64,000 nucleotides of DNA, taken from the NCBI GenBank assembly GCA_015039465.1, contig MU130017.1, positions 1 to 64,000 of the forward strand, read 5' to 3'. The notes under the pieces are model-generated. The model made no database searches and was not told the origin of the DNA. It saw only the letters and a list, made by a program, of their open reading frames with translations. The translations under genes were made by a program, and so were the position numbers. Shown here one piece after another: positions 1-64,000 of the stretch. This stretch comes from Phlegmacium glaucopus. Its lineage: Eukaryota; Basidiomycota; Agaricomycetes; Agaricales; Cortinariaceae. Position 1 is the stretch's first letter. The number at the start of each line of letters is the position of its first letter.

Positions 1-1
1 T

Positions 2-3000
2 ACTTACTGTAGTGGGTACCAACTTGTATATGGAATCACAGTGCTGGTTTTAGCAAGTAATTCAATGCGTATACTTTTATCTGCACTTACCAACTTAAAG
101 CCTTCAATTTTGGAACATTCCTGTATGTCATTACATTCTTGCAACAGACCTTTAATACTTTCATCCAAGTTGGATGGTCATAATGTTTCAGTGCCTACTG
201 GTGGGGGAAGGCCATATTTGTTTCCTAATATGACTGTCTCATCCTTCATTAAGCAAGGTGGTGGTCAGCTGACCCCTGATCATGTGTTTCGTTATGTAGA
301 TCATGTAGATGATGTAGGTTGCCTGGCTTACCCTTTAGAGCAGGGATTTGTGTATGCTGACTTGTCCCTCACTAATATTGTACCCCATATTTCTAAGAAA
401 ATGGTACAAAAGATTGCTCAAATACATAAAATCCCACTCAGTTCACATTGGCATCTCACTAAAGATGAGCTTGTAAAAATATTTGAGGGTCATAACTGTA
501 TAAATTGTAACCTTTATACATCTGTTCTAGAAGCTCAACTATCTCCTTCCCTAATAAAAAAATTATCTGCTGCAAAGGCATTTGCAAATCTCACTGAGTG
601 TGAGAAGACTGAGCGAAATGATAAAAAGCGCAACTCAAAATGCTATAAACCTAAAGCCCATGCTAAACCCAAAGCCAGTGCCAAACAGGCTTTTGCCCTG
701 CCTCAAGGTGTTGCCCTGCCTTCTGATTTTCCACCTTTGTCATTAACAAAAGAATTGGGTGAAACTATCATTAGAGAATGGTGCAAAGAAACAAAACCAT
801 CATCTCTTGAGGAATCTGGATGTGCTGTGTGTGGTGAATTGGTGCCTGTTTCTCAACTTAGTCGTCTCAAAGCTGTCAAAAAAATGCTTGGTATATTAAC
901 AGTTCCAGGTGTAACTCGAATTGAACACAAATTTGTTTCTCAAGCAATTTCAGAGTTCAAGGGTCCTGTCCTTGACTACCGGTGTGATAAAGTCTGTGAC
1001 AATTGCCGCAAAACCATCAGGAAAGGAAAAGTGCCACGCCTTGCTTTGGCTAATAACCTTTGGCTTGGTGAGGTGCCTAATGTGCTATCTGACCTTAATT
1101 ATGTAGAAAGACTTCTTGTTGCTCGTATCCATCACAATTGTTGTTTTGTCAAGGTAGCTTCTAGTGGCCTAAAAAAAATGGTTGCTCATGTAATTGCCTT
1201 TGAATCACCTCTTCCAAAGGTATATCATATCCTGCCTCCTCCAGTTGAAGAGATGGATGATGTCCTTGCCATTTTATTCACAGGACCTTCAAAACCTACT
1301 GAACAGGACCTGTCACGTATACCACTTTTAGTCAGGAGAAACCATGTGGCAAGAGCACTCAAATGGCTGAAGCTAAACCATGTTGATTACAAGGACTTAG
1401 ATATATCATATGAAAATCTCAGTAGCTATCCAGAGGATACCCCTCCTGTGTCTGTGGAATATCGCTGTGAGGTCTCCAACAAGGTTCCTGAGGGTACAAG
1501 TACATTTGATAATGAAGTCAATGATGGTGTTGCAACAGGAGAGTGTCCATTTATTGTCCATGGCTTGACAGGTGCACAATTAGACACAAAAACAGTTGAT
1601 GCACAAAAGGCACTTGCTCTTCAGCACTGGTCAAATAAGGGAAAGGCCCTTGCAATTGGTCGTAGTCCACATGCTGAATCAATTTATAACAATCCAGGAT
1701 TATACCCACAACTCTTTCCTTGGCTCTTCCCTTATGGTCATGGAGGGATTGGGACTACATCACTGTCTGATAAAGAGCACAAGAGGCATCTCCTTATGTA
1801 CCATGACAAGCGCTTCCAGCGAGACCCTGGCTTTCCTTTTGTAGCCTTCAGTCATGAACAGATAAAGGCCAGTACCACAGGTGGATTTCTGTTGGCTGAA
1901 ACTAAGAAATTTGATGACATAGCACACCGCCTTCTCATGCTTGATCAGCAGGTACTTTCATTGATGGCTGACAAGATGTCAAAAGGGGAACTGGTAAAAC
2001 CATCTACTCAAGAAGAAAAGAATTGTTTCCAAGTGATTCGAGATTTGGACCACATAGGTGGGAAAGTCTCTGGTTCAGTCACTAGCAAGAAGTATATGAG
2101 GAATGAAATTTGGTCATTGATAGCACATGAAGGTGCCCCACTATGGTACATCACACTTTCACCTGCAGATGTTAAGAATCCCATTGCCTTGTACTATGCT
2201 GATCAAGATGTAATATTCAAGCCCAGTATCAGAGCTCCAGAAGAACGGTATAGACTTATTGCCAGTAATCCTGTAGCCTGTGCTCGATTTTTTCATTTTA
2301 TGGTTGAGCAGTTTATAAAACATGTACTAGGTGTAGACTCAGACTATCCTGGTCTGTATGGAGAGACTTCTGCATACTATGGCACTGTTGAACAGCAAGG
2401 TCGCCTTACACTTCACATTCATCTTTTGCTCTGGATCAAAGGTGGACTAACTCCAGATGAAATAAGAGATCGTATAACAGACCCCACTTCTGACTTCCAG
2501 CAGCGGATAGTACAATACCTTGAAAATGCTCACCAAGGGGAATTTTTGATGGGTACACAAGCTGAAGTGTTATCTACTGTATTTCAGGCTATGCAGTCTG
2601 ACATGTATCTTGATCCAACTGAGATGTTGCCAGAACCTCCACCTGCTCCATGTACTATACCTGATTGTGACTGTTGTCAAACATGCCACAAGCTAAAGAT
2701 CTGGCGGGATGAATTTGCCTGTAAGGTTGATGATGTGGTATCAAAGTCCAATATACATACCTGTAGTACCAACATCAATAAGAATGGCACTCAAAATAAA
2801 GCGAAGTCCTATAAAGGATGCCTGGATAACAAGTGGGGTAAATGTAAATCACGCTTTCCTCGGGATACCTTTACTGAGACTCAGATTGACCCTGTTACAG
2901 GGGCACTCAACTTGAAAAAATTAGAACCTTGGATCAACAATTTCTCATCAGTTGTTTCTTATCTGTTCCGCTGCAACACTGATGTTACAAGCCTCAGGTC

Positions 3001-6000
3001 TGGAACTGCAATCAAAGGAACTCTGTTATATGTCTCAGACTATATTACAAAAATGAGCTTGAAGACACATGTAGCTTTTGACTCCATCCGGTCTGTATTC
3101 CAGAAGAATTCAGAGATGCTAGGTGGTTGTGAGAGTCAACATGTAAAGGCCAGGAAGCTGATGACAAAAATGGTAAACACAATGAGTGCCAAGCTGGAAC
3201 TAGGTTCACCAATGATATGTCTGTACCTACTTGGCAATCCTGATCACTATGCTAGTCACATGTTTGTGCCATTTTATTGGCTATCTTTTGTCCAGGAGGT
3301 TAGAAAGGCATGGGATGAAGATCTTACTGGTGAACACCCCCAAAAGGTTGCCATACTAAAGCAAAATGGAAGATTTATTGGAATTTCAAATGTACATGAC
3401 TACATTCACCGGCCTAAAGAACTAGAAGAAGTATCACTCTATGACTGGATATCAACCTACAGACGTGGTAAGCTTCCAACTAAAAGTAAAAAACAAACTG
3501 CACAGATGGATCTTTTGGATGATGAAGTGGCAGAGGAAGCTAATTATGAGGAATATGACATCATACAGGATGAACTCACTGATGATGATGGTGATGAGCT
3601 AAAACCTAATGTTTCCAAACTTAATCAGGATGCTACAACCAAGGGCATGCTGCGTTTCACAGTGCAGCATCCACTGTTTGCTACTCATGGCTTGAAACGT
3701 CTTTCCTCTCCACTTGTACCCAATTTTGTAGGACAGACACTTCCTCGTCGTGACCAAGGTGACCGAGAGTTTTATTGCATGACCATGTTGACATTATTCA
3801 AACCCTGGCGATCTGGGTCTACTCTCAAACCCAAAGATGCCTCTTGGGATGATGCTTTCATTGCTCATATATTTACCAATCGTCAGGATCAGATAATGAA
3901 AAACTTCAATATTCGATATGAGTGTCTTGATCAGAGAGATGACTTCCTGTCTGAATTGAAGAAGGGGGCTGCTGCTGTACCAGGTTGGATGGATGATGAC
4001 CTTGATACTCATGAAATAAATCAGTCAGCTGAATTTGATAAATTGGATGAAATATTAGATAATGATGTGCCTACTGCTGATATTGACATTGATACTCAGC
4101 AAAGTCAAAGATTTCAGCAGCAATTAAAATCAATATCTGTAATCAAACATATCATGACTAGGCTTGGTTGGACTGCTTGTCAACCAGAGACACTCCCAGA
4201 CAATTGTGACTCAACTTCTTGCAAACCTGTTTCAGGCATACACATTGGAAGCAAGTGGAAAGAGGTGGTTACATCAAAAAGGCGAGATATTCTTGAGAGG
4301 CGGTTGCAAAGCTACCAGGATAGTAGACCTGGCAATGATCCTTCATCATGTGGCAAACAATTATTTCAGGGTGTCAAAGTTGTTGACATTGATTACCTGG
4401 AAAAAAGGTGTGTCAATCTGGACTGGAAAAGTGAAATGAACTCTGTAGTTAAGACATTCCATCTGAATGCTGACCAGGAGCGTGCATTTTGCATAGTTGC
4501 CAACCACTCATGCCGACCAACTTCAGAAAAATTGAAGATGCACATTGGTGGAATGGGTGGAACAGGCAAATCTCAAGTGTTAAAGGCACTGATGGATTTT
4601 TTTAAGCAGAAGAAGGAGTCTCATCGTTTTATTATTGTAGCTCCAACTGGTAGTGCTGCTGCATTGCTTGGTGGTTCCACTTACCACTATATGTTTGGCA
4701 TAAATGATTTTGCTTCTGTTAAGTCATCAAACTTGCAACTTGCAGAAGTAAAACAAAGATTACAAGGGGTTGACTATATTTTTATGGATGAAGTTTCAAT
4801 GTTGTCTTGTAAGGACATTTACAGAATTAGTGAAAAACTTGCACGGGTAATGAACAACACTGAAGATCCTTTTGGAGGACTAAACATGATTTTTGCAGGT
4901 GATTTTGCACAACTTCCTCCTGCAATTGGACAAGAGCATGCTTCATTGTACAGCAGGACTGTAGGTTCAAATCCACAGAGCCTTCAGAGTCAAGAATCTG
5001 CCATTGGTAAGGCCCTCTGGCATCAAATCACCACTGTTGTTATTCTGCGTCAAAATATGCGTCAAAAGACCCAGACACCTGATGATGAAAGACTGCGTGA
5101 TGCATTGAGCAATATGCGCTACAAAGCATGTACCCCCGATGATATTGCATTCTTGCGTTCTCGCATATCAAGTGAGATTGAGGGTCGGTCATCTGTAAAT
5201 GAAAAACAATTTCGTAATGTATCAGTGATCACAACACTGAATCTACCAAAAGATGTCATCAATGACCTAGGTTCACAAAGGTTTTCAGCTGAGACTGGCC
5301 AAGAACTGATACATTTCTATTCTGAAGATACAATTAGTTCAATAGACAGCCAGGTAAAAAAATCTACTAAGAAAAATACATTTGCTAATTTGGGAAAAAA
5401 GAAGGTCCATGTCCCTTTGCTCTCACAAGCCCTCCAGCAGACTATCTGGGATTTGCCACCAAGTAGTAATACAAAGAATATTCCTGGAAAACTGTCACTT
5501 TGTCGTGGACTGCCTGTGATCATTCGATTGAACAGTGCAACAGAGTTATGCATGACCAAAGGTCAAGATGCAATTGTGTATGACTGGCAGACAGCCAGGG
5601 GTTCTAGGGGTCAGTGTATGCTTGATACACTGTTTGTTAAACTTGTGAATCCACCCCAAACTGTGCAGTTAGACAACTTACCTGAAAATGTTGTACCATT
5701 GACTAGAACAATCACAAACACCCAGTGTGTTCTTCCAAATGATGCAACTATTAATATTTCCAGGAGTCAGGTTGAGGTACTCCCAAACTTTGCAATGACA
5801 GATTATACCTCCCAAGGGAAGTCAAGGTTGTTCAATGTTGTTCATCTCTCCAGTGCAAGGAGCCATCAATCTTACTATACTGCACTCTCCAGAAGCACAT
5901 CAGCAGCAGGCACGGTGATCTTGCAAGGTTTTGACACACATAAAATTACAGGAGGAGCTTCAGGTGCTCTGAGGCAGGAGTTTAGAGAGCTTGAGATGCT

Positions 6001-7273
6001 AGATGATATAACCACATTGCGCTATAATGCAAAACTGCCATCTTCAGTGGCAGGTAATTGCAGAAATGACCTTATATCAGCCTTTCGTCTACTAAAAGGA
6101 GAAAAATATGTACCTTCAAGGGTTCATCAAGCCATACGTTGGAAGGGCAGTGATCCCTTTTGCTTGTCAGAAGGTACTGACATTCCTTGGAAGATCATGG
6201 AGCCTTCTGACAAACCAAAGCCTGCTCCACGCTTAAATAAGCAAACAGTGCCTCGCTTTGTACCTGCAGATGGCACCCAGTCTATTTCAACTCTTAGAAA
6301 GCGTAAACTGGGAGATTTCAATCCTGAAGTCAGTAGTGAGACTGCATTGAAAAAACTTAAAATAGATTTGAATATTACAATGGAACATTTCACACAGACT
6401 AGTCAAGGTCAACCAGGTTCAAATATAACATCAGAGCACCACATATCAGTGAATAGTCCCAGGGGATCACAATGGAGTAACAATAGCTGTGCATTTGATG
6501 CAGTCATGTCTGTCCTATATAATATATGGCTAGATGACATGATAGTGCGAACTGTTCAATTCAGGGACATCAACAATGAATATTTAGGACAGATTGCTGA
6601 TAGCTTCTCACAGATCAGACCTCAAGGTACTGTGTACACCCTGGAGGAGGTGCGTGACTTTATGCGGCAGCGTTTGCAGAGAGCAGACCCTGCAGTTTTT
6701 GCTTGGGGCAGTTACACTGGAATACAATCTATTCTGGACTACTTTTTAGCTACAAATCATCCTGTCACATCATCATCAGTGAGATGCCCAAATGATCATC
6801 CACAGCATAGGGCTGACTTGCTTGCCTCTAGCTGTCAAATAACTGTTTTACGTCAATGTCCTAACATACAGGCATTTGTTGATGATCAAATCATTGAATG
6901 TGCATCACGCTGCCCTGTTTGCCAGTCCCATGTTGTACGACAACATGTTTTTGAGGATACACCAGCTATTATTGCATTTGATGTGTCACAACACCAGACA
7001 AACCTATTGGAGAGCATAGTCATTACTACAGTCAATGGAGACCACACAACTTACAAACTCAGAGGGGTAATGTATCACCTGGATAATCACTTTACAGCAC
7101 GCTTCATATCGGAGTCTGGTTGTGTGTGGTATCATGATGGAATCTCCACAGGCTGGCAAATGGTGCCTGAAGGCAGCATTGCCAACATACTGGACTTAGG
7201 GATGTGTCAATCACGAATTGCAACCTGTGGTATTTATGTAACTTCCTGTGAGAACTCGGATCTGCCGTGCTGA
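2..7273 (+). CDS. Helitron replicase-helicase with C-terminal cysteine-protease-like domain, 5' end outside window
   Basis: The reading frame is open to the left edge with no upstream stop, so the true start lies outside; the first in-window candidate is only GTG at 41. Counting from there (2410 residues), the protein has cysteine-rich N-terminal modules of the kind seen in fungal Helitrons (CxxC pairs near residues 265 and 320), a Helitron-like N domain (LFPWLFPYGHGG near 570), the Rep two-His motif (LHIHLLLW near 790) and the paired Rep tyrosines (YVSDYITK near 1000). A PIF1-type SF1B helicase follows, with Walker A GGMGGTGKS near 1503, Walker B FMDEVSM near 1583 and the C-terminal DYTSQGKSR and YTALSR motifs. 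The tail from about residue 2135 has NNSCAFDAV and a distal HFTARF, resembling a ubiquitin/SUMO-type cysteine protease with Cys and His in order. The family moves DNA by rolling-circle replication. No stop or frameshift is seen, so the element may be recently active. Confidence 0.93.
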   Translation, partial: TYCSGYQLVYGITVLVLASNSMRILLSALTNLKPSILEHSCMSLHSCNRPLILSSKLDGHNVSVPTGGGRPYLFPNMTVSSFIKQGGGQLTPDHVFRYVDHVDDVGCLAYPLEQGFVYADLSLTNIVPHISKKMVQKIAQIHKIPLSSHWHLTKDELVKIFEGHNCINCNLYTSVLEAQLSPSLIKKLSAAKAFANLTECEKTERNDKKRNSKCYKPKAHAKPKASAKQAFALPQGVALPSDFPPLSLTKELGETIIREWCKETKPSSLEESGCAVCGELVPVSQLSRLKAVKKMLGILTVPGVTRIEHKFVSQAISEFKGPVLDYRCDKVCDNCRKTIRKGKVPRLALANNLWLGEVPNVLSDLNYVERLLVARIHHNCCFVKVASSGLKKMVAHVIAFESPLPKVYHILPPPVEEMDDVLAILFTGPSKPTEQDLSRIPLLVRRNHVARALKWLKLNHVDYKDLDISYENLSSYPEDTPPVSVEYRCEVSNKVPEGTSTFDNEVNDGVATGECPFIVHGLTGAQLDTKTVDAQKALALQHWSNKGKALAIGRSPHAESIYNNPGLYPQLFPWLFPYGHGGIGTTSLSDKEHKRHLLMYHDKRFQRDPGFPFVAFSHEQIKASTTGGFLLAETKKFDDIAHRLLMLDQQVLSLMADKMSKGELVKPSTQEEKNCFQVIRDLDHIGGKVSGSVTSKKYMRNEIWSLIAHEGAPLWYITLSPADVKNPIALYYADQDVIFKPSIRAPEERYRLIASNPVACARFFHFMVEQFIKHVLGVDSDYPGLYGETSAYYGTVEQQGRLTLHIHLLLWIKGGLTPDEIRDRITDPTSDFQQRIVQYLENAHQGEFLMGTQAEVLSTVFQAMQSDMYLDPTEMLPEPPPAPCTIPDCDCCQTCHKLKIWRDEFACKVDDVVSKSNIHTCSTNINKNGTQNKAKSYKGCLDNKWGKCKSRFPRDTFTETQIDPVTGALNLKKLEPWINNFSSVVSYLFRCNTDVTSLRSGTAIKGTLLYVSDYITKMSLKTHVAFDSIRSVFQKNSEMLGGCESQHVKARKLMTKMVNTMSAKLELGSPMICLYLLGNPDHYASHMFVPFYWLSFVQEVRKAWDEDLTGEHPQKVAILKQNGRFIGISNVHDYIHRPKELEEVSLYDWISTYRRGKLPTKSKKQTAQMDLLDDEVAEEANYEEYDIIQDELTDDDGDELKPNVSKLNQDATTKGMLRFTVQHPLFATHGLKRLSSPLVPNFVGQTLPRRDQGDREFYCMTMLTLFKPWRSGSTLKPKDASWDDAFIAHIFTNRQDQIMKNFNIRYECLDQRDDFLSELKKGAAAVPGWMDDDLDTHEINQSAEFDKLDEILDNDVPTADIDIDTQQSQRFQQQLKSISVIKHIMTRLGWTACQPETLPDNCDSTSCKPVSGIHIGSKWKEVVTSKRRDILERRLQSYQDSRPGNDPSSCGKQLFQGVKVVDIDYLEKRCVNLDWKSEMNSVVKTFHLNADQERAFCIVANHSCRPTSEKLKMHIGGMGGTGKSQVLKALMDFFKQKKESHRFIIVAPTGSAAALLGGSTYHYMFGINDFASVKSSNLQLAEVKQRLQGVDYIFMDEVSMLSCKDIYRISEKLARVMNNTEDPFGGLNMIFAGDFAQLPPAIGQEHASLYSRTVGSNPQSLQSQESAIGKALWHQITTVVILRQNMRQKTQTPDDERLRDALSNMRYKACTPDDIAFLRSRISSEIEGRSSVNEKQFRNVSVITTLNLPKDVINDLGSQRFSAETGQELIHFYSEDTISSIDSQVKKSTKKNTFANLGKKKVHVPLLSQALQQTIWDLPPSSNTKNIPGKLSLCRGLPVIIRLNSATELCMTKGQDAIVYDWQTARGSRGQCMLDTLFVKLVNPPQTVQLDNLPENVVPLTRTITNTQCVLPNDATINISRSQVEVLPNFAMTDYTSQGKSRLFNVVHLSSARSHQSYYTALSRSTSAAGTVILQGFDTHKITGGASGALRQEFRELEMLDDITTLRYNAKLPSSVAGNCRNDLISAFRLLKGEKYVPSRVHQAIRWKGSDPFCLSEGTDIPWKIMEPSDKPKPAPRLNKQTVPRFVPADGTQSISTLRKRKLGDFNPEVSSETALKKLKIDLNITMEHFTQTSQGQPGSNITSEHHISVNSPRGSQWSNNSCAFDAVMSVLYNIWLDDMIVRTVQFRDINNEYLGQIADSFSQIRPQGTVYTLEEVRDFMRQRLQRADPAVFAWGSYTGIQSILDYFLATNHPVTSSSVRCPNDHPQHRADLLASSCQITVLRQCPNIQAFVDDQIIECASRCPVCQSHVVRQHVFEDTPAIIAFDVSQHQTNLLESIVITTVNGDHTTYKLRGVMYHLDNHFTARFISESGCVWYHDGISTGWQMVPEGSIANILDLGMCQSRIATCGIYVTSCENSDLPC

Positions 7274-7293
7274 AGGCAACGGCCCACTCAAAC

Positions 7294-7693
7294 CAGTGTA
7301 AGGCCGGTACGCAATTTGTCATGCCCACTAACGCTGCCGACAAGGTTAGCGCCAAGGCCCGTAAAAGATGGGAAGATGCATCCCAAGTTTTCGCCAGCTA
7401 CGCAAGGAACATCGCGTACACAGCGACCGGAAACTCTTTTGTCGCTAGTGTTTGGTTCCGGGTCGAACTTCCTGAGCTTAGGAAAAATGGCGAAGTGAAT
7501 GCTATCATTCAACTCTCAGAAGATTGCGGCCACCTGTGTCATTGGTACTGCTCTGGCAGTGACAACCCTGATTGCAAAGTTCGTCTCTTTTTTTTTTTCA
7601 CAACCGCTTTTTATATCTAGCCTGAAATTCTTCCGACAGGACCTTAAGCCGTGTTTAATGGAAGCTGAGGCTCCCATCCTCAGTCACAAATAG
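7294..7693 (+). pseudogene. Truncated copy of the secreted-protein gene at 27161-27860
   Basis: It matches the parent from the KAGTQFVMP segment to the stop, including the GTTCGT intron and the second exon beginning DLKPCL. The first half, with signal peptide, is missing because the Helitron sequence replaces it. An extra C in the last exon shifts the frame so that it ends HK instead of the parental tail. No promoter or start belongs to it. It is a dead fragment unless transcribed from the Helitron side. Confidence 0.8.
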
Positions 7694-8187
7694 TAGCTCC
7701 TGAGCTTTCCATGCCAATCACGTTCAAGATTATTCCAATTATCGGAGTCGTATCGCTGCACATGGCTTGCCGCCGCGATATTTCATTTATATAAACACAA
7801 CGATTTGAGTCTCAAGGGTACAAAGAGGTGGACCGTGGAATATGCTTAACTTTCTCCTGATTCTCCTGATTCAGAAGACATAGTACTTAGGCCAGGCCAT
7901 AGCTGAACGCTCAGAGTTTCGGTTCCAAAGAAAACTGCGTTTTACCCGCTGAGTATCATAGAAACAAAGGAACGAGCTATAGAACATTACGACGTTGTAA
8001 ACGACAGGCCAACCGATTTGAAGCAAACACATTCCTTCACTACAACACAAAAGGATAAAGTGGATTACAGTTTGAAGAACCAAACATAGATGAAAAAGAT
8101 GTAGCGTACAAAGTCTTTAAACGAAAGGTCGATAGTTCGGAAAGCATGTATGTCCGTGTTGAAATAGTCCATGAGCAAAGGAAGAGT

Positions 8188-8872
8188 ATTTACAGCGAAG
8201 CCTTGATTAGGTCCGCAGCCTTTTCGGCGACTCCATACAACGTAGCAGACAAATGAGCGCTGACTCGCAAAGGAAGCACTGATGCATCAACGACACGGAC
8301 ATTGACCGTATCATATCACCTTAAGTTGCGAATCAACAACACCTGGGAAATAAGAGAGAGTGTAGAGAGTGAACCCGTTAGAGAAATTAGGTTTTGGTTA
8401 GTGCGCATTTGACAAACCTCCAGGGCTACGTTTCATCATGGCGGCAGTTCCAATGGGATGCGCAGTCGAGTTAAATGAAGATTAAATTCAACTCTTCCAG
8501 CCTGCGTCCGAACCACGGTTGGCGCTATCAGGGACGTGGCTGCCAGGGGATGTTTCCCCAGTAGATAGAGAACTTGAGCACAATAATATGTCAGTTCTTA
8601 ACAGCCGAAATTCGACTCGTGCGGACGACCTACCTCAATGGGGCCGTGCTGAGCATCTTCCTCGATAAACGAGCAGTTGCCACTTGGATATCAAGCACCG
8701 AAATAGTTGACCTTGACAGTAGGGTTTTGGAATGGATCGGTACTCTAATAAACAGGAGTAAGTAGCCAGTAAAGGAATTGGAACTTACAGATATCTGGAC
8801 AGTACCTCGATTAAAAGGCAGGAGATTCAAAAGAAATATGCCCAGTGTGCTATATAACCCATATCATCAGAG
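8188..8872 (-). pseudogene. 3' fragment of a GMC oxidoreductase gene
   Basis: This is the counterpart of 28440-29170 and covers the last exons of the GMC gene (parental motifs [10 protein letters not shown] and [14 protein letters not shown]). Relative to the parent it has lost about 17 bp near the C-terminal codons, has substitutions and indels that break the frame, and lacks all upstream exons including the FAD-binding region. It cannot encode an enzyme. The parallel degradation of both genes in the block fits one duplication event. Confidence 0.75.
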
Positions 8873-9179
8873 GCGAAAATCTTAAAGAGAAGGTCTGTTT
8901 CTTCGCTTTTCTTGCGCCTTCGATTTAAGGCTCCTATGGATCATCGATCATTCCTCGTGCTGTAGATTACTCACCGGTAAAGCCCTCGAGTACGAAGTCG
9001 GTGAAAATAAAGAAGATGATGCGATGAAATTGATGATGATGGCAATTCTATTTTGAAAACCCTACGTTTGGCTGACAAATACAGCCAAAAATTGTTTCCC
9101 ACAATCTCACTCTCTTACCCTCACTCTCTTTTTTTGTCCTACAGGCTTATTTTTCGTTTAAAGTAACACAGATATGTTC
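8873..9179. other. Spacer without recognisable gene
   Basis: About 300 bp between the duplicated block and the kelch-like pseudogene. It is AT-rich with pyrimidine runs (CTCTTACCCTCACTCTC) near 9110-9130. No ORF or Helitron terminus (hairpin plus CTRR) was identified. Confidence 0.5.
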
Positions 9180-10620
9180 TGCGGGTCTCCACGCCTACAG
9201 CGTAGCGGCGGCGGCACTAGCCGCCAGCACGAGGGGCCCTGGTTGTGTTACATTTGATATTCGTTGGGGCTTGCTAGCATTTGGGTTCAACCGCAAGGAC
9301 TATTACGCTGGGGCTCAGGATACGTGGTCATCATCAGGTAAGAGGAACTTTTCCCTGATTTATCTCGTTGTATGTTTGCCAGCAAAGTGCTGACAGTGAA
9401 TCCACTTATTAGGATCATTGACGTTACTGCTACTGGTCGGCCGTAGGTGGATGGTTGTTTTTCTCAACTTGTATTGTAACGACACCACAGGCGACCCAAC
9501 TCAGTCAACACGACCTGTTACCTCTCCCAGGTACTGAGTTTTTTAAAACTCTCTGTCGTTTTTAAGAAACGCTTAACTGATTTCTCCGGCAGGTGGACAT
9601 CGCTAGTTCACAAACGCCGACTACATTCTCAATACGGACACTGCCAACCCATCTTTTTACTTTTACGATGTCACTGCCAGCACATGGTCCACCCAACAGG
9701 TCGTAACGCCGCTAACGGGCACTTTCGATCCTTTAAGCTTCGCCACCATTTTGGACCATGATACAAATGTGTTTTGTGAGTTTTTTTGTCTTTTCGTCTC
9801 GTCATTCCGACACGCTGTGCACAATGGGAAGGTTGAACGCCTATTATTTCACATACGCCTGAGCAAATCTCAAATCCCACTCATCTTTACCAGAATACCT
9901 TTCGAAGAACTATAACTCACCGTTGTTTCCAATAGACGCCTACTCGAATGGTGAACTTTTCTCACTCGACATGGCCCTCCTCAAATCCGCCAGTTCTACT
10001 GCTATCCCATGGGTAGATGTACAAAAGCTTGATTTACCCAGTGGATATCAGCCGGTGATGGTGTTGGCGCAGAACCATGTCCAATTCTTGGACGTGCCGG
10101 GGTTACCAGCAGGTAGTGCTAAGATTTTCGTTATTGACTGTGTGTTTTCTCACTTCTTGACTCTTTGTTTCCACTTCTGATGACTGAGCCTTTTTTGTGT
10201 TAGTCTCATTCCTGCAACCCAATCCATAGTCATTCGGAAAAAACTTCCCGAATGCACGTAGTCAAACAACTTCTTTCTTCCTTGATGCAGGTGTTCAACA
10301 AGAGTTTGCTTTTGTACCGGATGATGGATCTGCGGCTTATGTTATTAATGTCGAGGTGAGTTTTTCTACTGTCGTTGCTTTTGAATTTAAAGTTAAATTT
10401 TAGTCGTTGCTATGATTAGACAAACACTACCAAGACACTTACCGGTCCTTCTCAAAAAGGTCCTCTCGCTACATACAGTGCTCAGACAAATGCTTGAGCC
10501 CCAGGACAGGAAGAAGAATACATCATATCCGACGAGGCTAAGATATCAAGACCCGCGGCCTCGAATGTCGAGACCGACACCGAGTCTACATGCGGGCAGA
10601 TTGCTACCTAGAAGGCCTTG
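9180..10620 (+). pseudogene. Kelch / galactose-oxidase-like secreted protein, degenerate
   Basis: Exon-like pieces separated by plausible introns read as a beta-propeller protein common in mushroom genomes: WGLLAFGFNRKDYYAG near 9270, then SFYFYDVTASTWSTQQ near 9650, then the long piece 9893-10120 with LVLAQNHVQFLDVP-type sequence (here VMVLAQNHVQFLDVPG) and then QQEFAFVPDDGSAAYV near 10290. The following piece is stopped by TGA near 10493 and again by TAG near 10610, and no good start exon with a signal peptide is found. I infer a truncated, inactivated gene. It lies in a run of gene fragments after the Helitron and may have been captured with them. Confidence 0.6.
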
Positions 10621-11900
10621 GTTTGTCCATATCTTTTCGAAGACACTTTTTTTGATTCACGGTCAATAGGTTCGCTTCATTCACTGGGACAGTCGCGGAG
10701 CCGGTTGCCGATTCGATTCCACCAAGCACCCAAAGCTCATCTTCCATTTCTATCCGCGCTATGGGCAACTCACACTTCCTTGGACACGGTTGAGCTATAC
10801 AAGAAGTGTCTTCCATAGTCCCGTAAAGGCCCCAATCCACTTGGTATGTTGGTGCGGGGTTGAAGCGTAATGACATTCGCCTCTCTTATGAAGGATTCTT
10901 TCGGATGGAGGTCGCAGATAACGAAAAGGTTCCTTTTTATCGTGCCACTAAATGCTATTTCGCCCGTCCTTATCAGGAGAACGTCAGGAATCTCTTTTCT
11001 GAAGGACCTATAGCAGGAGAAATTGCTGGTTACGGATCGTGAGACAGTTATCTACCTCGCAGCACGGTGCTGACGTTGATGGGCCGGAGCAGGAATGGGT
11101 TACAGAGTTCGCCCTAAAAATCAAAACGGTTGAAAGGCAAGATGCTCTGCCATTGTATAACATCGCTCGTCCATTACCCTGGTGCAAAGTTCGCTATCCT
11201 GTATTGTTGGAGGTGCGTGTTTCGTCCATTTTTTAGTTGGCAATTCTAAGAATCTCTATCAGCCTTTCAACAAGCGTACAAAAGCTGGTATATTACACCA
11301 TTATCTGCGTGCCGCCAATATAATGATCGTTGAAGATAAAGGAACGAATGCACAAGCGTTCTTATCGGCTGGGATATGTACCTATTGTGGGAGACGCATG
11401 GGGCCTTGAGGGCAAAATACGACCGGACGATGAGCTATAGTGCATACAGATATCTAACTTTGAGGTTACTGACAGTTCATATGCAACTTGAATGTACTTG
11501 GGCACTTGTTCCCGTCCAAATCCTACGGAACGAGTCCCTGTAACACGTATGCTATGGGATGATATGGAGTCTGGCTAACTTTGTTACTTCGTCTTGAGTT
11601 CAATGACTATCTTTCCACGAGGCGGGCTGCGGAATGCCGGTTTGTCCTCACTGGCATTCAACAAGCTGCGGAACTTATAATAATAATAATGCATTCCATG
11701 AAATTTCGTTACATATTATAGAAAACATCGCATTCTTACTTATCTTTGTGAGATGATTTGCTGAACGGCAAGTTATATAAAAAAGCGATTGGGATGGTGC
11801 AGCAGCAAGAGAATAAAAATAAAAACACATTTTGCTAGGTCATGTTACAGCCTGAGAAACATGATGCCTGCCATCTCAGTGTCGTCCAATACACACCATT
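10621..11900. other. Decayed sequence, no recognisable gene
   Basis: Only short ORFs with no family I recognise. One at 11182-11409 (+, 75 codons) contains CTYCGRRMGP at its end but has no other support. A TATATAAAAAA stretch lies near 11774 and a (TAA)n run near 11680. It is probably gene debris like the neighbouring fragments. Confidence 0.4.
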
Positions 11901-11936
11901 CAGATCCTCAGCGCTATATAAACCACTTCCTTAGCA

Positions 11937-12193
11937 TGGATCGCTTGTTGTTTGGCAAACCTGTGAACGACCGACCGCCCGCCAATCCAAACTGTTTACT
12001 TGAAGGCTCTCAGTCACGATCATCATGCTATGGCGCCTTCTTTCCCAACGCAAATGGGTTCAGCATCGACCAAAGCACATTCACTGCCGTTCATGGAAAT
12101 GTGAATGTCTATTCTAGTGAACAGCCATCTCATGTACGTAACGTCGAGTCGACTACATTGAAGCCAAAAACTGACTACATTCAAGTGGAATAA
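11937..12193 (+). CDS. Short N-terminal fragment resembling mushroom STAND/NLR proteins
   Basis: ATG at 11937 follows a TATATAAA box at 11912, which is why I prefer it to the upstream in-frame starts. The 85-codon frame contains ANGFSIDQSTFTAVHGNVNV. This resembles the FxI..S.F..V.GN motif that opens many basidiomycete NACHT/STAND proteins, just before their nucleotide-binding domain. A GTACGT donor-like site at about 12134 suggests the original gene was spliced onward, but no NACHT or P-loop exon follows here. It is either a truncated gene or the first exon of a short protein. Family assignment rests on this motif alone. Confidence 0.35.
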
Positions 12194-12432
12194 ATACCGA
12201 TGGGTCGACTTCGATCAACAAACACTGCAACTTCTACATACCAGTTCCACGGGCCTTGTGACCATGGAGATGGAACCAATGGCGTTTACCTCGCGTGTTA
12301 AAATGTATCGCATCCATTGGTACAGGGATAGGAAAGATGTTTTTTACAATCATCTGGAGTTTTCCAAATCACTGTGCGTTTTGTTGCCTTGCCATACCAT
12401 TCCAAATTTTCTGACACATACATACTATAAAG

Positions 12433-15400
12433 ACTGGCTCGTCGGCCAGATATATCCCAGTTCCTTGGGACTTCTATTGGCAATGAGGATGGTGACCGGT
12501 TTATTGTCTTGTCTGGTGGTATGAGGGTACTAGCCTTACAAATTTTACATGTCCCTCACATTGTATTTCTACAGGTGGTTTGTCCTTGTCAAACTTCTTT
12601 GTTGGAAGTTGTGCAGACTTGGAAATGATACAGATAGCCTCTGTATGTTCTGATTGATTGAGTTTTTGCCATCCTTTCATGATGTTAACTGACCATTGCT
12701 TAGTTCTTTCAATTAATGGTGAGCACTTGTATATTGATAGATATCTGAAGAAAAAAAACTGGTAAATTGTAGGACATATTCAGCACAGGCCCTTTCACTG
12801 TGTTACACTGGAATTGGTCAAGACTTTGGGACCTACCCATATTTTCTCCAAATTATGGACTTTGTGTGGATGTTATTCTCCTTGAATCATACGGCTTTCT
12901 AGCAAGTTCCAAAAGGGGTAGCAAGAGGGTAATATATAATCACTGAGTAATATAAAACCATGAAATGTGTACTAACTTGTCCATCATAGGGTCCCAATAT
13001 TGTGAATTTCCATGCAAGGCTACAAGATCATATATGTGAGTGATATGGCCTTTAGAAAGGAAGTAGAAAGAGACTCACTATAGTTCATGATATAGTACCT
13101 GGTGATATGGAAAGAATATTGCACTTCAGGCCAGACATGGTCACCTTAAGAGAGACGGTTATAAATAGCCTCAAGGTGGCAATAAAAATAGTCAGTAACT
13201 AAAATAAATTGTGGTTGTCATCCCTAGCTGACAACAATGACCTCTCTGCATTGCAGTTTGTGAGTGCTCTCTCTCCTGGCTGTTGTCCCTAGCTGACAAC
13301 AATGGCCTCTGCATTACAGTTGGTGAATGCTCTCTCTCCTGGCTACTATCTCTACCTGACAACAATGATGTCTCTCTGCATTGCAGAATGTGAGTGCTCT
13401 CTCTCCCGGCTGTTATTCCTAGCTGATAATAATGATGTCTCTCTGCATTCCAGAATGTCAGTGCTCTCTCTCCTGGTTGTCATCCCTAGCTAACAATAAT
13501 GTCATATCTCTGCAGAATGTAAGTCCTCTCTCTCCTGGCTGTCATCCATAGCTAACAACAATGATGTCTCTCTGCATTGCAGTTGGTGAGCTCTCTCCTG
13601 TCAATCATCCCCTAGCTGACAACAACAATGACATTTCTCTGCATTACAGTTGGTGAGTGCTCACTCCCGGCTGTTATACCTAGCTGACAACAATAATGTC
13701 TCTCTGTATTGCAGGATGTGAGTGCTCTCTCTCCTGGTTGTCATCCATAGCTAACAGCAATGATGTCTCTCTGCATTGCAGTTGGTGAGTGCTCTCTCCT
13801 GGCTGTCATCCCTACTCAACAACAATGACATTTCTCTGTATCACAGTTTGTGAGTGCTCTCCTCCTGGCTGTTGTCCCCTAGCTGACAACAATGATGTCT
13901 CTTTGCATTGCAGTTGGTGAGTGCTTTCTCTTCTGGCTATCATCATTAGCTGACAACAATGATGTCTCTCTATATTGCAGTTTGTAAGTGCTCTCTTTCC
14001 TAGCTGTCATCCAAAGCTAATAACAATGACCCCTTTGCAATGCAGTTTGTGAGTGCTCTCTCTCCTGGCTGTCATCCCTAGCTAACAACAATGGCCTCTC
14101 TGCATTTCAGTTGGTGAATGCTGTCTCTCCTGGCTACAATCTCTACCTGACAACCAATGATGTCTCTCTGCATTGCAGGATGTGAGTGCTCTTTCTCCTG
14201 GCTGTCATCCCTAGCTGACAACAATGATGTCTTACTGCATTGCAGAATGTCAGTGCTCTGTTTGCTAGCTGTCATTCCTGGCTGAAAAAAATGATGTCTC
14301 TCTGCATTGTAGGATGTTGTGAGTGCTCTCTCCTCTGGCTGTCATTCATAGCTGACAACAATGATGTCTCTCCACATTGCAGGATGTGAGTCCTCTCTCT
14401 CCTGGCTGTCATTCATAGCTGACAACAATGATATCTCTCTGCATTACAGAATGTGAGTGCTCTCTCTCATGGCTGTCATCCTTAGCTGACAACAATGATG
14501 TTTCTCTACATTGCAGTTAGTGAGTACTTTCTCTCCTGGCTGTCATCCATCGCTGACAATAATGATGTCTCTCTTCATTGTAGAATGTGAGTGCTGTTTT
14601 CTGGCTGTCATCCCTCGCTGATAACAATAACATCTCTCTGAATTGCAGTTTGTAAGTATTTTCTCCTGGCTGTCATCCTTAGCTAACAACAATAATGTCA
14701 CTGTGCATTACAGTTGGTGAGTGCTCTCTCCTCTGGCTGTGATTCCTAGCTGACAACAATGACATATCTCTGCATTGCAGTTGGTGAGTACTCTCTCTCC
14801 TGGCTGTTATCCATGACCATCAACAATGACATCTCTCTGTATTACAGTTTGTAAGTGATCTCTCTTCTGGTTGCTATCCCTAGCTGACAATTATGTCTCT
14901 CTGAATTGCAGTTGGTGAGTGCTTTCTCTTCTGGTTGTCAATCCTAGCTGACAACAATAACACCTCTCTGTATTGCAGTCAGTGAGTGCTTGCTCTCTCT
15001 CTTCTGGCTGTCATCCTTAGCTGACAACAATGATGTCTCTTTATATTGCAGTTTGCAAGTGCTCTCTTTCCTGCCTGTCATCCTTAGCTGACAAGATGAT
15101 CTCTCTCTGAATTGAAGTTTGCAAGTGCTCTCTCTCCTGGCTGTCATCCCAAGCTAACAACAATGATGTCTCTCTGTATCACAGGATGTGAGTGCTCTCT
15201 CTCTTCTAGCTGTCATCCTTAGCTGACAACAATGATGTCTCTCTGCATTGCAGGATGTTAGTCCTCTCTCTCTCTTGGCTGTTATCCTCAGCTGAAAACA
15301 ATGACATCTCTCTGAATTGCAGTTTGTGAGGATCTTATCTCTTGGCTATTTTCCCTATCATCAAGCTACTCCTAAGCTAAATGCTACTAACCAGGCTATC

Positions 15401-16187
15401 AATAACTTAACATCTGGAATTGAAGAACTTAGTGATGGTCAGTTTGTCTGTTGACTTATCTTCCTGGTTTGATCATTATATGGTCATTTAGATGCAATGC
15501 ATGTGGATTCTGTAAGTACTTCCTCCTGGCTGTCATCCCTATCTGACTACAACAACCTCACAGAATGTAGGTTTTCTCTGACCTGGCTATTATCCTTCAC
15601 TGACAACAATATCCTCTTTCCATATCACAGTTTGTCAGTGTTTCTTCCTATTGTTATGTCATGTTTCTATGCTTAATGTTACTAATTAGTCTTCAAACAA
15701 CTCAACATTTAGGATTGAAGGACTTGGTGATGGTGAGTCTGTCTATTTATAATATCTCCATTTTGTGATTATAGTATGTACATTCAGATGCAATGCTTGT
15801 AGATTAGGTGAGTGCTCCCTCCTGACTGATATCTATAGCTGACAGAAATGACTTCTGTCAGCATCATAGAGTGTAAGTATTCTCTCACCTCTGTCATCCT
15901 TAGCTGACAACAATGTCCTCTTTCCACATTACAGTTTGTGAGTGCCTTTCTCTAGCAGTATAGTATCTCTATGTCTATGCTTAATGCCATTAACTAGGCT
16001 TCAGACAACTTAACATCTGAAATGCAAGAACTCAGTGATGGTGGGTGTGTCTATTTATGATATCTTCCTTATGTGATTATGATACTATTATCCAGATGAA
16101 ATGCAAGTAGATTCCTGCTCCAGCAAGGGACTTTTCTTTTCAGAGAGAAGATACAGACCATTATATTCAGAATTCTGCACTATGTGA
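12433..16187 (+). CDS. Unrecognised, extremely intron-dense gene (spliced model by eye)
   Basis: Exons join in frame with good GT..AG signals: 12433-12518, 12575-12642, 12704-12718 (15 nt), 12773-12928, 12990-13035, 13084-13175. They read through phrases such as GNEDGDRFIVLSG, FSPNYGLCVDVILLESYG and HDIVPGDMERILHFRPD. Then come about 32 one-codon exons (13257-15325), then 43-nt and 20-nt exons (15395-15437, 15492-15511), microexons at 15564 and 15631, a second block with a stop TAG at 15805-15807, a third block, and a terminal exon 16096-16187 ending EFCTM-stop. The blocks encode A-x-x-NLTS-x-x-x-ELSDD-x-M-x-VD. The first acceptor (AAG at 12432) and the donor at 13176 (GTGGCA) are weak, and the real 5' end was not found. 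No family is recognised. Continuous phase across five introns argues for a genuine gene, possibly now decaying at block 2. Confidence 0.5.
13176..15325 (+). repeat. Tandem array of about 32 intron-like 67-bp units with 3-nt microexons
   Basis: Each unit is GTGAGTGCTCTC...GCTGACAACAATGATGTC...TTGCAG (about 64 bp) followed by three bases, most often TTG, TTT, AAT or GAT, then the next GTGAGT. Variation follows splice rules. Donors are GTGAGT, GTAAGT, GTCAGT, GTGAAT and twice GCAAGT. Branch-like sites are mostly CTGAC, CTAAC, CTGAT or CTAAT. Acceptors are almost all YAG. First microexon 13257-13259, last 15323-15325. Units 1-3 and 13-15 resemble each other (about 790 bp apart), a sign of higher-order duplication. 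Confidence 0.9.
15395..16187 (+). repeat. Three diverged copies of a 43-nt + 20-nt exon block with intervening microexons
   Basis: Copies begin at 15395, 15690 and 15998. Each has a pyrimidine/CTAAY stretch, AG, a 43-nt exon ending GTGATG, an intron, then a 20-nt exon beginning ATG(C/A)AATGC. Between copies lie two 3-nt microexons (AAT/TTT, then AGT/TTT). Copy 2 carries a stop. The same microexon type fills the array upstream, so the array probably arose by expansion of this spacing unit. Confidence 0.75.
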
Positions 16188-16639
16188 AATTTCTACTATA
16201 CAGGGATTATGAGTGCTACTTGGTTTGATAGGCTGATGCCTTGCATAGGAGTATTAGTCTTATTAACTTTGATTTTCTGGTCCATCTGGGATAAATTACA
16301 AGCCTTTATATGATTCCCTTGTACTGTCCTCCTTAGCTGTTATTCATTTCTCTGAGGTACCTCCTCACAATTGTCAGAATGCCATATCTATCCCTTATTA
16401 TGCCTAGACAGGCTGTGGTTGGAAGCTGCACTGTTGTGCTAATCAGCAGACATAGTCTACAGTTGGGGAGGTCTTTACACTCCCCCACCTATTCTGGTGG
16501 AATCCAATTTTGGCTGGTGGTACAGTCATTTTCAGAAATTATTCTGGAGTCAGTCCATATTTTTTCACTGGAATTTCTGGAATAAAGCCTGTCCAGAGAC
16601 CAACCAGAATCTAGGATTTTTCCAGAATTCCAGCCATTT
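16188..16639. other. Presumed 3' flank of the intron-dense gene
   Basis: No ORF of note. The stretch is AT-rich, contains CCAGAATT-type short repeats near 16540-16635, and leads into an (AGT/ATT)n tract. Confidence 0.4.
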
Positions 16640-16845
16640 GTAGTTACTTATTAGTGTTACTTAGTTATTAGTATTAGTAGTAGTAGTAGTTATTAGTATT
16701 AGTTGGTATTAGTATAGTTATTATAAGGTATACAAAATAATATAATGTACTAATATATATGTGCAGTGCCAGGAATTGAACACATAACCTCTGGAGGTAG
16801 GGTACAGCACTAAAGACCCTTAAGCCAGTCTGTTTCCATCTATGG
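16640..16845 (-). mobile_element. Candidate tRNA-derived SINE with microsatellite tail
   Basis: On the minus strand an RNA polymerase III A-box-like TGGCTTAAGGG (16817-16827) is followed about 35 bp later by a B-box-like TGTTCAATTCC (16772-16782), the layout of a tRNA-related head. The downstream part becomes AT-rich and ends in TAC/TAA trinucleotide repeats at 16640-16700, as expected of a SINE tail. Cloverleaf arms are not intact, so it is not a functional tRNA. No target duplication was found, and copy number cannot be judged from one window. Confidence 0.5.
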
Positions 16846-16924
16846 AAATAATGTGCACTATATGCCACTATGGCACAAACATCACACATCACTCATCACA
16901 CAATGTCATGCACACATCCTCTCC

Positions 16925-17165
16925 TCACCACCACCACCAACAACAACCCACAACCACAACAACCCACAACCCTCAACCACAACAACCACAACAACCACAA
17001 CAACTGCAACAACCACAACAACCACAACAACCACAACAACTGCAACAACTGCAACAACCACAACAACTGCAACAACCACAACAACCACAACAACCACAAC
17101 AACTGCAACAACTGCAACAACCACAATAACCACAATAACCACAACAACTGCAACAACCACAACAA
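16925..17165 (+). repeat. CAA/CCA/CTG low-complexity tract
   Basis: Trinucleotide-rich DNA built from CAACAACCA and CAACAACTG words. It opens long frames in all three phases of both strands (poly-Q/P, poly-T/A, poly-N/H). This is a composition effect and not evidence of a gene. Confidence 0.9.
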
Positions 17166-17182
17166 CCAACCATGATGATGAG

Positions 17183-17640
17183 AACCCCCCCTCACTGGGG
17201 GGTTATTTTTTTATTGTATAAGACTATGATACAGGCACATGACAATGACAGGGACACACAGCAACAACAGCACACAGCAACAACAACAACCCCCCACAGG
17301 GGGGGTTATTTTTATTTATTAAACTATGGTGTGTCATCATACACAACAACTATGAGACGTGATGACAAGAACCCTCCCTGCAAGGGGGGTTTATTTTGTA
17401 TTTATTAGATTATGTGTTTGCTATGGCAGCGCAATGACAACAACAACAACAACCCCTCACAGGGGGGTTCATTTTTACTACTATGGTACACACAACAGGA
17501 CAGCAACCACAACAATGACAATGACAACCCCCCCCCCCCTCACAGGGGGGTTTATTTTTATTTTTTATTACTATGCTACAACGGGACAATGACAACAACA
17601 ACCCCCTCACAGCCTAGGGGGGGTTTATTTTATTTTTTAT
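17183..17640 (+). repeat. Six GC-hairpin plus T-run units in tandem
   Basis: Units at about 17183, 17289, 17370, 17451, 17526 and 17600 each have AACCCCCC, a short loop (CTCAC or similar), GGGGGGTT, then TTATTTTT(T)ATT. Spacing is 75-105 bp, and the linkers are rich in ACAACAACAA and (C)TATG. The first unit has perfect 8-bp arms. They look like intrinsic terminators but recur as a diverged tandem array, so a minisatellite with a structured core is the safer reading. Confidence 0.85.
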
Positions 17641-18344
17641 TACTATAATACCAACTTCAATTCAAAGTTGAGACAGTGAGTAGAATATTAATTACCATCT
17701 GAAAAATATTCACTAATATCATTTAGATATACATCCTTTTCTAGTTCTAGCTGTGAAATACTTCAACACATCACCACTCTTTTTGCCCAGTACACTGCTT
17801 TTCTCATGGCATCTTCTCATGAAAGGGCCCAGTGGAGTGACCAGGAGATTACTGGCATGGACTATCTGTATGAACATGAGTCAGGGATGGGTGACACTGG
17901 GATGTTCAAGATGTCAACATTCAATGCTGCAGCAGACAGTATATCTGACCTTCTCACTGATGGGCCACCAAAGACAGGGAAAATGTGCAAAACAAAATGG
18001 CAATCAGTAAGTGATGCTGCTTCCATCATGCATGTTAGGGGACACCTGATTTCCAACCCAACTACCAACTCCTGATTGGGCCTGAACCTGAACAAACTCC
18101 CAATCCAACTCCCAATTCTAGACCCAACTCCAACTTTGTATATTCCACCTCATCAACAAACTTGACCCAAACCCAAACCAACCAGTCCAACTCCCAAATC
18201 CCAATCAGTCCCAAACCAACTCCTGATTCCAATTCAACTTCTTCTTATTCTATTATTTTATTCATTTTCACATGACACCATTTTTATTATCTTTATTTAT
18301 CATGCCATTTCTTTATTTATTTACATATCTCCATTATGTCCATA

Positions 18345-18929
18345 TGTTACATTCCGTCACACGTTACTCCGGTCCGACTCCGTCGGAGTCGTTTCCAGTA
18401 GTCCGTACTCCGTTCCAGTACTTTCCCTTGTCTCCGACTCTACTCCTCCTACATCCAACTCCGAGACTTCTCCGTATCATTCCGACTCTTCCAACGATAT
18501 CCCAAACCCCTTACCACACCTTTGTTATAACAACTATTCCTTTGTCATCACTTTCCCACTATCAGTCAGCACACCAGCCATGGATTATTCACCCAAGAAT
18601 GCAGGACCTTTTCCGGGAGCAGAACGCAGCACTTATATTTATATTCTATATTTCGGTTGCAATTCCTTTTATATTTAAAGTACTTGAACTTGTATGTTTT
18701 CCCTTAGTTCGAATATCAACCTAGTTTCCTCCTCCTAGTCATCCTCTAAGTTCCCGCAACTTCCGGTTCCATTCTGTTCCATTCTTACTCCGAAATTAGG
18801 ACACAAAGGTTTAGGGTAGCACAGCACACACACTGAGGCTATAGTCCTTTCCCGTTCCGTGGTTCCGTTCCGATCCGGTTTTACTCCGACATTTTACTCC
18901 GACATTTCTCCTTTGTTCTAAACTTAACA
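18345..18929 (+). repeat. 5' LTR
   Basis: Begins TGTTACATTCC and ends AACTTAACA. About 15 differences from the 3' LTR, nearly all transitions and many at CpG, so roughly 97% identity by eye. Direct repeat partner 23753-24337. Confidence 0.93.
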
Positions 18930-18960
18930 GTATATTCGAACTGCTCAACCCACTCCTTCT

Positions 18961-20124
18961 ATGCTAACTCGTTCTAAAACTTCAAAAAATTCATTACCAA
19001 TACAAGAAAAGATGTCCCAAGAACACACCCCCACTCCGGTGCCCGATGTAGTCGAAGAGGCTAGTCATATTGATGAACCTCGGAGTACTACGGACGATGT
19101 TGAGTCTCCATCTATTCCTTTCAATCAACTCATTTCTGCTTTGAATTCCCTCGGGAAATCTTTAGCCAAGTCTGATTTGGCTGGCAGACTTAGAGAGCCC
19201 AAACCCTTCACAGGTAAGGATCCTAAGAAACTGAAAGCTTTTCTTTTCCAGTGTAGGCTCTATTTCCGGAGCTCCTCCGACACATTCCGAGACGACTCCA
19301 AGCGAGTAATGTTTGCTTTGTCCTATCTCCGGGACGTTGCTCAGGAATGGTTTGAACCTGGAATTTCCGGATACACCGATGAACCTCCATCTTGGCTTGA
19401 AGATTGGGATCTCTTTGTGGACGAGCTCCATTCCAACTTCGGCCCTTTCAACGAATCCGCCGATGTAGAACACAAACTCACGACTCTCCGAATGAAGGAT
19501 GGCCAATGTATCTCCGATTACTTAGTCCGGTTCAACTCCTTGGCAGTCCGCTGTACTTGGGGCGAGCCTGCTCTGAGGTATAGGTTTTACGAAGGTTTAC
19601 CTTCCCAACTCAAGGATGAAATTACCAAAGGAGACGGCAAACCCCGGACCTTGGCTGCAATGCGACAAAAAGCTCAAAGTGCTGATGCTCGGCATTGGGA
19701 ACATATGCAAGAACGTTCTCGAGAAACCATCCCTGGCCAGCAACAAAATCCTCCAAAGCCTCCTACTCCTTCTTCATCCTCCTCCAATCCATCTTCCGTT
19801 CCTTCCTCCACTTCCGGAAAACAGCCTCGGCCTTCGGATGAAATTTCCGCTAAGCCTGCAGACTCCGGTAATGTTTCTGCTCCTACAGTTTCCAATCTGG
19901 AAGGTCAGCTGGACTCTCAGGGTAGACTTACCCAGCAAGAAAGGCAACGCCGGATGGATAATAAACTCTGTCTTTTTTGTGGCAAGTCCGGTCATCGTAT
20001 TTCTGACTGTAACTTAGCCAAGGCAAGCTCCGCTAAAGGCCGAGCCTCTACCGTTTCCGTTTCCGTCCCTGACTCCGTTCCGGCTACGCCGAAGGACTCC
20101 GGTTTGGAGAAGGAAAAAGACTAA
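18961..20124 (+). CDS. gag: Ty3-type Gag polyprotein with zinc knuckle
   Basis: 387 residues, starting 31 bp after the 5' LTR. Residues about 80-230 form a retrotransposon Gag domain (KPFTGKDPKKLKAFLFQ, then DVAQEWFEPG and FVDELHSNFGPF). A low-complexity Ser/Pro region follows. A CCHC zinc knuckle, CLFCGKSGHRISDC, lies near residue 340. Gag forms the particle that packages element RNA in the cytoplasm. The ORF ends alone; the usual fused or frameshifted pol is not present. It is intact, which is notable beside a deleted pol and a broken antisense gene. Confidence 0.92.
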   Translation: MLTRSKTSKNSLPIQEKMSQEHTPTPVPDVVEEASHIDEPRSTTDDVESPSIPFNQLISALNSLGKSLAKSDLAGRLREPKPFTGKDPKKLKAFLFQCRLYFRSSSDTFRDDSKRVMFALSYLRDVAQEWFEPGISGYTDEPPSWLEDWDLFVDELHSNFGPFNESADVEHKLTTLRMKDGQCISDYLVRFNSLAVRCTWGEPALRYRFYEGLPSQLKDEITKGDGKPRTLAAMRQKAQSADARHWEHMQERSRETIPGQQQNPPKPPTPSSSSSNPSSVPSSTSGKQPRPSDEISAKPADSGNVSAPTVSNLEGQLDSQGRLTQQERQRRMDNKLCLFCGKSGHRISDCNLAKASSAKGRASTVSVSVPDSVPATPKDSGLEKEKD

Positions 20125-20224
20125 GCAACTCGCTGGTCGCAGCACAGATGGTGATTTGCGAGAGCCCCTGTGCTGAATTTGTTGCAGTCCTATGCAATAG
20201 TCTCTCCATATACCCACACAGTTT

Positions 20225-20400
20225 TTTGTTTCTCTTCTTTTTCTTCATTTTCTGAATCTCAGCTTTTCTGTTTTTTCCATCTCTGCTTTTCCTTTTCTTC
20301 CGATTATTTTCAGATTCCTCCGCTTTTCTTTTTCTTCCGATTATTTTCGGATTCCTCCGCTTTTTCCTTCCGATTATTTTCAGATTCCTCCGATGAGATT
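20225..20400 (+). repeat. Pyrimidine-rich tandem repeat after gag
   Basis: TTCCGATTATTTTC(A/G)GATTCCTCCG recurs three times between about 20295 and 20395, preceded by CTTTTC-rich DNA. It probably replaced or expanded within the start of pol. Confidence 0.7.
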
Positions 20401-20479
20401 CCATTTTATTATGGCTCATCTCCGGGCATGTTTATCCATGCTACCATTGGTTCCGTTCTGGTTTCCGTTCAGTTTGCTT

Positions 20480-20870
20480 GTGGTTCCATCCACTAAATCC
20501 GGGTTTTATTAAAAACCAAGCTGGATTCAGATTTTCCTCCTGTACTTGGGCTTGACTGGCTCACCCTACATAATCCGTTGATTGATTGGGTCGATAGCAG
20601 TGTAACTTTCCGAGGCCGTATTTTTATCCTTCCAGTTCCTGTTTCCATTTCTACCTAGGCCCCTTGTCCGGTATTTGACATTATTATGTCCGATACGGGT
20701 TCCGTGAAATCAGAGGACGAAACTCCTCTTGATGTTATTCCGGGACCACTTTCCGTTCTTTTTCTGTTTGTTCCGAAGTCACTGACCACTCCTAAATTTT
20801 CCTTAGTGTCTGCTGCAGCTTACATAAGGGCAAACCATTCCGTTCATTCCGGTTGAGGTTGCTGGTTGTT
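20480..20870 (+). pseudogene. Remnant of retroviral-type aspartic protease region of pol
   Basis: Translated fragments LGLDWLTLHNPLIDW and SSVTFRGRIF (20540-20640) match the conserved segment after the protease active site in Ty3 elements of mushrooms. The DTG/DSG catalytic triad and everything past it are missing or stopped. No polymerase motif (YxDD) was found downstream. Confidence 0.6.
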
Positions 20871-21472
20871 CTGCAGCGGCCTCAACCACGTCTTCCTATC
20901 CTGTCTGGGAAGTTGTTCCAGACTCGCACCACATGTTCACATTCCAAAACCAAACATTGTGCAACTCCCTGCCCTGTTCTGTCCCCGGAACTCAATCCTC
21001 ATGGATTTCTTTGACCACCTCTCGGTCTCTGAACCGCTTTCCAAAAAAACATTCCATGTTCATTCCAGCATACAACACCACCTCTTCCGCTCCCTTGTTT
21101 CCCTTTCCGTCCCATTGCCTTTCCATTCGTTTCCTTGTTTCTCCGTTCCCTTCCATGACTTTTCCGTCCTCCGCTTTTTTCTTTTGTTGCCTTACTTTTG
21201 TCCACAAACAAAGTCAAGACGACACTATTTTATATACAAACAAAAATGAAACAAAATAAAGAAGCAACAAGAAAAGAAAATTATATACAATTTGTTTTCT
21301 ACTCTACTGTTTTTTCTACTCCTTCCATCCCTTCCGTCTCCGCTGATACACTGTCAGTACGCTAGGTGCTGTACTAACTGAGGTGTGATGCGGCTCGGGG
21401 CTTCGGTGGCCTAAACACTGAGTCAAGTATATGCAGAAAGGTTCCAACTAAGGTAGGGCGACGAGATATGAG

Positions 21473-21740
21473 ACAAGCGAAACGAGGAGCAATGTAATGA
21501 CAAAAGGGCGACGAAGTAACGAAGTGGCGACGCAGTGACGAAGGGGAGATGCAGCGACGGAGGGGAGACGCAGTGATGAAGGGGAGACGCAGTGACGAAG
21601 GGGAGACGCAGTAACGAAGGGGAGACGCAGTGATGAAGAGGGGGACGCAGTGACAAAGGGGCGACGCAGTGACAAAGGGGCGACGCCGTGACAAAGGGGA
21701 GACGCAGTGACAAAGGGGCGACGCAGTGACGAAGTATAGT
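21473..21740 (-). repeat. 19-bp minisatellite
   Basis: About 13 copies of GGGGAGACGCAGTGACGAA, with GGGGCGACGCAGTGACAAA variants. The period is close to 19 bp, so long frames appear on the minus strand in three phases. These are artefacts of the repeat. Confidence 0.9.
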
Positions 21741-22521
21741 CGCTGTATGGGCGACTCGCAGTAAAACGCAATGAAACGAAGGCGAACGACGAGAGAGACG
21801 ATGACAAGACTTAATTCTATACTCTGGGGAGAGAGGAGAATACTTTCTTATTGTCCTTTGTAACTAAATTACAGGAGGTTTTTATAGTAGGTAGAGGAGA
21901 TCACATGGCTAAGTTGCACATGTGTATCTATAAAACAAATCAAAACGATGAAACAGGAGTCCAAGAGGGACTAGGCAAAATGGGGAGACAAAACATCAGG
22001 GATAGTGGGCGATAAATGAAAGAGGACCGGTCATCGCTCCGAGGACCGGCAGGAGACATGTGGTATAGGGAGGCGATCAAGGAGCGATGGCAAACGTATC
22101 AAAAATAAAGAAAACAACGCGTTTGAGGTAACCGAAGAGAGATAAAAGAATATAAATGATCAGCGACCCAAAATGCCCAATGGTGTTAAGGAACTTCTCG
22201 ATCTGGTGATTGTCGCTGGATAGGAGCGACTGGTAGGGTAGCTACGACGATTTGACACCAAATGATTCGGTGTAGCGTAAGGGGACGTCGGTCTGGGCAG
22301 TGGACATGCCTACGACTCTTAGACGAGTGAGCATTACCAAATATGGAAAAAGCATGACTATACACGTGACCGCTGGTGAAAGGGAGCGAAAGGGAGGCAG
22401 GACGCCTAATGTCGTCCGGGTACTGCCGGAGAAGGGGGCGATCGTACGAGCGAAATATAGCCAAGGCATTTAGGAAGCTTCTGGGACAGTAGAGGCGACG
22501 ACCGAATAGCCAGAGACTTAT
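21741..22521. other. Filler DNA inside the retroelement, unrecognised
   Basis: No convincing ORF. GCGAC-containing words similar to those in the minisatellite continue thinly through the stretch (GGCGATC, GGGCGATC, GGGGGCGATC). It lies where pol should be. Confidence 0.5.
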
Positions 22522-23611
22522 CTATGCAATAAAACAGCAAATAGTCGGTGTAAGAGGCGACGTAGAGCGACGTCGCTGCCAAAAATGCGAAAAACGAAGG
22601 CAGGGAACCAGCATGCTCATCACCGCTCCTCCGTCCTTCCCTCCGTCCGTTCTCTCTGTCTCCGCTCCCAATCCTCTTTCCATCTCTGAATCCTCTGAAT
22701 CGTCCGACCCCTCCGTTTCCTCATCATCCATCTCCTCTTGCTTTTGCATCTCCACCCCCTTGTCCACTCTGTTTCGCTCCTTCTCCTGCTTTTCCTCCCT
22801 CTTTTCCTCCCTCCTCATGCGCACTTCCATCGCCATCCGTATTCCCTCCTGCGTCTCCACCAACTTCCTCAAAATATCTCCAATCATCTCCAGCCCCTCC
22901 GTCAACCTCTCCATCCCGTCCATCTCCTTTTCCTTCGCTTTGCCTTTTCCTTTGTTTCCGGCCTTCTCCGCTGGCATTTCCACGACCATCGTCCTCTTTT
23001 TCCCTCCGACTATGCTGCAGCACTTTTTCAGCTGGTAGCACCTCCAGCACCAGGCCCCCGCGTCTTTCCGTGGCATATAGTGCCTGTGCCCGTACATTGG
23101 GCGCAGGCCAGCCGGTTTTCCTCCATGGTCGGAGTTACTTGCTCCTGTGATTTTTTTTAGTATTGTGTTTCCCTTTTTTTTACCAAATTTGACTTACTTT
23201 CTCGTTTAACTTTCTTTTCTTTGGGACACTGGGTCCCGCTTCCATGCCGTTGTCTTCCGGTTCTTCTTCTACTTCTTCGTCATCTATGTCGATGACCTCC
23301 ACTTCTTTCCTCCTCTGCTCCTCCGCCTTTCAAACCCGCTGCATCTCCAGCAGTTTCCGCTGCTGCTCCTCCCTGCTCTTCCGTTCCGCTTCGACCCTCT
23401 TCCTCTCCGCCTCTACTCATTGTCTCTCTGCCTCCGCCTCCGCCTTCAGTCTCTCCTCCTCCTCGTCTAGCCTCCGGGCTTCCTCAATCTCCGCTTCTTC
23501 CCGCTTCTCCTCCTCCTCCCACTCTTTCTGCCGACGTTCTCGTGCTTCTTTGAGCCTTGCTCGTTGCGCAGCAGGGGGGAGGGAGGAGCCGGCTTTGTTG
23601 TTGGAACTCAT
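22522..23611 (-). pseudogene. Antisense coiled-coil protein with paired CxxCx6C zinc cluster, inside the LTR element
   Basis: Read from 23611 on the minus strand: MSSNNKAGSSLPPAAQRAR, a long charged coiled coil (EEARRLDEEEERLKAEAEAE), a VEVIDIDDEEVEEE acidic stretch, an intron at about 23148-23200 (GTAAGT..ACAG), then CAQCTGTGTIC and CWRCYQLKKCC in another frame, then a second helical and acidic region ending at 22522. The cysteine spacing C-x2-C-x6-C twice suggests a zinc cluster. Two in-frame TGA codons (near 23414 and 23325) and one frameshift between the cysteine halves break it. Similar antisense zinc-cluster ORFs are, as I recall, frequent in mushroom Ty3 elements. The function is unknown. 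Confidence 0.55.
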
Positions 23612-23735
23612 AGTGTTTTTTGTAGAGGATGGTGGTTTAGGAAGTTATCCGAAGTGAAGAATCTCCACCAGTCTCCAATGGTCTTTATACCACACCAACC
23701 TCGCACGGACCATCACATGGCCTCGAGGGTCTCGG

Positions 23736-23752
23736 CCTTGACAGGGAGGTAC
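23736..23752 (+). other. Polypurine tract-like sequence before 3' LTR
   Basis: GACAGGGAGGTAC immediately precedes the TG of the 3' LTR. This is the expected site for plus-strand priming in reverse transcription. Confidence 0.65.
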
Positions 23753-24337
23753 TGTTACATTCCGTCACACGTTACTCTGGTCCGACTCCGTCGGAGTCGT
23801 TTCCGGTAGTCCGTACTCTGTTCCAGTACTTTCCCTTGTCTCCGACTCTACTCCTCCTACATCCAACTCCGAGACTTCTCCGTATCATTCCGACTCTTCC
23901 AACGATATCCCAAACCCCTTACCACACCTTTGTTATAACAACTATTCCTTTGTCATCACTTTCCCATTATCAGTCAGCACTCCAGCCATGGATTATTCAC
24001 CTAAGAATGCAGGACCTTTTCCGGGAGCAGAACGCAGCACTTATATTTATATTCTATATTTCAGTTGCAATTCCTTTTATATTTAAAGTACTTGAACTTG
24101 TATGTTTTCCCTTAGTTCGAATATCAACCTAGTTTCCTCCTCCTAGTCATCCTCTAAGTTCCCGCAACTTCCGGTTCCATTCTGTTCCGTTCTTACTCCG
24201 AAATTAGGACACAAAGGTTTAGGGTAGCACAGCACACACGCTGAGGCTATAGTCCTTTCCCATTCCGTGGTTCTGTTCCGATCCGGTTTTACTCCAACGT
24301 TTTACTCCAACATTTCTCCTTTGTTCTAAACTTAACA
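23753..24337 (+). repeat. 3' LTR
   Basis: 585 bp, TG...CA, partner of 18345-18929. Followed by the target duplication CCATA at 24338-24342. Confidence 0.93.
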
Positions 24338-24364
24338 CCATATTAGTACCCAAATACCCCCCAT

Positions 24365-24419
24365 CCTAGCAGGGATCCCTATCCTTTCCTCTTTGGATCC
24401 CCTGCTAGGTGAGTTTGAT
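24365..24419. repeat. Inverted repeat CCTAG...CTAGG
   Basis: Arms CCTAGCAGGGATCC (24365-24378) and GGATCCCCTGCTAGG (24405-24419) around a 26-bp loop. The outer CCTAG/CTAGG pair recurs in the two modular inserts at 24555 and 25344. TATCCCCTGCTAG near 24450 is a further half-copy. Confidence 0.8.
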
Positions 24420-24554
24420 ATAACCTATTGCTTATAATATTATTAACTTTGTATCCCCTGCTAGTCTGATTAAGTCAGTACCACAGTTGCCCTAACAGTG
24501 TGGTGCTGATGTCCTCTGTCATCAGCTCAAATCCACCTACAGCACTGTTGGATT

Positions 24555-24777
24555 CCTAGAATACGAAGCTCAGTTGTTTGCTAGGCAAACGACTAAGTAT
24601 TTATTAATACTACACACCTAGAATACGAAGCTAGGTAAAAGATAATAAGAGACTGTAATAATGAAGAATATGAAGCTATGCTCACCTCAGTTGTTTGCTA
24701 GGCAAACGACTGAGTGAGCTCATTTTGACTACATGGTTTATATACAAAATGAGCAGGCACATTCTGTTTGTGCCTGC
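24555..24777. mobile_element. Palindromic modular insert A
   Basis: Layout: CCTAG-X-CTCAG-Y-ACTAAG (24555-24597), CCTAG-X-CTAGG (24617-24635), then CCTCAG-Y-ACTGAG (24685-24714), where X is AATACGAAG and Y is TTGTTTGCTAGGCAAACG, itself a hairpin. Further inverted pairs follow: CTCATTTTG/CAAAATGAG around 24719-24754 and AGCAGGCACA/TGTGCCTGCT around 24752-24778. No protein is encoded. The true ends and any target duplication were not resolved. It is called mobile because insert B repeats the design. Confidence 0.6.
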
Positions 24778-25343
24778 TAATAGTTAGACTATGAATAGAC
24801 AATAAAACGAGACATAAAAGGTAAGGAAAATAAGAGCACAATGCTCGTGAAAACGAAAGTATATTGGCGGCAGTGTGGAATGCACCGCAGGCCATTGCGA
24901 ACAAAAGGAACAGTAGTGATAGAGATAAAATCATACGTATTTATGGTAAACGACGGTGTTTCCGTATTGGGCACTTATGGGTTTTGTAGCGTATTTGCTC
25001 GTCGTATCCCAATAAGCACTATTCAAAAGTACCAGGAAACATCAGGAGTGCATTGGGATAATGCAACTGGTGCAAGTATTCAAACTGATGCAGAGGCTAA
25101 TGTCTGGAAGGAGTATATAAAAATCAAGGTGCACTATCAATTTATATTATGATATTTTATTTGCACTGATAGATTTATCAGTCCAATGCTGCACTATGGC
25201 CATTTCACAAGAAGGGTGATATTACCTATTGCTGGTGCCAAAGGGAGGCAAGTTTTTGCCACATCAACTGCTGCATCATCATCACAGATGACAAATAATA
25301 TGGAACTGAGTGATGAGGATGGTGAAAGATGTTAAATATAAAC

Positions 25344-25514
25344 CCTAGATGATGATGTGACAATACTCAGTCACTTGATATAATGACTAATATTTTAGTC
25401 TACCATACCTAGATGATGATGTGACAATACTAGGTACAGTAAGTGTAAGTAAATGAAGTAGGTAGAAGATGAAATAAGGCAGCGTACCTCAGTCACTTGA
25501 TATAACAACTGAGG
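25344..25514. mobile_element. Palindromic modular insert B
   Basis: Same layout as insert A with different cores: CCTAG-X-CTCAG-Y-ACTAA (25344-25390), CCTAG-X-CTAGG (25408-25434), CCTCAG-Y-ACTGAGG (25487-25514). Here X is ATGATGATGTGACAATA and Y is TCACTTGATATAACA (TCACTTGATATAATG in the first copy). A TGTGGC/GCCACA hairpin follows near 25573-25590. It lies between exons of the Myb/SANT-like pseudogene. Confidence 0.6.
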
Positions 25515-26000
25515 TGCGTCTATGGGACAGTAAGGTATTTATATGAGTAGTGGTACAATGGAGGTGGCCTATCTGTGGCACATTAGCCACATAACCATTC
25601 TTGTTCATGGTGGCCTTCATATTCTTAACAAAAGAGAGGAGTCATTTTATGGTGGGACAACACCTGCTGCAATCAGGAGGGCAAGTGAGACTGATAATAT
25701 GGAGATTGACACAATTGAAGATGGAAGTGCAACTGTCTGGCAGAATTCAACCCAATCCATCCATAAATGCAAACTCAATTACATCCTTGATGATGATGCC
25801 ATGTATAGCAATGCTCTTAACCCACCCAGCAGCAGCTCACTGGCTTCCTCAGAACATCCAGGAAAACATCAAAATCTTCTCAATCAACAAGGGCATCTCA
25901 ACAAACTGCCATCAAACCTTCACTGAGAGTTAACAAAATGACCAATGTGCTTGCTATGCATGGTATACAAGGCACTATAAACCATCTAATTACAGTATTG

Positions 26001-27100
26001 GATCTACTTTAAATTATCTCAGAGATTAGATGTCAGCCATTCCCATATATGGACATCTTATCTCAGAGATTAGATAGGGTATAGGGAAAATTCAGCCTCC
26101 ACTGATGGCGAAATTGGAAACAAGGTCTGAAACCTCAGACCTGACCCACGCACATCATCTGAACAAGCACCGATATGTAGTGGGGAGGGACTGTATCAGC
26201 ATTTGAATCGAGCCTCAAAAAGTTGAAGGTCAGGCTTTTCTCCCATAATCTGCAACAATTGATTCGACCTGTGGGCTCACTCGCGACGAGGGCTTCTCCT
26301 TCTTTGCTCTCTTATTTGTCTGTTAGTCCTGCCTTCTCACCATATCCCCTTCTACAATCGCTTCCATTCATTAATTTACTGGAAAATTTCTATGGGATAT
26401 CGGCCGACAAGAGAGCTTCGACTGTAATACAACAGGCCGTGCGTTATTCACTGGAGACAGCTCGAATGGAAGCCGCCTCCCCTTCGATGTACTGGTCTTA
26501 TATGGATTAGCACCCGCTGGTTTGAAAGAGCCGATTAATTTACAACAAGAACAGGCTTGAAACTTCATCGGACAGAAGCAAAGTCATACCAGGAACCTAC
26601 TTGAATGGAAGTCGAGTCAAGAGGGCAAGATCCTTGGGGCTGACCAAGAGTGGATCATACCTCAAAGATAGGCTTACTTGTCGGTCATGGGAGCGGTATA
26701 AAAAGGAGCGGCGGGTTTGGGAAACGGGAGGTGGTCGCTGATCGACGTGATGTAGAGGAGGGGATTTGGGGGGGGGAAGGTCACATTAGGCCAGCAGGAA
26801 TTCAATGGCCTGGTAGTGTTGAAATGAACCAGTACGTGTTCAGCCCAAAGTGCAAGCACCTGTTCTCCTCACCGATGGCCGGACGTTAGAAACTCAAGTT
26901 AGCACTATGAAAATGAAATGTCATTTCATGAAATATTCCAAGAATCCCTATCGTAAAAAATTCCATAATGGCAGCCTATATTGAAGCTATTATTTTCTTC
27001 CCCCAAGTTCCATGACCTGGTCCAAAGGTGCGGCCAATAAAAAGCATGCAATAACTCCTTGTTCATCCACTTGACAGAATATCCATCAAGGTATTTTTTT
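26001..27100. other. Spacer without supported gene
   Basis: Contains a direct repeat TTATCTCAGAGATTAGAT (near 26013 and 26060) and a G10 run near 26769. ORFs up to 95 codons (for example 26223-26510) have no recognisable domain, and no splice chain joins them. Confidence 0.4.
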
Positions 27101-27160
27101 CATCGCCTTTCGTCGAATCATGGCTTATTACCTCGTAGTTTGCAATCTGCCCTAGTCATC

Positions 27161-27860
27161 ATGTTATTGTCTTATGTTACCTTACTATCGTTTCTCCCCA
27201 GCATGACCTCGTTTGTCCATGCCTCGCCGGTACTTGACATCAAGCGATCTATCGAAACATCGGGGTGCTTCCAACCTAAACTCACGGATAACCCACCTTG
27301 GAGTACAGTTGATGAGATGGAAATGTACCTACCCGATGACGACAGGATCTCGTATTTCTGGAGTGGAGGAGTTGGCAAATCGCAGGCTTTGACTATAGCA
27401 GAGAAATGCGCGGGAGAAGCAGGTGTTAATGGTGCTACAATCGGCATGGCCATGTGTAAGGCCGGGACGCAATTCGTCATGCCCTCCGATGCCGCCGACA
27501 AGGTTAGCGCCGAGGCCCGTCAAAGATGGGAAGATGCGTCCCAAGTTTTCGCCAGCTACGCAAGGAACGTCGCGTACACAGCGACTGGAAACTCTTCTGT
27601 CGCTAGTGTTTGGTTCCGGGTCGAACTTCCTGAGCTTAGGAAAAATGGCGAAGTGAACGCTATCATTCAGCTCTCAGAAGATTGCGGCCACCTGTGTCAT
27701 TGGTACTGCTCTGGCAGTGACAACCCTGATTGCAAAGTTCGTCTCCTTTTTTTTCACGTCCTCTTTTTATATCTAGCCTGATGGAATCTTCCGACAGGAC
27801 CTTAAGCCATGTTTAATAGAAACTGAAGCTCCATCCTCAGTCACAAATGGTAGCTCTTAA
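27161..27860 (+). CDS. Secreted protein of unknown function
   Basis: I chose the ATG at 27161 because the first residues then form a signal peptide (MLLSYVTLLSFLPSMTSFVHA) followed by a Kex2-like KR. Exon 1 ends at 27736 (GTTCGT donor). Exon 2 (27798-27860) continues in phase as DLKPCLIETEAPSS to the stop, giving about 212 residues. The mature protein has YFWSGGVG near residue 65, a motif I associate with a group of fungal secreted proteins of unknown role, and a cysteine-rich CGHLCHWYC segment near 175. It acts presumably outside the cell. The gene is convergent with the GMC oxidoreductase. A truncated copy lies at 7294-7693. Confidence 0.75.
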
Positions 27861-28437
27861 GTTTTCCATGCCAATCACGTTCAAGATTATTCCAATTATC
27901 CGAGTCATATCGCTGCACATGGCTTGTAGTAGCGATATTCGATTTATGTAAACACAACGATTTGAGTGTCAAGGGTCCAAACAGGTGAAATGTGGAATAT
28001 ACTTGACTTTCTCCTAATTCTCCTGATTCGGATAAAAACAGTAGTGCTCAGGCTAGGCCATAGCCGAACGCTCATAGTTTTTTTTTCGCAAGTCGACGCG
28101 AAATGCGAGTAATTAATGCCTTTTCAGTTCCAAAGAAAACTGCTTTTTTCATACTGGTATCATAGAAACAAAGGAATGATAGACCCTTGGGGCCATTATC
28201 TCAAAAACAAGGCTATAGAACATTACGATGTCGTAAACGACAGATTTGAAGCAAACACATTCCTTCACTACAACAAAAAAGGTTAAAGTGGATTACAGTT
28301 CGAAGAACCAAACATAAATGGAAGTTGAAAACAACAAACAACAAAAAAAAAGTAGCGTACAAAGTCTTTAAACGAAAGGGCGATAGTTTGGAAAGCATAT
28401 ATGTCCGTGTTGAAATAGTTCATGAGCAAAGGAGGGG

Positions 28438-31003
28438 TTAAATACAGCGAACCATTGCTCCTTGATGGGAAGCCTTGATTAGGTCTGCAGCTTTTTCGGC
28501 GACTCCATACAACGTAGCAGACAAATGAGCGCTGACTTGCAAAGGAAGCACCGATGCATCAACGACACGGACATTGGCCGTATCATACACCTTAAGTTGC
28601 GAATCAACAACACCTGGAAAATAAAAGAGAGTGTAGAGAGGGGAACCCGTTAGAGAAAGATTAGGTTCTCGATGGTGCGCGTTTGACAAACCTCCAAGGC
28701 TACGTTTCATCATGGCAGCAGTTCCAATAGGATGTGCAACCGAGACGAATGAAGATCGAATCCAACTCTTCCAGTCTGCGTCCGAACCACGGTTGGCGTT
28801 ATCAGGGACTTGGCTGCCGGGCGATGTTTCCCCGGTAGATAGAGAGCTTGAGCATAATGACACGTCAGTTCTTAACAGCCGAAGCTCAATTTGTGCGGAC
28901 GACCTACCCCAATGGGGCCGTGCTGAGCATCTTCCTCGTCAAACGAGCAGCTGCCACTTGGATATCAAGATCGACGTCAATACTGAAATAGTTGACCTTG
29001 ACCGTAGGGTTTTGGAATGGATCGGTACTCTAAATAAACCAGGAGTAAGTATCCAGTAAGGGAATTGGAACTAAGAAGGACTTACAGATATCTGGACAGT
29101 ACCTCGACTGAAAGGGAGGAGATTCCAAACCAATACGCCCAGCGTGCTATATATAACCCACATCATCAGCTCAAATGTACGATAATGATATTTAGTTAGA
29201 CTACTTGCTCAGGGAAGCCAGTATCGGAAAACATTTCGGCAACAGGGGCTATTGAAAGTATTAGTAGAGGCTAATGAGATCACACGGGCGAGACAAACCG
29301 TTGTTGTTAGTGATAAGATTTGCTTGAACCTGGAAAATCTGTTGCAAAGCTCCAGCAGATAGACCCGAGCCAGCTTGAGAGGCTGCCCAAGTCGCGATTG
29401 ATGATTGTATACGGGCAGCTGTCGCATTTCCTTGGGAGCCAAATAACTGATACAGATTCGGGAAGGCAATCGCGTCAGAGGGACCTGACCCTCCTACGTC
29501 AAATCCATTTCCTCCAGCACCGAGGGTACTCATTGTCTAAGTATCACGAACAATGAGAAAGATGGATAACATCGGAAAGAATGATACGCACTTGTTCTTG
29601 CAGGTTCTTTCCGACCGTCTTGAGATCAAGAAGAGTATTTATCCCGAGAGGACCAAGAACAGTCGAGTCTCCAATACCAGAATGTTGGAGGAGAGCAGGA
29701 GTCTGATATATAATCGACAATAAGAATCCTGAAACTCATACTTGTTGAGAAACAGACCTGAATGGCGCCAGCAGCGACGATAACTTCTCTTCGGGCTGAA
29801 GCAGTGTACCGCGTGGAACCACCACTTGCAGGCGCAAATTCGATACCAGAAGCCGTCAAGGGAACACTCCCAGCAATCCAAGTAATTTTAGTAACCTAGA
29901 AGACGTGTTAATTGTCGATTACAAGTAGATTGAACAGGTCTTGAACGCACGAGATGCGTCGTTAGTGTCAACCAATTTGTGCGTTGAGCCTCCACTGGGG
30001 TCAGATAAGCCGTAGCTGATGAGGAACGATGATCGTTGTCGTGCCAATTGATCGTCTACAAAGGCAAAATTTAGAATGAAAGATTATTATTCAGACAAAA
30101 CCGTGAGACTCGCCAGAGGAGTTATAGAAACGCAGTTAGGAGTTCCACCATTAAGATCCTTGAAATGGCTTATTCCAGTAAGTCCAACGATTGTGTCGAC
30201 AAATGCTGTTTGTTGTGGTCCTCCATACATGAGGTCAGGGTAGGTCACTTGCACCGGACCCGAAAATCCGTGGTAAGAGGCGATTGACTGCGCTCCTTTG
30301 GCGGCTTGTTGACTATTAGGAGCTGAAAAGGTTTCCGACTGAAAAGTATCAATGATCAGGTCTCGAATGGAAAAATGGGGAAAAAAACACAGATACTTTT
30401 TTCATGTAGCTCCAGACACCTTGCCAGTTCCAGCCTACACTTGCTTCCGAGGTTTCCAGTAAAGACGACCATGCATCGTATTGCGCGTTCAATCCACGCG
30501 TATAAGCAGCACCATTGATAGAACCTTGTCATGGATCTACCGATTTAGGATGTCATGAACGGATCTAATGAGATGAAGTACTTACTGCTGCCTCCCAATG
30601 TCTTCCCACTATACAAGTGTTGAAATCACTATGAAAGGGACAAAAAAAGAAAAGAAAATCTGGCTTACCCAAGTATGGACCGTCCCTGGTCGGCTGGCCA
30701 AGACCAAGCTATTTCAGAGCCAAAGGCCTGGCCGTAATTGTAGATGTCGAATACACGAGGGTCGTTCCTATTGTCTGCACCAACTTCAACGAGCAACACA
30801 GTAACTGTTGGATCTTCTGTCAATCTAGACGCCACAGTCGTTCCTGCCAGTCCCGCGCCAACCACTATGTAGTCGAATGTTTGTCCATTGGCAGTAGAGG
30901 GATCCGTTGTAACCCCTGAACCCGTGCGCTTCATTAGTTTCGGTGAAGCAGACACGCCAGCGAGGGGAAGGCCCAAAGCAAGGAGCTTAAACAAGACAAG
31001 CAT
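28438..31003 (-). CDS. Secreted GMC (FAD-dependent) oxidoreductase, AA3_2-like
   Basis: Start at 31003 gives a signal peptide ([20 protein letters not shown]), then the FAD dinucleotide motif [19 protein letters not shown]. About a dozen short introns split the rest. Spliced exons read [17 protein letters not shown] (GMC signature 1), [24 protein letters not shown] (signature 2), FSRGTVQI, then [12 protein letters not shown] and [23 protein letters not shown] at the end. The His in AHPIGTAA and the His in SAHL are the expected active-site pair. The family oxidises aryl alcohols or sugars and feeds electrons to O2 or quinones in lignocellulose decay. The exact substrate cannot be told. The frame appears intact. 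Part of it is copied at 8188-8872. Confidence 0.88.
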
Positions 31004-33937
31004 GTGGGGGGGAAGAGCGAAAAAATGACATTAATGTTGAGCGCTTGAGCTTTATGTATGTGTCATGATATATATTATTCGGCTCTAGGAAAGAAGCGGG
31101 CGAAGACCGCCGTTTGAAACGTTGACGTTTCAAATGCCGTTCGAATAGTGGGGAGATATCGCTTCAAAGTTCGCAGATTGAGTTATAGTGACGTTTATCC
31201 CACCGTCAATGACTTGACGATGTTCACGGCTCATATATCAAGGAACATATCCTAATTCGTGGACCTCAGCACAGCTGGGAATGAGATCAAAAAGGTTCAA
31301 AACATAACAACACATCACATGTCGTAAGTGCCTCCAGGTCCAACTTGTTGAACAAAACCAAACACTTGAACGAGTCGAACAAAAGAAAATCGAATACTAA
31401 AGCTCACCTCTCTCTCAGGTACAACCCCATCTATGAAATCACCTCAGTCTTTGCTTACCTTCATAATTTAGCGCCTTCGGATTAGTGCTTTGAAATTTTG
31501 CCTTGAATTTCGAAAAAGTACAGTGGATCGGCTGCCGTGACTTTCGAGCCATTCACGAACTGCTTCTACCTGTGGCGACAAGCAGATACTATTCATAGAG
31601 AGGTTCTATCTGGAAAATTTCTCACCGTCTTCGCAAATGTATCCAAGAACTTGCGCCTCTTTTCATGCAACGTTGGGGATCCTCACAGTCCCGGAGAACA
31701 CAAGTGCGTCCTGTGCTGCGCCGTTAAAGTGCCTTCTCGTCTGGAGGCAACCGAGGGGTAGACGCCTCATAATCAGTGCTTAACTGTATTTGCAGGCTTT
31801 GCCTGTAAAAAATTAGGCTCATATCTAGTCACCTCAATTCGAACACCCCCAGTGACTCCTCTTCGCAAAATATAGGGATATTCTATCGACTATTTGGTTT
31901 TTTGGGGAGGATCGTTGCCAAAAAATCAACCTCCCCTTCTTGGCCTTCACCAGATCCGGGGAACGAAAAAACCTTCGCAGGACGGGCAGCTCTCACCTCT
32001 TTTAACGAAAAACTTCCGAAACCCCTCCCTAAACTCCGGACATGACGCGCGTACGTCTTCAACACTGCAGTGGGAGGGTTGCTTCACAGCTGCTCTTTTA
32101 CATACATCTTAGCTAATTGGGAAACGAAAAAAAGGGAAAACTCCTTATCATCACCCGTTTTAAACTCACCTTGCTGATGCATGATCGTTACAGGATCCCC
32201 CCCACGCTTGAACCCTTACTAAGAGATATTAATAGCCTCACATTTATCCCCTCGAAGCTGTGCTCCTAAAATTGACGCTACATTGTGGCTTTTTGAGACT
32301 CGAAGAGGATGAACCTTTCAGCTCGCTCCGATGACTATCTGACAACAAAGAACCTGATCGGCTACCACCCTTCAGACTAGCCAAGAGATTTTACATTCCC
32401 AAATCCATTTTTCTAGAAAACTCCAACGAACGTGAGAGAGAGAGATAGGAGGTGTCAACCAAACCCTATCTTAAACGATTCGACCCCCCCCCCGAAAAGA
32501 AAAGAAAAAAAGATGCAGGAGATCCATATCTAAGATAAGTAATTATACTGATTATCACAGAGTTTACCCAACTAATAGCACCGCTCGCGATCGTGGCTAC
32601 TAGTAAATTTGTTGACTCATGCTGCGTTACATCATGGATCTATCTTAGGATCTTAAGATACTCTCTCAGGGCGCGAAGGGGGGCCTTTTTGTATCATCTC
32701 TCAATTCACTATCAAACAGCGGGGATCCTCAAATAAGTCGCATAGATTTCACGAGAGAGAAACAGAGGTGAGAAGGATGGCGAATGGCGAATGGCCATGG
32801 GTTTGAAGATCCAAAATGACGGTGGGTTACCAAACTAAAAAATCTAAAAACCAAAAGATTGTGAGATTCTCACCTTACCCCCCTCCCTTTTTCCTCAGAT
32901 TAAAATCTCAAATGACTTTACACGTACCACGCTAACTTATATATGGACACACCACAATCTACGATCAGAAAAAAAAAGTCAAAAGGTCAAATTGATCACT
33001 CCGTCTTTATCTCGCCCGGCCCTCTAAATATAATTTGTAAGTACTTCCCCAAAAAAAGAAAGCTCATGGCTTACCACGAGTCTACAAGGCTCTACAAATG
33101 GAAATAGTCTATCCCACTATCCCATGCAGCACCCCCCAGTCACAATTAGAGCCTCTGTGGCGTCTTACATATCCAACAAAAAAAAAACAATTCTTATCGA
33201 GTTATCAACATGAACAAATCCTACGAAGGAAGAGTCCCCCGAGTCCTCCGAGTCGAATCTAGGCATGTTTTTACTACTACTATCACACCATGCTAAAGTA
33301 CCACGCTAACAAGCTCGTTAAACTAACGCGGCAAGAAGCCTTCTAGTATTATACTCCCGCGAAAAAAGAAAAAGAGTCGTATATGATTATCAATACAATT
33401 TTTAAAAAAAAGAAAATTCTAAACAAAAATATTCGAAGGCGCTTGTTGCGACGAGAACGGACGTTTTTCAGGTGTTTATAATACAAAAAGTAAGCACCCA
33501 TCTTTTTTTGGGGGGATGTTTGGGGATGTTGAATACAAAGTGACCAATTTAACGGACACGACGCATTTTCAGTAGACAAAGTCTGCCAGTGCTTCTGGAG
33601 GAAAAAAGATATCGACGACGAGACAGAAAGAAAACACAAGCAAACAAACAAGAGATATTGGGGAAACATGTCGACTAGATCGCAGACCTCGAGAAAAGAC
33701 CATCTAGTAATAGCAGTGCCACCCAATCCAACCCAATAAAAAGAAGGGAAAAAAAATACACAAAACCAGATTTTTCACAATATGATACAAGTTGAAACGT
33801 GAGTTTCCTATCCAGGATAAAGCGCCAGTGTACTGACAGAGATTTCGAAGGAGGTGGGAATGTTTAGAAATCGGGACTTTTGTCGGGAAGTTGTTGAGAA
33901 ACTCGCTTCATTGTCGTTGACGAACTTGGACGATTGG
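31004..33937. other. Long intergenic stretch, promoter of GMC gene and 3' flank of the regulator
   Basis: No ORF over 125 codons and none with a domain. The minus-strand frame at 33349-33726 is AT-rich and hydrophobic by composition, and lies where the 3' UTR of the regulator should be. Poly-pyrimidine and poly-A runs are frequent. A TATATATTATT motif near 31069 lies about 65 bp before the GMC start and may be its core promoter. Confidence 0.5.
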
Positions 33938-35915
33938 TCAACACATCTGGAGATCCAGCGGTGGGTAATGCTGCGTCTCATTATGAGACTGAGATTGACC
34001 ATGAAAATGGTCCTGCTGAGAATCGCCTTGGCCGTTCTTCATGAATACGTTTCCCTCCATCTGAGTCGACTGATGTTTGTTACCATTCAGAAACCCGTTT
34101 TGACCCCTTTCATTGGTGCCTTGACTTGGATGCTCCGAGTTTGAGGTCATCTGTGGATATGCATTGACCTGACCGAGATGATCGACCCAAACAGGTTCAA
34201 GGGGTATCGATCCTCCCAATCCACTTCTTGAACCACGGAGAGCGGGGTCAACACTAGTCATGTCGAGATCCAGCTCCATGCCAATGCGTGACGCCGATGG
34301 CGAAATCACAAACGAGGGAACGGAGGCAGGGGTCAGAGGTGAATTCATCGTGCTCGTACCACCGCTAACGCTTGTATGTGGGGAACCACTGGTTGTCGCA
34401 GGTATGACGTTACGCGGTCCATTCCGAACAGGATACTGAGGAAAGGGCTGGTGCTGTTGCAGATACGAGGGAGGATACATGAACTCCTCGGACACGGGAG
34501 GAGACTCAAGGGGAGGGGCGCTGTATGGCACTCCCAACGTCATCAGATGATCGGTTTGAGGATGGGGCATTCCATGAAGTAATCCCCCCTGAGGGGATGA
34601 CGATGAAGTGCTGGATTGACCTTGACTGTGCGCTTGAATACCAGACATGTTCTTTTGGAGGTGCATCTGTTGCTCTCGATGAAGCTGATATGGAGACTGT
34701 TGATGATACGACAACTGTGGCTGATGCATGGAACGTACCTGCCGAGCACCGACTTGACCGTGCTGTCCATATTCCCCCTGAGATTGGTACCGTGGAAAGT
34801 GATTAAACCCCGATTCGTTCAAGCTATCCCCCGTGGAGGATCGATACAATATGCCTGAAACCGATCCCAGCTGCAGATCTGGAGGCCGAGGTCGAGAAGA
34901 ACGATGTTCACCCAAAGACAGGGAGTTCCGTCTAGAAGTCTCTACACGACGTCTAGGACCTGCATCCTGCTCGCGCTTTACCAATGGATTTTTTGCACCA
35001 GGAGGGTCAGGATGCTCTGATGATCCAACGCTACTGTTGGCGCTGGATGTTCTGCCTCGAGGACCTATTCTTGCGTGACTATTACGGATATTGGAAGGGG
35101 TATTGCTCGAGCTATCGTTCCCGCTATTTGACGGTTTTGACTTTGCTTTATTCGGCCCTCTTACTCTCCCCTCTTTTGCATATTCACATACAAGGCCTCG
35201 AGTCAAGCAACGTTTACATGTAGGGTGCTCGCCACTACACTGATAAAGGGTTAAAATGAATTTGTGATTAACATGATATGATAGGGGGTTAGAGTCGTGT
35301 ACGGACCTTTGCCTTCCTCGTGCGACATTTTTCGCATGCCTGTGCGGTGCGCAATCGAGGGTGCTCCGGTGTGCGGTAGAAGATGCCCGTTGAAGGGTCG
35401 AGGGAGCCAGCAAGCGTCAAGCGTTGATTTTGATTTTGTGATGATGTCGGGGAATTGTTCTGTCCCGATTTGAAATGGATTGGCGTGTGGTGAATTGGCG
35501 GCGGGGATAAACGGGGAGCAGGAAAGGGAGATGGGCTCGGATAAGGAGCATAAGAATAGTTTTGTGGATAGGATTGAGGAACGGGATTGTCGTATGGAGG
35601 CCAGCTCTGCTGCTGATGCTGCTGCTGCTGCTGTGCTGTATGGTTTGTGAAAGGCGAGGGGGAATGGTACACGCTGTGATGTGGACTGAGAATGTGCGGT
35701 TCTAAAGAGCGGTTCTGTATACTAGGACCAGCATTCCCCTGGCGGGTGAATAGCGGGTGCGGATGCAACTGAGAGGGATACAAGACGGTGCGGCCCTCGG
35801 CGGCGGAATCCGCGAGCCTGTCAGACGGGTAATGATTGAAGTCTGGATATTGTGGTTGGGTGAATTGCATGTCGTCCTGTTGGTTGTAGGGAAGAGAATG
35901 GTTTGTATACGACAT
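33938..35915 (-). CDS. Zn2Cys6 fungal transcription factor
   Basis: Two exons: 35307-35915 and 33938-35239, with a 67-bp intron (GTCCGT..TCAG) that splits the DNA-binding domain after RTRKAK. Spliced, it reads ACEKCRTRKAKCSGEHPTCK and RCLTRGLVCEYA, i.e. C-x2-C-x6-C-x6-C-x2-C-x6-C, which binds two zincs. The cluster sits at about residue 195 of 637, unusually far from the N terminus. Both flanks are low complexity (a QQQQQHQQQ run near residue 96, Pro/Ser/His/Gln-rich throughout). No fungal-specific middle homology region is evident. It is a nuclear regulator with disordered activation-like flanks. The target is unknown. Confidence 0.92.
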
Positions 35916-38900
35916 GAGGTGGGGTTATATTGCCTGTCGAAGAAGAGGAGGAAGGGGCAGTCGATTATTAAATTTGTGCGGGGCTTTTTTTGGCTTTGGC
36001 AGTCTGATGTAAGGTGTATGTTCGAGTTTCACTGGGGCCGAGCCTCCGGAGGCTCACCGATCCTCATTAGAACTGATGATCGAGAGCCCACACACATAAA
36101 AATGGAGGGGCCGATAGTAACAGTACCCCAGATTATCTTTTGACCGAGAATTTATTCAGCCAAATAGATATAACAAAAATCAGACAAATGACTCACTCAC
36201 TCACAGCTCTAAATATTCATGGACCCACACGAACAAGGGTTGGGGAAAGGAAACACAAAAAAACACAATCTGGTTTCGGAGCGGCACATACTACTTCAGG
36301 CGATCGACTCGGTATCTTTCAACCTCCGCCACACCAATTAAAGCCAAATAATTCAAAATAATATATCTGTACAAAGCTTCTTTCTCTCTTCCAGGGAATA
36401 CAAGCTGAAGGCAATGAATTAAAAGCACCTCTCCGTCACCTCCATTTGACGTTTCAAAAAGGAGCCGAAATCTCCGGTAACCATGTATCACAATCTCACC
36501 ATTAAACCTTGCTTATGTACTACTAAAATCAAATCTAAATAGTCATGGACCTTAGGTCAATTAATGTCTACAATGTATATTTGGCTTTTTCATTCAATTT
36601 ATTTTTTCGCGTCCGTGACAGGCTGCCTGCCTGAACGCCGCCAAGTGACAGAAGGTCAGTATGTATCTAGAACACCGACGATGAGGGATATGTATGTCAG
36701 CTAGCATGTCTGAAACTTCTCGTTCATTACCGCGCCATATTTACTCTCAGAATTTCTCACAAAGAACCCCTGACACGGGTGTGGTCGTCTGTCACTTCAA
36801 TGAACTAGAATGGGCGCTTAAATCTCCACACTCACCTGTTGCTTTTTTCCCCTCTCCAGACCAAAAATATTCTATCGTCATCTATGTGTTCTCAAACACT
36901 TTGAATATGTAAAAGCAGTTGTCTTAACTGGCAATCAAACGATAAATGAGAAGTATGATGGCGCAAGCTCTTTTGGAATCTATGAGGAAAGCCAATCACA
37001 CACACCCTACTTAATCGCCGGGTTGCCGGTGCTCTTCTTCGCGCGTCTTCTCCTTCTTTCTATCGCTCACCACGTTGAAGTGTTCAATACACTCTTTCAA
37101 CTGGATAGCATGTTACCCACGAGGTCATTCCAAGTAGCACTTCAATTTACGCACTTCAGAATTAAACCAAGCTCCACCCGATACCGACAAAATAAAATCA
37201 AAATGGTACCCTCTAAAAGGCTCAAGGACCAAAAAAAAAGTCTAAAGAAGCCTCCGAGTCGCCTTTTCAGAACCACCACAAAAGGTCGATTCGAATTGGA
37301 AGATTACATTTTTTTACATAACATACAAACCAAAAAAAATCCTTTTCATTCAAAACAACCACCACCATTCGCGGGAAGAGGAGGATCATGTGAAGAAGAA
37401 TTCGTTGTGTAGTAGCGCAGAATTTGTTCGTAACTATATCGACTTGCGAGTATCCAGAAACCGCCGCGCCGCCGCCGGCAGTCCATCCCCTCTTAATTTT
37501 TTTTTCCTCTTTGTTTCTCCCCATCAGCACTCTGATTCTTTAAATATATTTTTTTGATTCGATGACTGCCTAACGACGTTGGCTGACATCGATCTTCGGT
37601 AGCCATTCATACATACGATGGGTGTCGTCAATCTTGAGTCCATTAACTTTTACAGGGTGCTTCAATCATACAGGTCTAACAAGCTCCTAACTCCTAGTGG
37701 AACCGCAAACCCCCTTTTCACGTATCACAAGGTTCGTCATAGATCTCCAACGTGAAGCGTTGTTAAAGAAGAGGAGGAGGGCTAAGGCGACTCTAGATCT
37801 TTGCCTCGCCGACAGCCTCGGTTGCTGACCAGAGCGAACGAAACTCATAAACTTCAAGGTTGGAGATTCAGAACAGCATGGTTGTTGAAGAAGTTCTCGA
37901 CTGCCTTTTCTAAACGTAACAGGGAAAAAATCCTGGACGTCATCGTTAAAAAAAATAAAAGAAAAAAACCAGTTTCTTCAACCATATAACCAATTTTTCG
38001 AACACACACGTCAGTAGTCCTAGAATCACAAATAAATAAAAGAGAGAAAGAGTAAGAAAATTGCAAATGTATTTGTTGAAAGGAGGTACCTACTAAACCA
38101 TTAATTATATAACGAATCTGCAAGTGGGAACGAAGCCTATTCTCGAAAAAGAAAAAAAAAATCACACACACAAAAATATCAGATCCCAATTGTTTCTTCC
38201 GAGATCGCGCCTCGGATATATTTCAATTCATTGGCGCAAATCGAAGCTTCTGGACTCCTTGTGGTAGAATTCTCCCTCGGTTCGCGGGTGCCCTGGACAG
38301 TGTTAACGTTTGTAAACTCACTGTGCATAGAGATTTCAATGCGCCACATGGAACTGGGAAAGGATCTATCCCCCTAAGTATGCCGCGTGCATATCTGGTG
38401 CTTGTCTTTGCTTTGTCAATTGATGAGCTGACGCGGAAGGTTCCAAGTGTCGCATTGTACAGTGTGGGGAGAGAGAGAGAGAGCTTCAAAGAGTGAACGA
38501 GAAATTGAAACGACGAAGGGTGTACTTAGTAGAGGTACCCCAGCTGCGTCACAATGATCCTTTAAAACACGAGTTTTCCAAACCGCGTATAACTTCCTGT
38601 GGATCTAAAATAAAATGGATCGACAACGTGTTGTATCGTCTGCCTTCAAAGCGCCATTGAATGGTTGCCACATACCTAGGAAATCACAGCCAAGAAAAAA
38701 AAACGAGGGATGAAAAAAAGATTGTCAAGAATGGGAAGTAAATAAAAGGAGATAAAGAACTCGGAAAAAAACTCCCGCGTTCAGCGCTTTTCAAAGTTCT
38801 AAGATAACCTACCGCCCGCGATCCTCAACGAAACAGAGGAAAGGGTACCTCTATTTCGATTTATGGCCCATCATATGTCTTTTCAATTCTTCAAAAGGCA

Positions 38901-40811
38901 AAAAGAGACAAAAAAGTATCTCCTCTCACCTCCATGCTCATCGGGTGACCGGGCTGAAAGCCTGAACACAGTGCCAAGCAATACATAAGTACCGTGTTTT
39001 TTGAGTATGAATAGTAGAATGAAAGGTATCACCGAGGGGATTATGGGTCGATCATACAGATGGATTACCCAGTAATGGCTGGACTGGGGCTCTAGATCCC
39101 TATCCTATCTATATCATTCAGGTTCAGAACGTATTTGACGTGAAATCTCACCATATCAGGAATCTAGTTAGACCCAATCGCCGACAGGCTGAGAATAATT
39201 AATAAGATATGGATCCAATAGTAAAACTTGAAGGTACACAGGACTTGAGCTTTTAGCCATGCAAAGACCAATGAAACAAAAGACCGGAGATACACGTCCA
39301 AGTGCTGTAACATATGGAACATAGAGGTAAATGCAGCCGGCGGCCTGCCATAAAAACCATAATATCAATGGTCTGCTGTCAATCATGAATGTATAGCAAG
39401 CCTATAGCTAACTCAACATAAACGGCGTTTCGTAGTCCGATAAAACATCCCCCTAAATAGAACGTCTTGTGAGAAGATGTCGTCATGTGTGTTACGAAAG
39501 AAATAAGTACCAAATAATTCTTGTAACAGACAGTCTAGAAAGAGTACGAGATAAACAGCCTCGAGCTGGCCAGGTTGAAATCCAGATCGAAACCCACAAG
39601 CCAATATCAGATTCATTACCCAGGGTATTCATAAAATGAAGTTCGTGATGAACGTTATTGACAAGTCAGTGCTAGTTCCCCTGTATCAAGAGCCAAAGCA
39701 ACACACACAACCATCAACTCTTTCTATCAACACTTCAAACAATCCATCGAAATCAGAAAGGAATGCCAGAATATTCAAGAACGAGATGCGAGAGCGTCGG
39801 TGACAGAAATTATATAGGAGCGAACAAGGATAGCATAAGAAATCAAGACTTTTGAGGTATAGCGGAAATGTATGCTGAGAGGCCTCCGATAACCAAGGAC
39901 GTCGTGTGTACGCAAGAGTTCGCGTTCAGACTCTCAGAGGTCAAACTTCAAAGCTAGAAACTCCATATAAGCGTGAATAGAGAGGGCAGATCAGACATTT
40001 AATATAAATGCTGCCCAAGAAGAAATGACCTAGAAGTTGAGTACTACAGTTCCAGTGGCGCTAAAAAAAAAAGATCACTTCGACTTTTGATGAGAGAAGA
40101 TCAAGTTTCTGATCGTTCTTCACATTGGACCATGGTTGAAATTGGAGGAGGCCAAGGTAAAATGATATGAAAAGAACGCCGCTACAGATAAGTGTAATCA
40201 GGGAGAGCCCAGGAGAGGTAACAGGGGGGAGATAGGATTGAAGATGGGGGAAGTTATCCGAGGGTCATTCCAGTTTGTACTTGAACTAAAGGCCCTTGTA
40301 AGCTGAGAAACTGTCTCTATAAGATGACGGGGCTGGGAATCAAGGTCGGACAAGGAAAAGTCCGAGCAACAGAAACAGAAATACGATCAGAGCTGTCACC
40401 TTGACTCCAAAGAACCAGGAAAATAACGCGGGTGCATGGTAGGGTACCAGCGTAGACAGTTTTTCAAGGACAACCAACGTCGAGCTGAGTCACGATCATG
40501 GACTGATCAGGTGTTCCCGGGATATTCCGTGCGTGCGCAGTTAAGTTTACAGAATCAGAGAAACGGATGCATGATATACTACAGTGAACGTGTTAAGAGT
40601 CGTTATCGGAAATAATTTTAATAAGTAGCTGGTGCATAAAGTCATGCCGGAATCAATCATGTGTATCACCCGCGTCGGGCTGCGTCGGGCCACTTAGAAC
40701 TCTTAAGCCGGTGGTAGAGGGTCTTCATCATCCTCGTGATTCTTTGCTGAAATGGCAGAGGCTGTGAAAACATAGAAGGAATTCTCACTTGTGTACGAAC
40801 CTCATACCATA
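35916..40811. other. About 4.9 kb without a supported gene
   Basis: Upstream of both divergent genes (regulator and short-chain dehydrogenase). ORFs reach only about 129 codons (37023-37412) and lack domains, good starts or matching splice chains. A-rich runs are common at 37.2-38.2 kb. This could hold long 5' UTRs, introns or a noncoding RNA; the sequence does not decide. Confidence 0.45.
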
Positions 40812-42042
40812 ATGTCGATCGAAACGAAACATTCATCCGTCTGGCTTATAACGGGTGCGTCGTACAGTATACCTCTTGCAGATACCCTCTGAGAATAATT
40901 CGACTGTAGGGGGAACTTCTGGCTTTGGAAAGCGTATTGTTTACTCCAGTTTGGCTCGAGGAGATCGTGTCATCGCAACTGGCCGAACTACAGAGAAGAT
41001 TGAGCAACTCGTTTCTGGCGTCAAACCAGAGCTTATCGACAACTTACGAACTGTCCTCCTTGATGTCACGGAGGGTGAAGAGGCGATCAAAATCAAAATA
41101 GATGAGGCGGTTGCATTTTGGGGAGGCATAGACGTGCTTGTCAGTAATGCAGGTCAGGCTTTTTCAAGTGTTGTAAAAGATCGAGGGTTGACATTGCTGA
41201 TGATCAGGTTTTGGCCTCCCTGGTTTACTTGAGGAAGGAGGGTAAGCTCCTTGAAAAAGTATCGTAATAACTGATCCTCATGATTTTATTCAGTACTAAA
41301 ATCATGCGTCGGCAATTTGACACTAATGTCTTTGGTCTGTTGGATGTTACAAACGCTGCATTGCCTTATTTGCGACAGTCTAAAGCTGGTCGCATGGTCG
41401 TTGTCGGTAGTCGATCCGCGTGGAGAGCTGAACTCCCTGTAAGTGGCAAAATGTAACCCTTAGCCGTATTTATGAACTTATTTTAATGCTTATTAAACGC
41501 TACTAGGGCATAGGTGAGAGACATCATTGACCATACAAATGTTTCCAACCAAAAATATTCAATCCACTATCACTTCAGGAAACTATGCAGCCTCAAAGGC
41601 GGCTCTCCGTGGTATGCTGATTTTTTGTTCTAACCGCGACCATCTGACATGGTAGTATGCAGCTATTACCGAAACATTGACTGTCGAGCTTTCGCAATTC
41701 AATATTCGAGTTGTTCTTGTAGAACCAGGTGCATTCCGTACCGAGGGCATTTATGGTCAAAAATTCTTCGCCGACAAGCCGATAGCAGACTATGACGCGC
41801 TCCGGACTGCCGCCATCGCCGGCTTTTCTGCTGTTGGAGGAACACAAGATGGGGATCCAGACAAAGCTGCAGAGGCTATCGTAGATGTAGTAAGGGGAGA
41901 AGGGGTTGCGAAAGGAAGGCCTTGGCCAGAATATTTATTGCTGGGCTACGATGCAGAAGCGAATGTCCGGGGGAAATGCTCAAAAGTTTTAAAGGTCCTT
42001 GATGAATGGCTGGACGTTACTCGAGGTGTCAATTTCGATTAG
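40812..42042 (+). CDS. Short-chain dehydrogenase/reductase (classical SDR)
   Basis: Exons by eye: 40812-40854, 40910-41152, 41208-41241, 41294-41438, 41507-41513, 41579-41611, 41663-42042. They join in frame to give about 294 residues. The N terminus has the NAD(P) motif TGGTSGFG (TGxxxGxG) near residue 14, then LLDVT, VSNAG (NNAG motif) and QFDTNVFG. VVGSRSA precedes NYAASKAAL, the catalytic YxxxK. VEPGAFRTEG follows. One exon is only 7 nt (GGCATAG). The fold is a Rossmann reductase acting on a small carbonyl or alcohol in the cytosol. The sequence resembles uncharacterised oxidoreductases of the 17beta-HSD/retinol-dehydrogenase-like type. The substrate is unknown. Confidence 0.88.
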
Positions 42043-43639
42043 AAATTAATAAGTAGAATCAAATGTAAGAAAATTTAAATTCAGGTTCGACTCATCACGT
42101 GACAACTTCCCAAAGCCTGCCAAAGCAAGTTTCAATTTGTCGTCGCTGTGGCCCTGGGTGGCTTTTGGAACAAGGAGGCCCCATCGAGTGTCCTAAAATG
42201 ATAAAGTGATTAAATCGAAGTTAAAATAAATAAATTTAGATACAGAGAGCAAAGATAAAAGTACACGGGTCGACCCTTGGTCAACCTGCACACTAAGATA
42301 TGTCATGAGAGTGAGGGGAAGAATAAGATACTGCATATACGAGCAAAAGAGAGAGAGAGACAGAGATCACTACTATATAAGGTCTGTTTTATTTCCCTTT
42401 GGTGGGTGGGTTCGATTCGGCGTTCTCGGTCAAAAGATTGTTGTTTATCAACGGCGCGCTCGAAATTAGTTCACGTGCTTTAGAATCTTAAAGCCGATCG
42501 GAATTCTGGCTGTTTTGACACCGAAGGGACCCTGCCGAGAATCCTCAAATAACAAGGCTATTAGGGCCCGTCACTGACAGCTAAGAAAAATTGACTAAAA
42601 ATGGATTTTAAATTCTTTTTTTTTTGATACCCTGAGAGAGATGGTGAGCTTTATAAAAGGCCTTAGTTCCTCACTACTCTCGCGATTTCACTAGAAAAAT
42701 GGAATTTATTGCTCATGGTGTGGACTAGTCAAGTAAGTCAACAGGAATGAGAGGAGACATCATGTGGGGACTACCCTGAAAACTGCTGTTACAAAAATGA
42801 CAGACAATTGAAGAGACGAGCCCAATTCAGATTAAGTATCTTGCGAATTCTTTTGTGTACATTCAGGCCATGTAAATTAAACAATGTGGTATATCTTTCC
42901 TGGAATTACCTTTTTCGGTCTGACATATTCCTTTTTAGGGGGTGAAGGGGGTCCTACCCCGTGTTATTTATAAGCTCCTTGGGCCTCCTTGTTCCGGAAT
43001 ACTGGGACTATTGCAGAGACGAAGGTGGACTTTTCTTCAATCGGCACGGTAGCTCAGTGCTATCCATGAGTTTAAATTCGTGAAACTCCTGGACTCTTAT
43101 TTTAAGGAGGTTTCTGGGGTTTCTTTTCGTTAGTATAGAAGTGCCAATGTTATTGAACTACTAGAGGCTTGCCCGAGTAAGTATTGATAGCCACAGATAT
43201 ACCATAGGCTATTTTATTTGGTAGATTTAAGCAGGATCTCACGCTGTGACTCGTGTCAATAGGGTCTATCGAACTTGCGCTGATCACGAGCCTACTAGTA
43301 TGGCATTGTGGTTGTGGCCCAAAATGGGAAATAAATTTTATCAAGCCTACGTCCAAGTGCTTACTACCACTGGAAGTCGTCCCATCGAGTCTTAGCCCCC
43401 AGCCGCCCAGCCTTCAAAGTCCTGACAAGCCCAAATTATTATTTTTTCAACCTGGTATGTTATTTATACATATGGAAAAGAAGACGAGCCTCATCCTAGT
43501 ATTCCGTGGCACCCATCGTATCAGAAAATTCGGGCAGAAAATCGTTCCACATAATGTCATGTATGTTATTATGTCAATCTTATATGTTGCACGATTTATG
43601 ATATTGACATCCCTGCACCTAGCGATTGGTCGCCGTTTT
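42043..43639. other. Intergenic, no gene seen
   Basis: AT-rich with a GAGAGAGAGAGA stretch near 42350. A frame at 43253-43744 begins with GTG and overlaps the F-box exon. Its upstream part has no domain and may be 5' leader. Confidence 0.4.
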
Positions 43640-45378
43640 ATGAATTCAAGTTACGATGTGGCCTACAATATTCTACCAGGAAGACCCAGGCCCAGGATAC
43701 TTGAAAAATTTCCAGATTATATCATTCTAGAAGTACGTCGATAATTCCTCCTTTTCAAATATTCGACATTGAAGCCTGTGCCAAAGATATGCAAGAACCT
43801 TGAGCCACGGGACCTACTGTCACTCTCTCGGGTGACAAAAACGCTTAGGTATCGCCTCAAATCCCCTCAAGCTAAATACATCTGGCTTGCAGTACTTGAA
43901 AAGGATCCTAGTCTTCCCAAACATCCTCAAGATATGGATATAGCTCAATTCGCCAGCCTCGTATTAGATGATTGGTGTATGGTAAGTTCTTTTCCTCATC
44001 AAGTCGATAATATGTGGCACTCAACTCCTGTCGTTATCTACTAGTTTTGCGGAACGGACGGCAACAGTGTCCATTTCCCCAACCTAAGGTTGAGGCTTTG
44101 TCACACTTGTCAGATGACGGAGTTCGTCCAAAATATATCTTCCAATTGTCCTCTAAAGTCTCTGACGCCGTTAGCTATTAGATTGGTCCATGCAAGCCAT
44201 TTGAATGAGGAATATGGGACTCGGAACCACAACGACGTTCTTAAGAAGGTTCTTCCTTTAACTTGTAACTGTTGGGAGAGTGGAAGTGGCGAGAAATTCT
44301 TCAGGCCTGCAGCGGCGACCGCAATCAAAATATACTCGAATTTGCCGAGCGAAGAATCGCGTCGGAACTTCACTTCGGAGAAGACTCGTCAAGCTTCCTC
44401 TTTCATGAATGTAAGAGACCCATCGGCCCTACCTCAGGCTCTGATTTTTCTGTTTTTGATTTGTAGCGGGGATACGAGCTCTGCCTATGGCAGCAAAAGG
44501 CACAGGAAGAACTGCTATCATTTGTTCACGATTCAATACACCCTCTGAGTCGACGCGATGAGTCAGTGAAGACAACACATTCCTACCTATATTAATCCCT
44601 TTCTCATCATGATATCTTCTCCCCAGGATTATAGAACGGGGGAAGAAGGAATGGGGTTGGGACCCTCATCACTTCCCTAACCCCAGAGACAACGATATAT
44701 ATACAAAGTGGCAGACAATTCTCCACAATATCACCGAACCGGAGCCCAACGACAAAGGTTGGACATAATCCTTGAAGTATTTCTTCTATATGAATAACCT
44801 TTCTTCCATTAGAATGGCAAACTATCGGTCCACAGATGAATGATATCTACGATATCATCAAGCGTCGTCGGTCAATAGAGGATCTAGCGCAATGCGCTGA
44901 AGAATCCTACATCAAACACACGTCAGGACTTCCTCAAATGTATCGCTCGTGTCTGCCTACTTGGCATGAGGTCTACCATGGTTGCATGAAGAAATATTTC
45001 CAGGCCGCTGAGACGAACAGTGGCGAACTCTTCCGGAGTATATCGGGTCTCATCTTGATGGACGCAAGACGTTTTGTTGTGGAGGTATCAGCCCGCGCAA
45101 CGATCTCGTTGATATATTATGATTCTAATCCAGGTACCAAGTCTGCGGACCTCATGTTTTCGCTTGTTCAATGGGAGGTATTCCCCATAATTTGTCGGTG
45201 CCATTTATGCACTATGCAGGCAGGCTCAAGGCCATTCCAAGGCCTCTCTGCATATCTTAGTCATCTAATCGTTGACGTTCACCCTGTTGTAACAAACTGG
45301 ATCCATATTTCAAAGGAAGAAATTATGGTCGATTTTTCTGAAATTCAGAAAAAGTGGCAGACACCTCTATGGATATAG
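43640..45378 (+). CDS. F-box domain protein
   Basis: Exons by eye: 43640-43732, 43787-43981, 44045-44410, 44467-44561, 44627-44757, 44813-45378; about 480 residues. The F-box is split by the first intron: FPDYIILE joined to ICKNLEPRDLLSLSRVTKTL, then SPQAKYIW. This arrangement, with the later WDPHHFPNP and LTE-type segments, is the common Agaricomycete F-box architecture. F-box proteins bind Skp1 in SCF ubiquitin ligases and select substrates. The start is uncertain; an ATG at 43640 is the nearest upstream of the box. The first acceptor is AAG, an odd choice. It is the only copy in the local array that reads through. Confidence 0.75.
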
Positions 45379-46549
45379 CTAGCTACGAAGGCAGCCCACA
45401 GAATGATACTTGGGTGTGATTCAATCACAATATGTTGCCTGGATTCCATGTCATTCTGTAGACTCTAGAGTATATTTAACAATATGTATTTCTCCTCTTT
45501 GTGAATAATTTTGATGTCTACATTTCACAAGCACCCAGTAAGAATATACGCGCAGAGGGTAACCATTTAAAGGGCTGAGCACCGCCACCGTAAACTTACG
45601 GGCTTACGGGCGGGTTCGATGGATAATTCATTACTCCGCGATGAGCCTCAAAGGTTCATCTTAGCGTGAGCGGCAGAACCAATCATTTACATGCAAGCCC
45701 CTACTTACGCAAACAACAGGTTTTTTCGTCTCCTGACTCTTGAGACGAGGTTCCGCGAAAAATTATCTTATTCTACGTATTTAAAGTGTTTTCTTTCAAC
45801 CCGCCCACCTGTTCCCTTCAGCGTTTGGTACAGCTGGTTTGAATTTCGGCATTCATCTACCAAAAAGATCGAGTTGTCCAGACGCTCGGGACTTTCAAGT
45901 TCTCGGGCAGCTTCAGATTTCGGATTTGAAAGCCTTTGGATCACGCGTCCCGTTGGTCAGCCAACCGGCCCGGTCCCAAAGTGCCGATTTTCGTGCAAAT
46001 CGCATCGCCAGCGAAAGCCCTTCTCACAAACAAGAGAATCTATATTGCGTTATCTTGCCACCTAGAAATATAGTGTCCAAATCTCGGCTTCAACCATCAT
46101 ATTTATTGGGGAAACAAACGCAACAGTTATCTTATCCAGGGCCCCAATAACCGGCTGGCGTATCTACGGGTATACCGTTCAAACCGTGAGTGACCGATCG
46201 ACTGGCCGTATAGGGAATTTTAGCTTCTTCCCTCAGGCCATCATGGGCTCATCGTCCCAACATCGCTTCTTCTGCTGTCTCGTCCCAGCATCCGCTTCCT
46301 CTGTCCACAGAGGCTCCTCACACATCGTTGAGTAAAAAACAATAAACCTCAGAATGGACAGCTTAAAGGCATCCTTTTCTTTTTCAAATCACGACGATCT
46401 TTTACCTTCTCACAGACACTGGAGAGGATCTCGCTCAATCCACAGCAGAATCGTATGTACGACACAGATCAAGGACCGAATTTCACCGGTCATATTCGCC
46501 TACTTGGCAGGTGTACAACCGCATGATCATATTTTTCCCTGGTGAGCTG
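45379..46549. other. Spacer without supported gene
   Basis: Short overlapping frames (45691-46150) have no domains. The stretch may serve as promoter for array transcripts, but nothing specific is visible. Confidence 0.4.
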
Positions 46550-46950
46550 GACAATGATTTCTTCCAAACAATATCGTTCATCAAACTGAGCAGTTTGACG
46601 AAGGCCAAATATTTTGTTGCAGATCTATCAGCCCGCACAACGATCTTGTTGATTTATTATGGTTCTAATGCAGGTGGTGCCGACCTTATGTTATTCGTTG
46701 CATTTGTTGAATCGAGTATAATTCCCATAAAAGGCCTCCGTATCAACGAGTCCATGGAAAGAAATGCACGGTGTATGTTTTCCCCATGTACTCGTTGATG
46801 TTGACCCTGTTCTTATAGCTTGGGGTCCATATTCCATGTGAAAAAGTAACAGTCGTTGATTTTTCTGGGAATCCAGTGCGTTCTGTAACTTCCAGGATCT
46901 CAGTGGGATCTTGGAAGTAGCATAACAAGTTCTGGAAATATTTGGTTTCA
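46550..46950 (+). pseudogene. F-box gene 3' fragment, copy 1
   Basis: 46600-46690 matches 45060-45165 of the parent (LSARTTILLIYYGSNAGG against VSARATISLIYYDSNPGT). It continues with rearranged sequence containing an inverted repeat at 46742-46799 (arms starting ATCAACGAGT, with mismatches) and a smaller one around 46890-46915. No F-box exon is present. Confidence 0.65.
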
Positions 46951-48083
46951 ATTGAAGGCAAACCTACACGGCCATATTGAATCTAGAACTCGAATGTCGA
47001 TATGGTCATCCTTCGTACCAAGGTCCTCTGACAAGATCAATTGACATGCCATACCTGTTTTTTTCTCTCTTCTTTTCCTCATTCCATTTTCTCTTACAAT
47101 ACTAGGATTATCCACATTTGCGCCGAAAGAGCTCGGGTTTGACCTCATCGCCAGAAACCTAAAACGCCGAACAGTACGTTAATGTCAACACTCACAATCA
47201 TACATTTCAACGCAAAAAATATTCGTTTCAGGAAATCTACAGCCCCCTTTGAGTTGGTTAATGTCTAAAGCAGAGTATCGTAATGAAAAGATATGTTTCA
47301 TGGCTCTCTAGGTCGCATACATAACCTTATGACATTGACACGCTAATGGTTATAGACATCAGAAAGCAATAGCATCGGTTTGTAGAAATATTCTCGAGGC
47401 TCTATCGCAGTGGCTTTTTCGCTTGTTGATGGGCAGCCTATGCGTCAACCAGTCTACGACCTTCATCAGTCACTAGATAATCTCACTCAACAGGCGTATC
47501 TAGAACATCACTGATCGACGGCTCAGGGTCTCGACGACTCAGCGGCTCTCAGCGGCGGCATGTAGGCCAGAAACCAGATTTTTAACTAGGTATAAATCTC
47601 CTCCGAGTCATCATTTCTGAGCGGAATTTACAGCAAAACGCATATCGATAGGCCTACTTTGCGAATGCAGCGTTCAGTTGCCTTTGTTTATATCCTGCTC
47701 ACTGCCTTGAAGCGTTGTGGCGTGCCATCTGTTAGATCGATTAGATTGTAAACAACCCTGCGTAAATGCCGAAAGGGCCCAAACCGCACGCGTGGATACA
47801 ATAGAACACAAGTCACACCGTCTAATCCTCGTGAGTCGTGATAGGTAGCCATCCCGTCCCTCGCGTCTTTATTGAACTTCTTTTCCGAATCAGTCCGATC
47901 TCCTCTCTCCATGCTATCCATATGTGTGCTACATAGGTACAATTTCCCACAATATGTCGCCCTGCCTCGACGATCACTTTCATCTCCTTTTAGCTGGCCA
48001 AGACAATCGGAAGCCGTTGCATCTCATCCTTGGAAGACAAATCAGAAGTTTCAAAGTCTTTGAGATTAGTCCACGCAAGCAAA

Positions 48084-48129
48084 TTGAAGGAAGGATTTTC
48101 TCAATCGTTTGAGAAAATCCTTCCTTCAA
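48084..48129. repeat. Perfect 21-bp inverted repeat, 4-nt loop
   Basis: Arms 48084-48104 and 48109-48129 (TTGAAGGAAGGATTTTCTC... mirrored). The right arm continues into parent-like CAAGTTGTAACTG. The parent at 44250-44270 has only one orientation. Confidence 0.95.
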
Positions 48130-48450
48130 GTTGTAACTGACTTGAAAAACAAACACTCTTGCGGCAAGAATCATTTCTTTTACAACCCCGCAGTGGCGAG
48201 CGCAATAAAGATCTACTCAAAGTTACCTGAAGAATCGTGTCAGCAGTTCATTTCGGAGAAGACTCGCCGTGCTTCTTTCCTGATGAAGGTAATGTTGGAA
48301 ATATCAAGCTCATGTTGTAATTATCGCGCGATATTGCATCATCATTTTTCTTCCTTATCAAGTCGATAATATGTGGCACTCAACTCCTGTCTTTATCTAC
48401 TAGTCCTGCGGAACAGACGGTAACAGTGTACATTTCCCCAACCCAAGTTC

Positions 48451-48511
48451 TAACTTGTGGTTCCCATATTCCTCATTTAAATTAAATGAAGAATATGGGA
48501 ACCACAAGTTA
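48451..48511. repeat. 30-bp inverted repeat with 1-nt spacer, one mismatch
   Basis: Arms 48451-48480 and 48482-48511 (TAACTTGTGGTTCCCATATT... mirrored). The segment corresponds to the parental GAATATGGGACTCGGAACCAC near 44209. Confidence 0.95.
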
Positions 48512-48636
48512 AGAATCATCGCGTCGGCGATTCATTTCCATGAAGACTCGTCGGGCATCCTGTTTCATCAATGTAAGAGACCCATCGACCCTACCTCTGA
48601 TTTTTCCGTTCTGACGTTTTTGATTTAAAGATGAAG

Positions 48637-48722
48637 TGTCTTCACCGGTCGCGTTGACTCAGAGGGGGTATTACATCGTCTGATGTCATACCCTCTCCGA
48701 GTCGAGGCGACCAGTGAAGACA
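48637..48722. repeat. About 41-bp imperfect inverted repeat
   Basis: Arms 48637-48677 (TGTCTTCACCGGTCGC...) and 48682-48722 (...GGCGACCAGTGAAGACA), 4-nt loop, several mismatches and one 1-nt gap. Related to parental 44545-44580. Confidence 0.85.
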
Positions 48723-49101
48723 ACACATTTTTACCTATATTAATTCCTTTCTCATATCTTCTCCCCCAGGATTATAAAACGGGGGAAGAAGGAATGGGGT
48801 TGGAAACCTCATCACTTCCCTAACCCCAGAGACAACAGATATTATATACAGAGTGGCAGACGCTGCTCCATAATATCACCGACTCGGAGTTCAATGACAA
48901 AGGTTTGACATATACTACCTTAATCCTTGAAGTATTCTTTTTTATGTGAATAACCTTTCTTCCATTAGAAATTTAGAATGGCAAACTATCGGTCCAACTA
49001 CAGGTGAATGATATCTACGATATCATCAAGCAACATTGGTCAACAATAGAGGATCTAGCGCAATGCGCTGAAGAATCCTATGTAAAACACACAGCAGGAG
49101 T

Positions 49102-49158
49102 CCGATAAATTTGGGGAAGTCCTGCTGCTGTGCTGCAGGACTTCCCCAAATTTATCGG
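49102..49158. repeat. Perfect 24-bp inverted repeat, 9-nt loop
   Basis: Arms 49102-49125 (CCGATAAATTTGGGGAAGTC...) and 49135-49158. Only the right arm corresponds to parental exon sequence (near 44925-44955); the left arm is an added reverse copy. Confidence 0.95.
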
Positions 49159-49324
49159 TCGTGTCTGCCTACTCGGCAGGAGGTCTATATGTATTATGGG
49201 TTGCATAAAGAGATATTTCCGTGGCGCTGAGATGAACACTGGTGAACTCTATCTTAGTCATCTACTCAATGTCATTGCCATTCACCCTGCTCTTACGAGT
49301 AGGGCTGCGCAGCGCCCGTATTGA

Positions 49325-49395
49325 CTTTCAAAATTTGGGATATGGATCCAACTTGTAAGAGTTACGAGTTGGATCCGTATCCCGAAATTTGAAAG
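49325..49395. repeat. 34-bp inverted repeat with four mismatches
   Basis: Arms 49325-49358 and 49362-49395 around GGATCCAACT/AGTTGGATCC. Three of the four mismatches are transitions, so this one looks older than the perfect ones. The parental match is near 45298. Confidence 0.9.
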
Positions 49396-49450
49396 TAGCA
49401 GAACAAGTTCTAGACAATAAGATAATAATACGAGACGGTAGCATGTTGTA

Positions 49451-50334
49451 TCCAATGCTTCACATCGTCAAGTTACTCTACTGTCCCTCGCGTCTTTGTT
49501 GAATTTCTCTTCCGAGTCCTCTATCCGACCTCCTCTCTCCATGCTATCCATCTCTGTGCTACAAAGGTACAATTTCCTACAATACGTCGCCATGCCTCGA
49601 GTCGGCCCTCGACGATTACTTTTAGTTAGACAAGACAATCAGAAGCCGTTGCATCCCATCCTTGGAAGACAATCCAGAAGTATCAAAGTCTTTGAGAAAT
49701 TGAGATTAGTCCACGCAAACAAACCGAAGGAAGGATTTTTGGCCGTTCCTCCGATTGAGAAATCCTTCCTTCAAGTTGTAACTGTTGGGAGAGTGGCTTG
49801 AAAAACAAATCACTCTTGCGGCGAGAATCATTTCTTTTACAACCCCCGCAGTGACGAGTGCAATAATCGTGTCAGCAGTTCATTTCGGAGAAGACTCGCC
49901 GTGCTTCTTTCCTCAAGCTCACGTCGTGCGTGCGATATTGCATCATTATTAGCAAGAGGATCTAGATTAGCATAGTTTGATCAAATACACTTTACATCCC
50001 TTACGATAATTCCCTACCTTGTGTCTAGCCGATCTAGTAAGCTCGTGTTCACCAACTACATGTATGGGACCCGACTCTACCTCTGATTTTTTCTATTCTG
50101 ACGTTTTGATTTGTAGCGGGACTACGGATCTCTGTATGTGTGGCATCGAAAAGAGGGGGACCATGTTATTTTTCTAAGCTGATATAAACAATGACATACC
50201 ATGGCCACCCTCTCGATGCGAACCAGTGAAGAAGACATCCCATCTTTTGCCTTGTATCAAATTCCTTTCTGAATTATCCTCTCCCCAGGATTTTTCGAAC
50301 GTGGTAAAGAAAGAACGGGATTGGAAACTTGGCT
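49451..50334 (+). pseudogene. F-box gene degenerate copy 3
   Basis: Starts with the unit leader CTGTCCCTCGCGTCTTTGTTGAA at 49480 in the same order as copy 2 (there 47860). It carries the exon 3 remnant at 49770-49920, then a block matching exon 4/5 to about 50330. Inverted repeats lie at 49726-49773 and 50143-50219. It is shorter than copy 2 by deletion. Confidence 0.65.
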
Positions 50335-50760
50335 GCCACATCATTTCTGACCCGAACTTACAACAAAACGCATATCAATAGGCCCCACTTTGCGAATGCA
50401 GCAGCGTCCACTTCACTTTGCTTTGTTTATATCGCCGGTGCATCCCATCCGCACAGTGATACAGTACCACCCTCCTCCCCCCGCTCACTGCCTCCAATCT
50501 TGCAACCTTAGCTCCCTCCTCAGGGTCCCATGTCGGCTCCCCGTATGCATCCAATGCTTCACAACGTCAGCCTTACTCTACTGTCCCTCGCGTCTTTATT
50601 GAATTTCTCTTCCGAGTCCTCGGGCCTCTCTTCATGCCATCCATCTATGTGCTACATAGGTACGATTTCCCACAATACGTCGCCATGCTCGACGATTACT
50701 TTCATCTCCTTTTAGCTAGGGAAGCTGTCCTTGGAACTGGAAGACCCAAGGAAGAGAATT
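50335..50760 (+). pseudogene. F-box array, leader-only unit
   Basis: Repeats the leader found at 47600-48010 (CAAAACGCATATCAATAGGC near 50354 and CCATCCATCTATGTGCTACA near 50636) but ends before any F-box coding sequence. It marks the right edge of the array. Confidence 0.6.
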
Positions 50761-50939
50761 TCACATAAGTTTCAAAGGTCTTTGTACACCGATATCCTGT
50801 AAATTCATACTGACGATGGTCCTCAAGAACAAGTCAAAAAAAATTCATTCTAAATACATATACATGTTCAATCCAGTTGTCGCTAAGAAAAACTCGAAAA
50901 AAAAAGTTTCGGGTGCTTGAAAAAAAAAAAAAAATTATT

Positions 50940-52571
50940 TCATGGCATATGACAATAGACACTTCGTTTCGCTCCGCTTCTTTCCCCCTTCATTATCCAA
51001 CAATTGTCTCGATTTCTTTCCTCCTTTAACTTCTGGAGTGCGCTGATTGTATCCTCCACCTTCATTGTCCAGCTGTTCTCTGCTTTGCTCACATCGGCAG
51101 CTCCTACTCGATACTGGATATGCTCCAAGATCGACTGATGATGTTTTCGAAGTGAATCCAGGATATCTCTATCGCTGAATACTGGGTCGAATTTAGGATC
51201 AAACTTTCCCCCTAGTTCCACTTCAAGTTGAAGGTGTCCGACGTCCACGAGGGGCGCATCCGAATTCGTCGAATAAAAGATGTCGGCTTCGTTGTCTCGT
51301 GTGTAAATTCGTGTTGTATGTTCCTTGTGATCGAACACCGTGATATAAAGAACTCGTTCTCCAACACCTCTGCCATGCTCCTTCTCCTCCACATTCAACT
51401 TGGGTTCTTCAACCGCATCTGCACTAACCATCTTCTTTTCCGGGCACCGTTTCCGAGTCAAGGTGTAATAAAGAGTGAGGTCAGGGTAGCTGAATCGCCG
51501 GTCAACAAGTCCGACAAACGACGTGATGGTCTTTAAGAATTTTCGCGCTCGGGTGAGAGGCAACACTTTGTATTTCAATATTTCCTCGTTGTCTTTGTTG
51601 CAAGTGGGAAGGGGTTCGTATTCGTCGAGTTCCAGAATAATCTCCAGCGGGGGTGCAGGGTCGTCCCTCTTCGGATTCCAAGCCCAAATAGCGAATCGGA
51701 TTATAGAAAGCCCGGCTTCCCAGCAGACCCAAGTAACAGGACTGATTTCCGATGTCGAATTCCGTACGACGCTGAAACATCCAATACATCCCACGACAGA
51801 TGCTAGGAGACCGAGAAGGAGGAGGGATAGCAATAGCCATGTGCATACATCCATTTGATGTTTCTTCACCGCGTCGCGCTCAACGGCTGCCTCGATATCT
51901 GTATTATGCGGTGGCTGGTCTCCAATCTTCTTAAGTTTGACAAGGTATGATTCGGACAGAGCGATTATTCGTCGTTGTATGAGTAGCTGAATGAGCGTGG
52001 TTGTGATGAAGCCTCCAGTAGCACGGACAGCCGGCGGGGATACCCACATCATAGCTTCATTTAGGCCGTTGGTACCCCAATTTACATAGGCATATGGAGC
52101 GATGCTGAAAGCACATAGAAGCGCCGTCGTAGCCATCATCTTGACATTCCAAGCAGCTGATTTATGGGATATCCCAATTATCCGGTTTTTGTCAATGTTG
52201 AATTCCTTGATCAATTCATCCATCCGGGTTTCGACGATGTATCGCCCTTTGTTCTTCCCTTCACCAGTCTCAACCATAATCAATGAAAGGTTCTCCCCTT
52301 GCGGCTCGGATCCCATATTCCCAAGCATCTTTGCGCCTTCAATATTCCCAAACGAGAAACAAGCGACCAATGTCTTGAGTCCCGCTCTGACCATCCCGAG
52401 ACTTCCAAAGATGGACATGGGCGTTGCTGCTGCATAAAGATATCCTCGTGTGAGTGCTGAGGTGACTTGGACTTCGCATTGCTTTGTACCGAGCAACGGT
52501 AGAAGAGCTGCCATATTTTGTATTCCGCCTGAAAGAGTTGAAACCATTCCTCCACCAGCGCTGGATGACAT
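50940..52571 (-). CDS. Multi-pass membrane protein, Agaricomycete-specific, function unknown
   Basis: Uninterrupted 543-codon frame, exceptional here because most genes are intron-rich. The N-terminal region (NMAALLPLLGTKQCE, YLYAAATPMSIFGSLGMV) is of a type I recall in many mushroom hypothetical proteins. Hydrophobic segments lie near residues 50-70, 150-165, 190-205, 240-265 and 280-295. The C-terminal 240 residues are charged and presumably cytosolic, ending in a likely coiled coil (DTISALQKLKEERN). No enzymatic motif is recognised. It ends about 450 bp from the OSBP gene's 3' end, on the same strand. Confidence 0.75.
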   Translation of the reverse strand: MSSSAGGGMVSTLSGGIQNMAALLPLLGTKQCEVQVTSALTRGYLYAAATPMSIFGSLGMVRAGLKTLVACFSFGNIEGAKMLGNMGSEPQGENLSLIMVETGEGKNKGRYIVETRMDELIKEFNIDKNRIIGISHKSAAWNVKMMATTALLCAFSIAPYAYVNWGTNGLNEAMMWVSPPAVRATGGFITTTLIQLLIQRRIIALSESYLVKLKKIGDQPPHNTDIEAAVERDAVKKHQMDVCTWLLLSLLLLGLLASVVGCIGCFSVVRNSTSEISPVTWVCWEAGLSIIRFAIWAWNPKRDDPAPPLEIILELDEYEPLPTCNKDNEEILKYKVLPLTRARKFLKTITSFVGLVDRRFSYPDLTLYYTLTRKRCPEKKMVSADAVEEPKLNVEEKEHGRGVGERVLYITVFDHKEHTTRIYTRDNEADIFYSTNSDAPLVDVGHLQLEVELGGKFDPKFDPVFSDRDILDSLRKHHQSILEHIQYRVGAADVSKAENSWTMKVEDTISALQKLKEERNRDNCWIMKGERSGAKRSVYCHMP

Positions 52572-53008
52572 AGTTCTTGACGAAGAAGGAATGCTGGTCG
52601 ATTGGTGAGAAAACGTTTTTGTGGCCTTGCGTTGGCCGCAAGGTGCTTTGGACGATTCACGATGTCAATCTATTATTGTAATCAAATGTTACAGTTGACA
52701 ACTGTGTCATTACCAGATTGCTTAGTAATCCCCATGCGCCACGCACTTTATCCATTTGTCATATTTCAGTATATATAGTGAGCAATATTAGATTACTTAG
52801 TACTTATAAGTGTATACATACAACGTCTTCCTACATACATTTTTCCTCTTGACAAAAAAGGTTTGATAATTAGAAGAAAAAGAAACAATATTGTCCATCC
52901 AAGAAAAAAATAATCGTAGCCATACTAAGACGAAATCTATGCAGATGTACAATGCGAAAAAAAAAAGAGAAAAAGATTAAATAAATTCTACAATCCAAAT
53001 GGCCTTTT

Positions 53009-56000
53009 TCATCGACTCTGTAATTGCAATTCCATAACCACCTCAGGTTCTTCCACAAAAATATCATCAATATCCTTCCATTTCTGATTTCCTCCCATCT
53101 TCCAAACTTTATCCCTCTCAACCCAATACTCCAACGGTTGTTCATCACTACCACCACCACCTATTCTCACAGGTTCCCATACCCTTTCACCAGTATCTCC
53201 ATCCGTCTCAGCTGTAAACCATCTAGGACGATGTGCCTTCATCCTTCCTTCCTCTCTAGCTTTCCTAATCGATCGTTGCTTCTCCTCTTGTGCTTGTTTA
53301 AGTCCATTGGCTAATTCATATAATCCCAACTCAAACGCTCGTTGATCAGGGCGGAGACGACAATCGGTAGGACAGAGGTATGGTTTGAGAGTATCAAGAG
53401 GACAATCGTTCAAAGTGATAGCGAAAGGAGTTAGATTGAAGGGTGATCCAGAAGGTTTCTCAGAGTTTCGCCAGAGGAGAATGTATTCAGGAGAAGGAGT
53501 TGTTGTCCTCGAGACTGAGATATCGGGATGAAGTTGTTCGCCTCCGACGCCTACTGCTTTAGCTACCAGTTGCGAATTCCAACGACCCGCAATCTCATAT
53601 GCGACTCTGCCTCTCCGATCAACGACCTGCCCTGAAATCTCATAGGCATCTCTTCCTCGCCAACCCCGAGGCTTGAACGTCAGTATACATTGATCCCCAG
53701 TTCGATGGTTCGTCACCTGGGATGACAACGCAAAAAAAAAAAGTCAGGTTGAAATCAAACCATAAACTTGAAAGTGAAACGTACTGTCATTTCGCCATAA
53801 TGATCAATAGTCGGCGAGCCCAATATGAAACCTGAAACACTGGTCGTCACCTTCTTCCACGAATAATGCTCAACGACTTTGTCTTTCCCATAGAGTGTAG
53901 GTGCCTTTGGATACGTAGGTTCATCTTCCTCCGGCAGTAGCAAGTTGACATGAGCGATACCCGTAGGCTTGACTTCAAACGATTTCCCCATGAATTTGTT
54001 CTGAGCATCGACCTATCCCAACCTTTAGCCACATAGAAAAATAAAGCGCATATAATCAATTACATACCTCACCGTAATAATGCCATAATGGGCTTTCTGC
54101 CCAACACGCGGAAATAGGAGGATGATGACTGACTTGCTCAGACATGTATCGATAACCCTTGTCCAGACGAACATATTCAAAAGTTTCACTCTGTGGACTG
54201 TTATATAAAAGAACAAAAGAACGAAGAAGGAACCAACCAGCATAGGATTGAAAGGTTTTGCGATCCGTCCAATTGTCGATGAATAATTCGCCATAGCAAA
54301 GGCTGCTACAAACGCAACACGGCGTAGGGGGTCTTTCTCATGAGTTGCCACATCCACTAAAAACAGGTCAGAAGTCATACATCGAAAGTAGACAGAGGAA
54401 CAACGCACAGCACTCTGAAAACTCCATATCCTCCGACTAACAAAACAAAGAACGCGTCGGCATGTTGAATAACCCCAAACTAGAAAGAAACTCACCATTC
54501 TTTGCAACATACTCGTCGGCTCATTAAAGAAAACCGGAAAACTAATCTTCGTCAAATCCTTCCCAATACTATGCTTCAAAACACTCCACAAACTCGCATT
54601 AGGACGTTCTGCTGACAAATTCAATGACATTCGCATATTGGCATAACCAGCATAAGGTCCTGCACCAGCTTTCGTCCAAGCCAGTTGTTGCTCTGCTCGT
54701 TTGGCTAAGCTGCTGCTCTCACTGGTCGAAGCAGCAGCAGCGGCATCACGAGGACTTGTTAAAGCCTCATACACCAACATGTTGGGTAGAGCGTTAGCTT
54801 CTATCGCATCGAAAAACTCGTCTTCTTCATCCGTATCATGGCCATACTCGTCTTCAACCCCAGCTTTCGCCAGGAAACCGTCATAATCACGATCAATAGT
54901 AATGGCTGGGATGATGGGCCCAACAATCGTCTCAACAGTCGCGCTTCGTGAAGGAGGCATTCTACGAACAGCAGCAACAGTCATTGGAACAGGAGGTGGA
55001 GGTTGTTGCTGAAGGGTGATAGGAAGGCCAGAAGGAATTTTTGGCGAAATCGCGGATGGTGGAGGTTCTCCATCCGAAATCGGTGATGGTGACTCCTCAG
55101 TGACGAACTCGGGTGCAGTAATGAAACCTAAAGTTGATGGTCTTCTTTTCTTGCCTTGTCCTAACCCGCCAGTGATGGTACCAGCAGGACTGCCAGCTGC
55201 GAAAACTCGACTGCCTCTATTCCGACTCCTCCTTCTCAACTCGTTCTCTAACCCTTCCCCTTCTTTAACCACAACCTTCAAGCTTTGCTCCCACACATGT
55301 TGTCTAGCCCGTTCTTTCCTAAGCTGTCTCGCATACCAATTATCGCGCGATTGGGCCATGGAGGTGTATTCGGAGAGCAGAGTTTGGGTAGTTTGTAGAG
55401 AATCGAGGAGAGTTGGGACGGTTTCGCGCAACTGCGGTGGTGCGCCGGCCGAAGGAGACGTAGACAGATTAGCCAGTATTTGAATCGTCAACTCCAGCTG
55501 AGCAGCAATCGCATTGCCTTGTAAATCGATATTGGGATGAGGCGGACTTTTATTTTCGGAATCTGCAACTGATGACGTGTCCTCCCCATCCTCCTCTTCA
55601 TCATCAGCTAGCGGACTGCTTCGTTCAGGTGAAGGTCCAACGTCACCACCGTTGCGCAACAAATCAGGACTCGCGTCTGTCGTATCCAAATCTCCAATTA
55701 TCGAATCTTGGTCTCCCGTCGTGTTTCCATTCCCATGTAGACTCTTTTTCCAAAAACCAGACAAGCTTTGCGAATGCATCGAAGGAGCTGTTCGCATCAT
55801 ACTTGAATCGCTCTCTGCACTCTTCCTTCTCGTACTCATGCTCTTGTTCCTCTCTATACTTCCACCTCCAATAATCGAAGAAGCATCGCTTTCTGTGCCT
55901 TCACGCATCTTGTACCATTCGATGCTCTTCGCAATAGCTTGTGTCCATCTATGAGCTTCGACGGGATGATTTGCCTTCATGAACCATTTCTGTATGCCCG

Positions 56001-57305
56001 AGTGCTGGTGATGATGTGACCTGGAAGGTAAGGAATGAACTTCAAACCGAGTCCTTTCTACGTCTCGCAATACGGCCATTTTCATGGAAATAGAGCCACG
56101 ACTAGCAACTGTCTCATCGTCTTGATGGCGGTAATCTATAAGAAGTATCTTAGCAAAAGAATAAATTCTGGATATTAATTTAAAAACGTACATGACAAAA
56201 CTCCACCTTTAAGAACAAACCATCGAGTGTTGTATCCTTTGGCAACATTGGTATATTTGTTGAGATATCCTTTTAATATAGGAGGTTCGGTTAGAGGAGC
56301 AGGATTAGGTATTAAAGTTTTATCGTGATTAGCGACTAAAAAGATAAATGTAAGTGTTATGACCCACTGTCATGTTAGTGGTTAAACATACATTGTCGCA
56401 GAAACACTTTGACACGATCATCTTTACCGGCACCTTCATGAGCCATCTTGCCCTTGCGATTCCTGACAAAGATGTCTGCGCCTGCGCGTACTGCTAGCTC
56501 AATAAGACGCAGGTCTTTGCGACGGGCAGCTTCGTGCAGGAGAGAAGTACCCGAATCGTCGTCGAGATACGAGAGGTCCAAAAATGTGACTCTGGGAGAT
56601 TCCAGGAGCTGGATGAGACCGGGGGAGGGAAGTTCTGAGTGAGGAGAGAGTATATAGCTTCTGAGAAGGGATCTGTAAGACGCGTTAAGAAATGAGCGGG
56701 AATCTGAATCAATTCTTGTGGTCAACGTTTTGAGAAGGATGGGATGACAGGGAATAGGTACCGTCGATAGCCCGAGTAATTTCTTTCCCTCGAGCTACAT
56801 CTCTACACGTCTTCCCTTGACTATCTCGGAGGCTATCGTCGATATTCTCCTGCTCCAGAAGTAAGTTGACCACATCAACACGACCCAGGCATGCCGCCAG
56901 GTGTAACGGCGTCGTTCCAGACCCAGGTGGATGAACCCCATTGGGCGAGATTGCACGATGAGAGAGTAGAAGTTGAACAGTGGACACTAGTTGTTATAAA
57001 AATTTTCAGCTGACCGACTTGAGTGGCAACTCAACAATCAACTGAATAACTAACCTGAACCACACCTAACCGCAAGATGCAATGCTGCTGCTCCTGTATC
57101 TAAGCTTCCATCGGTAGATTTCTGTTTATCTTTGCTGATCTCTAGGAGAAACGGATGAATGGCGGCCGGGTCTCCTGAACATTTGATCAGCCGTAATTAC
57201 ACAAGCGCGCCGAATGAAGCATAGATTACCGCTGCGTAGAGCAGATAGGAGTTTAACTTGGTAAAGTGGTTCGACTATATATATGGTCTCAGTGGAGGGC
57301 ATCAT
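53009..57305 (-). CDS. Oxysterol-binding protein: ankyrin repeats, PH, FFAT, ORD (Osh1/Osh2-like)
   Basis: Start ATG at 57305 opens [14 protein letters not shown], spliced to [12 protein letters not shown]. Ankyrin repeats follow ([40 protein letters not shown]). A PH domain lies around 56260-55890 (RWFVLKGG..., [19 protein letters not shown]). A disordered linker carries the FFAT motif EFFDAIE (54799-54819), preceded by acidic residues. The lipid-transfer domain follows, with [20 protein letters not shown] (54116-54139) and [11 protein letters not shown], ending at 53009. Over ten short introns. FFAT binds VAP/Scs2 at the ER and PH binds phosphoinositides, so it should move sterol or PI4P at ER contact sites. 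All hallmark motifs are present. It appears intact. Confidence 0.94.
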
Positions 57306-58960
57306 CTAGCTGAACTGTTCTCGGCTCACTGGTATGATTGATATGGATTGAATCGAGATTTGGAGCCGAGCTCAACTCTGCCATAATATTCGAGACGCCC
57401 TAGGTAACGATAGGCGTTTCTTGAAGTATGTCTTGCAACAGGGTTGTTGGGGAAGGTAGCAAGAGATCAATAAATATGGAGGACATGTCCTCTTTTGTTG
57501 GGGTAACACCCGCACGTGATCCGCAGGGTTTCTAAAAGGACAGCTTCAATGCGATGCTAGGAGAAGATGCGAACAGTAACAAATTAAAGGTACTTACTGG
57601 TTGGTATCTATAGGATCTGTTTTGATGCCTTTGGATGACGGCTTTGGTCTGAAATGAACTTTGTAACGAGTTGTGCAACGCCTGCGAGTCACGCCGCACA
57701 GTGCTGCAAGAGTTTTCAACGATCACTTGCCTCTCTCGACGCTTGTGAGGAGAGTTGCACCTCCTGCACATTCAAGCGCTGGACCATGGCGAAGACGAAG
57801 ATATTTTACATAGAATCGTATCAACCCGGCGCGTGAAATCAGACTATAGGTGAGTGTTCCGTTAGTTGAATAAAAATAAAAATTTAACACGAACCTCCTG
57901 GTCAGTCTGTATGACGGCGGGAGATGGGTAATTCTTTGTTGAGAACAGTGTTGATCCTTTGTAGCTGTGGCTATATTCTAGAGGATTGTTCCCTTCAAGT
58001 TGTCGTGCACACAATTCTCCCTCTCTCTCCACCAGTAATGAACGGAGTGCTCAGACCCTGTTCAGCGAATTCAACGCCTCGTTCAACCCCCTTGTGTCCA
58101 CCTTTACCAGATCCACAACTTATCTTTTCGCTGAAACTAAGGCCTTGAATGTTTTCAACTATTTCTCCACATCAACAAAAACGTCAAGCTATCTGTTCGA
58201 TCCTATAAACATCAGACGCAACCTCCTCATTCTACTCCAATCAACCTCTCCCAAACCCACAACTTACATTTTCTCCGAAGCTACGGCCCTCAAGGCCTTC
58301 AAATACTTCTCCAAATCAACAAAAACATCATGAAGTCAGCCATCCCGAAACTCCATAAATCAGACGCAACCTCAAGCTCTGATTATCAAGAAAGAGGAGA
58401 CCACCGTTTCGAATTTATCTACTTCGTCTGCTATACCTACGAGATCTCCAACACCCCACCCGCCTCCATCCTCAATCAAATTTCAAATAAATCTGTCAAC
58501 CTCTCCGAGTCAGGATGGAAACAGAATTCTGTTTCCACTCTACCTTAGAGACGAGCTCTTGATGAGTTTCATTGCAAGCAAGGCCATCGCGGATAGTTGC
58601 GGTTTTCGATATACTCACTACAGCACAAGTTGGAGATTCCGAAAAAGGTCGAGAACATTTGATAGAAAATATTTATGGAATTGACAATTGACACAAATAT
58701 AGAAACATCAACTATTGACTTCACGTCTTGATGCTATGACCAAAGAACTCGCTCGTGAGACTACATACCGTGATACAACCCTCTTCCCCCTGGCTAACGT
58801 GTAAACGCTCCAGATAAGAAAATATTACAGCCCAAGATCGTATCTGCTCCGTCCAAGAGAATACTGGATAAGTCTCCAATCGAGTCGACGAGGTACACAA
58901 AATGCTAATGGACGAGTGGGCGTTCTAAGTTTCCCCCCGTCCGAAGCATGAAGAAAAAAA
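57306..58960. other. Upstream region of the OSBP gene with one repeat-bearing small ORF
   Basis: The frame 57986-58333 (+, 115 codons) contains an internal repeat: TTYLFAETKALNVFNYFSTS and TTYIFSEATALKAFKYFSKS, each followed by TKTS. I recognise no family. It has no clear promoter, and neighbouring frames in other phases share the DNA repeat. It may be a lineage-specific short gene or a decayed one. Confidence 0.35.
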
Positions 58961-60350
58961 ATGTCTCGTCATCAACTAGCAGACGGCTTACGATACGATT
59001 CTTCAAGTCGAAGTACGCCTATTATTTCTTCTTTCACAGCTGGCATACCTTCAAAATCCCGTTTCAACGGCGCTCCACTGAGTCCACTCGCCGGTCATAC
59101 TGAAGGCAAGCTATCAGTAGAAGCTACTACTGCTGAAATGCCGTCTTTAGAAGAAAAAATTGAAAGTGACCAAAGATTGCTGCAGAGAGGAAGGAAGCGA
59201 GCCGGGAATTGTCCCTGATTCGGTTGGAGAAACAAGGGGAGGCTATGATGGCTATGATTTTCCAAGTTGGGCAAGAAACTATTGCTGCTCTGAAGAGAGA
59301 AAACCATCGTCTCGAAGAGCTCGATTATGAGATGCGACAATGGCGTCAGGAGAAAAGAGCATGGGAACAGGAAGAGGAACGTGCTGAATGGAAGGAGCAA
59401 GGTAAGGAAGCATAGGCTCTCCAACCCCGCCTAGCTGACATGGAGACGAAAACAGTAGAAGTGGTTGAGCAAAGATTCGGGACACCAGTCCAACGCTAGC
59501 TCGCGGAAAGGACGAATGAGAAAATGAAAGACCTTGCGAGGTTACATGATGGTACGGATCAACTACGAGAAGATGGTACGGCGTTACATGCTGGCGAGGA
59601 AATCAACGCCGGACTGTCACTGTATTGCAAGACCTAATAAGTAGGTATGGGTATGGAATCGCGCCTTTCTCGAGGGATTCATCGTTACAAGGACTCCTAA
59701 ACGCTATCCGGATGAATATCCAGATTGTGCAGACCAAATTAGAGACGTATGCGAGAGCGAAATTGGAATGGGATGTTCTGAGGAGGAGATTGGAGGATGA
59801 TGTAAGGAGTGGGTTGGATAAGAGAGAAACATTGTATCGCGAACTTGAAGATGCACGAAGGGAATGCTACCAGGAAAGATTCGTGGTGTCAATGCTGACG
59901 GTAAGAATTTTATTTATCCCTCCCGGCGATCCGAACTTATGTATTGTCTACGCGTGTTCCCTATCGTACTAGCTTGCCCACACCTGCCAGCTCCCATAGC
60001 CGAGGTCCTGTATCCCCCCCCTCGACATGCGATCCCTCAAAGCCCCCAACGACGCAACATATCAAACCGCCACATTTTCCCCAAAACCAGGCAACAATAG
60101 CAACAATGGAACGTTCACCATCGAAGAAGTATTTTGCGGACCAAGTCATGGCGTTGATCAATGATGATAGAACGTTTAATGAGACGCTGGTGAGGTTAAC
60201 CCAGGCGCACGACCTGTTAAGAAGAATGCAGCCAAGGCACAGGAGTTGGCTATGGATGGGACGCTTGCGTTGAAATTTTATCAGAAACATGTTAAGACGA
60301 TCGAAGAGAGAGGAACATGGGAATGGTTGCGAAGTAGGATGCTAGTAAGT
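58961..60350 (+). pseudogene. Coiled-coil protein, broken by a frameshift and stops
   Basis: A start at 58961 reads MSRHQLADGLRYDSSSRS. At about 59180 the sense continues in another frame as LSLIRLEKQGEAMMAMIF, REEL-type coiled coil (RLEELDYEMRQWRQEKRAWE), a TAG near 59413, another near 59498, then KLETYARAKLEWDVLRRRLE at 59740 and KFYQKHVKTIEERGTWEWLR near 60275. The charged heptad-like pattern is continuous across these breaks, so the stops are lesions. I do not recognise the family. Introns (for example GTAAGA near 59899) are retained. Confidence 0.6.
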
Positions 60351-60419
60351 TACGAGTTATATAGCTTATCCTCCTGATATTAATTAAAGAAGCGTTTCGC
60401 CAACCAAGGGACAGAGAAA

Positions 60420-60650
60420 TTTTAACGCACCCATGATATTGTGTGTCCATCTTCGCGCAAGCATAAATACAACCAAGAAACAGTCGGTTGCTTCGAAGTT
60501 GTCAGATGAAGCTGGCCAAGAATGTGATTTCGCCCTGAATGAAATCCTTAACAAAATGGTGCAATTTGTATATGCGGAATATATCCAATTTATTCCTGCC
60601 GTCATTATCGACAGTTGACCCGACCAATTCGCAGTATACAGTACTGAGAC
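60420..60650 (+). repeat. Dispersed repeat, copy 1
   Basis: Aligns with 63066-63275: shared GTGTCCATC, CGCGCAAGCAT, TTTGTATATGCGGAATA and CCAATTTATTCCTGCC words with indels between. Copy 1 contains sequence absent from copy 2 in the middle. A frame on the minus strand (60384-60827) exists only because of this repeat, and its C-terminal portion differs in copy 2. Confidence 0.75.
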
Positions 60651-61389
60651 CCCGAGGATACGTCCCGGTGCAAGTACAACCGGTGGAGGAAAACGACTTC
60701 CCAATGCATCCTTTGTTTCACTCGACCAAAACCAACTCATTATTTCTTTTTTTTTATCTGCGCTCCCTATTTTTGTTAAAATGGAATAGTCTGGTGGTCT
60801 GCATGGCTCGCTCATATACGACCCCATCCACTAACAGTGGGAGTTTGTCTTGTTCTTTTTTAAGTTTCAAAATTCAAAGCCCCCGATGAAATTCGTGCCT
60901 GGCAATCTTTTTTTTCCCCTCCAAGGTGTTATAACCCGACGCGTCAACAGCACAGAGTAGCCAAGGTGACTCTAGGAATCACGCTGAAGACCAAGAAAGG
61001 ACGAGGATAAGATGGGAAGAGCAACTAGCATTCCAGAGAGCATTGACCGGTGTTTCTTCGGCTGAATATGTGCATCAAGAAAAAGAAATCGCCACACCGT
61101 CTGTGGAGGGCGAAAAATTGGGCTGGAATGCAAGGTAAAAGAGGTTGAACGATGGTGTACCACGCCTCCAGATGGCCTCTGGAACTACGGGGCATTTGAC
61201 GTAGGGTGCTTTCGAGCGAGAACATTAACAGAAGAAGAACTGAGATAGAGTCATTGAATACAGCTCAACCTGCGGGTAGAAGTCAACGAACAATGCTAGT
61301 TTGCCTGTGACGCCACTCGTTAGTAACTTATTGAAACGGCAAGTTGGATGATCAAGAATATGATGAAAAAAGAATTAGTGGCATCAGCA

Positions 61390-61640
61390 TTTTGGCAAAA
61401 TAGATTCCGGGTTTTCATTGGTTTTCACTGGTCTCCGGGTTTCAGGAAACCCAGAAACCTAGAAACCCAGAAACACTAATGCTGGACACTACGCAGTAGA
61501 TATTTCTTTGTAAAATTTAGACCCCAAGCAGGTTTCCAGAAAATTGAACATAGGTTTCCGAGTTTTCTAGTTTCCAGGTTTCAACTGGTTTTTGCTCGGT
61601 TTCCTTGGTTGCTCACGTTGAGAAACCCGTGGAAACTATT
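61390..61640. repeat. GGTTTC/GAAACC-rich tract
   Basis: Many GGTTTC, GGGTTTC and GAAACCCAG words in both orientations (for example GGGTTTCAGGAAACCC near 61438). It is probably low-complexity or the end of a repetitive element. No ORF. Confidence 0.6.
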
Positions 61641-61981
61641 TTCCTTAAATACTGATAGGCTATGAGTCTGAGTCGACGAAGCATTTGTAAATAGTTAGCT
61701 GCACGGGGACGTGTTTGAGTATATATGGTGTGTGGTTTGTGGCCTGAACCATCTATATTTTGGTTTTATAACATGACAGTTACATTCATTAACAGTCTCC
61801 TTAACGGCACCTTGAACCACCTCCCAACACTCCATTCCAGAATGGTTCATACGATACAGCAAGAATTCAAAATGGACTCCAGAATCATTTATACAAGAGG
61901 GGAATGATCTGTGGGCCCTTTAATTACATAGTCTGAACAAGGGGAGAACTCACTTTTCACAGGCTGATTATGAACCAGGCG

Positions 61982-62403
61982 TCAGACATTCTTCTTCATT
62001 CCCGCTTTTGCCTTGATAGCACGTTTGTCGAGTTCGTCAGGTTCTTGTTCTTCCAACTTAGATTTACGACCTTTGTCAACCCTGATAGGGTTGTTTCTGC
62101 CTCCCTCGTCGGGGCCAGCTGCAGGCTGTACCGGTTTTCCGCGATATTCGCTGAAAGACAAATACATCAATTTGACCTCTGCATAAAAAAAATGGACATA
62201 CTAGGGAAACGGCGGAGGTCCTTCATCCGAGTCATCTCCCAAATCCTCGTTTTCGTCGACAATAGCTGCCACAACGGGTGAGGACAATGAAAGAATGAGC
62301 ACAAGTCACATAGGTCCGTACACTTGTTCCCGATAGCTTCAGCAACAGTTGCGTCCTTTTTATTGGTCGCTTCAGAGTAGTCGGTGACAGGGAGGTCGCC
62401 CAT
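61982..62403 (-). CDS. Small hypothetical protein, acidic N half and basic C half
   Basis: Three exons by eye give about 108 residues. Exon 1 starts MGDLPVTDYSEATNKKD; a 44-bp intron (GTGACT..GCAG) is followed by the acidic stretch IVDENEDLGDDSDEGPPPF. A second intron of about 50 bp (GTATGT..TCAG) joins to EYRGKPVQPAAGPDEGG and a Lys-rich tail ending AGMKKNV. Phase is continuous and the stop is shared with the long minus frame at 61982. No domain is recognised. The bipolar charge suggests a nucleic-acid or chaperone-associated small protein, which is inference. Exon ends are approximate. Confidence 0.55.
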
Positions 62404-63065
62404 TTTTTAATTCGCGGATATTTGAACTTCAAACACAGAAGACAGGTATCCTATCAGTAACCGACATCAAATGAGAGGAAGCGACTCACTTCTGTGTTAC
62501 TTGAGAGAGAGCGGGGTAATCCTTGGGGAACAATTGGTGGTGGAGCGAGTCAGAAGTGTTTGGCGCTGGGTAATTTGAAATCTTTGACTTTTATACCTTT
62601 AGGCGCCCCCCTGTTCCGGTGGGATCGATGGATATATAATAAAAGAGTCCCATGTTGGAAGGTCAGTTCCAAACTTTTGGGCCCTTCTAGCAGCTATGTC
62701 TAAATCTAACTGATCAGAGCAATTAAATGGCGTTTCTCCGGCTCAGTATCTACAAGAGGGAACTTGAAGCTGACAAACAATCGGGCCAGAAGGAATGCCG
62801 AAGAGCTTTCACAACTTCAAATGGCCCGAAACTCCTTAGCACTTTGAGACCGCCAATCATAAAAGTCAACTGGGTGTTGCCAGTGGACGCAGCTAACATA
62901 TAGTAACTGGTCGAGTTCATCTTTCAGCTCAATATGATGCTGTTGAGATCAAAATAAATAGAAGGAAGTTGATTGTAAGCTGTCCTGAGACAGTGGAGAG
63001 TTTACGGTCCGTCTCTTATCACGTGGCGTCAGAAAGTTCTTATGTAATCTTCGGACTTTGAATTT
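62404..63065. other. Upstream region, no gene seen
   Basis: Probable promoter side of the small protein gene. Frames are short and without domains. Confidence 0.4.
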
Positions 63066-63275
63066 TTCCAACTGGTGTCCATCCTCGCGCAAGCATGAAC
63101 ATAACCAAGAAAACAGTTGGTTGAAGGAAAATCTTTGAAGTCGTCAGAGGAAGCACAGGTGCCCAAAACCGATTTGCGGTATTGTGCAATGGTGAAATTT
63201 GTATATGCGGAATACATCCAATTTATTCCTGCCATCATTATCGACAATTGACCCGACCAGTTTGCAGTATAGTAT
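63066..63275 (+). repeat. Dispersed repeat, copy 2
   Basis: Direct-orientation partner of 60420-60650, 2.65 kb apart. The best block is TTTGTATATGCGGAATACAT onward to CGACAATTGACCCGACC. Confidence 0.75.
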
Positions 63276-64000
63276 CGAGGAAGAGCTTGCATTGTTGATG
63301 TAGATATTCGACCTATCAGTGCAGAACAACGCCAAATATTTTTTTGCTGTCATGTAGTACATTAGCAACGGCGGCGTCTTCTGAAAATTTAATTATAACT
63401 AACCCGTTTCCTATTCAGAACTTTGGTGTCGAAGGTAAGGCCTGCGCCGGCATTAGGAAGTAGGGATTTTCGCAGCCTGGCTTTTCCCCAGACGCTGCGG
63501 GTGTAAGGCGCATCTACCCATCTCGGGATCGTGATTTTCAATGCTGTTGCATACAGCGTATAGGTAGGAGGCCCAAGGGTGAGGAGCAGTGGTGTAGAGC
63601 ATGTCGATCAGGCCAAGGTTCAATCACAAATTGAAAAGGACGGCCAGCAGACTTGGCGGGGGAGTGGTCCTCGCCATGTCTAGAATGAGATACAGTGTTT
63701 AGTCGTTTGTCACAGGGTGGTGGCCGCATCTCATGAAAAAAAGTTACTCACAATTAGCGAAGCGGTCGAGGCTCATTTCCTGTAAAGGCCATGAGTGCAA
63801 GATCCAAAGGGAAATCCAGGGGAAATCTACAAGTCTTTGGCATAGAAATCTGTCTCAGATATCTCTACGATGAAGGTATAATTCCTCGGGGTTTGCAAAT
63901 TTCCAGGAAGATGAAAGTAGGTAAGACATGGTGGTAGATTTTCATGAAACTCACAACCGACCGAGGTTTTCAGAAAGGCGAAAAAAAAATTACTACTAAT
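63276..64000. other. Right edge, no gene seen
   Basis: No frame longer than about 75 codons and no recognised motif. A gene could continue beyond the window. Confidence 0.4.

Follow-up and report, generated by a model that had tools for sequence, protein, structure and literature searches.

Tandem arrays of putative one-codon exons in genes of the agaric Phlegmacium glaucopus

The gene around the array

The window analysed here is a stretch of 64,000 nucleotides on contig C17 of the 60.5-Mb genome of Phlegmacium (Cortinarius) glaucopus (Cortinariaceae, Agaricales). A gene on its forward strand starts at 11936, proceeds through eight ordinary coding exons and enters a tandem array of intron-like units in phase 0 at 13190; further coding exons follow the array. 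The features of the locus are as follows.

11936..13190, + strand: eight ordinary coding exons, 284 residues, ending in phase 0 (hand model, deposited protein)
11936-12133, 12186-12373, 12433-12518, 12575-12642, + strand: exons 1-4 (hand model)
12704-12718, 12773-12928, 12990-13035, 13096-13190, + strand: exons 5-8 (hand model)
13191..13256, + strand: array intron 1, GTCAGT ... CAG (hand model, protein mapping)
13257..15325, + strand: array of 32 candidate microexons and the 31 introns between them (repeat search, unit alignment, hand model)
15055..15060, + strand: GCAAGT donor, GC-AG class (sequence, unit alignment)
15121..15126, + strand: GCAAGT donor, GC-AG class (sequence, unit alignment)
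15326..15394, + strand: final array intron, with acceptor CCAG ahead of the exon at 15395 (hand model)
15395..15437, + strand: coding exon A1, 43 nt, AINNLTSGIEELSD (hand model)
15492..15511, + strand: coding exon B1, 20 nt, DAMHVDS (hand model)
15564..15566, + strand: 3-nt microexon AAT, separate from the main array (hand model)
15631..15633, + strand: 3-nt microexon TTT, separate from the main array (hand model)
15690..15732, + strand: coding exon A2, 43 nt (hand model)
15788..15807, + strand: coding exon B2, 20 nt, with in-frame TAG (hand model, paralogue alignment)
15870..15872, + strand: 3-nt microexon AGT (hand model)
15935..15937, + strand: 3-nt microexon TTT (hand model)
15998..16040, + strand: coding exon A3, 43 nt (hand model)
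16096..16187, + strand: terminal coding exon, TGA end at 16187 (hand model)

The product of exons 1-8 shows 100% identity over 284 residues with the deposited protein P0001 (BYT27DRAFT_7186348), which maps exactly onto the borders of the hand model, the last border excepted. Downstream of the array the hand model continues in a single frame throughout, but a TAG interrupts B2 of the window copy. The phase-0 coding flanks proposed in a first-pass annotation of this DNA are thereby upheld, the upstream part by the deposited gene model and the downstream part by the hand model. The TAG sits at the end of B2, where paralogue C67 has TAT, and the window protein would terminate at this codon if A2 and B2, 63 nt in sum, were not skipped. 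A module resembling A1 (KIEELSDDEMD) is present in an environmental protein, P0014. A Pfam search with the window protein returned no family, and an AlphaFold model of P0001, built from ten sequences, was unreliable (mean pLDDT 46.5).

Within the array, Tandem Repeats Finder run on the window reports a period of 67 with 31.8 copies and 77% matches at 13212-15330, and 32 microexons were found when the array was read unit by unit, in agreement with the roughly 32 intron-like units first described. The accompanying description of exactly three bases between acceptor and donor applies to 31 microexons and fails for one, GATGTT at 14313-14318, to which the aligner gave 5 nt and which was corrected by eye to 6 nt. 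The acceptor directly before 15395 had been placed correctly, and the start of the array at 13176 has to be moved, exon 8 ending at 13190 and the first donor lying at 13191. Both GCAAGT donors first described were recovered, all remaining donors being GT, and the CTRAY motif expected about 25 bp before the acceptor precedes the 3' splice site in 27/31 window introns at a median distance of 27 nt. The predicted peptide of the window array is FLNNNLLDLFLFFLDNDVDNLNFLLFLSFFDDF, 33 residues, and the predicted codon run, in order, opens with FLNNNLLDLFLFFLDNDV.

The array is unused by the deposited models of the window family. In P0001 the donor at 13191 is ignored and the model terminates within the first array intron, as does P0004, while the sequences of P0003 (paralogue C93b) and P0002 (C93a) are without array residues. 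On C93b the map of P0003 exits exon 8 at a GTCAGT equivalent to that of the window, the remainder of the map being unreliable; scattered pieces of zero to a few bases in the P0003, P0004 and P0006 maps were rejected as mapper artefacts.

The window has other features further downstream. By eye, a G/C-run hairpin of the CCCCCCTCACTGGGGGGTTATTTTT type recurs several times at 17180-17480, after a ACCACAACA repeat, and a minisatellite with 12.4 copies of TGACGAAGGGGAGACGCAG occupies 21498-21734 (Tandem Repeats Finder). About 530 bases at 18345-18875 have 85-90% similarity to sequences close to paralogues C67 and C93a, which occur in either orientation; the segment is possibly a mobile element.

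Splice signals and codons in paralogous and unrelated arrays

Six further copies of the gene are present in the genome, with upstream exons and introns 82-86% identical, and every one of the seven copies has an array of its own, with 19 to 32 units each. We refer to the window array and the six paralogous arrays as the W family (181 units, 174 introns). With borders based on the window, the upstream exons are open in six of the seven copies and broken in C241, and pairwise dN/dS of the flanking exons is 0.31-0.89.

Exon length in the W family is rigid (3 nt in 180/181 units and 6 nt, corrected by eye, in one), and intron length is not: the introns span 49-73 nt, cover all three remainders modulo 3 and differ from the modal 64 in 103/174 cases, so that the fixed 64-bp intron originally proposed describes 71/174 of them. 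All 174 introns end in AG, 172 start with GT and two with GC, and a CTRAY branch motif is found in 155; GT-AG or GC-AG ends together with such a branch are what is expected of U2-type spliceosomal introns. Donor and acceptor are whole in all 174 introns and the branch in 155, which does not correspond to the interrupted splice element of a stwintron. At the sequence level the units resemble those of microexon genes, with putative in-frame coding exons of a few nucleotides.

Variation along the unit follows the splice signals. Over the 181 units, cells off the majority base amount to 2/724 (0.3%) in the core AG/GT, where AG is invariant and GT nearly so, 17/535 (3.2%) in the C, T and A of the branch, 43/719 (6.0%) at donor positions +3 to +6, 987/8831 (11.2%) in the remaining intron and 241/543 (44%) in the exon bases, the difference between AG/GT and the remaining intron being strongly supported (Fisher p 1e-32). 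When the columns of the unit are ordered by variability, exon base two comes first, exon base one third and exon base three sixth, the places in between going to intron columns 30, 29 and 43. The first-pass annotation had suggested comparing substitutions at donor and branch positions with those elsewhere in the unit; the splice positions vary less, which favours function, and the pattern departs from the even variation along the unit expected of a neutral minisatellite.

The same array design is found at dozens of places in the genome, and those examined adjoin GTPase-like exons. Pairs of CAG-NNN-GTGAGT in succession occur 73 times genome-wide, against 0 for the reversed pattern and 0 each when 4, 5 or 6 bases take the place of three; some of the 73 lie in unrelated units (on C24, C28, C52, C106, C171 and C181). 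For CAG-NNN-GTAAGT, 953 such pairs were counted versus 51 for the reversed pattern, and pairs with four bases in both exons number 0 versus 5. Pairs combining three bases with four, or three with six, occur twice each genome-wide, so that selection for multiples of three is unreadable from that comparison alone. A two-unit probe of the commonest unit, of 56 bp, matched 858 times, with 40 of its 49 first-look candidates scored, and among the matches listed this unit lies at approximately 33 or more separate places on at least 18 contigs.

Individual arrays of this kind can be longer than that of the window. The C106 array has 52 exons, all of 3 nt and with 0 stops, and its introns start with GT in 48/51 cases and GC in three, with CTRAY in 47/51, the units having been chosen by a pattern that requires GT/GC-AG ends. 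The C52 array has 35 three-base exons by reading, 0 stops, and one unit without acceptor and exon. Among arrays of the C52 type, the longest parsed is that on C8 (locus L062), with 67 exons, all of 3 nt and one of them TAG, and L065 has 43 exons, all of 3 nt. CTRAY is scarce in these introns (C52 7/32, L062 9/66, L065 4/42), which mostly carry a looser YTNAY. Over seven C52-type loci with 177 parsed exons, 173 exons have 3 nt and one has 6 nt (the aligner gave it 5), and three, one in L063 and two in L068, break the frame with 2 or 4 nt.

Ahead of the C8 and L066 arrays the exons translate into a GTPase-like protein, and those adjoining the C24, C52 and C106 arrays look similar by eye, on motifs that we take to be those of GTPases. 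A deposited relative (P0023) carries the name era-like GTP-binding protein, and another GTPase-like relative (P0021) falls just under the Pfam cut-offs of Arf and MMR_HSR1. In GTPase-like genes the arrays reach 67 single-codon exons.

Stops and signs of decay were seen in several places. The GTPase exons of L062 (1-5101) hold stops and its array is the only stop-bearing one among those parsed; this locus is probably a decayed gene copy. A further TAG exon is present in a C52-type array within C15:392223-392345; like the three frame-breaking exons of L063 and L068, it speaks against a coding role. Decay has reached part of the C24 array (L035/L037), where acceptors are missing and one exon has zero length, AG/GTTAGT, resembling a recursive splice site. 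Separately, C34:74029-74569 holds an unrelated unit, roughly 76 bp long, whose 3-nt exons are CAA, TTT and GGA.

Stop codons are absent from all 268 exons of nine arrays (the seven of the W family, C106 and C52), where phase was taken from flanking exons in the W family only. With the three exon columns combined at random, 8.2 stops would be expected in the W family (180 codons, P about 6e-5), 3.4 in C106 (P 0.013) and 2.8 in C52 (P 0.022); taken singly, five of the seven W-family arrays show no significant depletion. Seven further C52-type loci hold 1 stop in 173 three-base exons where 18.4 would be expected, and none of 5000 permutations gave fewer than 7. Stops in other frames of the concatenated exons occur in 8/9 arrays, including 6/7 of the W family (not C41). 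The 180 three-base exons of the W family use 21 codons, with T, G or A but never C in third position. Phase 0, the lack of stops and the rigid exon length together support a coding role. The predicted peptides of 12 arrays show no helical periodicity (pooled z 0.54).

Proteins of probable relatives and competing readings

Proteins from probable relatives may offer an indirect view of the array position after splicing. Two GTPase-type proteins encoded on short environmental contigs, P0019 (1373 bp) and P0020 (955 bp), are unbroken ORFs leading from the GTPase part to a conserved C-terminal domain, FNLKEA.YC.IVAAIIGHL, with about 42 and 51 extra residues in between (for example EMEMEWVTMMEWWEEEKEEWEEEWEKWEHHDLN); in the P. 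glaucopus locus L066 (C237:125147-128261) the exon for this domain comes after the array. Since the ORFs are unbroken across P. glaucopus intron positions, we read the contigs as cDNA, and both are probably transcripts of relatives. They are the only two of seven GTPase-type proteins running fully through: P0022 has the residue run without the C-terminal domain, and P0021, P0023 and P0024 cover one side of the array position only. In the window family, about 47 residues separate the exon-8 region of P0014 from its A1-like module, P0009 ends in FEFDDELFDLDFFLDDFFFKEDELFDLDFFFG, P0016 contains DDDDDRFRQFRQFLFRDFDDDDRNRLRDD and P0008 has a short mixed tail, the run being absent from the other 13 of 17 proteins compared. 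The most plausible reading of P0009, P0014 and P0016 is that they derive from spliced transcripts of relatives.

A deposited P. glaucopus protein, P0018, contains KIEEEEKYDWEYSLREYYQV, which equals the residues of 20 of the 24 L066 microexons in order (23 one-codon exons and one two-codon exon, two of the 24 added by eye), omitting the two-codon GATGTA and the exons with GTAACT, GC and GTAGGT donors. These residues precede PVIVLWTK instead of following the GTPase part, and the stretch from GTPase to C-terminus is without the run; P0018 is therefore probably a computed chimera and does not prove transcription.

We consider it very likely, from the pattern of constraint and the proteins of probable relatives, that the microexons are genuine, such that the introns are removed one by one and the codons joined in frame and translated. 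The interpretation first put forward for the window is on this sequence evidence largely supported. Introns of about 64 nt would leave singly and the codons would join into a run of about 33 residues. Each intron would presumably be recognised across itself, by its donor together with branch site and acceptor, as a 3-nt exon could hardly hold factors at both sides simultaneously; adjacent introns would then leave in turn, not together. Any number of 3-nt units could be skipped without loss of frame, mixed lengths would be possible, and length variants through skipping are plausible.

As to origin, we suggest that arrays grow by tandem duplication of an intron with its codon, and that the codons then change far faster than the intron. 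Introns that resemble each other tend, in the young C52 array, to flank an identical codon: codon and donor-side intron are coupled (0/1000 permutations as extreme), and the closest 3% of pairs share the codon in 64%. The main competitor is an invasion, in which an introner was inserted between nearly all codons of an older exon, with the same splicing but another origin. It would account for the W family, where the 98 pairs with 3-6% intron difference show a 68% difference over the first two exon positions and more distant pairs about the same (62-71%), so that codons are independent of intron similarity, and where coupling tests fall below 0.05 on 1/14 sides (1/2 sides in C106); a residue run at the array position in probable relatives also fits an older exon. 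Fast codon change after duplication would yield identical uncoupling, however, and the C41 peptide has SPLDS twice. Moreover, an introner should place one intron in many unrelated genes, and among the best candidates scored in the genome searches the W unit is confined to the seven paralogous loci; the C52-type unit lies at dozens of places, a minority of whose genes were covered. Identical codons in adjacent units are at most weakly in excess (pooled 43 vs 36.1 expected, p 0.10). Taking the uncoupled W codons together with the coupled C52 codons, we read the arrays as products of intron-plus-codon duplication followed by fast codon change, and regard invasion as improbable, though it deserves to be kept in view.

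A second competitor denies the splicing of the units altogether: the array would be a minisatellite in one long intron, 13190 joining 15395, with units intron-like by descent. However one defines a tandem repeat, the unit qualifies, and the deposited sequences for C93b and C93a without array residues are what this would produce. Yet a neutral repeat would not keep AG/GT while the three bases between them vary, nor would it be expected to hold that spacing at three in 953 pairs and at four in none, to avoid stops in frame 0, or to appear as a residue run at the array position of environmental ORFs; we judge it very improbable. Recursive splicing, with units as stepping stones and the three bases a non-coding spacer or only some of them kept, is very improbable too: AG-NNN-GT does look like a recursive site (AG-GT) plus spacer, and the C24 array has its zero-length example, but a spacer need not avoid stops and the residue run is retained in environmental ORFs.

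Known systems and significance

Spliceosomal handling of a codon-sized exon has precedents. Exons of 1 nt are described in Arabidopsis APC11 (PMC4674806) and in Fusarium CYP621A, where the fungal spliceosome handles it (PMC12940212), and a 3-bp exon in Drosophila homothorax (PMC7392893); the smallest alternatively spliced exon known earlier was 3 nt according to PMC4674806, and Trichoderma Xlr2 has a regulated microexon (PMC11121469). With 1-nt and 3-nt exons on record, splicing of the arrays would demand nothing that the machinery is known to be unable to do. These cases share with the arrays very short exons (1-3 nt in APC11, CYP621A and homothorax) and an ordinary spliceosome. In the parts of these papers available they concern one microexon per gene, whereas P. 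glaucopus has 20 to 67 in a row, with the intron repeated; the new part is the row of microexons, not the single tiny exon.

Internal exons of aphid bicycle and megacycle genes are about 5-50 bp long. In the available portions of PMC9168663 these genes resemble the arrays in having many microexons, more than 100 in one gene, and a divergent protein, and differ in that the internal exons are longer and nearly all in phase 2, whereas those of P. glaucopus are tandem, of one codon and in phase 0. Introner-like elements, as the excerpts of PMC4457414 and PMC9860276 present them, likewise form families of similar introns in one genome, in fungi too; they insert into many genes, whereas the P. glaucopus units form tandem arrays. 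A known case of intron gain by tandem duplication shares the splice signals carried by the duplication, but in the part of its description available it concerns one new intron in one gene, as opposed to arrays of tens of units at dozens of places. Stwintrons, in the sections of PMC8469720 at hand, are also complex introns that proliferated in fungi; unlike the units of the array they are nested, with an interrupted splice element and without a coding exon between. Arrays of one-codon exons did not appear among the matches listed in a search of open-licence PMC full texts.

It is likely that the arrays represent a new gene architecture, in which one codon per exon is repeated at dozens of loci to give runs of 20 to 67 residues, grown by duplication, with fast codon turnover and many lengths. 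To our knowledge, this would be the most extreme splitting of genes. As short exons are often missed by gene prediction and read mapping, such segments may be overlooked elsewhere.

With neighbouring splice sites only three bases from each other, dozens of times over, the arrays would put to the test which sites the spliceosome pairs and in which order. If the codons are indeed joined one by one, the arrays would offer naturally occurring substrates of intron definition alone, as exon definition could hardly work on them, and the proteins concerned would be lengthened one residue at a time and diversified by codon turnover and in-frame skipping.
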